Shown in pieces: positions 1-37,213 of a DNA stretch of 37,213 bases (position 1 is the first letter of the stretch; each line of letters begins with the position of its first letter). This stretch comes from a virus. The notes below the pieces were generated by a model. That model worked only from the letters and a program-made list of their open reading frames with translations. It had not been told where the DNA came from and did not search any database. Made by a program: the position numbers and the translations under genes. The stretch is from the IMG/VR virus record IMGVR_UViG_3300038566_000025, positions 1 to 37,213 of that record; one strand, 5' to 3'.

Positions 1-2
1 AC

Positions 3-149
3 AGAACAACACGTGAAGGTGATGAGTATGTCTGCACCTGTGGTCGTCGTTGGGACATCGATGAAGCCGATCCGCATCCGTCAACACCTGCTGAACATAT
101 CGCTGAGATGCGTGATAAATTAAAACGAGGTGATGATGTTTCTGAATAA
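3..149 (+). CDS. 3' end of a small protein with a CxC motif (partial)
   Basis: Only the last 48 residues are in the window; the start lies upstream. The frame beginning at base 3 is open and ends with TAA at 147-149. The tail has a short cysteine pair (CTCGRRWD) that could be half of a zinc knuckle, then a charged, proline-containing end. It overlaps the start of the methyltransferase gene by about 14 bases, a translational coupling typical of this genome, which supports it being real. Function is not recognisable from the fragment. The other frames in this stretch are less convincing. Confidence 0.5.
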   Translation, partial: RTTREGDEYVCTCGRRWDIDEADPHPSTPAEHIAEMRDKLKRGDDVSE

Positions 150-1257
150 AGGTATCAATGTTCTCAGTCTGTTTGATGGTAAGTCATCAGGTAGAACTGC
201 GTGCGACTTATCAGGTATCGGTGTGGATAAATACTACGCTGCTGAGATTGATAAGTACGCTAACATTGTCAGCAATACACTGTACCCTAATATCATCAGA
301 CTTGGTGATGTGACTCAGTGGCGTGAGTGGAACATTGACTGGGCTTCAATTGACTTGTTGCTTGCTGGTTCACCGTGTCAGGGTTTCAGCTTTGCTGGTA
401 AACAGTTAGCTTTTGACGATCCACGTTCAGCATTATTCTTCGTGTTCATCGACATCAGAAACCACATTGACAGTGAACGAATGAAAGCTGGTAAAACACC
501 AGTCAAGTTCATGCTTGAAAATGTGAAGATGAAGCAGGAATTTCTGCAAGTAATCAATGATAAAGTTTACGCTGAACCTGTATTCATTAACTCAGCACTG
601 GTGTCAGCACAAAATCGTCAGCGTTATTACTGGTGTAATTGGGAAGTATCACAACCTGAAGATCGAATGATTACATGGGGTGATGTGCGTGAGCATAATG
701 TTGATTTAACTCGATACTATTACACTGAGAAGGGTATTGACTGGTTAATCAATCATTCACGTAGAAAGAATAAAACACTAACCGTTCACTCTGACTCAGA
801 TAAAATGCAGATGATTGAAGCTAGTCATCATAAAAATTATTCAAGTCAACGGTTCTTCGGTATCTGTGATATACCTGATGACGCTGAAGCAGTTGCATCT
901 TTACGTGGTAGACGTATTGACCCTGCAACAATGAAACGTGTTGATCACCGTATGGATATTAAACCTGTTCAACACGTTGAGTTCAGATATGATGGTAAAA
1001 GTAATTGTCTAAGTACAGTCGGTAAAGACAATATTGTTGTACCTTTCACTTTACCTGATCGTATACCACAAGAATTATTCTTCTTTAGATATATAACACC
1101 ACGTGAATGCTTCAGACTTCAGACCGTACCTGAGCATCTGATTGACAAGATACTCGCTTCAGGTGTTTCTAATACGCAACTTTACAAGATAGCCGGTAAC
1201 GGTTGGACTGATGAAGTTATTGCTCACATTCTAAGACATTCAGGATTAGTACAATGA
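136..1257 (+). CDS. C5-cytosine DNA methyltransferase
   Basis: Transfers a methyl group from S-adenosylmethionine to carbon 5 of cytosine in DNA. All core motifs of the family are visible (numbering from the GTG at 130): motif I VLSLFDGKSSG (11-21), the catalytic GSPCQGFS with its PCQ cysteine (80-87), motif VI ENV (130-132), motif VIII QNRQR (161-165), motif IX RYITPRECFRLQ (320-331) and motif X AGNGW near 355. At about 373 residues it is a compact, single-domain enzyme. GAGG at 127-130 is five bases before ATG 136, which favours that start over GTG 130 or ATG 133. It overlaps the helicase gene by ATGA. No restriction enzyme is seen beside it, so it is probably an orphan enzyme protecting or marking phage DNA. 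Target sequence unknown. Confidence 0.93.
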   Translation: MFLNKGINVLSLFDGKSSGRTACDLSGIGVDKYYAAEIDKYANIVSNTLYPNIIRLGDVTQWREWNIDWASIDLLLAGSPCQGFSFAGKQLAFDDPRSALFFVFIDIRNHIDSERMKAGKTPVKFMLENVKMKQEFLQVINDKVYAEPVFINSALVSAQNRQRYYWCNWEVSQPEDRMITWGDVREHNVDLTRYYYTEKGIDWLINHSRRKNKTLTVHSDSDKMQMIEASHHKNYSSQRFFGICDIPDDAEAVASLRGRRIDPATMKRVDHRMDIKPVQHVEFRYDGKSNCLSTVGKDNIVVPFTLPDRIPQELFFFRYITPRECFRLQTVPEHLIDKILASGVSNTQLYKIAGNGWTDEVIAHILRHSGLVQ

Positions 1258-2750
1258 ACCAACTCTTACACCCTCAACAGCTCCATGATTATCAAAGAGA
1301 ATGCGTGATGCACCAGCTTCAGCACGATGATTCAATGCTGTGGTTGCAGATGGGACTCGGTAAAACACCGATAACTCTGACCACTATCGTTGATCGTATG
1401 CGTGCAGGTCAGGTACAGAAGACACTCATCTTCGGACCACTGCGAGTCATTCAGGCTGTATGGGCTAGGGAAGCACGCAAGTGGTCACACACTCAGCACC
1501 TACGCTTCAGCGTCATCCACGGTAACAAAGAGAAACGTGCACGTGCACTGTTTGCTGATGCTGACATCTACCTCATTAACTATGAAGCAATGAACTGGTT
1601 AGCTGAAACCCTTGACCATTATTATCTGTCCCAGGGTAAACCACTCCCGTTTCAGATGGTCGTCTATGATGAAGTGTCAAAGCTGAAGAACTCAACTACT
1701 CTGCGTATGGCTGGTGGCAACCGTGACCGTAAAGACGGACGTGGTGAACCGGTCAAGATTAAAGTGACAGGCTGGCGCAAGATCCTGAACCACTTCAAGT
1801 ACCGTACAGGTCTGACTGGTACACCTGCATCAAATGGTTACCTTGATCTGCATGGTCAGTTCTTAGCTGTTGATGGTGGTGAACGACTTGGTGAATACAT
1901 CACCCATTACAAAGACAGCTACTTCACCAGTGACTATTCAGGGTGGAACTACTCACCGACTGAATTAGGTAAACAGTGGATCGAGTTCAAGATCAGCGAC
2001 ATTACAAAGAAGATGGATGCTGCTGACTACCTTGACCTACCTGACTGTAAAGTGACTAACATGATGGTTGACCTACCTGCATCAGCTCGTAAGGCATACG
2101 ATGAGGTTGAGAAGAACATGTTTACTCAGCTTGACTCAGGTCAAGAAGTGGAAGTGTTCAGTCGCTCATCAGTGTCAAATAAATGTTTGCAGTTCTGCAA
2201 TGGTTCACCATACCTGAACAGTGATTCACCGGATTATGAATCAGTGCATGATGCTAAACTCGATGCACTTGAAGAAGTGTTGGAAGAAGCAGGTGGTGCA
2301 CCGGTGCTATGTAGTTACACGTTCAAGTCAGATGCTGAACGCATCATGAAGAGGTTCAAGAAGTATAAACCTGTAAACCTCACCACAGCTAAGTCAGCAG
2401 ATACTGAACGCATCATCAACGACTGGAACAGTGGGAAGATTAAACTGTTGATCGGTCACCCTGCATCAATGGGTCACGGTGTTGATGGTCTTCAGGACTC
2501 AGGTTCAATATTGGTGTGGTTCGGTTTGAACTGGTCACTGGAATTGTATGAGCAGATGAATGGTCGTCTTAATCGTCAAGGTCAGAAAGCACCAGTGTCT
2601 ATCATTAGAATACTTTGCAATGACACTATTGACCTTGCAGTTGCTGATGCTATTGAACGTAAGACGGATAATCAGGAAGGTTTGAAAGCAGCGTTGCAGC
2701 GTTACCGTGATGGTGTGACTACGAATGAACTTGAGACTAACTTCTTCTAA
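1254..2750 (+). CDS. SNF2-family DEAD-like helicase / DNA translocase
   Basis: A superfamily 2 ATPase of the SNF2 type, expected to translocate on or remodel DNA using ATP. Visible motifs: Walker A MGLGKT (33-38), a DEAH-box variant YDEVSKLKN (138-146), motif III LTGTPASNG (187-195) and motif VI QMNGRLNRQGQ (434-444). The arrangement and the length of 498 residues match the compact SNF2 helicases found in many phages. Translation starts at the ATGA overlapping the methyltransferase stop, so the two are made together. The gene ends at 2750, directly against the stop codon of the opposing late operon. A role in phage replication, recombination or fork processing is inferred, not shown. Confidence 0.92.
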   Translation: MNQLLHPQQLHDYQRECVMHQLQHDDSMLWLQMGLGKTPITLTTIVDRMRAGQVQKTLIFGPLRVIQAVWAREARKWSHTQHLRFSVIHGNKEKRARALFADADIYLINYEAMNWLAETLDHYYLSQGKPLPFQMVVYDEVSKLKNSTTLRMAGGNRDRKDGRGEPVKIKVTGWRKILNHFKYRTGLTGTPASNGYLDLHGQFLAVDGGERLGEYITHYKDSYFTSDYSGWNYSPTELGKQWIEFKISDITKKMDAADYLDLPDCKVTNMMVDLPASARKAYDEVEKNMFTQLDSGQEVEVFSRSSVSNKCLQFCNGSPYLNSDSPDYESVHDAKLDALEEVLEEAGGAPVLCSYTFKSDAERIMKRFKKYKPVNLTTAKSADTERIINDWNSGKIKLLIGHPASMGHGVDGLQDSGSILVWFGLNWSLELYEQMNGRLNRQGQKAPVSIIRILCNDTIDLAVADAIERKTDNQEGLKAALQRYRDGVTTNELETNFF

Positions 2751-3086
2751 TCATTTAGGTAGGTGTTCAAGCACCCAGTTAATTGCAACACCTACCACTG
2801 TTAAACCACTGAGCCATTTAATGAACTTACCAACTGCTGACATAACTTTAACTGTACCATTTGCAGCGTCCCATGCAGATATAATGTCACGTGTTGAGTC
2901 GGTGAGTTCTTTAGTGGATTGTGTGAGTTCTTTGATACATTCAGTGTTACGTTCTTGAGCAGCTATAAGATGATCCCATTTACGTTCTTCATCTTCACAA
3001 TGCTTCTTATAGTCCTCAATGTGGTCATCAAGTTTCTGTTGCAACAGTAGCACCTGTGTATCGGTTACTCTTCGATCCATCTTCAT
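2751..3086 (-). CDS. Coiled-coil protein with C-terminal membrane segment, lysis cassette
   Basis: A 111-residue protein. Residues 10-70 are strongly charged and heptad-like, with repeats such as ELTQSTKELTDSTRD, and should form a coiled coil. Residues 80-106 are hydrophobic (WLSGLTVVGVAINWVLEHL) and fit one membrane helix near the C terminus. This layout recalls XhlA-type haemolysin or accessory holin proteins, and is the reverse of Rz spanins, whose membrane helix is N-terminal. It starts in an ATGA overlap with the lysozyme gene and is the last gene of the late operon. A role in lysis (second holin or holin regulator) is inferred from position and topology only. Confidence 0.8.
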   Translation of the reverse strand: MKMDRRVTDTQVLLLQQKLDDHIEDYKKHCEDEERKWDHLIAAQERNTECIKELTQSTKELTDSTRDIISAWDAANGTVKVMSAVGKFIKWLSGLTVVGVAINWVLEHLPK

Positions 3087-3565
3087 TGTTCTTCTCTACT
3101 AAATATGGTTAAAGCATAACACTCAACACCTTGATTCCACAACTCTGCTTCAGCAGCACGACGACGAACTAAACCACGTAGCACACGTCCACCGGCTTTA
3201 TTCCACCGTGATAACTGATACGGTACATCTTCCCAGTTGTTGCTGTTAATACGTCGTCTGAGTGTTGAAGCTCTGAATGCACCGCTACCCAGGTTGTAAA
3301 CGAAACTAGCCAATGCTGCACGCTGCAAGTCATTGAGATAAATACTGGTGTAACGAATCACTGCACGTTCAGCTTTCTCAAGTTCATGATGCAACCAGGC
3401 TTCAGCTTGTTCCTTAGTGCATTCAGGGTCATCACCAGTGACACGACGACCATCAGGGTAACGAGTTGTACCGTACCCGATAGTCCATACGCCAGCAGAA
3501 CAGCGATAAGGGATAGATGAATATCCCTCAAAGCTGATGACTAGATTGACCCCTTCTTTGATCAT
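3083..3565 (-). CDS. Endolysin, GH24 phage lysozyme
   Basis: Cleaves the glycan strands of peptidoglycan to release progeny. It has the T4-lysozyme-type catalytic triad in the spacing E-8-(D/C)-5-T: Glu13 in SFEGY, Cys22 where T4 has Asp20, and Thr28 in WTIGYG. Cysteine at the middle position is common in phage GH24 enzymes. The LNDLQRAALASFVYNLG helix and the R-W-N-x-A-G-G segment are also typical. The length of 160 residues is normal. There is no signal peptide or signal-anchor at the N terminus, so it should stay in the cytoplasm until a holin opens the membrane. It is coupled by ATGA overlaps to the membrane protein on each side. Confidence 0.95.
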   Translation of the reverse strand: MIKEGVNLVISFEGYSSIPYRCSAGVWTIGYGTTRYPDGRRVTGDDPECTKEQAEAWLHHELEKAERAVIRYTSIYLNDLQRAALASFVYNLGSGAFRASTLRRRINSNNWEDVPYQLSRWNKAGGRVLRGLVRRRAAEAELWNQGVECYALTIFSREEQ

Positions 3566-4038
3566 TTTCGTGCAGACCTATATCCGAATAAGAAACCCAA
3601 CACTGCTTGAATAGCTTCACCGATGAGTGAACCCCACAGCAGGTCAACAGCTTTCATCGTGTCCTGTAATGACTCGACACTACTCAACACTGCATAAGTG
3701 TAAAACGATGCCATGACCGCAAACAACGTGATGATGATAGTCACAGCAAATGGTCTGAGTGAACCGTTCCATGCGTCAACCCAGGTAATACCGGTGGACT
3801 TCAGACTTGCTGCTGCAATCTTTGACTGTGAATTATATGCTGCAATGTCAACTTCACGATCCATCTCAGCAACACGAGTCTCACCTTCCCTTTCAGCAAT
3901 CTTCAGTTGTAGCTCCGTCTGAATTTTAAGCATCTCAACTTCACGATTATGTTCACGAGATGCACCCCATTCTTTTAACAGGTTAGGAACTGCCCCTGAT
4001 ACCAGACCTGTAATCGTTGATATTAGTGCTGTAATCAT
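3562..4038 (-). CDS. Putative holin (membrane protein with amphipathic middle)
   Basis: A 158-residue membrane protein immediately before the lysozyme, overlapping it by ATGA. The N terminus is hydrophobic (residues 1-18). Residues 25-75 are a charged helix that may be a coiled coil. Two hydrophobic segments follow near residues 96-118 and 130-152, ending in a basic tail. This resembles the three-segment holins of gene transfer agents and related podoviruses (GTA holin 3TM family), which form the membrane holes that let the lysozyme out. A GAGG site lies eight bases before the ATG, inside the end of the fibre gene. Assignment rests on topology and position. Confidence 0.75.
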   Translation of the reverse strand: MITALISTITGLVSGAVPNLLKEWGASREHNREVEMLKIQTELQLKIAEREGETRVAEMDREVDIAAYNSQSKIAAASLKSTGITWVDAWNGSLRPFAVTIIITLFAVMASFYTYAVLSSVESLQDTMKAVDLLWGSLIGEAIQAVLGFLFGYRSARK

Positions 4039-6021
4039 CTATTGATCCTCACTTGATGTAACCGTCATTGTCGCATCAGCAAAAGTAGTTATTGACCTAC
4101 CTGCTGCACTGTTGTGTCGAATACCGATAGCGTAAGTTCTACCATCGCCACGGAGTGTCCATGAAGGATTCAAAATGTTAGTACCTGCAACAGCAGTAAA
4201 CATAGCTTTTCTAGACGGTGCACCATTGATCAGTAAGTGACATTCAATAGAATCACCGGCTACCATACCTTGTAAACCGAAATTACATTGTAGTAAATAA
4301 TTTCTACCGTCATTGGGTTTAGCGTTACCAGTTGCTAAATCAAAGATACTATTAGAACCTTCGAGTGATGCGTTAAAATTAATTAATGTATCAGTATTAG
4401 GGCTAACGGTTAACCCTGTTGTACGTCTTAATACACTGTAGTATTTATTCATCTTTGTTAGACGATAAGGTGTAGCAAAACCTGAACGCTCTAACTGTGG
4501 ACTATCCATGATTGCACGAACACCACCAGCACCTTTAGCAATGATTGTTATCTCAGCGAGAATGCGAACTACATTAGCATCAGGAACAAAAGCCTGAGAA
4601 ATTTCTAGCCGTTGTCTATTACCTGCGACTGTGAATGTTTTAGACACTGATGCAATTGTGACATTAGATACATCCTTAGCATACAGTGCCAGTTTAACAT
4701 CAGTGTTGGTTGATGCTAATGAAGTGGCATATATGCTGAGACAAAAAGGTGTTAGCTGATTCAACTTAGTGAATTCATAGTTCTGACTTAAAATAGCGGT
4801 TTCACCACCGACACCTGCACCACTGATTAAATCAATAGTTGCACCACCTTCATCATCATTAATATTTAATGTCGGTGTCACTAACGTGTTAGGGTTATAA
4901 GACCATTTGTACGGTGCTGTATCATCCGCATTGATCAGTTTGAAACCACTATTAACTAACAGGTTCTCTTGATGTTTGACACTCACATCTTTATTCAGAC
5001 CCCAGTAATTGCCGACCCATTCTGACGGGTTCATCACAACATAAGTGTCTTTGATGTATTGCATCAAATCTGTCATGTAAGAAGGTAAAGTGTGAGCATA
5101 AAAACAAATATACGCTTCATAAGCTCTTGCTTGATCAACGTAAGCTTTTGCCTCATTTAGTGTAATAACTTCCGTACCGAAAGAATCAGTAAGGGCAATC
5201 CTTGTCAGATTGTATCTGTCATCACCGAAGTTATTATTTGCTGTAATACCAGCACCTGCACCGACAGAACGGATGAAAGCAAAATCAAAAGACTGTTCAA
5301 GTTGCGGTCTGAATTTAGCATCAAGTGTTGAACTTGGTGCAACGAAACCACGTGGTAAAAAACCGAATTGACTAAATTCAGTTGCTGATGTTTTCAACAA
5401 GTTTTCACCGTATGTCAAATCAACAGCACTGTTAAGGACAAGTGAGTTCATTGAGTGACTTAACAATTCACCGTTTACATTTTTACGAAAATCAAGTGCT
5501 TCTCGCATTGTGACAAAATCGTAACTTGTAGCCATACCTGAATGATAAATAGCCAAACTTGTTTTAAAATCTTCAGATACAGACACAGGCATCAAGTCAT
5601 CTTTTACAGTTTGGTTAGCATCATCATAAACAAGTGATACACCACCAAAACGGTTAACAATACGCTTCTTCAGTGATAATGTTGGTATCGCTGTACTTTG
5701 ACGAATATCAATACCGTCTGGTGTAACAGATGATGTTAGTACAACATCAAAGTAACTGAATCCACCATTACCTGTTGTTATCTCGCTTACAAGAACAACG
5801 TGACCCTCTTCAATATCAGAACGATTCAAAGCATCACTAATAGTATCAGAATCTTTGATAGTCACATCTTTCAATCGAGCATGTTTAACACCACCTGGTG
5901 TGACACCATCCCCCATGTGAATGCTATTATCAGTGGTGTTAAACCACAGTTCACCGATGGCTGGTGTACCAGCTAAAATCTCAGCATTAGTACCACGACG
6001 GTGTTTTACTTGTGTAGCCAT
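4039..6021 (-). CDS. Tail fibre / receptor-binding protein with NodB-like deacetylase domain
   Basis: A 660-residue virion protein for host-surface contact. Residues 1-45 carry the common phage fibre head motif (MATQVKHRRGT ... GELWFNTT ... MGDGVTPGG). About residues 125-335 look like a polysaccharide deacetylase (NodB, CE4) fold: SLVYDD at 129-134, SHSMN at 188-192, FLPRGF near 221 and a late FYAHTLP. CE4 enzymes normally have HSxxH, but here the second histidine is serine (HSMNS), so metal binding and activity are doubtful. Residues about 353-530 resemble a carbohydrate-binding jelly roll, and the last 130 a trimeric tip domain. An ATG 21 bases further upstream overlaps the previous gene; the chosen ATG has GGGAG eight bases before it. 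Confidence 0.85.
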   Translation of the reverse strand: MATQVKHRRGTNAEILAGTPAIGELWFNTTDNSIHMGDGVTPGGVKHARLKDVTIKDSDTISDALNRSDIEEGHVVLVSEITTGNGGFSYFDVVLTSSVTPDGIDIRQSTAIPTLSLKKRIVNRFGGVSLVYDDANQTVKDDLMPVSVSEDFKTSLAIYHSGMATSYDFVTMREALDFRKNVNGELLSHSMNSLVLNSAVDLTYGENLLKTSATEFSQFGFLPRGFVAPSSTLDAKFRPQLEQSFDFAFIRSVGAGAGITANNNFGDDRYNLTRIALTDSFGTEVITLNEAKAYVDQARAYEAYICFYAHTLPSYMTDLMQYIKDTYVVMNPSEWVGNYWGLNKDVSVKHQENLLVNSGFKLINADDTAPYKWSYNPNTLVTPTLNINDDEGGATIDLISGAGVGGETAILSQNYEFTKLNQLTPFCLSIYATSLASTNTDVKLALYAKDVSNVTIASVSKTFTVAGNRQRLEISQAFVPDANVVRILAEITIIAKGAGGVRAIMDSPQLERSGFATPYRLTKMNKYYSVLRRTTGLTVSPNTDTLINFNASLEGSNSIFDLATGNAKPNDGRNYLLQCNFGLQGMVAGDSIECHLLINGAPSRKAMFTAVAGTNILNPSWTLRGDGRTYAIGIRHNSAAGRSITTFADATMTVTSSEDQ

Positions 6022-6022
6022 G

Positions 6023-6730
6023 TTATATACTCCCGTAATCAAATTGGTCGTTCACCGAGCTGGTAACTAAACCGTAATCTATAAAACTTTCAGGATCAAA
6101 CTCAGGTGCTGAACTCATCCGATTATCAATCACTTCTGTGACCTGAAGTTGCGGCATGTAATCATCAGACTTCTGACTGTAAGGACCTGCTAACGGTGCT
6201 GTCATTGTATCACCGTCGATGTTCGCATAAGCAGCATCGGTATCAAAATTCTCAATACCTGATTCATCTTGATTCCATCTGAGAACTTTACCAGCGTCAG
6301 GATCTTCAAGTGATAACGGAAGTGGACCTGTATATGAATCTGATAAAGTAAAAGTCCTAGTAAGTTTATCAAGGATCTGCTGAATCAATAATGTCAGCTT
6401 ATCCATTGCATTTTCATGTAAATCGGGGAAGAATGGTCCTTGTGACGTGAATGCTGTCAACTGAGTTTCTTCAAAATTTGATCGAATAAACCATTGATAA
6501 CCGGTGGGTAAAGCACCTGCTGTTCGTGTTATAGTTCCACCTGCATCATTACCAACACCAGTGACTGTGTAATCACTATCAACAGTCAACAGTGTTTCAA
6601 CACCAGTGTCATCAGTTTCATATACACTGACTTCACTTTTGTCAAAAATCTTAAATGTATAACTGAAGGTGTCAGCAATATCATTCCCATCATAAGGACC
6701 TGATGTAATTTTTTTACTGTTAACTGTCAT
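6023..6730 (-). CDS. Tail fibre adaptor, T7 gp17 N-terminal-like
   Basis: The first 115 residues match the virion-attachment domain of T7-type tail fibres: YDGNDIADTFSYTFKIFDK, a DSDYTVTGVGNDAGGTI strand, then FIRSNFEETQ and FPDLHENAMDKLTLLIQQIL. The rest is low in hydrophobic residues, probably a linker or docking stalk. At 235 residues it lacks any receptor-binding body, so it likely acts as an adaptor joining the tail to the separate fibre encoded next (one base away). A TTG start 12 bases further upstream would lie before the ribosome binding site; GGAG six bases before ATG 6730 fixes the start there. Confidence 0.85.
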   Translation of the reverse strand: MTVNSKKITSGPYDGNDIADTFSYTFKIFDKSEVSVYETDDTGVETLLTVDSDYTVTGVGNDAGGTITRTAGALPTGYQWFIRSNFEETQLTAFTSQGPFFPDLHENAMDKLTLLIQQILDKLTRTFTLSDSYTGPLPLSLEDPDAGKVLRWNQDESGIENFDTDAAYANIDGDTMTAPLAGPYSQKSDDYMPQLQVTEVIDNRMSSAPEFDPESFIDYGLVTSSVNDQFDYGSI

Positions 6731-6766
6731 GTGACACTCCAAATTGCAATTGATTAAAGTCTATCA

Positions 6767-9700
6767 CTACTTATGCTCAGGACCAAATAAGAACTGGTGC
6801 ATGGTGAAATCTTCACCTTCAGCAATGACATCATATAAATGTTCACCGGAAGCCCACGCTTGACCTGTACCTGGTACACCTAAACCTGCACCTAGTAATT
6901 TACTGATTGATTTAGCCTGACTCTTTGTCAATTCATCATCAGTAAGAACGGCTTTACCACCACCTTTTAAACCTTGTAAACCTTGCTCAACGATAGAGGT
7001 CACCGGTGAAGCGTTGTACTGATAACCACTGAATAGACCGTTAGCAGCATCACGTACAAAAGGTATTGATGCAATCGGGTACAATGCGACCTTAGTTAGT
7101 GTTTCTTGTAACAACTCTTCAGGTTCTTGGTCATCTTTCGCAAACTCACCACGCATCATCATCTCGAACAATACTGGTATGGTGAACAAGAACATTGCTT
7201 TAGCTGCAACAGTAGTGGTCGAGTATTTACCTGTCTTAGCACCTTTCACCAGATCACGTTGTAAGTTCCACAATGCACTGAAGAAAGTCATGAACATGGT
7301 GAAGATGGTGTGCGTCTTAGTCTGGTTACGCATCAGACCAGCCATGTCTTTAGTCACACCTGAACCTTGAACATTTTCAATCACCCAGTCAGCATATTGG
7401 AACGCTTTCTTTTCGTCACCAGATTCACTGAGTTCTTTAATGTACGCAGCGTGCCATGATGGTAAATCAACCATGTAAGTCTGAATCAATGCAATATGTT
7501 TCATCGACGCTTCTTGAATTGCTGCAAATACACCACGCTTACTTTCGAGCTGTTGCATTGCATTCATCAATTCACGATCCATTGTCTTAGTACGATGCTT
7601 CAGCACTTTAGACTTTTCATTGGCAAACTCCCAGGCACTTCTCATGCTGTCAACACTACCGAGTATAGTACGCATTGACTGCATCACCGGCTTCATACCC
7701 ACTTCAGCAATGGTGTTAGACAGACCTGAAATCTGAATGATACCGGTAGACGCTTTGAAACCCATTACACCGAGTGTAGTACCTAAACGCAGTCTGTTGA
7801 ACATTGCATCAACAATCGACTTGTTAGGTGCGTTACGACCATCTTTAGCAATATCGTTCAACCACGGTTTAAGTTGTGCGAATTCTTCAGGACCTAGTTT
7901 CTCAGTCACAGCGTCCTTGATCCGTGGGTCACGCAGTAAACGGTTCACCTCACGCACTGCATCATGGTGAGTAATATAGTGAATGGTTTCCTGAATATGA
8001 TTAGGAACTACGTTCAACGTCAAGTGAATCGGTGCGTAGTAACCTGTACGTTCATTAGTTGAACCAGTGTTCACCGATGCTTGAATGCTGGCGTTACTGG
8101 CAAACATTGACCCCACTTCAGCATCTTTACGTTCTTCAAACTCAGCAGCTTTATTGTCACGAGTCGGGTCATACTTAACAGGGTAGTAACCACCTTTGAA
8201 TGTACCGTATGGTGTTTCAACCGGTGTAGCTTCAACTTTAGGTGGTACAAGTCCAGTGGTGCGACGATACACTTCAGCAAGTTTCGGGTAAAGAATATCA
8301 ATCTGATCCCAAATCTTCTGAACCATCTGCCAGTCTGATTCAGTCATGTGCTTCAACACAGCTTGTAGTCGAGCGTTCTGCAAGTTGATGTCGTTACCAT
8401 CTTCTTTAGCCCAACCTTCACCGAGTAGCATCTTTTTCAAGTTACCTTCGTTACCAGTGTTCAATGCGACTGCAATAATCTCATGACCTTTCAAGTTACC
8501 GGTGTGAGTACCGTTTGCTGTACCTTTGATTTCAGGTATGAAGAATGTAGTGTTGTGACGCTTCATGTCTTCTTTGCTACGGTTCTGAATCATATCGATA
8601 ACAGGTTTACCCACTTCTTCAAACAACTCTAACTCAGCATTGTAAGCATCCGTCATCGGTTGTGAGAACGTGGTGAACCATGTACCTACTCGTTCAACAC
8701 CGTCCATCCATGACATCATGTAAGGTATCTTAGTCATCTGAGCCATAGCCCATCGACCCTTACGTTCAATCCAGCTCAGGTCATCAGCAGTACTTGCACT
8801 CTTCTTGAATCGACCAGTACCTGTTTCAGCAGCAGTTGCCACCAGCTTTTCAACAAGTTTGTTATACTCAATCTCTTCACCCATACGAGTGAGTTTGTTC
8901 GAGTAACGTGCAACGTGTTCGATGTTACGCACTGAGTCATCGATACCCTGAAGGTCACTATAAGCAACATTCTTCCAATGGGTAACATAAGACTCATTCA
9001 ACACTGCATTGTGCAGCACCAGTCCGTCACCGTGTACGTCCATACGTTCTTTTGACCAGGTGTTGATGTCCTGATTAAGTTGATCAACCTGAGCAAGTGA
9101 TGCAGTTTTTCTGAATTCAAAGCGATCAAGTATCTTGGTGATCTGTTCCCAGTACCCACCTTCAGCTTTCTGAATTTCCTCACGCACTTTCTTCTTACTG
9201 TAGCGACCCATACGGTCAACGATTTTCACCGTGTTATTCTTCGCTTCAGTCGCAGCCATACCGAGGTAATAGTTCAATGCTTGACGTGCTTTAGCTTGAG
9301 CAGCACCTTCTTTGTTACCTTCAGCCAGCATACGTGCAGCTTCTTGTGCAGCTCGAATCTCAGCCTTGCGATATTTACCAGGGTGAATCTCACGGAATGA
9401 CAACTGACCGATACGTTCTTCAGCAACCGATTTCATTGTTTGACGGTCAATGGTGCGCTGATTAGTACCACGTGCAAGCATCTTCAATTCATGCAGGATC
9501 AGCTTACCACGTTCTTCATTCTGCACTGCTTCATCAGCAAGTCGTTCAATCGTACCATCAGTGAACGGGTCACCGTGTCGCTCAGTCATACGTGACTCAG
9601 CATTAGCTTCAGCAGTCTCACGCATCGATGGTGCAGTGGTCAGGTCGTTCAACATCTCAGCACCTGAGTTGTAACCGAAGAATGCAGCAGCTTCATCAGG

Positions 9701-12700
9701 TTGTATACCTTTCTGACCTTTTGCCGTCATACCACGAAGTTGATCAGGAATGCGTATAGACTTGCGACCCAGCTTGTCAGTACGTTCTTCACCGATCATC
9801 TCTTTCACGGTTGCATGGTCAAGTTTGATGTCACCATCACGAAGACGTGTAGCAGTCGAGTAAACTTTTTCACCGGCTAGACGACCCATCTCTTCATCAA
9901 CTAGGTCAGCTTTTTCTTCTTTCCACCACTGTTCAGTCTTACGGGTGATAGCAGCAATCATCTTGTCACGCAGTGTCTCAGACTGTACGTCCTTAACTTT
10001 ACCCTGACGCTTCTGATAGTCAGCGAATTCTTCAGCAGTCATACCAGCCATTGCAGCATCGGTGAACATTGGTTCAACACGTGCACGTGACTCAGCAGCA
10101 GCAATCTGTTCTTCAGTAGCAAGCAAACGGTCAAATACTTGACGCATCTCGTTGTCGAGTGTCACGTTCAAGTTACCACGGAATGCTTGATAAATCTGAG
10201 ACAACCAACGTGCAAAGGTTCTGAATGCGTTACGCAGTTCAATACTTGGTGCTTTACCTTCCATCAGGTAAGTCTCGAACCCACGAGCAAACTGTTCATG
10301 TACAGCACGACGAATTGCAGCATCTTTGTCACGGTTTCCTGAAGTACCGGTGTCAAGGTAGTTGATGACACTCGCTTCATTCACCGTCTGTTTTTCATCA
10401 GTAACACGTTCACCCTGCTTCAGTGGGTCAAAGTTACCGTTGAGGTTCTTAGTCGCTTCAGCAGCAACTTCTTTAGCATTGCGCTTGTACCAGTTGTTGA
10501 TGCTGTCATTCAACTCAGTACCTGACTGCACTTCCATCTCATACATGAAGTGAGCGAATTCGTGCAGGAATGTTGACAGGTCAGCAGATTCAGTCAGTCT
10601 GATGATACTGTTCTCAGGGTCGTAGTAACCACGAGCTTTACCGGTGTCAGGTTGATCTTGGAAAAGTAAACGTGTTTGTTTAGCAATTACTTCAGCACGT
10701 GAACCTTCAACATTAGGATCGTATCTGCGAATTTTTAAACCTTTCGATTTCAAAGTATCAACAGTTTTCTTTGATGCACTTTTAGGAACAATAGCGGTGT
10801 TGAACTCTGAAAAATCCATAGCACGTTGTACTTTAGCTTCAAAATACTCAGTTGGTAACGATGCTAAATATTTACCGAGTTCATCAATAATCTTTCTAGC
10901 TTCAGGACTATTACCGAATGCTTCACGTACACCAGATGGACCTTGTGTGATTGCTTCAGCAACATCACTACCATAGCCCCAACTGTCAGAATCGAACTTG
11001 TAATAAGGTTTCAATTCTTCTAATGCTTTTTCAAATTTCTCAGCAGCTTCGTCTTTAATCTTTGACATTTCATCTGATGAGATAATTTTATCACGTACAG
11101 CTTGCACCTTTTCTTTTGTAGACAGTTCATTAGCGTAACGTGAGCGAACTGACGCAACACCATAGTTAAAACCTTCACCGCCTTGCAATGTTCTTGTCAT
11201 CTCACGGACAACATTATTCAAAGTGTATTCAGCATACTTACGGTCACCTGCTGGTGTGTAGCCTTTAAATAGCTGACGTTTAACTAACATGTCAGCATAG
11301 GTTTCATTCATCCACTCTTTAAAGTCAGAACGTAGTTTCTTGTTCTGATTCTTCTTAGCCAAGTCTTCAGCAAATTTCTGTTGATCAAAACCTTCACGGA
11401 TTTTACGAACTTCATTTACCGCATCGGTGATCAGCTTCGGTTTAGGGGAAGTGAAATCTAATTCAAACTCACCTGATTCAACTAGCTCATCAGCATAACG
11501 CTTCTCAGCAAGACGCTTAGACATTAAACGGTTACCACGACTATAAACATCTGATACACGTTCATCACCTTTGAAATAAGCATAGCTACCGTTTGAACCT
11601 TCATCTGGTAACCAGCGTAGTTCTACACCTTCAGGTATTTTTACATTGAACCAATCTGCTGCAATATCCATTGCAAGTTCAGTTTCTGCTTCAGTAGGGT
11701 TATCACCGAGTATTGTGTCAATCTGCTTTTTATAGATGTCAGCAACAGCTTGTTTCAGTTGTTCACTTTCTGCTAAGTCAAAATTCTCAACACCTTCAAC
11801 TGCTTTCGATAACGGTGTTGCTTTAATCTTCTTCAGCTTAGGTGCTTTACCCACCGTGGTGAGCCAGTAGTTAAATACGTTATCTTTATCAAGGTCAGCT
11901 ATTTCCTGAACTTCATAGAACGGACGCAACCCTGTACCCTGGTTTGCTTGATCAACATCGTCACTCAGTTGACGCACTTTCTTCTGGTCCAGCTTATCAA
12001 CTGAACGTGGTTGTCTTGCACTATAAATATCAGCGTCGAATGTTCTGAAGGTAGGGTCATTCAAGACTTCAGGATCAGCAAGTAGGGTTATCTCACCGAA
12101 AGATTCAAAACCACCTACATCAAGGTTAGCAACAGCAATCGACGGTGCAGCCAGACCACCAAGGTCTTCAGCAGCAGCGATACCTGCTTCACTGATATTG
12201 TGAGCAACGAACAGGTTACGTGGGTCATCAATCACCGATTGCTCGAATACCTGTGGTGTAGCTGCTGCAAATGCTGCACCTTCTGCTGACAAATCGTCAG
12301 AATGTTCAACGGATTCAAAATCCTTACGTGCTTCAGCTAACAGTTCACTAGCATGACCTTGACGCTTGTGTTCATCTTTAGTTGCAGCATTAGCTATTGT
12401 TGCAGTTTTACCACCGTCTGTACTGGTGACTTGAACAAATGAAATTATCTCACCGTCTTTAGCTTTCACATATCGACGACTGATAAAGTTTTCATTAGGT
12501 GTAAACTGAGCATCTAGTTTAGAAACACCATCTTTATTGAATTTACCTGTCTCAGCTCCAATGCTTTGAGATTCACTTTTAACATTGAAATAGTCAGCAA
12601 AGTCCTGAGTCAACACCTGCTCACCTTCAAGACGTGCAAGCTCACCGGTCTGTGGTCCTTCAATAGTCAGACCTGCTGACTCATAGACTTCTTGAACACT

Positions 12701-14458
12701 GCGACCTGTACGACGTGCCTGAGCAGTAGCCCATGCAGGGACAATCTGTGCCATAGTTGAAGCGTTCTGTGGGTTCACCACACCAGTGTCAACCAGTTGG
12801 TCACGAACCTGTGTGTAAATCTCCTGCGCTTCAACGTACTCAGATGCGTTCTCATTTGCTTCATCAAGCAAAGTCTTCACATACTCCTGAGTCTCAATCT
12901 TGTGCTGTTCTTGACGGAATGGTGAAACTGTCTCAGCACTCATCGTCATGTGGTCACGTAACTCAGTGTATGCTTCAGTACCAGCAACATCACCCATGAA
13001 CTCATCAACAGGTATAGCGACATCTGCACCCGTCTGACGTGACTCACGCACAGCGTTATCAAGCGTCTTCAGTGCAGGGTCATTCTCAATCTGCTCACGT
13101 GTTTTACTTTGCAAATACAAAGCAGTTTGAACACCGTCAATGAACACTGTTGTACCATTCTCACCGTCTGCTTCACGCACGAATTGCTTGAATGACTCAA
13201 CATCACGCTCACGTAGTTTCGAGTTAACTGAATCAGCATTCAACTTATCAAGGTTACGCTGCTCAACAGTACCTTGTGCTTCAATCTGATTCTCAGTACC
13301 TGCAAGTTTCTCAATAGTTTTATTGACAGTAGTTGCAGCAGTTATCTGAGTACCACCAGCTACCACTGTTGCAATCGCAGTGACAGCTTGACGACGTAGC
13401 TGAATATTGACCATCTCTTCAACAGTTTGAGCATTTGCAAGTTCTTGATCTAAATCAAAAGCGTAAGAGTTAAGTGTCTGACCTAATGTAGCAAGTTGCT
13501 CAGTACCCATTTCCTGTACGATGAACTTTAATGCTTCTTTTTTCAAACCTGTACTTTTTCCGGTGAGAATACGTTCAAGTGTACCGGTGGGTAGCAACTC
13601 AGTACCAACTTCAATTGCTGCATCAATACCAGCATACCATCGAGCTTCTTCAGGTGTCAGACCTTCAGCACGACCTTCACCGTATGAACCTGAGAATGTC
13701 TGTGCACCAATGGTGAATAGTAAAGGTGCTGTACGACCACCTGATGCAACAGTAAGTGCAACACCAGGTAACATGTTAGCAAGTGACTCAACACCTGCAC
13801 GCACACCTTCTTGCACAATGTTCATGTCTTCAGGTGTTAATGCTTGACGTTCTTTCTGAAGTTGTTGAATTTCACCGATTAATTTATCACTGAATTCTTG
13901 TTTAGCTTCAGCAAGTTGCTCATCTGTTTCAATCCCGAAGGTAGTAGCAATTTCACGTGATAGACGTTGCGCTTCAAATTCCATACCGATAGGCATAGCA
14001 CTTGCTGGTATTAAATCATCAATACGGTTAGTCGTGGCTTCATTACCAGCCAGTAACAGACCACGACCTTGAATATCAAAACCTATACCGATGGTTTCAC
14101 CGATGTTATCAAACGTCTTTTCAATACCTTCAAGCAGGTTATCAACAACATCTTCTTGAGCAATGACAGCATTGTTCGGGTTATCGGTGAGGAATTTAGA
14201 AGTCTTCGGTGCACGCTTAGTCATACCTTCGAGGTTGATCTTGTCCAACTTCAGTTTATGTTGCACTTGATCAGGGTTAGATTGTACAGCGAATTCAGGT
14301 ACACCGGATTCCTTACTAAGATTGACTGTTTGAATGTATTGATCAGGGTTAACCTTAATCGCTTCAGACACAGTAGCATTCAACTGTGTCTGTTGTTGAT
14401 CTTCTTCATTTAACCCGAAACTACCTAGGTCAATCTTCTCAAGGTCTAAATCTGGCAT
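6767..14458 (-). CDS. Giant internal virion / ejection protein (gp16-like polyvalent protein)
   Basis: A 2563-residue protein filling a fifth of the window, in the position of T7 gp16, the core protein ejected with the DNA. No lytic transglycosylase motif was found. Segments seen: a hydrophobic stretch around 228-262; a GNAT-like region around 650-715 with KRQGHASELL at 698-707; a region near 745-815 (LFVAHNISEAG ... IYSARQP) known from phage and conjugative-element polyvalent proteins; a zincin-like HEFAH at 1299-1303 in STFLHEFAHFMYE; long charged helices from about 1400 to 1800; and a C-terminal part (2150-2450) like the large polyvalent protein domain 38, with a hydrophobic run FLFTIPVLFEMMM. 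It starts in a TAATG overlap with the preceding ejection gene. Domain names are from memory of families and need profile searches. Confidence 0.85.
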   Translation of the reverse strand: MPDLDLEKIDLGSFGLNEEDQQQTQLNATVSEAIKVNPDQYIQTVNLSKESGVPEFAVQSNPDQVQHKLKLDKINLEGMTKRAPKTSKFLTDNPNNAVIAQEDVVDNLLEGIEKTFDNIGETIGIGFDIQGRGLLLAGNEATTNRIDDLIPASAMPIGMEFEAQRLSREIATTFGIETDEQLAEAKQEFSDKLIGEIQQLQKERQALTPEDMNIVQEGVRAGVESLANMLPGVALTVASGGRTAPLLFTIGAQTFSGSYGEGRAEGLTPEEARWYAGIDAAIEVGTELLPTGTLERILTGKSTGLKKEALKFIVQEMGTEQLATLGQTLNSYAFDLDQELANAQTVEEMVNIQLRRQAVTAIATVVAGGTQITAATTVNKTIEKLAGTENQIEAQGTVEQRNLDKLNADSVNSKLRERDVESFKQFVREADGENGTTVFIDGVQTALYLQSKTREQIENDPALKTLDNAVRESRQTGADVAIPVDEFMGDVAGTEAYTELRDHMTMSAETVSPFRQEQHKIETQEYVKTLLDEANENASEYVEAQEIYTQVRDQLVDTGVVNPQNASTMAQIVPAWATAQARRTGRSVQEVYESAGLTIEGPQTGELARLEGEQVLTQDFADYFNVKSESQSIGAETGKFNKDGVSKLDAQFTPNENFISRRYVKAKDGEIISFVQVTSTDGGKTATIANAATKDEHKRQGHASELLAEARKDFESVEHSDDLSAEGAAFAAATPQVFEQSVIDDPRNLFVAHNISEAGIAAAEDLGGLAAPSIAVANLDVGGFESFGEITLLADPEVLNDPTFRTFDADIYSARQPRSVDKLDQKKVRQLSDDVDQANQGTGLRPFYEVQEIADLDKDNVFNYWLTTVGKAPKLKKIKATPLSKAVEGVENFDLAESEQLKQAVADIYKKQIDTILGDNPTEAETELAMDIAADWFNVKIPEGVELRWLPDEGSNGSYAYFKGDERVSDVYSRGNRLMSKRLAEKRYADELVESGEFELDFTSPKPKLITDAVNEVRKIREGFDQQKFAEDLAKKNQNKKLRSDFKEWMNETYADMLVKRQLFKGYTPAGDRKYAEYTLNNVVREMTRTLQGGEGFNYGVASVRSRYANELSTKEKVQAVRDKIISSDEMSKIKDEAAEKFEKALEELKPYYKFDSDSWGYGSDVAEAITQGPSGVREAFGNSPEARKIIDELGKYLASLPTEYFEAKVQRAMDFSEFNTAIVPKSASKKTVDTLKSKGLKIRRYDPNVEGSRAEVIAKQTRLLFQDQPDTGKARGYYDPENSIIRLTESADLSTFLHEFAHFMYEMEVQSGTELNDSINNWYKRNAKEVAAEATKNLNGNFDPLKQGERVTDEKQTVNEASVINYLDTGTSGNRDKDAAIRRAVHEQFARGFETYLMEGKAPSIELRNAFRTFARWLSQIYQAFRGNLNVTLDNEMRQVFDRLLATEEQIAAAESRARVEPMFTDAAMAGMTAEEFADYQKRQGKVKDVQSETLRDKMIAAITRKTEQWWKEEKADLVDEEMGRLAGEKVYSTATRLRDGDIKLDHATVKEMIGEERTDKLGRKSIRIPDQLRGMTAKGQKGIQPDEAAAFFGYNSGAEMLNDLTTAPSMRETAEANAESRMTERHGDPFTDGTIERLADEAVQNEERGKLILHELKMLARGTNQRTIDRQTMKSVAEERIGQLSFREIHPGKYRKAEIRAAQEAARMLAEGNKEGAAQAKARQALNYYLGMAATEAKNNTVKIVDRMGRYSKKKVREEIQKAEGGYWEQITKILDRFEFRKTASLAQVDQLNQDINTWSKERMDVHGDGLVLHNAVLNESYVTHWKNVAYSDLQGIDDSVRNIEHVARYSNKLTRMGEEIEYNKLVEKLVATAAETGTGRFKKSASTADDLSWIERKGRWAMAQMTKIPYMMSWMDGVERVGTWFTTFSQPMTDAYNAELELFEEVGKPVIDMIQNRSKEDMKRHNTTFFIPEIKGTANGTHTGNLKGHEIIAVALNTGNEGNLKKMLLGEGWAKEDGNDINLQNARLQAVLKHMTESDWQMVQKIWDQIDILYPKLAEVYRRTTGLVPPKVEATPVETPYGTFKGGYYPVKYDPTRDNKAAEFEERKDAEVGSMFASNASIQASVNTGSTNERTGYYAPIHLTLNVVPNHIQETIHYITHHDAVREVNRLLRDPRIKDAVTEKLGPEEFAQLKPWLNDIAKDGRNAPNKSIVDAMFNRLRLGTTLGVMGFKASTGIIQISGLSNTIAEVGMKPVMQSMRTILGSVDSMRSAWEFANEKSKVLKHRTKTMDRELMNAMQQLESKRGVFAAIQEASMKHIALIQTYMVDLPSWHAAYIKELSESGDEKKAFQYADWVIENVQGSGVTKDMAGLMRNQTKTHTIFTMFMTFFSALWNLQRDLVKGAKTGKYSTTTVAAKAMFLFTIPVLFEMMMRGEFAKDDQEPEELLQETLTKVALYPIASIPFVRDAANGLFSGYQYNASPVTSIVEQGLQGLKGGGKAVLTDDELTKSQAKSISKLLGAGLGVPGTGQAWASGEHLYDVIAEGEDFTMHQFLFGPEHK

Positions 14459-16089
14459 TATTCACTCGCTTGTCGTTGAGCCTTAATCAAGTTGTCAGCA
14501 GTTACAGGTATTCCATTATCACGCAAGAATTTACTCAACACTCTTACGTTCTCAGGTGGTATGTCTGTGACATTTTGTTCTACATCTGGTGCTAAGAAAT
14601 CAACACCGAATGCACTACGCTCAATAGTAACCCCTCTTGTTAAATCTGACAACACATCAGTAAATTCTTGGGAATTCAACTGTCCACCTTTCTGCTGCTC
14701 ACGGAATTTAACTTCACCGTCAAGCAGGTCATAAAAAGCATCAGCTTGTTTACGCTTATCATCGTTCCACTTGTTCTTCTTACCAAGTATCTGTTCAACA
14801 GCAGCAGTAGTCTGAGAACTACGTGTACGACCTATCTGATGATCAATCTTGTCAGCAGATGAACCTGTACCACCTGCACTTTTAACAGCACTCACCAGAG
14901 ATTTACGTTCAGCAGGTGCAAGCTGGTGGAAGTGTTCATTAGGGTTAACTTTAGCAAGTTCAGCTTTAGGTAATGTCATCAATTCAGAATAAACATTCCA
15001 ATCGGTGATCACTGCTTTACCTTCTTCAATACTGCGTTTCTGTTTAGCGGTCAGACGTTCCCAACCTTCAGGATCTTCAGCTTGATAAGTTTCAGCACTT
15101 CCACCGTTGATAATGTGAGATTCAGCAGCTTCATACGCTTCCGTCTGTGCTTCATTCTCAGCTTTCTTCTTCAACTCAAACTGACGCATTGCTTCAGTCA
15201 TTGTTTTCTTACGAAGTTCAGGATCTTCAATTTTATTTACTTCCTGACGAATATCTTCACGATCATCATAAGTATCAACCAGTTTAGTACCGGTGAGAAT
15301 CGCTTGTTGAGAATCAGCCTGAATTTTCTCTGCTTTTTGTTTAGCTGCAATATCTTTTTCAAGTTTCAGCTTATCAGGTCCTTCTAATCTATCACCATGT
15401 TTGTCCAACATCTGTTGACCTTCAGCAGCACTATTACCTGTGGCTGCTGTGATAGCTGCTTTAGCAAAAGATGAGTCATAAGTCTGCAACCGTTCAGCAG
15501 TTGCTTCAGGACCAATACCTTCAAGTTCAGCAGCATCAATCACCGCTTGACGACCTAGTGCATTTTGCACCGCTAATTGATCAGGTTGATTCCAATACAA
15601 TGAAGCATTCTCAACGGTGTTCTCTACTTGTGATCGAATAGTGGCAACTTCCCACGCTTTCAACCCTTTAGCTGAGTGACGCGCAATATCTGCTTGACCA
15701 CGTGTAATATGAACATCTGCTGACTTATCAAACATTCGTTTAGCATTTTCATTCAGACCATCACCGTACTGCTGCTTTAGCTTTGCAAGTGCATCATTTG
15801 CAGCAGTAGCGTTATCAAAGGCATTCTTACCCTGTGTATTGAAGTAACCGTTTTCAGGATTAAAGAATAAATTGTTTTTGTCACGCTCAAATGCCACTAA
15901 TGCTTCTTCAGCAGATGTGGTATCAATACGCTGCTTAACTTCAACACCAGCTTGTGCTACTTGAGCAAGACCTTGAGCAGCTTGAATGTTTGAACGGAAT
16001 ACAGCATTACCTGCTGACGCATCCGCACGTGGTTGACTAACAACCTGAGTAAGTACCTGATTACCTTCATACTGTGCGACTTTAGGCAT
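14458..16089 (-). CDS. Internal virion protein, gp15-like
   Basis: A 543-residue, highly charged and mostly helical protein with alanine- and glutamine-rich segments (for example AAQGLAQVAQAGVEVKQRI near the start and long K/E-rich helices at 240-340). No enzyme motif or membrane segment is visible. It lies between the gp14-like and the giant gp16-like genes, overlapping each by one base (TAATG), which is the order of the T7 core proteins gp14-gp15-gp16. By position and composition it is the gp15 analogue, part of the ejected trans-envelope tube. Sequence resemblance to T7 gp15 itself cannot be judged by eye. Confidence 0.72.
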   Translation of the reverse strand: MPKVAQYEGNQVLTQVVSQPRADASAGNAVFRSNIQAAQGLAQVAQAGVEVKQRIDTTSAEEALVAFERDKNNLFFNPENGYFNTQGKNAFDNATAANDALAKLKQQYGDGLNENAKRMFDKSADVHITRGQADIARHSAKGLKAWEVATIRSQVENTVENASLYWNQPDQLAVQNALGRQAVIDAAELEGIGPEATAERLQTYDSSFAKAAITAATGNSAAEGQQMLDKHGDRLEGPDKLKLEKDIAAKQKAEKIQADSQQAILTGTKLVDTYDDREDIRQEVNKIEDPELRKKTMTEAMRQFELKKKAENEAQTEAYEAAESHIINGGSAETYQAEDPEGWERLTAKQKRSIEEGKAVITDWNVYSELMTLPKAELAKVNPNEHFHQLAPAERKSLVSAVKSAGGTGSSADKIDHQIGRTRSSQTTAAVEQILGKKNKWNDDKRKQADAFYDLLDGEVKFREQQKGGQLNSQEFTDVLSDLTRGVTIERSAFGVDFLAPDVEQNVTDIPPENVRVLSKFLRDNGIPVTADNLIKAQRQASE

Positions 16090-16634
16090 TATGCAATACT
16101 CCCAACACTAGGCTGATTCACGTTAGTTGGTGTACCAGCTAATGCAGCACTTTCTGGTGTGAACCATTTATCAGCCACACCTGTACCTAACACAGTGCTT
16201 GCACCTTGTAACAATGTACCAGTTGCTGCACCACGACCTGCTTGTTCAGCAAATTCCCCTTGTGACTGAGTGAGTTCAGCACCAGTTTCAAGTGATGCAG
16301 CTCGATTTTCAAAATTGCTACGAATACGCAGTGCATCGGCTTCACCCATTGCTTGAGTTTGTTGTTGTAAATCCAACGCTGAACCTGATGATAAATCGAT
16401 ATTAGCTGCACCCAGTTGTGCACGCTGTTTCGACATCAGTTCAGCAACCTTTCGCCGGTGAATGTTCTCCTGCTCGACACCAGCGTTACGTGTTTCTTCA
16501 GCTTCATTCTCAGCAACAGCAGCATTGTACTCAGCAACACTTTTCTGATACTTACCTTGTTTAATTTGTTGGTCAGCAGTAAATGCAGCCGATACCACTG
16601 CAACTGCTGCCATTATCGTAGTCGGTTCACACAT
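16089..16634 (-). CDS. Internal virion protein, gp14-like
   Basis: A 181-residue protein beginning MCEPTTIMAAVAVVSAAFTA, the cysteine-proline start and short hydrophobic N terminus seen in many podovirus gp14-type proteins. It continues as an alanine/glutamine/glutamate-rich helix (residues 20-130) and a glycine-rich end. In T7, gp14 is the first ejected core protein and enters the outer membrane. GAGGGG lies seven bases before the ATG, and the gene overlaps the previous one by eight bases. The next gene, the gp15 analogue, starts in the stop codon. Role inferred from start motif and order. Confidence 0.75.
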   Translation of the reverse strand: MCEPTTIMAAVAVVSAAFTADQQIKQGKYQKSVAEYNAAVAENEAEETRNAGVEQENIHRRKVAELMSKQRAQLGAANIDLSSGSALDLQQQTQAMGEADALRIRSNFENRAASLETGAELTQSQGEFAEQAGRGAATGTLLQGASTVLGTGVADKWFTPESAALAGTPTNVNQPSVGSIA

Positions 16635-17094
16635 TAGTTGACCCCTCTAAATGAAATCGATGGAACAGTTCATCATCAGGACCATGAGGTATAGGTTCTT
16701 CAATTGTGAACCCTAACCATTTAAGCCACGCAATACTGTTCTTGTTCTTACTATGCACCATGTTACACAAACGTGGACATATAGTCAGCATCTCATCGAT
16801 CACCGGTTTAGTTTGACGGAAGAATTCTCTTTTGTATTTCATTGCTCTATTAGCGCCAAGCATCCACACAACACCGCTACCGGTTAACACGTCACGTTTG
16901 ACAAGACCAATCATCACGAGTGGTTCATTGTTGCACATTGCCACGGTTGCAAAGTCAGATAATTCCCAACCTTTCATCATCGACTCTAAAGGTGTGTGGT
17001 GGTTTGAGGCCCACACTTCATCAATGTCAGCCTGACGCATGTCTGATGCAATGGACTCAACCATCTCAACTGTCGGTCTTACAAACTCAATCAT
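16627..17094 (-). CDS. GNAT-fold protein, T7 gp13-like
   Basis: A 155-residue protein with the look of the T7 gp13 / DUF2833 family, which has an acetyltransferase-like fold. Supporting points are VRPTVEMVESIASDMRQAD at the start, the central strand VVWMLGANRAM, the helix FFRQTKPVIDEML, and the classic GNAT C-terminal pattern NSIAWLKWLGFTIEEPIPHG. A clear acetyl-CoA loop (R/QxxGxG/A) is not visible, so it may be a structural or assembly factor rather than an enzyme. It starts in a TAATG overlap with the tail tube B gene and precedes gp14-like, the same order as in T7. Confidence 0.82.
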   Translation of the reverse strand: MIEFVRPTVEMVESIASDMRQADIDEVWASNHHTPLESMMKGWELSDFATVAMCNNEPLVMIGLVKRDVLTGSGVVWMLGANRAMKYKREFFRQTKPVIDEMLTICPRLCNMVHSKNKNSIAWLKWLGFTIEEPIPHGPDDELFHRFHLEGSTNV

Positions 17095-19415
17095 TAGTTA
17101 CCACCTACATCAATCTGAGGTATTACAGCAAGTATAGCCATAGGTAACGGTGCACGTTGTTCAATACGAAGACCGCCACCTTTTGACCATTGAGGTTGAA
17201 TAAATAAATCAGCTTTGTAAGTCTTCAGTGCAATAGGATCGTAATTATCATCGTCGAAACGTGGTTTAATTTCACTCATTACCGGTTCACCATTGTTATC
17301 TTTACGTGGACCAACCCAACCGCCACGAGAACCTTCAACCTCAAGTGTAACCTTTGACACCGATACAGATTGCGCTTTAACAGTCTGACTTGCTGAAGCA
17401 GTATCAATATCAAGTGTTTCAATACGTGGTGTGTAACTTAAACCTACATGAACCTTTGACGCAGCACGCACAAGTGTAATTTGACCACCTGATACAACTT
17501 GATCTGGTACAGTGTAACCATCAGTTAAGATAGTCACAGTTTCACCTTCAAGATGGTCAAGACCACTGATTACTGTTGCAGGTGCACCGTTGTAAGTCAG
17601 ACCTGAATCAACATAGAAACAATCTTCAGCATTCACTGATTCACGTGGTTCAAGTCGCTCAACATATCGAACATCTGAACCATTGATTGTGCGTTTGACA
17701 ATTACATAAACAGCGTCACGCTCACCTTCAGTCACAGTTGCAACATCTTCAAATTCACCTTGAGTAGTATGTTGATGCCAACCCCATACCTGGTGTTCAC
17801 GTTGATAAGTTAAACCCAGTAACACACCATCATCACGAACACACCACACGATACTATAAGGTTCAGCAGCATAAGCCATTGCTGTGATCTGTTTACCTTC
17901 AAAAAGATGTTCAGACATCAGCGACAAGTCACTTCCTGTGTATTTGTCGCTACTGAACTCGTAACCTAAATCACGAAGACGTGCACCTTTTTCTTGAAGG
18001 TATAAAGCTGTACTGTTGATCACTATCGGTGGGACGATTGAAGCACCGTTATATGACTGAATACGGACACCGATAGTTGAAGGTGTCAACACTCGATCCT
18101 GCCCTTCAGTAAGAATCCACTCACCACCAGATGTCAGCATGATTAGTGAATCAAGTGGTAATAGATGACGTATCTCGTTAACTTGTCGTGCTGCAATAGT
18201 AAATGTCACAGCGTCATCATCACGAGCAGGGTTAGATACTCTCAATGAATTGAAATTATTTACTTGAGTACCGAAGACTGCTTGTGGTTCATTGTTCGTG
18301 TTAGCAAACATTTGACGCTGTTGGTAATAAGTCACAGCAGATGGTTTATTGTCAGCACCATTAAAAGGTTGTCTATCCTGTGGTGGTGCATCACTGGTGA
18401 TAGGTGCAATGTTATAATCATCAAATGAATTGTTATTACTGTCACCAATCCATCCATAAATACCAGTACCCAGTGAAGGGTCTTTGTAGACACGATAATA
18501 CTCAGCTTCAGGTACAGTGTCCCAGGTTAAACGGACACCACCAGTCTGTGACAATGATTTAGTTGTGATACTTGTTTCAGCAGACGCTAGTGATTCAGTA
18601 CCAGCAGCATCAACCGCTGTGACTACATAAGCATACGTTTTGTCAAAGTCACCGAAACCATCACCGATAGTTGTAGCACCGTTCTGACGACTTGCTATAC
18701 CACCTGATGAGTAAATACCATAACTGGTTGAGTCAACACCGTTCAGTTCAAATGTATCAGGTGTCAGCACTGTGATGATATACGAGTTACCGTTGACCTC
18801 AGTCATACCCGATACACCACTGATTGAAATCAAGTTACCTGTGACAAAACCATGAGCTGTTGCAGTGACTACAGCAGGGTTTGCGTTGCTGATACCTGTG
18901 ATAGTTTTATCGATTGAACCTGTACTAAATGACGGACTAGGTACAGTAGGTGTATAGTCAATGACAGTTAATGTCCAGTTGTCATCTGCTAAACGATTCA
19001 GGTTACGTGGGTCATGATCAGGGTGAACAATTGTCAACACATCAGCGTTCTGTGTGAACCCTAAACGTGGTAACTCTTCTTCTGTGTACGGTGTAGCAAG
19101 TTCAAATATATCAGGACCACCACCTGCTAACACGAAACCGCCATTTTTGATCACACGAACTTTCAGATGCTCGAATACAAGAATGTAAGTTTGTTCAGTG
19201 TTAAAACTAAAAGGAATCAGACGACCTTTACGAGTTGAGTCATCAAGTTCACCGACGAACTTGAAACCAGGACGTGAGTAAACACCGCCTTGTGCACGCA
19301 CAAAAAAGTTTTCACATTTATTCAGACCTGTAGCATATTTGATTAAATCAGCACGTGATTGTAACGCTGGCGCAATCTCACCAGATGTAAAGCTACGTTG
19401 TGTAGTTTGTGGCAT
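17094..19415 (-). CDS. Tail nozzle / tail tubular protein B-like, with FCCH and Fn3-like inserts
   Basis: A 773-residue tail protein. The start (TTQRSFTSGEIAPALQSRADL ... Y..GL..CENFFV..QGGVYSRPG, residues 4-50) is the signature of the nozzle/stabilisation proteins of epsilon15- and BPP-1-type phages, analogous to T7 gp12. Two inserts interrupt the body. Residues 173-240 (ITGISNANPAVVTATAHGF ... GVSGMTEVNG) resemble the FCCH domain of ubiquitin E1, a fold often borrowed by phage tails. Residues 258-340 (YAYVVTAVDAAGTES ... VRLTWDTVPEAEYYRVY) resemble fibronectin type III. The nozzle body continues to the C terminus. AGGA lies eight bases before the ATG. It follows the gp11-like gene directly, as expected for proteins that assemble together. 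Confidence 0.85.
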   Translation of the reverse strand: MPQTTQRSFTSGEIAPALQSRADLIKYATGLNKCENFFVRAQGGVYSRPGFKFVGELDDSTRKGRLIPFSFNTEQTYILVFEHLKVRVIKNGGFVLAGGGPDIFELATPYTEEELPRLGFTQNADVLTIVHPDHDPRNLNRLADDNWTLTVIDYTPTVPSPSFSTGSIDKTITGISNANPAVVTATAHGFVTGNLISISGVSGMTEVNGNSYIITVLTPDTFELNGVDSTSYGIYSSGGIASRQNGATTIGDGFGDFDKTYAYVVTAVDAAGTESLASAETSITTKSLSQTGGVRLTWDTVPEAEYYRVYKDPSLGTGIYGWIGDSNNNSFDDYNIAPITSDAPPQDRQPFNGADNKPSAVTYYQQRQMFANTNNEPQAVFGTQVNNFNSLRVSNPARDDDAVTFTIAARQVNEIRHLLPLDSLIMLTSGGEWILTEGQDRVLTPSTIGVRIQSYNGASIVPPIVINSTALYLQEKGARLRDLGYEFSSDKYTGSDLSLMSEHLFEGKQITAMAYAAEPYSIVWCVRDDGVLLGLTYQREHQVWGWHQHTTQGEFEDVATVTEGERDAVYVIVKRTINGSDVRYVERLEPRESVNAEDCFYVDSGLTYNGAPATVISGLDHLEGETVTILTDGYTVPDQVVSGGQITLVRAASKVHVGLSYTPRIETLDIDTASASQTVKAQSVSVSKVTLEVEGSRGGWVGPRKDNNGEPVMSEIKPRFDDDNYDPIALKTYKADLFIQPQWSKGGGLRIEQRAPLPMAILAVIPQIDVGGN

Positions 19416-19418
19416 AAT

Positions 19419-20075
19419 TTAATTCCTAATGTTCACATAGTCACTTTCACCAGGGTTTAAGAACTGGTCATTCATGTCAGTAGACATAGCTGATGCAAGA
19501 TATTGACGGTAAAGTTGCAGTGAATCGTTTCTCAATGCACGACCCAATTCAGCACCGACAATCGGTATTGCAACTTCAGACGATAGTAAGTGTGACAATG
19601 CCATAATGAAGTCGTCACTGAACAAATTAGGATCAGTAACCTTAGCAGCAAAGTCAATTCTCAGGTCAGGCTGGTTTGAGCCTATTAGCTTGTTATCATC
19701 GAAGTTGAACACTTCATACGGTATCTGTCTGCGTAAATCAGTTGGTGATTGAACACGACTATCTAACAACCGTGACACCACATCATTGCTACCGATAGGT
19801 AGTTCTTCATAAGCACCAACTAAACGGTGTATCTTCAAACAATCAACAGGGTATGAATACGAATAAGACCATTGAAAGATGTCAGTGGTAACAGATGCTA
19901 ATGCTCTAATTTTACGGTTGAATTGCCACGGTATTTCACGCAGACAACGGTCACGAAGAATAGGGTATTTCAGCTTACAGACCTGAGCCTGTAAGCTACT
20001 CTCATTTAATGAGTTAATGCTACCTGCACGAATGTTACTCAGTGCCAGGTTACAGATTTCAACTTCAGAAGCCAT
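19419..20075 (-). CDS. Tail tubular protein A-like adaptor (gp11-like)
   Basis: A 218-residue protein of the T7 gp11 type, the ring that joins the portal to the nozzle. Diagnostic features are the start MASEVEICNLALSNIRAGSI, the segment CKLKYPILRDRCLREIPWQF (residues 33-52, the 'Y-x-x-x-R-d-x-x-L-r-x-x-P-W-x-F' pattern), and FSDDFIMALSHLLSSEVAIP near 155-175. Length is normal for the family. An AGGTGA site precedes the ATG. The nozzle gene follows four bases later, so the two adaptor parts are made together. Confidence 0.88.
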   Translation of the reverse strand: MASEVEICNLALSNIRAGSINSLNESSLQAQVCKLKYPILRDRCLREIPWQFNRKIRALASVTTDIFQWSYSYSYPVDCLKIHRLVGAYEELPIGSNDVVSRLLDSRVQSPTDLRRQIPYEVFNFDDNKLIGSNQPDLRIDFAAKVTDPNLFSDDFIMALSHLLSSEVAIPIVGAELGRALRNDSLQLYRQYLASAMSTDMNDQFLNPGESDYVNIRN

Positions 20076-20087
20076 GTGGTCACCTCA

Positions 20088-20399
20088 TTATGAATTAGGA
20101 CCATAAAGCTGTTCAGCTCGATCACCTGTTTCACGTTGCAGTTTAATACTGGTGAATTGAATACCAATATTTTTATCAGAGTGTTCAGTGCTGCTGTGTT
20201 CAGATTTACGGTCTACAAAGGCAAAACCACGAACTTCAACAATGTCACCAACGGCTAAGTTTTCAGCACCGAGCTGATCAATCATGTCTTTGTCAAAGCT
20301 GAGACTTGTACCATACGGATAGTGTTCACCATCTGAACAGCAAACCATGCCATCAGATTCATGTGATTGTTTCTTAATCTTTACTTGATCATCAGGCAT
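20088..20399 (-). CDS. Small head protein, candidate capsid staple / decoration
   Basis: A 103-residue acidic protein. The middle (YPYGTSLSFDKDMIDQLG then VGDIVEVRGFAFV and IGIQFTSIKL) follows the pattern of small podovirus proteins usually annotated as capsid staple or stabilisation proteins: a 'YPYG-x-L-x-h-x-D' turn, a short helix with a conserved L/G, and beta strands. Position just after the capsid and cement genes agrees. A CCSDG pair near residues 20-24 is unusual. Function rests on pattern and location, so the call is moderate. Confidence 0.65.
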   Translation of the reverse strand: MPDDQVKIKKQSHESDGMVCCSDGEHYPYGTSLSFDKDMIDQLGAENLAVGDIVEVRGFAFVDRKSEHSSTEHSDKNIGIQFTSIKLQRETGDRAEQLYGPNS

Positions 20400-20408
20400 G
20401 GTGCACCT

Positions 20409-20714
20409 CTACAGTGTTTCAACTGCACTTGATGCTTTTTCACCTTCACCCATGAATGAAGCATCAGCAATATCTTTCTGATCCTGCTCTGCTTTGTCAG
20501 CAGCAGCTTTAGCAGCTTTCTTCTCAGCAGCTTCACGCTTCTTCTTTTCAGCAGCAGTTTCAGTATTAGTGATAGGTTCAAGCCACGACGGTACTTGTTC
20601 CTTGTTGTTCTTTTTAGGGAACGGTTTATCAGTATGCAGTACACGACGCTTACCATGAGGATCGTAAATGCGACCACCGTAAAAACCTTTCTCAATAACT
20701 TTATAACTAGGCAT
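20409..20714 (-). CDS. Conserved small phage head-region protein, unknown function
   Basis: A 101-residue protein. The N-terminal 45 residues (PSYKVIEKGFYGGRIYDPHGKRRVLHTDKPFP) look like a short conserved beta domain that I associate with head regions of epsilon15-like phages. Residues 52-85 are a lysine/alanine/glutamate-rich helix (AAEKKKREAAEKKAAKAAADK), probably a coiled coil. GGAG lies seven bases before the ATG. A longer overlapping frame on the same strand (20381-20719) has the basic, leucine-rich composition of a shadow and is rejected. It could be a head completion or minor capsid protein; nothing in the sequence decides. Confidence 0.75.
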   Translation of the reverse strand: MPSYKVIEKGFYGGRIYDPHGKRRVLHTDKPFPKKNNKEQVPSWLEPITNTETAAEKKKREAAEKKAAKAAADKAEQDQKDIADASFMGEGEKASSAVETL

Positions 20715-20742
20715 GTCAATTCTCCAAGTTAGCTAAAGAATT

Positions 20743-20759
20743 GGGGACACGAAGTCCCC
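20743..20759 (-). terminator. Hairpin after the cement gene, possible attenuator
   Basis: On the minus strand GGGGAC-TTCGT-GTCCCC forms a perfect six-pair GC-rich stem with a five-base loop, eight bases after the cement-protein stop. It is followed by AATTCTTT, a weak U-tract. It may end part of the transcription from the capsid genes, so that capsid and cement are made in excess of the tail genes, or it may protect an mRNA end. Confidence 0.6.
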
Positions 20760-20766
20760 GACTCAA

Positions 20767-21198
20767 TTAAGCACCAGTGATATTAGTCTGGTTACCCATA
20801 GTGATACCAGAAGTAAACTTACCGGTAGTCGGTGCAGTACCCACCACAGTGTAACGAACACCAAGGTAGCGTTCAGTCAACTGATTAGGTAGCACTTCAA
20901 ACACAGTCTGTTTACCAGCCACAAGGTCAGCAAGCAGAATGGTTTCACTCAGGATGACAGTACCCAGTGAAGTTGTTGCACCGGTTTCGATGGCAACTTC
21001 AACAGAAGTAGCATTGTTAAAGTCTTCAGTAACCTGTGCCAAGAATGGAACTTTGTTACCTTTACCAACGTCCTGATTCAACGCTGCTACAGCACCGTAT
21101 GGTGTACCAGCTTCACCGAGGTCAATGACATTAGTTGATACAGCAGTTGCTGTAATCGCCTGGTCATCCGAGAACAATTGTTGTTTAGATAAGATCAT
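20767..21198 (-). CDS. Capsid cement protein, Bbp16-like
   Basis: A 143-residue protein beginning MILSKQQLFSDDQAITATAVSTNVIDLG, the typical start of the BPP-1 Bbp16 family, jelly-roll cement proteins that sit on the outside of the capsid. The rest is beta-rich with few charges (VEVAIETGATTSLGTVILSETI, YLGVRYTVVG). AGGAG lies seven bases before the ATG. It sits directly after the major capsid gene, as in BPP-1. Hairpins lie on both sides of the gene, suggesting separate control of its amount. Confidence 0.88.
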   Translation of the reverse strand: MILSKQQLFSDDQAITATAVSTNVIDLGEAGTPYGAVAALNQDVGKGNKVPFLAQVTEDFNNATSVEVAIETGATTSLGTVILSETILLADLVAGKQTVFEVLPNQLTERYLGVRYTVVGTAPTTGKFTSGITMGNQTNITGA

Positions 21199-21226
21199 GA
21201 TGATTCTCCTAAATTAGTTAAAGGAT

Positions 21227-21247
21227 CGTGCGGTATTAAACCACACG
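21227..21247 (-). other. Hairpin at the end of the major capsid gene
   Basis: Minus-strand RNA CGUGUGGU-UUAAU-ACCGCACG makes an eight-pair stem (one G-U) whose loop contains most of the capsid gene's UAA stop. No U-tract follows, so it is not a normal terminator. It may stabilise the capsid message or tune translation of the cement gene 29 bases further on. Confidence 0.5.
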
Positions 21248-22234
21248 AGCTTCAGTGTTAAGAATTGCATCAGTCTCACGGATCGGAATACCACGATAAG
21301 TCATTACTTCCTTACCTTCGATTTCCATCGGCTTCAGACGCACGAAGTTGTCAGACGCACCAGCGTTAGTTGCTAAAGCATCAAGTGCTTCAAGAACATC
21401 ACGGTTACAGTAGATAGCGATAGTACCACCTGCTACACGACGATTCTGCAACTTGTAGTATGCCTTACGCATGAAGTCGTAAAGTGCAACTGAGCCAGCA
21501 GCCATGTCGCTAACGTCAATGTTTGCGATACGAGAAACATAACGCCAGTCTTTAACAGCAAGACCGATGTGCCATGTGAACTTCTCTTCTTTGGCATAGT
21601 AAGCGTTACCGTTTTCATCAGTAACACGTTGCTCACCCATGTCTTCACGCTGAACACCAGCTTGAGTACCTTTCGGGTAAAGTGCCTGACATTGGTTATC
21701 ACCCCAGGTAACGAACCACACTGAAGTGTTGTCAGAACCAGTACCACCAGCATCAATAATCTGACCACCGTTGGCGGCAGATAAATCATTGAATCGTGGT
21801 GCTAGACCCATGAATTCTTCAGGATCAGACGCTGTGTCACCGTAGAACATTTTAGTTGCTACTTCCTGTGACATCGATTCAAGGTACGCTTGTGCTTCAG
21901 ATAAACGCACAGCACCTTCGTTAGTTGACAGATCAAGCAAACGCTTGTCAATGGTGCTAAGACCTTCAACGAAACCAGTAGTGTCTTCAACTTGCGCTAT
22001 ACGACCTTTACTGTTTGGAATGCCTTGATACAAACGACCCCATGTCACTGAAGGAAGACCAGTGCGAACAGTGTGCAGGTGAGTAGTACCCTTGTTACAC
22101 TCAACCGCAATCGCATCTTCCAATATAGGGTTCATTTCCATTAGCATTTCGATAACAGGAACAAAGTTACCCATACCGTCTTGCTGTTTGTAGATGTCGA
22201 TTAGATCGACAAACTTATTTCCTAAAGTAGCCAT
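21236..22234 (-). CDS. Major capsid protein (HK97 fold, epsilon15 gp7 / Bbp17-like)
   Basis: A 332-residue protein that forms the icosahedral shell. It shows the family pattern: NKFVDLIDIYKQQDGMG at the start, a central region with KRLLDLSTNEGAVRLSEAQAYLESMSQEVA (spine helix), the segment KFTWHIGLAVKDWRYVSRIANID, and MTYRGIPIRETDAIL near the C terminus. These segments are characteristic of the BPP-1/epsilon15 type rather than T7 gp10. No N-terminal delta or protease domain is present. It lies between scaffold and cement genes. AGAGGTGA precedes the ATG. Confidence 0.93.
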   Translation of the reverse strand: MATLGNKFVDLIDIYKQQDGMGNFVPVIEMLMEMNPILEDAIAVECNKGTTHLHTVRTGLPSVTWGRLYQGIPNSKGRIAQVEDTTGFVEGLSTIDKRLLDLSTNEGAVRLSEAQAYLESMSQEVATKMFYGDTASDPEEFMGLAPRFNDLSAANGGQIIDAGGTGSDNTSVWFVTWGDNQCQALYPKGTQAGVQREDMGEQRVTDENGNAYYAKEEKFTWHIGLAVKDWRYVSRIANIDVSDMAAGSVALYDFMRKAYYKLQNRRVAGGTIAIYCNRDVLEALDALATNAGASDNFVRLKPMEIEGKEVMTYRGIPIRETDAILNTEARVV

Positions 22235-22253
22235 ATTTCACCTCTTGAGTTAG

Positions 22254-22949
22254 TTAGGCAGTTTTGTCATTCGGGTAAAGAAGTGACACACGGTCTTGCG
22301 CCTTTGATGTTGGTGTAGTCGTGCCACCAGGTACATCTTCAGCAGTTAACTTCCCTACCTTGACCATAAACCGGATAACTTCAGGGTGGTTACCCACACC
22401 GTGTTCTTCCAGCAGTTGCTTCAATTCTGGCGTACCAAACTTATCAATGGCAGATCGTGCGATACCGATGTTTTCTTCAAACTTATCGCCACCGAACTCT
22501 TTGTCATTTTTAGCCTGTTCTTGCCAGTCATTCATCAACTGATTGAAAGCATCGACTTGACTCTGCGAACTCGCCTGGACTTGCTTTGCTTGGAAGTCTA
22601 CAAGTTTCTGCGCTTGTTCCTGAGTCAATCCCAATTCTTTAAAAATCGGTGTTGCTTCAGCTAACAGTTCAGAATCAACTGTGACCCCTTCAGGCATAGC
22701 AAAGTCGGCATAAGTGTCGGGTGCTGTCTGGCTACCTTCACCAGTTTCTTGTCCAGTGGTATCACTACCACCAGTATCATCAGCAGTGTTACCTGCGTCA
22801 GAATTCTCTACAGCAGCCGGTGGTGTTTCGTCACCAGCTCCTGTTTCAGTTTGTACGCCTGTGGTAGCTGCGCCACCGCCAGCATCAGAACCATCTGCGC
22901 CAGCTTCATTTCGATAGACGTTGAATAACCAATCTTTATTAATAACCAT
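22254..22949 (-). CDS. Scaffolding protein
   Basis: A 231-residue protein directly before the major capsid gene. Residues about 15-75 are a disordered Gly/Ala/Thr/Asp/Glu-rich arm. The rest is helical, with the scaffold-like pattern FAMPEGVTVDSELLAEATPIFKELGLTQEQAQKLVDF, then EQAKNDKEFGGDKFEENIGIA and EEHGVGNHPEVIRFMVKVGKL. Such proteins guide shell assembly and leave or are degraded before packaging. A GTG nine bases upstream overlaps the previous gene, but AGGTGA is placed correctly for ATG 22949, which is preferred. Confidence 0.85.
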   Translation of the reverse strand: MVINKDWLFNVYRNEAGADGSDAGGGAATTGVQTETGAGDETPPAAVENSDAGNTADDTGGSDTTGQETGEGSQTAPDTYADFAMPEGVTVDSELLAEATPIFKELGLTQEQAQKLVDFQAKQVQASSQSQVDAFNQLMNDWQEQAKNDKEFGGDKFEENIGIARSAIDKFGTPELKQLLEEHGVGNHPEVIRFMVKVGKLTAEDVPGGTTTPTSKAQDRVSLLYPNDKTA

Positions 22950-22954
22950 TGTCG

Positions 22955-23233
22955 TCACCTGTTCTCTTTTAACATTTTGTAATAATCATCCGTTGCAGCT
23001 TCTCTTAACTCTTCATCGAGCCATAAACCATGACTTCTTAAACCTGAGTTATATGAATGCTGCATGGTGTCTCTGCTGAATATATTCTCAAAAGTACAAC
23101 AGTTTTGCAAACACCGCCACATAAACGCACGACCATTCTCAGTTTTCATTATATTGCGAATGGTGAGTAATTCCAATTCACGTGACTTCTGCTGCTTTTT
23201 AGCACCTTCATTTTCATCTTGAAAATCATCCAT
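22955..23233 (-). CDS. Bbp19-like small head protein
   Basis: A 92-residue protein between portal and scaffold. It matches the pattern of the Bbp19-like family of podovirus head regions: a helix RELELLTIRNIMKTENGRAFMWRCLQNC, an aromatic turn (FENIFSRD), then NSGLRSHGLWLDEEL and a C-terminal DDYYKMLKEN. Its biochemical role is not established in any phage I know of. It starts in a one-base overlap with the portal stop and ends at the start of the scaffold gene, so all three are coupled. Confidence 0.8.
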   Translation of the reverse strand: MDDFQDENEGAKKQQKSRELELLTIRNIMKTENGRAFMWRCLQNCCTFENIFSRDTMQHSYNSGLRSHGLWLDEELREAATDDYYKMLKENR

Positions 23234-24903
23234 TATGCTAGTCCTGCTCTACGCATTGTTGCACCGAGTGCATTATTTTCATTAAGCTCAGTTTCAGATG
23301 CAGTCTTCGCCATATCCACACCTTGCTGTGCAGTTGCCATTGCTTGTGCCTGAGCAGCACGCATCTGTTCTTGTTCGACCATGATTGCAACTTCATCATC
23401 ACTGCGAATGATTGCAGGATCAACACCAAGTGATTCAGCATAATCATCGACAGACTGCATTGCATTAATCTTATGACGTGCTTCGGGCCATATAGCAGCA
23501 AGTTGCCCTGTGAATCCGACAAGACGGTCAATTGCACCAGTAGCAACAAGACGTTGTGCTTGTGCTAACACCGATACATATTCAACATTTAAGTCTTTAT
23601 TCTGCAACTCTGGTGGTGGTACAGGTAAAACACCGTTCTGCTGAAGAATGTTAAAGGTACGGTCAATCAATGGATCAAGTAGTTCAGTGTGCAAACGCTC
23701 AAGTACAGGACCTAACATCAGCAACTTCTCTTCATGTTTCTCAGCAACTTCACGAGCTGTAATCTGACGACGGTCAGTATTAGCCAACATCAAGAATAAG
23801 TCTTCATAGAAACCACGTTTGATGCGTTGTTCAACATCCATGATTTCCGCTTTGATAACATTAACATCAGGTCTGAAGTCATATATGCTGCGTAGACCAT
23901 TACCCACTTCTTCATGCCACACAATGTCATTAGGACCAACAGTGCCACCGTTGACTTTGTTCTTTAATGAAGATGGTCCTTGTAGTGGTGGGTTGACCAT
24001 CTTATCAATCGCTTGATACTTGCGACGTTCAGCAAGTTGAAGTGCTTTAGTGTCACCCAGTGTTGTGATACCAGGGCAATCAGTCGCATAGACATCTTCA
24101 GCAGTCACATCCCAACGTGGTGTCAGGATAGGGAAGTCATCAAACCCTGATTCACGCAAGAACTTTTCAGTACCTTCTTTCGTACCAGAAGATTTCTCAT
24201 AGTAAACACTGCGCCACGGTTTATCTTTAGCAAGTGGGCTATTTCCGTCACGATCATCATTAGGTTCAACAGCATGAATGATCTGAACCCATGACTCACT
24301 GTTTCCTTTCTCCCATTGTTGCTGTACTGAAGTGCTACAGTTCTCAAGTCCGAACTGCTTCACACACTGAGCAACACTGATTTCATATTCACGGTAGAAG
24401 GTGTCACTGATGTTCTGACTGTTCAGACCAATCATGTAACTACCGACAGTGTAAGGTTTACACCAGATGACATTCTCAAAGTCATGGAACACACCCATTG
24501 CAGCAGTCCCGAACACACCGAGTTCAGCATATAGTTGATGCAGTGAGTTGTAGACGTTTGAGTGTGAGAACACTTTGTACATAATACTTTGTACCTGATG
24601 CAACCACATCTTCACTGATTGAATATCATCAAGGTTACGTTCACCTGTTGACAGTCTGAACCAAGGTCGAGCCGGTGACGTGATACCTGACATCATACCT
24701 GACGCAAGTGTACGTGCTGACATACGTGACGTGTTGTTAATCTGCTTCGTGTTACGCTTGTAACCCTTGTTACGGTCAGACGTTAAGAAGCGACCACGGT
24801 GTGCTAAATGGTAATCAGATAGTTCACGCCACAATGGTATGAATGTTGAACGCTCTGATTTCAGTGCTTCAAGTCGTTTATTGTATGATCTAATAGTTGG
24901 CAT
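23233..24903 (-). CDS. Portal protein (head-to-tail connector)
   Basis: A 556-residue protein of the T7 gp8 type that forms the twelve-fold ring for DNA entry and exit. Recognisable parts: YNKRLEALKSERSTFIPLWRELSDYHLAHRGRF at the start, SARTLASGMMSGITSPARPWFRL (residues 60-82), LGVFGTAAMGV, a long central helix before MVNPPLQGPSSLKN, and TAREVAEKHEEKLLMLGPVLERL. The C terminus is Ala/Gln/Met-rich (MRAAQAQAMATAQQG), as in the barrel of these portals. It lies between the unknown 341-residue gene and the Bbp19-like gene. Confidence 0.94.
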   Translation of the reverse strand: MPTIRSYNKRLEALKSERSTFIPLWRELSDYHLAHRGRFLTSDRNKGYKRNTKQINNTSRMSARTLASGMMSGITSPARPWFRLSTGERNLDDIQSVKMWLHQVQSIMYKVFSHSNVYNSLHQLYAELGVFGTAAMGVFHDFENVIWCKPYTVGSYMIGLNSQNISDTFYREYEISVAQCVKQFGLENCSTSVQQQWEKGNSESWVQIIHAVEPNDDRDGNSPLAKDKPWRSVYYEKSSGTKEGTEKFLRESGFDDFPILTPRWDVTAEDVYATDCPGITTLGDTKALQLAERRKYQAIDKMVNPPLQGPSSLKNKVNGGTVGPNDIVWHEEVGNGLRSIYDFRPDVNVIKAEIMDVEQRIKRGFYEDLFLMLANTDRRQITAREVAEKHEEKLLMLGPVLERLHTELLDPLIDRTFNILQQNGVLPVPPPELQNKDLNVEYVSVLAQAQRLVATGAIDRLVGFTGQLAAIWPEARHKINAMQSVDDYAESLGVDPAIIRSDDEVAIMVEQEQMRAAQAQAMATAQQGVDMAKTASETELNENNALGATMRRAGLA

Positions 24904-24906
24904 AAT

Positions 24907-25932
24907 CTAACCCTGTATTCCTGAACCTTGTGCAGATGCAACTATCAACGCTTGATTTATTATCGATAAATTATCCTGCACAACAATCTGTAATTCTTCA
25001 CCTAAGTCACCATCTAAACGAACAACTACACCACTATTTTCTTGCCCGTTAAATCCTGACTTAGCAATAAACGAATGTAAACCACCACCGATTTTACTTT
25101 GAAAATAATGCTCAAATGCTCTGTTAACAAATGCACCATTAGACTTGAAATTGAATATATTTATAAACGCACCATTGGGACGTTTAACACGTAACAAACA
25201 ACCAACACGTAAAGCAGGTGCGCTTCCAAATGTTGAGAAGTCCATTGCGTTTGTACTCTGAACAGCAAATTTAATTGCATTAATGTCACCAGATTGACCA
25301 GGGTCAGGCTTCAATGAGAACACAACTGGTGTAGTTGAACCATCAACACGCATATCAGAAGATGAACGATTGAAGTTAACACCGGTTGTGTAAACATCGC
25401 CGATAATATCATCAATCTCAATCACGTCACCTACAACACCGATGACTTTTGACTGTGTGAAATTCTCAGCGTTAGCAAGTTCAACGATATTATCAACAAT
25501 GATACCGTGACCAGGTGCAGCAGTGAAGAATCGTGATGTAGGGTCTGTATCAACTGCAAGCTGAAACTCTCCTAACTTATTCAGGAACAGTAAATCAAGC
25601 AACGGTGTTGTCTGGTCTTGAATGAATACAGCAGCACCAATATCACCACGGTCACTGATTTCAACAGGTACTCGTTCATCACTGTAACTCAATGCACATC
25701 TGTCTGATGTAGCTAACGCCCACAACGGTGTTTCAACGACATCAATATTCAGTGGTTCATGCTCACCACCGAGTTCATGAAATACAGTGTTACCCTTAGC
25801 AGGTTGAACGTCACTGAATGCAAGACGAACCGTGTCACGATGTGACTGCAACCACAATGAAACAGGTATCAACGGGTCAGGTGTCACCCTGACATACTGA
25901 GTCACATCAAGATTAACACGGTTAGTAGGCAT
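24907..25932 (-). CDS. Unknown probable virion protein
   Basis: A 341-residue protein I do not recognise. It is rich in beta-strand-like segments and poor in lysine, with no cysteine pairs, signal peptide or membrane helix. The start has a strand-like part (VTPDPLIPVSLWLQSHRDTVRLAF), and the C-terminal third (FINIFNFKSNGAFVNRAFEHYFQSKIGGGLHSFIA) looks like a folded beta domain. It lies four bases before the portal gene in the late operon, where an unusual head or head-tail structural protein would be expected. The beta-rich character would also suit a fibre or decoration. No function is claimed. Confidence 0.8.
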   Translation of the reverse strand: MPTNRVNLDVTQYVRVTPDPLIPVSLWLQSHRDTVRLAFSDVQPAKGNTVFHELGGEHEPLNIDVVETPLWALATSDRCALSYSDERVPVEISDRGDIGAAVFIQDQTTPLLDLLFLNKLGEFQLAVDTDPTSRFFTAAPGHGIIVDNIVELANAENFTQSKVIGVVGDVIEIDDIIGDVYTTGVNFNRSSSDMRVDGSTTPVVFSLKPDPGQSGDINAIKFAVQSTNAMDFSTFGSAPALRVGCLLRVKRPNGAFINIFNFKSNGAFVNRAFEHYFQSKIGGGLHSFIAKSGFNGQENSGVVVRLDGDLGEELQIVVQDNLSIINQALIVASAQGSGIQG

Positions 25933-25935
25933 AGG

Positions 25936-26151
25936 TTACTGTCCTAACAATGTCTTAGTTGCAGTCGCTGCACCGTCTTGTACACCACGTGAACCGGTGA
26001 GGATGGTACTTCGACCACCTGTACCAGTGGCTGCTGCACGACGACGACGATCACGGTCTTGCGCTGTTTCACTCGAACCCACATCTGGTGCACGAGGTGC
26101 TTCAGGTACAGCAGGTGGTGGGGGTGGTGCTGATGGTGAACCGCCACACAT
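25936..26151 (-). CDS. Small Gly/Pro-rich conserved phage protein
   Basis: A 71-residue protein, MCGGSPSAPPPPPAVPEAP at the start and RRAAATGTGGRSTILTGSRGV towards the end, finishing KTLLGQ. Proteins with this 'MCGG...PPPP...RRR...STILTG...LLGQ' plan recur between terminase and portal in podoviruses and siphoviruses. Their role is unknown. An ATG six bases upstream would leave no room for the ribosome site; AGGAG is seven bases before ATG 26151, and the family normally starts with MCGG. Confidence 0.8.
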   Translation of the reverse strand: MCGGSPSAPPPPPAVPEAPRAPDVGSSETAQDRDRRRRAAATGTGGRSTILTGSRGVQDGAATATKTLLGQ

Positions 26152-26185
26152 AAGCATTCTCCTATTGACATTTACAATTAATCAG

Positions 26186-26213
26186 ATAATAGCATAACAC
26201 GAATCAATGTCTA
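26186..26213 (-). promoter_or_regulatory. Possible sigma70-like promoter for the head genes
   Basis: On the minus strand TAGACA (26213-26208), a 16-base spacer and TATTAT (26191-26186) give two near-consensus hexamers. They lie between the large-terminase stop and the MCGG protein, in an AT-rich gap of about 60 bases. It could boost expression of portal and capsid genes. It lacks the dyad found in the early promoters. Confidence 0.4.
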
Positions 26214-27728
26214 TATGTACTCATCAGAGTCCATTGCACCTAACGGATTGTAATCACGTCGGTCTTGATTGCGAACATACGGGTTATGATCGAGATGTCC
26301 ACGTGGTACTTCACGCTTTGGTACTGGTTCAGCAAATGTCAGATATAACGCATCAGCCCAGTCAGGTGATACACCAAGTCGCTTCTTCATGTCCTTCTTA
26401 CGTTCAAGCACCAGTTGGTCTTTATCATTGTGTGCGAACTCTCGTGCTGTCAGTTCTACTTCAAGCTGTGGGTCATTAGGTATCGCACCACCATCTAATA
26501 TCCACTGACGACAACGTGAACCCATCTCAGCAGTGCGCGACTTGAAGTGCTTCACGTCAGCAGCATTGTCACCGAAACCAACATCAATGACATGGTAACC
26601 GAGTTGACGCAACCTATCAGCAACAGGTCCACCCATTGACCCTTTATCCATGAAGCTAACATCAGGTTTATGTCGATCAAGTATCATGGTAAGCAGTGAC
26701 ACGACTTTCATTGAATCACGTGACTTCTCACCTGGTATCTTATAAACCTTCTCAGACTTAGCATCTTTACCACGTCTGAACTGAATCATGCAGTTATCGT
26801 CACCACCACGTGCCATGTCAATACCACAGATCAACGGGTCATCACCAAGGTACGCACCTGAACCACGACGCATTGCATCATAAACTGCATCAGATGGTAT
26901 GAACTGCATATCACCACCTTTAGGGAACATACCCCGTACACGGACACGCACAAAGTCACTATCTTCACCGAAGTCATCAACCCATTGTTGGATCAATCGT
27001 TTGTTCGTCATCTTAGCTTTACGACTGTCAATCTGTCTGGTGATCCATCGGTGACTGTTCTTCCTGAAACACTCATAGAATGAACCATTGTTACGTGTAG
27101 GGTTACCGAAACAGATGTGCATAGGTTCACCATCGGTCAAACCACCTTTGGCAACTTCCCATATCTTTTCAGGGATAGCAGATGCTTCATCGAATATGTA
27201 GAAAGGTGTTGAATCAGCAGCATGAAGACCAGCGAAACCTTCTGATGCTTCTTCACGTGATGTCAGTGCATCAACCCGCCATGACTTAGGGTAAGCACGA
27301 TGCACCAGTGACATCGACGACATTTCAAACCAGTGGCTAGTGATACACATTGAATGCCATTTAGCTAACTCTGACATAGTTTTAGTCTTGAGCTGTTCTC
27401 CGGTGTTAGCTGTGACCACACCTTTACATTTAGGTCTGGTAGACATGATCCACATGATAATCATTGCAGTGAATGCTGATTTACCGATACCGTGACCTGA
27501 TGACACTGCAACTTGAATAGGGTCAACTGCATCAACACCGTTGAATCCACGTTCTGCAACTTCGTCACCGAGTGTTGTTAATAACTCTCGTTGCCATTCA
27601 TCAGGGTCATCGAAACCTTGCAACGGTGTACCAGGTTCACCCCACGGAAATGCAAACAGTACGAACCCAAGTGGGTCACTATAAAACTGACTTATCTCTT
27701 CTGCTAAATCTACATCAATCTGGCTCAT
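26211..27728 (-). CDS. terL: Terminase large subunit
   Basis: The 505-residue DNA-packaging motor. The N-terminal ATPase has Walker A SSGHGIGKS (76-84) and Walker B FYIFDE (176-181), followed by the coupling-type segment CFGNPTRNNGSFYE (206-219). The C-terminal RNase H-like nuclease shows CGIDMARGGDDN with Asp304, FMDKG with Asp361, and SPDWADALYLTF with Asp456/Asp459, the three acidic metal-binding sites. It hydrolyses ATP to move DNA through the portal and cuts the concatemer. Translation starts at ATG 27728, behind AAGGTGA and only 28 bases after a strong folded RNA element. Confidence 0.97.
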   Translation of the reverse strand: MSQIDVDLAEEISQFYSDPLGFVLFAFPWGEPGTPLQGFDDPDEWQRELLTTLGDEVAERGFNGVDAVDPIQVAVSSGHGIGKSAFTAMIIMWIMSTRPKCKGVVTANTGEQLKTKTMSELAKWHSMCITSHWFEMSSMSLVHRAYPKSWRVDALTSREEASEGFAGLHAADSTPFYIFDEASAIPEKIWEVAKGGLTDGEPMHICFGNPTRNNGSFYECFRKNSHRWITRQIDSRKAKMTNKRLIQQWVDDFGEDSDFVRVRVRGMFPKGGDMQFIPSDAVYDAMRRGSGAYLGDDPLICGIDMARGGDDNCMIQFRRGKDAKSEKVYKIPGEKSRDSMKVVSLLTMILDRHKPDVSFMDKGSMGGPVADRLRQLGYHVIDVGFGDNAADVKHFKSRTAEMGSRCRQWILDGGAIPNDPQLEVELTAREFAHNDKDQLVLERKKDMKKRLGVSPDWADALYLTFAEPVPKREVPRGHLDHNPYVRNQDRRDYNPLGAMDSDEYI

Positions 27729-27756
27729 TGGTCGTCACCTTCGTCACCGATAGTGG

Positions 27757-27825
27757 AAAGCTCACCACTGGTGCAATGAAGCAGGGTGACGGTCTGCTGT
27801 TGGCACGTTATCAGTGGTGAGCTTT
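27757..27825 (-). other. Strong inverted-repeat / structured RNA element between terS and terL
   Basis: AAAGCTCACCACTG (27757-27770) and CAGTGGTGAGCTTT (27812-27825) are a perfect 14-base inverted repeat around a 41-base centre. The centre folds further on the minus-strand RNA: GUGCcAA pairs with UUGCAC across a bulged C, and AGCAG with CUGCU around a nine-base loop. It fills most of the 106-base gap between the terminase genes. There is no U-tract after it, so an ordinary terminator is unlikely. Options are a translation or processing element for terL, a packaging recognition site, or a small RNA. Confidence 0.85.
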
Positions 27826-27834
27826 ATTATGCTA

Positions 27835-28341
27835 TCAGAAGAATGATGGTTCGTCATCTTCATCACGATCTGCAACACGTCTACGTGCAGCAGCTAACTT
27901 ATCAACTACATCAGCATCGGTGCTGACTTTAATCTTGTCAGCAGCAAACGCATCGACACGTTTATGCTTACCCACCATGCTGAGTGCAGTGTTGCTTGCT
28001 GTGATGTTACCCTGCTGACGTGCAATCATGTGGTTATCCACCATCTCATTGAGCAACCAGTCAGCGTCAATCATGTTCACTTCAAGACGTTGTTGAATGA
28101 TGTGTTCAATAGCGTCACTGATTTCCTGCTTCTCAAGTAGCTTGTAGCCGTGGTCAGGATAATACCCCGATGCTTCTGCTGCACGTCGCACTGCAAAGTC
28201 TTTCACATACTCCACCACGAAGTTAGCTTCTTTCGGTGGTAGCTTGATGATGTCTGCAATAGTAATTCTCTTCATATTTGAATCCGTCACAATACCTAAT
28301 TGATCACATAATAACTCAAACCTTGACAATTCACCAATCAT
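27835..28341 (-). CDS. terS: Terminase small subunit
   Basis: A 168-residue protein that recognises phage DNA and recruits the large subunit. Residues 30-85 fit the small-terminase DNA-binding part (PPKEANFVVEYVKDFAVRRAAEASGY ... AIEHIIQQR), and the following ADWLLNEMVDNHMIARQQGN and SMVGKHKRVDAF are typical of the Terminase_2 family. The C terminus is acidic and ends FF. The ATG at 28341 has a GGTGA site three bases away; an alternative start at Met23 would remove a non-conserved leader, so the exact start is uncertain. It is the first gene of the late operon. Confidence 0.9.
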   Translation of the reverse strand: MIGELSRFELLCDQLGIVTDSNMKRITIADIIKLPPKEANFVVEYVKDFAVRRAAEASGYYPDHGYKLLEKQEISDAIEHIIQQRLEVNMIDADWLLNEMVDNHMIARQQGNITASNTALSMVGKHKRVDAFAADKIKVSTDADVVDKLAAARRRVADRDEDDEPSFF

Positions 28342-28365
28342 CGTTCACCGGTTAATGTTTCACGG

Positions 28366-28381
28366 AAACTGTCGCTGAGAA
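28366..28381 (+). repeat. 16-base direct repeat, copy 1
   Basis: AAACTGTCGCTGAGAA, identical to 28709-28724 and in the same orientation 343 bases away. It is directly preceded by AATGTTTCACGG (28354-28365), a 12-mer that also recurs at 28777-28788. The two repeat families bracket the ATGACAC cluster. Confidence 0.9.
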
Positions 28382-28664
28382 CTACAATTTCACCGATGAC
28401 ACATTGACGTATGACACATCGTTAAATATCCATTCCTTACCGATTTACACCATTTCGATTTTATAACTCCTACTACTTAAAAAATGTGTCATTCTGTCAT
28501 AAAAGTAAAAAAAAAGAAGAGAAACCCAGTAACCACGGGGGCTACAGACGATGACACGTTTTTACCTGAATCTGTCATGAAACCGTCAATGTGTCATGGA
28601 TTCTGTAGCTACAAATCACCATTTCTACTGAAAGCACTGTAAACCGCCATTTTCAGCAACATTG

Positions 28665-28679
28665 TGAGAACCATTCTCA
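28665..28679. promoter_or_regulatory. 15-base palindrome, possible operator
   Basis: TGAGAA-CCA-TTCTCA is a perfect dyad with a three-base centre. The half-site TGAGAA also ends both 16-base direct repeats (28376-28381 and 28719-28724), so one protein could contact all three places. Confidence 0.5.
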
Positions 28680-28708
28680 TTTATGACACGTTTGTGACAG
28701 ATTGCTTT

Positions 28709-28724
28709 AAACTGTCGCTGAGAA
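28709..28724 (+). repeat. 16-base direct repeat, copy 2
   Basis: Second copy of AAACTGTCGCTGAGAA. It lies on the far side of the ATGACAC cluster, just before the terminator of the early leftward unit. Confidence 0.9.
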
Positions 28725-28736
28725 AGTGCGTCCCAC

Positions 28737-28768
28737 AGAAACAAAGAAACCGCCCGAAGGCGGTCACT
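28737..28768 (-). terminator. Rho-independent terminator of the last early unit
   Basis: Minus strand: ACCGCC-TTCG-GGCGGT (28764-28749), a perfect six-pair stem with the stable UUCG loop, followed by TTCTTTGTTTCTG. It lies 25 bases after the stop of the 36-residue gene and separates the early leftward genes from the non-coding region and late operon. Confidence 0.88.
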
Positions 28769-28789
28769 TAATCAACAATGTTTCACGGG

Positions 28790-28900
28790 TTATATCCACA
28801 CTTTCCACGTCCCTTTATTCCATATACACCGTTTCACTGTTACCGACTTGGTGAACGCCTCACGCAGAGCTTCACCCAGGTTCACTGATTCAATTAACAT
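28790..28900 (-). CDS. 36-residue small protein, unknown
   Basis: A short frame from ATG 28900 to TAA at 28790, giving MLIESVNLGEALREAFTKSV followed by a basic, tryptophan-rich end (VKRCIWNKGTWKVWI). Support: GAGGTG lies four bases before the ATG, the start overlaps the end of the zinc-ribbon gene by seven bases in the style of this genome, and a strong terminator follows at once. The composition (amphipathic helix, then basic aromatic tail) would suit a small binding or inhibitory protein, but nothing identifies it. Confidence 0.6.
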   Translation of the reverse strand: MLIESVNLGEALREAFTKSVTVKRCIWNKGTWKVWI

Positions 28901-29142
28901 GTGACACCTCTTATCTCATCCACTGTTAAACGAGTACAATCACCGCAACGACTATCCGGTGCAAGCCATTCAGTAGTTTTGTCGCATTGGTAGCACGTCA
29001 ATGAAGGTAGACCTTCATCATACCCACGTTCATAGTCGAACGCCCACTGTGACCCTTCAGGGTACGGGTTCTTGTGCTCACCGTTTCGACCATCGGTTTG
29101 ACCTACTTTATAGGCACGAGTTATCTTCTTGCGTTTAGTCAT
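28894..29142 (-). CDS. Small zinc-ribbon protein with RMF-like N terminus
   Basis: An 82-residue protein in two parts. Residues 8-44 (RAYKVGQTDGRNGEHKNPYPEG ... WAFDYERGYDEG) follow the glycine-spaced pattern of ribosome modulation factor and related short phage domains. Residues 50-69 have CYQC and CGDC separated by 13 residues, a probable zinc ribbon. It may bind RNA, ribosomes or a host protein, but the function is unknown. AAGGAG is six bases before the ATG. It lies between the methyltransferase-like gene and the 36-residue gene in one early unit. Confidence 0.8.
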   Translation of the reverse strand: MTKRKKITRAYKVGQTDGRNGEHKNPYPEGSQWAFDYERGYDEGLPSLTCYQCDKTTEWLAPDSRCGDCTRLTVDEIRGVTC

Positions 29143-29152
29143 CGTCTGCTCC

Positions 29153-29866
29153 TTATAACCAGCAAGGTGTTTCTTGATTAGATTTAAATCGATTGTGCCA
29201 TAGCTCAGTACACAGTGCAGGTGTTGGGAAGCTACGACCCATCTTCATTGATAAAGTGTTACCTTGAGTCACGTGTGCTGCGACTCCTGCTGCGCTCAGG
29301 TTGATGTAACATAGGTCTGCTGTCATGTGACTAAGTTCGACACAGTGAGCATACAGATCAACCTTCAGCTCAGTTGCACGATGATGTGCAGCAATGACCA
29401 TCCCACCGCCACCAGCAGCCGGTTCACTGAGTGTAATGTAACCTTTATCATTGACCGATGATTCGCTGATACACATCTGAGCATTGAGCTGAGCATTGAG
29501 CTGACAGACTGAGTATGGTGAGAAGAATTGACCTAACTCCTTACGACCCATACTGAGTTCCATCAGTGCTTCACCAAGGAAGTCACCGTGTTGCATCTGG
29601 TGAGCCATCGACACGAATGCAAGCATCTGAGCAAGATGTGACTGCTCATCACTGTTGTACTTCTTGATGGTCTTCAGGTAGGTGTCTTCTGATTCTTGCG
29701 AGTAGAACGGTGTGAGTTGGTTGACGATAGTGATACGACCCAGTTCAGCAAAGTCTCTGATCACGTCGTGCAAGCTGCGAACATGTGACAGGTCTTCACA
29801 TCGTTTAATGAATGCTTTCTTAACTGCGTCGTATGTAGATAAATCTTCTTGTTTCTTTTTAGCCAT
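29153..29866 (-). CDS. N6-adenine DNA methyltransferase-like protein without visible NPPY motif
   Basis: A 237-residue protein related to the HsdM/N6 methylase class. GQFFSPYSVCQLNAQL (112-127) is the usual segment before the AdoMet site, SEPAAGGGGMVIAA (147-160) is motif I, and CVELSHMTADLCYINLSAAG (175-194) and VTQGNTL (199-205) fit motifs II and III. The catalytic (D/N)PP(Y/F) motif expected soon after is not visible: the chain continues MKMGRSFPTPALCTELWHNRFK and stops. It may be a compact variant, a partner subunit or an inactive decoy. A 12-base tandem duplication at 29478-29504 doubles LNAQ beside the SPY segment. It is the first gene after its own promoter. Confidence 0.82.
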   Translation of the reverse strand: MAKKKQEDLSTYDAVKKAFIKRCEDLSHVRSLHDVIRDFAELGRITIVNQLTPFYSQESEDTYLKTIKKYNSDEQSHLAQMLAFVSMAHQMQHGDFLGEALMELSMGRKELGQFFSPYSVCQLNAQLNAQMCISESSVNDKGYITLSEPAAGGGGMVIAAHHRATELKVDLYAHCVELSHMTADLCYINLSAAGVAAHVTQGNTLSMKMGRSFPTPALCTELWHNRFKSNQETPCWL

Positions 29867-29896
29867 AGATTATTCACCTTTATGAGTAGTGATTAA

Positions 29897-29925
29897 ATCT
29901 TAGTGTAACTTTGTTCCACAGTCAA
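29897..29925 (-). promoter_or_regulatory. Early promoter with 17-base operator dyad
   Basis: Minus strand TTGACT (29925-29920), spacer of exactly 17 bases, TAAGAT (29902-29897). The whole spacer is the dyad GTGGAACAAAGTTACAC (29919-29903), whose reverse complement differs by one base from the copy at the 30650 promoter. It drives the methyltransferase-like gene, 31 bases upstream of its ATG. Confidence 0.82.
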
Positions 29926-29936
29926 GCATCAGACAC

Positions 29937-29962
29937 AAAAAAGCCGGTTGTGACACCGGCTT
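29937..29962 (-). terminator. Rho-independent terminator after the MazG-like gene
   Basis: Minus strand AAGCCGGT-GTCACA-ACCGGCTT (29962-29941), a perfect eight-pair stem ending in a run of six T. It lies 21 bases after the MazG-like stop and just before the next promoter, so it cleanly separates two early units. Confidence 0.93.
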
Positions 29963-29983
29963 CATAGTTACACTGCTCATCGG

Positions 29984-30343
29984 TTACTGCTTATCAGCTC
30001 GATCCTGTGCCTGTTGGTCACTGTACTGGTGACCTTTGTAGCGTTTACCCAGTTTGCTGATGTTCGCTTCAATGGTTTCTTCACGAGTGATACCGAGTCC
30101 CTGACGCAACCCTTCCATGTAGAATTCCAGATCACCGAGTTCTTCAATGACATTCTCACGGTCAATGTCTTTACGGTACATCACTGCTTTCTTCACAGCG
30201 TCGAGCAGTTCACCAGCTTCACCACTGATACCCACCGACATGTGCAGCAGATGAGCATCTTCACCTGTCATCTCAGCAGCAATCACTTCACCAGGTTTAG
30301 CCAGTTGCGCCACCATGTCACTATGATTAATGTTGTGTTTCAT
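29984..30343 (-). CDS. MazG-like nucleoside triphosphate pyrophosphohydrolase
   Basis: A 119-residue all-alpha NTP pyrophosphatase of the MazG/dUTPase superfamily. The metal-binding pattern is visible as GEAGELLDAVKKA followed by VIEELGDLEFYMEGL, the E-x-x-E ... E-x-x-D arrangement. It should hydrolyse a (d)NTP or related nucleotide to the monophosphate, cleaning the pool or lowering an alarm nucleotide. A GTG 18 bases further upstream overlaps the previous gene; ATG 30343 has AAGGTGA at the right distance and is preferred. It is coupled to the hypothetical gene before it and ends at a strong terminator. Confidence 0.9.
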   Translation of the reverse strand: MKHNINHSDMVAQLAKPGEVIAAEMTGEDAHLLHMSVGISGEAGELLDAVKKAVMYRKDIDRENVIEELGDLEFYMEGLRQGLGITREETIEANISKLGKRYKGHQYSDQQAQDRADKQ

Positions 30344-30602
30344 CTTCGTCACCTTCTTCACTAAGTTTAATTGTCACGCCTTCAACCAGCACTGGCATAA
30401 CCAGTCCTAGACTTTCAACGTGTTCTTTTGCCATTTGATATTCAGCCAAGAACTGCACCGCCCATCCATCTTTGTTTTCAGCAATGAATGAAGCCACCAG
30501 CTTATGACCACTTTCTTCAAATTTATCCAACCACAGTTCTGACATCTCAATGAACGTCTGATTGACCAGTTCCTGTGTGATTTCTTTCTTTTCTTCAGAC
30601 AT
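30327..30602 (-). CDS. Hypothetical early protein
   Basis: A 91-residue, acidic protein with no recognised family. The middle (LWLDKFEESGHKLVASFIAENKDGWAVQFLAEYQMAKEHVE) looks helical, and the last ten residues are almost all acidic or polar. No cysteine pairs, membrane segment or signal. GAGGTGA precedes the ATG, and the gene overlaps the MazG-like gene by 17 bases. It is the first gene after the promoter at 30650, so it may be a host-takeover or pool-control partner, but this is only position. Confidence 0.75.
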   Translation of the reverse strand: MSEEKKEITQELVNQTFIEMSELWLDKFEESGHKLVASFIAENKDGWAVQFLAEYQMAKEHVESLGLVMPVLVEGVTIKLSEEGDEDETQH

Positions 30603-30649
30603 ACGTCACCTCAATTAAATAAGTCAGCAGCTTTCACCACTGACTCAAT

Positions 30650-30677
30650 ATTATAGTGGAACAATGTTACACTGCAA
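30650..30677 (-). promoter_or_regulatory. Early promoter with 17-base operator dyad
   Basis: Minus strand TTGCAG (30677-30672), 16-base spacer, perfect TATAAT (30655-30650). The dyad GTGTAACATTGTTCCAC (30672-30656) fills the spacer, as in the 29897 promoter but in the opposite orientation. It lies two bases after the reductase stop and drives the hypothetical and MazG-like genes. Confidence 0.85.
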
Positions 30678-30678
30678 G

Positions 30679-32565
30679 TTAAATCTCACATGAACCAGCA
30701 GAACATGCTAACGTCTGCATTGCTTCAGTGTTGTCATCGACTTCATTCAACTCAGTCCAGTCCACGTTAGGCATAGGGTTCGCTTCAACCCATGCGTCGA
30801 ACTCATCAGCAGTCAGGTCTTGATACGGTGCTTGCATGTACGTGTGATCGGTGTGAGGTAGGAAGCTAATACCAGACACTTCATCAAAGTGCTTGTACAC
30901 CCATGCACCCACATCAACCCATTCTTCATCACGCACAGTAATGGTCACCGATGGTTTATGCTCACACCACTCACGCTGATACGTCAGCCACAGTTCAAGT
31001 GCTTCCATTGCAGACACTTCACTGCGAGTCACAGCAGACTCAGGTGCTTTGATAGCAAAGCTAACCACAGCAGTGCTGTCAGGTCGCATCTGGTCATCTT
31101 CAGTATGGAAACCACGTTCTTTCATGAAGTCGTACAATGGGTCTTTCTTATCGACACGCACAGTACGAATGTAATGATGGTTATGACGTGCATGAATACC
31201 TGAAGCAGTGTTGCATAGTTGCGATACCGTACCTGAAGGTTTGACACAGGTGATAGCGGTTGACGGGTTCACACCGAGTGCTTCAGCCCATTTAGCATTC
31301 ACCTCACGAGCATGGTCACGCATCATGTGCAGGATCTTTGTCAACTCAGCTTGACCTTTAGCACCGGACATCAGTTCATTGTCCATGATACCGGTGAGAC
31401 TTACACCGAGTAATGCTTCTTCAGCAGTGTTCTGTTCCCATGACTCAGATACGAAATTGAAGTCAGTCAGTGTGGCTTGTAGCGTACCCAGGATGGTTGC
31501 AATCTCAACTTTATCAAGCAGGGTTTCAAGTGTGTCATCTTCACGGATAATCACTTCAGACAGGTTACACAGTTGCTTGTCACGCAGGATGATTTCACTG
31601 CAAGGGTTACAACCGTATGACAGGTCTTCAGGACGACGACCCCATTTAGCTGCTTGCTTACCTGCTGCTTCACGGTTGAAGATGCCACGTTCACCTGACT
31701 TCGACTTAACCAGTGACAACCATTCTTCCATGAAGATTTCAGCAGATGGTTTCTCAGTGTATGCAACTGAGTTGTTAGCAAGACCACGTTGAGGGTTATC
31801 AGTCCACCATTGACCGGCTTTAGCGTCACGCATACGCTGATCGGACAGGTTGCTGAGACTAATGAGTGCACTGCGACGGACACCACCGACAACCACAATC
31901 TCACCGATCATGCACATCAGGTCATGTACTTCAATACTGGTGAGCTTACGACCACGAGCTTTGTTGAAGGTTTCAATGGTGAAGTTGAACAGACGACTCA
32001 ACGGTTCAGGACCAGACGCACGACCACCGAACACCTTCAGACGCTGACCAGCAGGACGTACACGACTGTAATCAATGTCGGGTATATCACCGTTCCATAG
32101 ATGACTGAGTAATGCGTGATAGGCTTTAGCCCAACCTTTCTTACTGTCACCGACTACCACGGTGCTGTCAGTCTTTTCCAGTTTTTCAGGTATAGTAGGA
32201 AGACGTGTGACTTCTTGACGTTCACATGAGAACCCGACACCAGTGCCACACATGAGAATGTACAGTGCTTCAGCGAATGAACGCTTAGTGTTGACTGCCA
32301 GATATGAACAGTTGAACCCTGCAAGGTTCTCACGCTGCAACGCTGGACCTGCTGTCATCAGTGCACGCATAGAAGGCATGACTTTCAGTTCGGTGATGAA
32401 CTCTTTCACCTTACCGTTTAGCACACCATGGTGAGCACCGAGGGTCTTAGTGTCGAAGAAATCAATGTAACGCTGCACTGTCTCTTCCCAGGTTTCCCGA
32501 CGACCTAAGTCATCACGCCAGCGTGAGTAACGGGAAATGTGAATATATTGCTGATATAAATCCAT
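30679..32565 (-). CDS. Ribonucleotide reductase, class II (adenosylcobalamin-dependent)
   Basis: Converts ribonucleotides to deoxyribonucleotides for phage DNA synthesis. It resembles the monomeric reductase of Lactobacillus leichmannii. Cys86 in FNCSYLA and Cys333 are the redox pair, Cys322 in NPCSEIIL is the radical cysteine with Glu324 beside it, and Cys621/Cys626 in ACSAGSCEI at the tail re-reduce the site. PSGTVSQLCNTASGIH near 460 is also typical. At 628 residues it is about 110 shorter than the 739-residue L. leichmannii enzyme, so some regulatory insert may be missing. Class II needs no oxygen or second subunit but needs B12 from the host. It stands in the early operon near ThyX. Confidence 0.92.
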   Translation of the reverse strand: MDLYQQYIHISRYSRWRDDLGRRETWEETVQRYIDFFDTKTLGAHHGVLNGKVKEFITELKVMPSMRALMTAGPALQRENLAGFNCSYLAVNTKRSFAEALYILMCGTGVGFSCERQEVTRLPTIPEKLEKTDSTVVVGDSKKGWAKAYHALLSHLWNGDIPDIDYSRVRPAGQRLKVFGGRASGPEPLSRLFNFTIETFNKARGRKLTSIEVHDLMCMIGEIVVVGGVRRSALISLSNLSDQRMRDAKAGQWWTDNPQRGLANNSVAYTEKPSAEIFMEEWLSLVKSKSGERGIFNREAAGKQAAKWGRRPEDLSYGCNPCSEIILRDKQLCNLSEVIIREDDTLETLLDKVEIATILGTLQATLTDFNFVSESWEQNTAEEALLGVSLTGIMDNELMSGAKGQAELTKILHMMRDHAREVNAKWAEALGVNPSTAITCVKPSGTVSQLCNTASGIHARHNHHYIRTVRVDKKDPLYDFMKERGFHTEDDQMRPDSTAVVSFAIKAPESAVTRSEVSAMEALELWLTYQREWCEHKPSVTITVRDEEWVDVGAWVYKHFDEVSGISFLPHTDHTYMQAPYQDLTADEFDAWVEANPMPNVDWTELNEVDDNTEAMQTLACSAGSCEI

Positions 32566-32569
32566 AAGG

Positions 32570-32737
32570 TTATTTCTCTTGGTCTTTGATTAAATTTTTA
32601 ATTTCCTGCACAGTATCTTTCAACTCTACAAGTTCCTTCAATGCGTCCAGCAACCCTTCACGTATATCACCGTGATACAACTCAGGGTTATCTGTTTCAA
32701 CAGCATTGATTAAGCGGTAAAGGTCACTGGTTTGCAT
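32570..32737 (-). CDS. Small hypothetical protein, 55 residues
   Basis: A short helical protein: QTSDLYRLINAVETDNPELY followed by LLDALKELVELKDTVQEIKNLIKDQEK, an evident amphipathic or coiled-coil helix. A longer frame starting at 32803 reads back through the ThyX gene and has a shadow-like leader. ATG 32737, one base after the ThyX stop and behind GGGTGG, is the sensible start. It sits between ThyX and the reductase and could help either enzyme, but there is no direct evidence. Confidence 0.65.
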   Translation of the reverse strand: MQTSDLYRLINAVETDNPELYHGDIREGLLDALKELVELKDTVQEIKNLIKDQEK

Positions 32738-32738
32738 G

Positions 32739-33428
32739 TTACCACCCTTGTTCTTCGTAACGCTTCTTGAATGCAGCAACAGCGACTGGTGCAACAGGTT
32801 CAATCAGCTTCAACATTGCTTCAGCGTAGACTTTAATCTCGTACTGAGCATGAGGGTGTAAGCGTTCAGATAGGAATCGGAACAGGTTATGCAGGTTCAT
32901 GGTAGCAAACATGTGTGAATACGTTGATACCGGTAAGACTGAGCGTGCCAGCTCACGAGGACAACCGTCAGCAATCATCTTCTTGTAGGTGCGAAACGCT
33001 TCATAGTTCACGTCCATCATCTTCTGACGGAACTTCTCAGCTTGTGGATGCACTTCATCAGTACGCATCTGCTTGTTATCAGTTGACTGCGTGGTGATCT
33101 GAGAAGGTTCAGGAATGTAGAACTCTTCAGGTAGCTCACGGTAACGTGCAGACAGTTCATTGTAAGACTGAGTACGGTGACGATGCCACTGACGGAACAC
33201 GAAGATCGGTGCTTTCACATCGAAGGTTAATGTCACAGCTTCAAACGGTGTGTTGTGACCGTTGTTGTAAAGATAGTTGATCAGACGTGCGTCACTACCT
33301 TTGTCCTCACCAGCACGCCACTCAGCGTCATAGCTCACACGAGCATTCCGCACGATAGATAAGTCATTACCCATCGAGTCAACCAGGCGTACAAAGCCGT
33401 GGTCTAATACGTTAATTTTATTTTCCAT
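32739..33428 (-). CDS. thyX: FAD-dependent thymidylate synthase
   Basis: Makes dTMP from dUMP with methylene-tetrahydrofolate, using FAD and NADPH. The ThyX motif RHRxxSxNExSxRY is intact as RHRTQSYNELSARY (83-96). Other family parts are HNTPFEAVTLTFDVKAPIFVFRQW before it and PVSTYSHMFATMNLHNLFRFLSERL after it, the latter holding substrate-binding residues. Length of 229 is usual. GTG nine bases upstream is possible, but AGGTGA fits ATG 33428. It overlaps the small membrane protein by 11 bases and, with the reductase and MazG-like protein, forms the nucleotide module. Confidence 0.97.
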   Translation of the reverse strand: MENKINVLDHGFVRLVDSMGNDLSIVRNARVSYDAEWRAGEDKGSDARLINYLYNNGHNTPFEAVTLTFDVKAPIFVFRQWHRHRTQSYNELSARYRELPEEFYIPEPSQITTQSTDNKQMRTDEVHPQAEKFRQKMMDVNYEAFRTYKKMIADGCPRELARSVLPVSTYSHMFATMNLHNLFRFLSERLHPHAQYEIKVYAEAMLKLIEPVAPVAVAAFKKRYEEQGW

Positions 33429-33678
33429 TGTTGTCACCTTTAAGTAATTGAGTTAGTACACTGTGCACCAGTCTATGTAAACCAGCGTTGAAGAATCTAC
33501 GCCAGAAGTAGGTACGCAGGACACTAACAGTTGTAAAAATACATGTTGCTGTGAAAGCTGAATTCTTCAACTCTTCAGAAGGGATAATGACCCAGGCATA
33601 CACAGCCCACGCCAGCAAGAACCCTGATAAATAGTTGAAGAACACCTCAATCATTGATTCAATCTTTGTCTGGTTCAT
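33418..33678 (-). CDS. Small membrane protein, DUF7220-like
   Basis: An 86-residue protein with two hydrophobic segments, about residues 13-33 (FFNYLSGFLLAWAVYAWVII) and 43-62. The frame Q-T-K-I-E-S-M-I-E-V ... N-x-x-x-G at the start and FTTVSVLRTYFWRRFFN in the second half match a small phage and plasmid membrane family I know as DUF7220, of unknown role. GGAG is seven bases before ATG 33678, which is preferred to the upstream codon at 33696. It overlaps DUF3310 by 20 bases and ThyX by 11. Confidence 0.8.
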   Translation of the reverse strand: MNQTKIESMIEVFFNYLSGFLLAWAVYAWVIIPSEELKNSAFTATCIFTTVSVLRTYFWRRFFNAGLHRLVHSVLTQLLKGDNNGK

Positions 33679-33886
33679 TGGCTTTCTCCGTTTCAAGCTG
33701 GATCAACAACTCAATGTAGTGTTTAGCTTTTTCAAGATCAGCCAGACCATTCTTCTTACGCCACCGAGATACATACTTAATGACGTTACCTTCACAGAAA
33801 CCTATATCGTTTGCGTGAATGTACTGGATAGGTTGAATCGGTGTCTTATAGTGGTCACCGTCCACTTGTTTATCTAATGCGCTCAT
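33659..33886 (-). CDS. DUF3310 family protein
   Basis: A 75-residue protein with the full DUF3310 signature: KQVDGDHYKTPIQPIQYI, then FCEGNVIKYVSRWRKKNG and DLEKAKHYIELLIQLE. The family is common in phage early regions, sometimes fused to nucleotide-metabolism enzymes, and has been linked to SaV-like nucleotide kinases, but its reaction is not established. AGGTGACGACA stands before ATG 33886. It follows the primase-helicase by ten bases. Confidence 0.92.
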   Translation of the reverse strand: MSALDKQVDGDHYKTPIQPIQYIHANDIGFCEGNVIKYVSRWRKKNGLADLEKAKHYIELLIQLETEKANEPDKD

Positions 33887-33896
33887 TGTCGTCACC

Positions 33897-36554
33897 TTAA
33901 TTAACTACTTGTAAACCAACTTCACCACGTGCTTCTTTCATCTGACGCTCATACTCACGGTACAGGTCAGGGGAAGTCATAGCAGCGTACTTCTCTTCAT
34001 TACGGATAACCCACAGACGTGCTTTACTACAGCGCACCTGCTGGTAACTACCGATTTCTTTCAACAGCATCCCGATCTTCTTATCGGTGAAGAACTTCGG
34101 ATCGGTCATCATATCAGCAGGTGTCATTGCACCAGCTCGAAGTGTTTCACCCATGTCATTAGTCGTGAGAACATCACAACGGAATGCACCATGTTTCTTG
34201 TCAATGAATGCTTCAAGTGTCTGCTGCATTGGTGACTTCGATGACTCTTTAATCTCACGCAGGAACTCAGTCATAGGTGGTGCTTCATTAGGATTGAAGT
34301 TAGACAAGTCAACAGTGTGCATCAGATGGTATACAACAGCTTTCCATCCACCAGCTTTCATCCACGTCCATCTGTCTTCCCAGTATTGAAGCCACTCAGG
34401 TTTCATGTTGTCCTGCTTGTCACGTGGGTTCAGGTCTGACCACATAGCATAGAAACGACGTGACGGACCATTCAAGCGTAAAGGCATAACTGAGTTCGTG
34501 GTCATAGTAGCATTGAGAATGTTGCGTACTTTAATGCGCTTGATACCTTTCTGGTTCACGCTCAACTGCTCTGGTGGTGCAGCAGCCAGTGGTTTGAGTT
34601 TGTTACTGACAGCAAGTGCTTCACGACGGTCACCCAACTCTGCTTCATTGATGTGCAGATACTTGGTTGACAGTACATAGTCATTGAACCCATCCAGTAA
34701 TTCTTCACCACTGATCACCGTGTGGTTCTCACCCATTGCTTTGATGAGTGGGTACAATAGGAAGTCTTTACCACAACCTTCACCGCTACCGAGTAGCAGC
34801 ATGTGGTTTATCTTGCGGTCAGGGTGACGCAGTGTGAATGCCATCCATTTTTCAATGTGGTCACGGTGTTCACCCCACCCTAATGCGTCGAAGTGCATAG
34901 TCCACCGACTTGCATCACCTGGTGCACCGAATGACTGAGTTGCATCACTCCACGTGTTAGCGTAACGACAACCATCTTCAATGAATATACGTGGTTGTTT
35001 TGGTGCGTAGTCCAGACGGTCAACTTTTTGCACACGACCTTCTTGCAGTGCAATCTTACGTGCTTCAGCATCTTCGTGACTGAATGAGTTTTGGAATGCT
35101 TCAGTGCTGAAGAAGATGCGTGACTCCCAGTCATAGAACTGGTTTAACTCTTTAACAAATACCACGTTGTCATAGAATTCAGCAGCACTGACTTTCTCAC
35201 CATACCATGTCTTACGCAGATCATTGATGATGTCTTTGAAGTCAGCTTTTGACCAGCGCATGATGTCAACCACCACGTCATGCCAGTGCTTCTGTTCCAT
35301 CTTCGGTAGGTCATCAGTGTGCTTCAGCACCTTAGCAGCAAGCTCACGCTGCTCACTTGTACCAGGTAACTGACGACGCAGGTTGTCACAAAGAAGTTGA
35401 ATTGCATCTGGTGTTACGGTTTCAACTGATCCAGTGTTGGCTGGTTGAGGTACAGGTGTTGAAAGGAAGCATGGTTCATCTGCTCCTTGGTTTGCTGTAG
35501 CAGTTCCAGCATGTCCCACCGAGGTTGTTGCTTGAACATTGGTCGCTGGTTGTGCAGCAGGTACGCTGGACATGAAAGAGATTTCAGGTGCAACTGTGTC
35601 AAGCTCTCGCATAATTTGCCAGTTTTTAAGTTTCGAGCTGAACCCTGTTGAGTGATTTTCGATGTGTCGTAAAAGGTCTGCACCGGTACGACCTTGACAT
35701 GCTCCGTGGTGACATTTAAAACCGATAGTCCCGTCTTCATTAGTGAAGACTGCGCTTCCTGAATCATCTTGACTGGTGTGTTCATGTACCCACGGACAGG
35801 TAATATCGAATCGTCCATCACTGCGAATCTCCTTAATGTGAATTATTTCAGGAATGTTGATCAACGGGTGGTCACTGACATCAGCAGCACCATCAACACG
35901 TTGCTCACGTCGCACTGCATCAAGGTCAACTGCAAACGGTGCAGCTAATTCTTCTAAGGTTACACGGTTGAACGGTTGCCAGTGCAACATGCGACACTGG
36001 AACGGTTGACCATTCACCAGCTTGTTTGCTTTATTATTGATACCTTCAGGTAAACGCAGGTAACGGGTTACACCCTTCATACCAGGGTCACGACCATCAG
36101 GTGCAAGACCATTAGCCACCAAACCATCAAGCAGGTTCTCAACACGACCACGATCTTCACACGGTGTATCAAGAATGTAGCCCCATTGCTCAGAACCGAT
36201 TGATGATTCTAATATCCATGCAGGTTGAGGTAACTTGTTCACCTCATCCATTGACAGTTTTTCTTTTACGTCATCGAGTACAATACACGGTGTCTTTCTG
36301 AACAGTGCTTTACGACGACGTGCTTGACCTTGATCGTCAGCATAGAAGAGACTGATGGTGAAATACTGGTTAGTGTTAGGTTGTAACTGGTAACGAGAAT
36401 AGTAGTCACCTTTCCATGCGATTAAGTGCTTGTCTTTCGGAATATTAACTGGATCGTATGGGAAGTCTGTGACGTGACACCACGGTGCGTCTTCACCGAA
36501 AACAGCGTCAATGAATTCTTTATTACTGATTTTTAGGGGTAATTGTCCTGTCAT
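33897..36554 (-). CDS. Primase-helicase (AEP-like primase with SF3/D5-type helicase)
   Basis: An 885-residue replication protein. The N-terminal third resembles archaeo-eukaryotic-type primases of mobile elements: CIVLDDVKEKL (90-100) supplies acidic residues, SSIGSEQWGYIL (117-128) and GVTRYLRLPEGINNK (161-175) fit later motifs. A zinc-binding stretch CPWVHEH ... FKCHHGACQG lies at 253-288. A proline/threonine/alanine-rich linker (about 325-375) leads to the ATPase with Walker A LLLGSGEGCGKDF near 586-598 and an acidic ILHINEAELGDRREAL-like Walker B region near 625-640 (as YLHINEAELGDRREAL). It should open the origin, unwind DNA and lay primers. A TTG at 36599 is possible, but ATG 36554 behind AAGGT is preferred. 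Confidence 0.88.
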   Translation of the reverse strand: MTGQLPLKISNKEFIDAVFGEDAPWCHVTDFPYDPVNIPKDKHLIAWKGDYYSRYQLQPNTNQYFTISLFYADDQGQARRRKALFRKTPCIVLDDVKEKLSMDEVNKLPQPAWILESSIGSEQWGYILDTPCEDRGRVENLLDGLVANGLAPDGRDPGMKGVTRYLRLPEGINNKANKLVNGQPFQCRMLHWQPFNRVTLEELAAPFAVDLDAVRREQRVDGAADVSDHPLINIPEIIHIKEIRSDGRFDITCPWVHEHTSQDDSGSAVFTNEDGTIGFKCHHGACQGRTGADLLRHIENHSTGFSSKLKNWQIMRELDTVAPEISFMSSVPAAQPATNVQATTSVGHAGTATANQGADEPCFLSTPVPQPANTGSVETVTPDAIQLLCDNLRRQLPGTSEQRELAAKVLKHTDDLPKMEQKHWHDVVVDIMRWSKADFKDIINDLRKTWYGEKVSAAEFYDNVVFVKELNQFYDWESRIFFSTEAFQNSFSHEDAEARKIALQEGRVQKVDRLDYAPKQPRIFIEDGCRYANTWSDATQSFGAPGDASRWTMHFDALGWGEHRDHIEKWMAFTLRHPDRKINHMLLLGSGEGCGKDFLLYPLIKAMGENHTVISGEELLDGFNDYVLSTKYLHINEAELGDRREALAVSNKLKPLAAAPPEQLSVNQKGIKRIKVRNILNATMTTNSVMPLRLNGPSRRFYAMWSDLNPRDKQDNMKPEWLQYWEDRWTWMKAGGWKAVVYHLMHTVDLSNFNPNEAPPMTEFLREIKESSKSPMQQTLEAFIDKKHGAFRCDVLTTNDMGETLRAGAMTPADMMTDPKFFTDKKIGMLLKEIGSYQQVRCSKARLWVIRNEEKYAAMTSPDLYREYERQMKEARGEVGLQVVN

Positions 36555-36681
36555 TCGCTCTGACCTTAATTTAATGTCTGACCTTTGTGATTGCGGCAAC
36601 CTGGTCAGAGTAGGCTGTCTCCATGATGATCGGTCACGAATAAGCCGCTTTTACATTTAAGCATTTATGTTGTTGGAAATC

Positions 36682-36710
36682 AATTTACAGTCATTGTGTA
36701 ACTTTGTCAA
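36682..36710 (-). promoter_or_regulatory. Leftward early promoter for the primase-helicase operon
   Basis: Minus strand TTGACA (36710-36705), 17-base spacer, TAAATT (36687-36682). The GTTACAC half of the early dyad lies at 36702-36696 and the other half is degenerate (GTTTGAC at 36712-36706), overlapping the -35. The leader to ATG 36554 is about 120 bases. Confidence 0.7.
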
Positions 36711-36719
36711 ACTTTTTAG

Positions 36720-36749
36720 TTGACACGTTCCATACTGTTCCACTATGAT
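36720..36749 (+). promoter_or_regulatory. Rightward early promoter
   Basis: TTGACA (36720-36725), 18-base spacer, TATGAT (36744-36749). The half-site GTTCCAC lies at 36737-36743, directly before the -10 as in the leftward promoters, with a near copy GTTCCAT at 36727-36733. It drives the ribbon-helix-helix-like gene from a start 38 bases downstream. Confidence 0.78.
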
Positions 36750-36787
36750 TATCCACGGTGACATAACGAACTACGAGGAAACTTCAC

Positions 36788-37018
36788 ATGTCTGCTGAAG
36801 AATTAGTGGAAGATAAAGAAGTTTTAGACGGTGACTTGCGAATGCGTATAGCACAGTCTGAACTCGACATCTTTCAAAAGAAGTCTAAACGTGTGACAGG
36901 TAAGCCGTACCAGCTACTGTTACGTGAAATGATAACCGCCTTCAATGACGGACGTTTACGCATCGTCCCAACTGAAGAACAAAAATCTCAACTTGGAGAA
37001 CTTTACAATGTCGATTGA
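36788..37018 (+). CDS. Ribbon-helix-helix-like small protein, possible regulator
   Basis: A 76-residue protein. Residues 17-55 have the shape of a ribbon-helix-helix domain: a strand [10 protein letters not shown], a helix [11 protein letters not shown], a turn TGKPY and a second helix [14 protein letters not shown]. Such proteins bind DNA dyads as dimers through the strand. The alternating R-R residues in LRMRI would face the DNA. GAGG lies nine bases before the ATG. As the first gene behind a promoter carrying the shared half-site, it is a good candidate for the protein that binds the early operators, but no known family was recognised and a non-DNA role is possible. Confidence 0.72.
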
Positions 37019-37213
37019 AAACAACCTTAAACGTATCGCTGATGCACTTGAAGCCTTAGTTGCACAGAAGACTGTGACCGCTGAACAAGTAGCCGAAGCG
37101 GTGAGTCCTGCTCCTGCTGCTCCTGCTGCTCCTGCTGCTCCTGCTGCTCCTGCTGCTCCTGCTGCTCCTGCTGCTCCTGCTGCTCCTGCTGCTCCTGATC
37201 GTGACTGGGAAAC
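37008..37213 (+). CDS. Early protein with proline-alanine repeat tract (3' end outside window)
   Basis: Starts at ATG 37008 behind GGAG, overlapping the previous gene by 11 bases, and runs off the window. The first 33 residues ([20 protein letters not shown], then [12 protein letters not shown]) are a clear amphipathic helix with a start pattern common in small phage proteins. A PAAP tract of nine repeats follows, then DRDWE. The tract is probably a flexible linker between the helix and a domain not seen here. Function unknown. Confidence 0.75.
37107..37196 (+). repeat. In-frame 9-base tandem repeat (CCTGCTGCT)
   Basis: After CCTGCT come nine perfect copies of CCTGCTGCT (37113-37193) and a last CCT, coding for Pro-Ala-Ala repeats. 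Copies are identical at the third codon position too, so the array is young or kept uniform by slippage. Confidence 0.95.

Follow-up and report, generated by a model that had tools for sequence, protein, structure and literature searches.

A conserved RNA hairpin between the terminase genes of Vibrio and other marine phages with a loop complementary to the terL Shine-Dalgarno sequence

The window analysed here, that is the whole stretch of 37,213 nt of the IMG/VR virus record IMGVR_UViG_3300038566_000025, carries its terminase genes on the minus strand. The small subunit gene terS (27835-28272; a Terminase_2/phrog_51 protein) ends with its stop codon at 27835, and the large subunit gene terL (26211-27728; matching phrog_2) starts at 27728, leaving a gap of 106 nt. 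The terS open reading frame (ORF) itself opens at 28341, and its homologues begin near the ATG at 28272. Upstream of terS, a terminator-like hairpin (GACCGCC TTCG GGCGGTT; 28748-28765, minus strand) might separate the upstream genes from the packaging operon, and an 82-aa ORF (28897-29142, minus strand) upstream of the terminase genes gave a weak match, below cut-off, to ribosome modulation factor (RMF; E 2e-4). The window also encodes a tail-region protein with a Major tropism determinant N-terminal domain (Mtd_N; 4042-6042, minus strand).

A first-pass annotation, made from the sequence of the window, had described a perfect 14-base inverted repeat with nested stems between terS and terL. 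We confirmed that it lies within the gap, with perfect arms at 27757-27770 and 27812-27825 separated by 41 nt, an arrangement that by a rough estimate (50 spacings at each of 37,213 positions, divided by 4^14) chance would produce about 0.007 times per window. Folding of the 101-nt region gave z = -4.8 on the plus strand and -5.6 on the minus strand, and on each strand none of 200 shuffles was equally good. As both genes are on the minus strand, the mRNA form of the hairpin is the reverse complement (sense 27825 to 27757), within the terS-terL mRNA. Read in this direction, the 14-bp stem P1, with its 5' arm AAAGCTCACCACTG at 27812-27825, is followed by a five-base bulge, the 4-bp stem P2 (5' arm GTGC, 27803-27806), an internal loop, the 5-bp apical stem P3 (5' arm AGCAG, 27794-27798) and the nine-base apical loop ACCGTCACC (27785-27793), after which the chain returns through CTGCT of P3 (27780-27784), GCAC of P2 (27771-27774) and CAGTGGTGAGCTTT of P1 (27757-27770). 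The nested stems, bulge and nine-base loop that had been proposed are thus all present on folding; P1 is further supported by the inverted repeat and covariation and P3 by the alignment of relatives, while the pairing of P2 is weakly conserved.

An intrinsic terminator was rejected, in agreement with the first-pass annotation: no U-tract was found 3' of the hairpin in the window or in its relatives, and the hairpin was absent from a terminator scan. The accompanying statement that no coding frame uses the element holds in the sense that no gene is supported there, but a mechanical plus-strand ORF (27572-27820), itself without support as a gene, does overlap the repeat. The terS-terL gap contained no match to a sigma-70 promoter. 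A TGnTAnnCT extended -10-like motif was seen 3' of the terS stop in many relatives, and similar motifs occur about 11 times in the Vibrio phage PS25B.1.

The same architecture is common to about 27 distinct phages, comprising Vibrio phages and IMG/VR marine phages whose TerL proteins are 64-91% identical. The near relatives are the Vibrio phages PS25B.1, 1.021.A-C, 1.185.O and MZH0603 together with marine IMG/VR contigs. Nearly all members of a first clade (TerL 76-91% identical) and many members of a second group (TerL 64-76% identical) have the architecture at the same place. A covariance model built from nine hairpins found one sense element per record in whole-record scans of the window, PS25B.1 and MZH0603, and the element is therefore not a dispersed repeat. 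In more distant terminase loci, of which a large set was scanned, the model gave nothing convincing, and no such element was found in the loci examined from phages with TerL below about 64% identity, epsilon15-like phages and bacterial prophages; bacterial genomes contained TerL relatives only at 54% identity or less. At both gathering and permissive thresholds no Rfam family matched, and the only hits were chance-level (E 1.4-5). Searching viral contigs with the pattern ACAGNCCGTCACCCTGT returned hits that were for the most part unrelated and whose covariance scores follow from the search pattern itself, and a first MAFFT alignment (A3) was mis-trimmed; both were dropped. Four relatives (L041, L042, L245 and L249) lack the element despite intact terminase genes, two of them (L041 and L042) having terS-terL gaps of only about 10 nt or little more, and in another (L278), which still has a hairpin, neither the loop motif nor the GGTGAC site described below is left. 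On the TerL tree the element requires two to three changes, and a single ancient origin followed by several losses, such as those in L041 and L042, would fit its distribution.

Comparison of the stems between lineages showed that pairing is retained while sequence is not. In a 12-sequence alignment, 99.3% of P1 cells are paired, with two-sided changes in 15 of 22 pairs. The covariation score for the same sequences was 0.439, against 0.246 after shuffling; it was reached by none of 500 shuffles, and slid controls scored far lower. RNAalifold, unaided, recovered P1 and P3, with 13 of 17 pairs covarying. The sequence of P1 is almost wholly replaced between lineages: two pairs of related phages differ on both sides at 9 of 11 (L018/L021) and 7 of 12 (L008/L017) P1 positions, and P1 is still fully paired in each. 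Compensatory changes and equivalents in close relatives, whose absence the first-pass annotation had named as speaking against a function, are therefore both present, and compensatory change in so many lineages refutes a chance inverted repeat or functionless inherited palindrome, to which we assign a negligible probability. In addition, among non-Watson-Crick combinations read on the mRNA strand we counted 29 G-U and one A-C, in 24 related elements whose stem arms were delimited by hand with the RNA folding in view. This asymmetry indicates selection on RNA rather than on a DNA palindrome, since a cruciform or a protein-bound palindrome would lack a G-U bias and the signal marks the RNA of one strand. 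We conclude that the inverted repeat is a conserved RNA structure on the mRNA strand.

These observations also bear on the suggestion that the repeat is a packaging recognition site. A pac or cos site read by TerS, with the GTCACC/GGTGAC repeats as putative binding sites, would suit an element that adjoins terS and in which one 6-mer occurs in three copies, one of them inverted. Such a site would be expected to conserve DNA sequence, whereas here it is the pairing of the stem that is conserved; the G-U bias points to RNA, the spacing of the repeats varies, and L041 and L042 do without the element. We consider a DNA packaging site very unlikely.

In contrast to the stems, the loop (T/A)CCGTCACC is nearly invariant among the relatives: when the second group is aligned, no stretch other than CCGTCACC is invariant, and every loop of the first clade contains CGTCAC. 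The loop is complementary to GGTGAC(G), and the window contains two copies of GGTGACG on the minus strand, both missed by the first-pass annotation. Copy 1 (27748-27742) lies 8 nt 3' of P1, and a copy of the motif often recurs 8-12 nt 3' of the stem in the relatives. Copy 2 (27739-27733) is the Shine-Dalgarno (SD) sequence of terL, with six bases separating its GGTGA from the ATG. GGTGAY (GGTGGC in one case) occupies the terL SD position in 26 of 27 element-bearing phages with an uninterrupted gap, before an ATG, GTG or TTG start, which in two phages (L233 and L234) is that of a small ORF that overlaps terL. Among relatives without the loop, a GGTGAY-type SD is found in 4 of 15, which gives a Fisher p of 3e-6 for the association, from a hand count in which related sequences are treated as independent. 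For most members the predicted energy of the duplex of loop and SD is about -9.6 to -11 kcal/mol, that of L009 and L020 being weaker, compared with -7.2 for the pairing of anti-SD and SD. The single exception among the 27, L256, has GGTGAGG within the 3' arm of P1. In another relative, L267, the large hairpin is missing; a simple hairpin of 12 bp lies about 60 nt before the aligned start of terL instead, and its 3' arm contains GGTGAC, the terL SD. In L267, and perhaps in L256, the same SD may thus be covered by other means.

Part of this complementarity is to be expected, since these phages favour AGGTGACG as an SD, AGGTGAC(G) being the SD of 7 of 47 other PS25B.1 genes; three hairpin-less relatives (L247, L263 and L250) retain a GGTGAC SD. 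Covariation between loop and partners is thin because the loop hardly varies: for loop and copy 1 the permutation p was 0.02 when only Watson-Crick pairs were counted and 0.43 with G-U included, and for the helix of loop and SD it was 0.25. Matched changes of loop and copy 1 were observed in two phages, TTCGTCACT/AGTGACGAA (9 bp) in L020 and CCCGTCACC/GTGACGGG (8 bp) in L004.

Because the hairpin loop can pair with the terL SD, the element probably sets the amount of motor protein. The reading that we favour, and hold to be reasonably probable, is that of a cis-acting translational attenuator of terL. The long three-part hairpin of the intergenic mRNA would display the loop ACCGTCACC, whose last seven bases would pair with the GGTGACG of the terL SD and form an H-type pseudoknot, with a two-base crossing loop and a 7-bp second helix abutting P3 without an unpaired base before it. 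The pseudoknot would hide the ribosome site and restrain translation of terL. The linker between P1 and the SD (17-22 nt) should be able to span the stem, and that between P1 and copy 1 (8-12 nt) would be barely long enough, unless the helix is bent at the bulge. Copy 1, which like its counterparts just 3' of the stem in many relatives may serve as an alternative partner (decoy), could pair with the loop instead and leave the SD free; the two copies might then work as a toggle, or might do no more than adjust the level. The first-pass annotation had listed a regulatory RNA controlling terL among its possibilities, and it is this suggestion that compensatory change in close and more distant relatives, the G-U strand bias and the match of loop and SD support well.

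A more elaborate form of this control, a two-state packaging switch, is in our opinion a rather unlikely extension. The loop would alternate between the decoy copy 1 and the terL SD (copy 2), and a packaging cue, for instance TerS accumulating or being drawn onto DNA, would flip the state, so that the motor ATPase is made in time with packaging. This RNA may also be of the kind of terS-terL junction RNA that is sensed by bacterial CBASS cyclases.

A protein could read the loop instead. In such an operator, TerS, TerL or some other protein of phage or host would bind the loop and repress or protect the message, the match to GGTGAC being secondary; the T4 gene 43 operator is an example of a loop read by a protein (PMC3014915). 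Stems that turn over around a nearly invariant loop are what this explanation expects, and TerS is needed for the proper length of the CBASS-triggering cabRNAs in staphylococcal phages (PMC10686824). Further support comes from four phages with a homing-endonuclease-like gene between the hairpin and terL (L010, 1097-1818; L016, 4445-5167; L011, 3082-3444; L035, 3834 onward), in which the loop is kept and the next gene or terL has no GGTGAC SD. Persistence of the loop in these phages could reflect either recent insertion or reading by a protein. An operator leaves unexplained, however, the GGTGAC at the SD in 26 of 27 phages, the matched changes of loop and copy 1 in L020 and L004, and the alternative SD-covering hairpins of L267 and L256, and we regard it as possible but distinctly less probable than attenuation by the loop. 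As for the inserted genes themselves, they comprise the HNH type, one HNH gene being truncated, and another type that has Cys-rich repeats; the terL SD has been replaced, and the same extra hairpin with GCTGGCACGTCACC, resembling the loop of the element, occurs with two unrelated endonuclease types.

Two further roles for the RNA were considered. Hairpins that serve as RNase III-type processing or stability sites are used by T7-type phages, and the element, which is long and paired, lies between two late-operon genes and has a freely changing stem sequence, would suit a site cut by RNase III or protecting the 5' end of a terL mRNA, which would separate the levels of the terS and terL messages. 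This explanation predicts neither the conservation of the nine-base loop nor the match to the SD, and we think it improbable. An RNA with a role in the motor, which the first-pass annotation had also raised, would be freed from the terS-terL message to become part of the motor, in the manner of pRNA. A conserved structured RNA at the terminase genes, with a loop able to pair with another RNA, is in line with this idea, but no pRNA family in Rfam matched, and the four relatives noted above have intact terminase genes and no element. We judge a motor RNA extremely unlikely. The phi29 pRNA resembles the element in being a structured phage RNA linked to the packaging system and differs in that no match to the element was found in Rfam.

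The attenuator reading has several partial precedents. In riboswitches of the preQ1-I and SAM-II types, the loop of a hairpin pairs with the SD or close to it and forms a small H-type pseudoknot. The pairing proposed here is of that kind, and unlike those riboswitches the element has a much longer three-part stem, a different loop, no Rfam match and no known ligand, and stands before a terminase gene. In phages T4, T2 and RB69, an mRNA pseudoknot 67 nt upstream of the start of gene 32 nucleates cooperative binding of gp32 in autoregulation (PMC3014915); the element would likewise be an H-type pseudoknot upstream of a translationally controlled phage gene, but its sequence and gene are unrelated, and its loop is itself complementary to the SD. 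A 2010 review raised the possibility that no viral pseudoknot other than that of T4-type gene 32 is used in translational autoregulation (PMC3014915). Ribosome sites of early T4 transcripts (gene e and others) are hidden in the stem of a hairpin (PMC3014915), an intramolecular masking comparable to that of L267 and perhaps L256, whereas the main form of the element would use a distal loop. The nearest precedent at the junction itself is the cabRNAs of staphylococcal phages, structured RNAs from the terS-terL boundary that have no sequence common to one another and are known as CBASS triggers (PMC10686824), while the element is a conserved family of Vibrio and other marine phages, known here from sequence. 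We found no earlier description of a conserved terminase-controlling RNA element in the open-access literature searched. Masking of the SD is a known kind of control, and its application to a terminase would be new. If correct, the attenuator would show by what means marine phages of a broad group adjust the amount of a powerful DNA motor and nuclease relative to its partner subunit. In staphylococcal phages, CBASS immunity is triggered by structured terS-terL RNAs, and for RNAs of this sort the element would be a candidate that is both defined and conserved.

Several relatives have variant gaps. In L244, about 140 nt with a tRNA-like appearance (GTTCGATTC...ACCA) are inserted between the element and terL, with GGTGAC on both sides; ARAGORN found no tRNA in the insert, and the tRNA reading was dropped. 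In L233 and L234, the small ORF between the SD of the element and terL is conserved (MKPEYFHPMFYGNYCLMQCYCAYWGITL-like), its stop overlaps the terL start, and it is a possible leader peptide. Finally, the hairpins in the gaps of L238 and L242 are of another kind: their apical part contains GAAGGTGAAT-CATCGGCA, as though loop and partner had exchanged roles.

Follow-up and report, generated by a model that had tools for sequence, protein, structure and literature searches.

A conserved 17-bp operator in core promoters of a group of marine Vibrio phages and its probable ribbon-helix-helix autoregulator

Several promoters of the viral DNA analyzed here (the window, 37,213 nt) carry the same 17-bp dyad, which raises the question of whether one protein reads all of these sites and which gene would encode it. 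The initial annotation had noticed the dyad at two leftward promoters and had proposed a single regulator of all early transcription. The shared dyad holds and is stronger than first put, with two full further copies in the window and conservation in related phages.

Operator sites and promoters in the window

The sequence GTGnAACnnnGTTnCAC is present twice in the window, both times at leftward promoters, P1 (operator GTGTAACATTGTTCCAC, 30656–30672, minus strand) and P2 (operator GTGGAACAAAGTTACAC, 29903–29919, minus strand). Read on the same strand, the two 17-mers differ by one base, as annotated, and they are the only exact dyad matches in the window. Allowing for 3 mismatches or fewer gave 41 matches vs. 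24.6 (SD 4.6) in shuffled sequences, and none of 100 shuffles reached 41.

Both operators had been placed exactly between the −35 and −10 elements. This is the case for P2 (29897–29925, minus strand), where the 17-mer fills the 17-bp gap between TTGACT (29920–29925) and TAAGAT (29897–29902). At P1 (30650–30678, minus strand) the operator, located directly after a reductase gene, does abut TATAAT (30650–30655), but the window has a weak −35 element, either CTTGCA at a 17-bp distance or TTGCAG overlapping the dyad by one base; 7 aligned relatives have TTGAAC with 17 bp. P1 lies upstream of a 91-aa open reading frame (30327–30602) and a MazG-like gene (29984–30361), and P2 upstream of a 237-aa methyltransferase-like gene (29153–29866). 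An intrinsic-terminator-like hairpin (29940–29963, minus strand) is found directly upstream of P2, which looks like a terminator-promoter-operator cassette ahead of exchangeable accessory genes.

The divergent region holds two full but weaker copies of the dyad, with 31 bp from centre to centre. The copy at 36696–36712 (GTGTAACTTTGTCAAAC; GTTTGACAAAGTTACAC on the minus strand), correctly annotated as degenerate, is a full 17-mer that covers the −35 element of the leftward primase promoter P_L (36682–36710, minus strand; TTGACA 36705–36710, 17 bp, TAAATT 36682–36687). A half-site, GTTCCAC at 36737–36743, had also been noted directly before the −10 element of the rightward promoter P_R (36720–36749, plus strand; TTGACA, 18 bp, TATGAT). 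It belongs to a whole 17-mer (GTTCCATACTGTTCCAC, 36727–36743, plus strand) inside the 18-bp spacer, with 2 mismatches to the relaxed dyad GTGNNACNNNGTNNCAC. The operator unit is better read as GTnnnACAnTGTnnnAC, that is, two GTnnnAC boxes 10 bp apart. The first gene after P_R (36788–37018, plus strand) encodes a 76-aa protein, the probable autoregulator.

A promoter scan of positions 26000–37213 returned 16 promoter-like sites vs. 17.2 in shuffled sequences, so that by their hexamers alone the promoters are not above chance. P_R (11/12) and P_L (10/12) ranked on top and P2 scored 9; P1 was missing from the list of this region.

Conservation of the operator and its linkage to the 76-aa gene

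Because these very sites had served to derive the search pattern, the real test is in the relatives. A search for GTGNNACNNNGTNNCAC in the window and its relatives bore the dyad out, with 20 exact sites spread over 13 of 28 related records (window included) and none for the reversed control; 17 of the 20 sit within correctly spaced promoters. With up to 2 mismatches, 36 promoter-embedded sites were detected vs. 1, 2, 0, 2 and 0 for five control patterns. A broader consensus, to which some of the scanned records had themselves contributed, gave 41 sites vs. 1 for its control; these were located in 20 of 29 records, and the other 9 records had no consensus site. The records are kin to one another, so the sites are not independent.

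In the P2 alignment 15 of 17 operator columns are invariant, compared to 1 of 34 in the upstream and 0 of 54 in the downstream flank; this alignment comprises the 7 of 12 records with the 17-bp layout, and 10 of the invariant columns are fixed by the search pattern. At P_R, within the promoter of the putative regulator itself, the site is conserved by sequence among 36 distinct spacers: T, G and T are kept in 33, 35 and 35, and A and C in 35 and 32. The left half is degenerate (G 20/36, T 26/36). The MZH0603 and L016 spacers carry 4 mismatches, and L019 and L025 also deviate. The promoter script listed no promoter at 3 of 38 loci, two of which are present in the P_R spacer comparison. Sites of the P1/P2 type were not found in MZH0603, G017 and G020, or in the fragments G009, G011 and G013. 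Several relatives have a further operator site in the rightward operon, in a region absent from the window. Matches inside a DUF2800 gene (W01 1462, W02 33830, W04 33140) are probably coding and were set aside. In this phage group the operator thus forms a genuine sequence family, which lies in or over the core promoters P_R and P_L and those of two downstream leftward operons, P1 and P2.

When the P_L/P_R DNA pattern was compared with 2.9 million viral contigs, 30 matched, and 29 of these encode a homologue of the 36788–37018 product downstream; the remaining contig stops 46 bases past the promoter. The homologues all reach E 7e-16 or better; many of them are themselves part of the profile used for scoring. 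Of the matched contigs 26 were already known, and three of the 4 new ones encode the homologue. The P2 pattern matched 6 contigs, and the sole new record among them also encodes the 76-aa homologue. The protein is present in six phage records, three of which are isolates of 1.021; searches of bacterial genomes and of plasmids returned no relative. In this group of marine Vibrio phages the dyad is nearly always accompanied by the 76-aa gene. Of the initial proposal, a single regulator on an operator common to several promoters is supported, and the 36788–37018 product is the likely regulator. That it would govern all early transcription is a wider claim, and several records lack P1/P2-type sites.

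Nature of the 76-aa protein

The initial annotation saw no repressor of a known family, and sequence libraries indeed name none: searches of Pfam, PHROGs, NCBIfam and PDB sequences gave no family for the 76-aa protein. Its predicted structure and its sequence pattern, however, point to a probable ribbon-helix-helix (RHH) protein. The model built from 35 sequences (pLDDT 78) has helices at residues 23–37 and 41–53, with no strand drawn in the monomer. Foldseek gave six matches with weak scores (E 3.3–7.1), the first four of them to chains of RelB and DinJ, and Vibrio cholerae DinJ superimposes with Z 5.4, weak in absolute terms, and an rmsd of 2.1 over 49 residues. An earlier model from 15 sequences was poorer (pLDDT 70.7; three Foldseek matches at E 7.2 or worse, among them the RHH protein Reg576 at Z 3.0).

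RHH sequence profiles stayed below cut-off in the 35 members (RHH_1 in 1, best E 0.04; NikA-like in 2, best E 0.033), so we name a probable RHH fold and do not place the protein in an RHH sequence family. The Arc family (PF03869) was matched by none of the 35 at E ≤ 1, while P22 Arc itself scored 5.4e-31. No helix-turn-helix (HTH) profile came near cut-off (lone chance-level matches, HTH_AraC E 0.16 and HTH_OrfB_IS605 E 0.18). Comparisons by hhalign with Arc, Mnt, RelB and DinJ were not significant, and among 52 single P22 and E. coli proteins the RHH proteins were not separated from the others. The best hhalign match, P22 Orf80, was discarded: it rests on 16 tail residues, and Orf80 belongs to DUF2560.

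We also rejected the idea that strand residue 18 dictates the operator. Consensus sites are present with R, H (G039) or N (G027) at this position, and G017 (D), G020 (A) and G038 (H, with K at 20) are without them. The next open reading frame (36945 onward) is an Ala-Pro repeat with no convincing family, and no toxin gene was recognised adjoining 36788–37018. Our literature searches found no report of an early repressor of the RHH type from lytic or Vibrio phages, and no paper on PS25B.1 or MZH0603.

Proposed mechanism and comparison with known systems

The overall layout of P1, P2 and P_R is similar, and the motif might serve promoter strength or stem from promoter duplication, with no protein devoted to it. 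We hold this to be very improbable: the 17-mer lies over the −35 element at P_L, and in relatives, near the DNA polymerase gene, its consensus follows a TTGACT with the register shifted by 3 bp, whereas promoter duplication would keep the register. Control by a host transcription factor, with a host operator copied by the phages for host control of their early genes, appears quite unlikely. Host-factor sites in phage promoters are known generally and the promoters here are of the host sigma-70 type, but the sites remain attached to a phage gene. Moreover, one exact operator version, GTGGAACAATGTTACAC, sought in one genome per species (84,980 species), occurred in 6 contigs, none of them titled Vibrio.

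The RHH protein might instead bind as an activator or polymerase-remodelling factor. MerR-type activators also use sites in the −35/−10 gap, and the −35 element of P1 is weak in the window, but MerR-type spacers are long (19–20 bp). Near-consensus hexamers at 17–18 bp, as found here, should need no activator, so these promoters should fire unaided; the P_L operator, in addition, covers the −35 element itself. Activation is thus unlikely.

We favor the reading, with a probability of about 0.8, that the 76-aa product of 36788–37018, probably of RHH type, is a phage repressor that controls its own gene and has the dyad as its operator. Early in infection, these sigma-70-type promoters would be used by host RNA polymerase. 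With rising levels of the RHH protein, two dimers would bind side by side on each operator, one helical turn apart, and occupy the seat of the polymerase, which would shut the promoter, its own P_R included. The P_R and P_L operators, 30–31 bp apart, may be bound jointly, and through P2 this early pulse would extend to exchangeable accessory genes. Binding, repression and timing by the 76-aa protein are what we infer from the sequences.

In P22 immI, Arc is, as proposed here for the 76-aa protein, a small phage repressor with an operator in its own promoter (14798–14818 within 14793–14821) and a divergent promoter adjoining (P22 record annotation), and a strand-helix-helix fold is likely common to both. 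Unlike Arc, to which no sequence relationship is detectable, the Vibrio phage protein would have an operator that serves several promoters and is shorter (17 bp vs. 21 bp in the P22 annotation). P22 has int, whereas Pfam Phage_integrase was absent from all 11 Vibrio phage-group records searched. The RHH autorepressors RelB and DinJ are the closest folds found. RelB reads TGT-containing hexads with dimers on one DNA face and uses a strand arginine (PMC2812701); the sites here also contain TGT, and at least 90% of the 35 members retain R20. In that same account, relO spans about −10 to +17, whereas the present operator is in the spacer; the 76-aa gene, in addition, has no recognised adjoining toxin and its product no RelB profile match. 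In archaeal viruses a shared early regulatory sequence has been used to find anti-defence genes, and there, as with the anti-CRISPR-associated (Aca) autoregulators and as proposed here, one small protein of the virus is considered to dampen a number of early promoters, those of accessory genes included (PMC11065993). Ten Aca families are known, all described as having an HTH (PMC9410906), whereas no HTH profile came near its cut-off for the 76-aa protein; the present system, moreover, is one of Vibrio phages with sigma-70-type promoters.

Tentatively, and at somewhat less than even odds, the protein could represent an unrecognised RHH-like family, so far found in this phage group only, that governs an early regulon of several promoters in phages that appear to be lytic, with P2 as a plug-in cassette for swapping unrelated accessory, possibly counter-defence, genes. 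The operator could then act as bait for such genes.

The 76-aa gene, previously unrecognised, probably encodes a product that sits on this switch and turns down the early genes, its own included. Operator and regulator are both small, and the pair lends itself to reporter tests in E. coli. If the reading is true, it would provide (i) a regulator, its cognate operator and a regulon for marine phages with mostly "hypothetical" genes; (ii) an example of an Arc-like repressor from phages in which no tyrosine integrase is detectable; and (iii) a sequence handle to locate early accessory genes.

Operator sites and their conservation

The window, an entire virus record of 37,213 bases, derives from a bacteriophage related to the Vibrio phages PS25B.1, 1.185.O, 1.021.A and MZH0603, and 23 related IMG/VR loci were found with its primase-like protein. 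Because the named relatives measure 43-44 kb and their rightward operon runs on past the point where the window ends, several kilobases are probably missing from it.

Two leftward promoters, P2 and P1, carry the 17-base operator on the minus strand at 29903-29919 and 30656-30672, respectively, as the initial annotation had claimed. Its statement that both sites lie exactly between -35 and -10 holds for P2 (TTGACT and TAAGAT), but the P1 operator abuts TATAAT and has a poor -35 in the window, unlike the TTGAAC of all seven aligned relatives. In the divergent region, the 17-mer at 36696-36712 (minus strand, leftward primase promoter P_L) was present as described, but the supposed half-site at 36737-36743 is part of a whole 17-mer spanning 36727-36743 (plus strand, rightward promoter P_R); 31 bp separate the two centres. 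Scanning 26000-37213 for promoter hexamers alone did no better than shuffles (16 vs. 17.2 promoter-like sites); P_R and P_L topped the list and P1 was missed.

Since the operator pattern had been drawn from the window sites themselves, chance was tested on the relatives. The dyad is conserved there: GTGNNACNNNGTNNCAC matched 20 times, in 13 of the 28 records (window included), whereas its reversed control never matched. When only 17-mers within well-spaced promoters were counted (746,155 bases, up to two mismatches), 36 were observed, whereas the five control patterns gave 1, 2, 0, 2 and 0. Twelve records have a P2-like site; the seven that share the 17-bp layout were aligned. Of their operator columns, 15 of 17 never vary (10 of them fixed by the search), compared with 1 of 34 upstream and 0 of 54 downstream. 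Conservation is less striking at P1 (eight records; 12 of 17 operator columns), because its upstream flank is conserved too (11 of 34 columns; downstream, 8 of 54).

We gathered 39 distinct divergent regions by GTCAAA(C/T), TTGAC(A/T), an 18-bp spacer and TAnnnT, with spacer letters left free, although four were fetched only via a pattern fixing TGT and AC. Among 36 distinct P_R spacers, T, G and T are retained in 33, 35 and 35, and A and C in 35 and 32; the mirror-image half is less well kept (G 20, T 26, A 28, C 23, A 25). In every one of the 39 regions, 30 or 31 bp separate the centre of the P_L operator from that of the P_R operator (search range 29-32). The common form, GTnnnACAnTGTnnnAC, can be read as a pair of GTnnnAC boxes set 10 bp apart. 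It occurs at 41 sites in 20 of 29 records (reversed control, 1; eight of the 29 also belong to the first 28) and at 32 sites in the first 28 (reversed control, 1); these counts are not independent of the form, which was derived from many of the same records. The form is absent from nine of the 29 (G016, G017, G020, G026, G031, G035, G036, G038 and G041), several of which are fragments. On the possibility that a host factor reads the sites, a single exact version, GTGGAACAATGTTACAC, was searched for in a collection in which each of 84,980 species is represented by one genome; it was found in six contigs, none titled Vibrio.

The 36788-37018 product

The gene at 36788-37018 is the first of the rightward operon, a position kept in relatives. 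It was linked to the operator by two DNA-pattern searches of 2.9 million viral contigs. The 29-base P2 promoter-operator pattern matched six contigs, and the only one not already known (L103) encodes the putative regulator protein. The P_L/P_R pattern, designed after such regions had been seen, matched 30 contigs, 26 of them already known from protein searches. The regulator gene lies within the 800 bases searched downstream in 29; the sequence of the remaining contig, L133, stops 46 bases past the promoter. Three of the four new contigs encode the regulator, the other being L133. None of the 30 lacked the gene where enough downstream sequence existed. The protein was not found in the bacterial genomes or plasmids searched, and among 50,697 phage records it occurs in six Vibrio phage records only.

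The initial annotation saw no repressor of a known family. This stands for sequence libraries (Pfam, PHROGs, NCBIfam and PDB sequence searches), which did not recognise the protein, but its sequence pattern and predicted structure suggest a probable ribbon-helix-helix (RHH) fold. The sequence has an alternating strand (LRMRI) and two helices with G-K-P-Y in between, and AlphaFold2 (35 sequences) placed helices at 23-37 and 41-53 (pLDDT 78). The first four of six Foldseek matches are chains of the RHH antitoxins RelB and DinJ; V. cholerae DinJ gave Z 5.4 and rmsd 2.1 over 49 residues, low scores that are possible by chance. Because these structural matches agree and the gene position fits, RHH is the best reading.

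Upstream of the primase in L023 (record G017) lies a diverged homologue (E 1.2e-8) with D at a strand residue where most have R, accompanying a divergent region and a record without the consensus operator. This single case is as expected if operator and protein change together.

Downstream genes and transcript leaders

Downstream of P_L are the primase-like gene and, further on, the reductase. In the window P1 is followed by a 91-aa ORF and then a MazG-like gene, annotated as dUTPase in three relatives. P2 leads to accessory genes: by mechanical calling, the first ORF with 45 aa or more in 12 records is a methyltransferase-like protein (5), a shared small ORF (2) or a protein to which nothing else in the set is related (5), and some later ORFs are common to several records. 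Visual inspection showed a terminator-like stretch ahead of the P2 promoter in 11 of the 12 (exception, G003). Several relatives have an extra operator site in the rightward operon, past the DNA polymerase gene; its register is shifted by 3 bp or its -10 is poor.

The primase transcript leader (36575-36650, minus strand) contains a conserved RNA-like element, GCGGCTTATC...GGAAACAGCC...GACCAGGTTGCCGC, a candidate regulatory RNA for which no Rfam family was found. With the window's own fold as structure (z-score -2.34), 96.3% of cells pair in an alignment of 10 phages chosen by eye, and none of 500 shuffles reached the covariation score; the three pairs changed on both sides are not outstanding (79 of 500 shuffles). 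Directly 3′ of the P1 -10 box, a hairpin followed by T-rich sequence (30620-30647, minus strand), whose pairing is kept in relatives with different letters (by eye), may be a leader hairpin or an attenuator. An Ala-Pro repeat tract (37104-37200) in the second rightward gene (36945 onward) varies in length and unit among relatives, and the "CRISPR spacers" annotated within a coding region of Vibrio phage 1.185.O (L002, 28101-28318) are possibly coding repeats.

A probable Arc-like arrangement

Beyond annotations and search results, we infer a mechanism in which the promoters, with hexamers near TTGACA and TATAAT at 17-18 bp, would need nothing beyond host RNA polymerase for their activity. Protein bound in the spacer, or covering the -35 at P_L, would block the polymerase. 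Since the RHH gene sits behind one of the sites, autoregulation at its own promoter would be expected. Pfam Phage_integrase, which covers tyrosine integrases but not serine recombinases, was found in none of 11 records and an HTH_3 domain in two, so that early shut-off appears likelier than lysogeny.

Literature searches (RHH early repressors in lytic or Vibrio phages; phages PS25B.1 and MZH0603) found no paper on the regulator. RelB is reported to recognise hexads that contain TGT, its dimers lying on one helix face (PMC2812701). The P22 record shows the layout proposed here, with the operator of the Arc repressor within the arc promoter; by layout and probable fold, the mechanism is probably Arc-like. 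The shared operator is confirmed as real; it is conserved among relatives and linked to a single gene.
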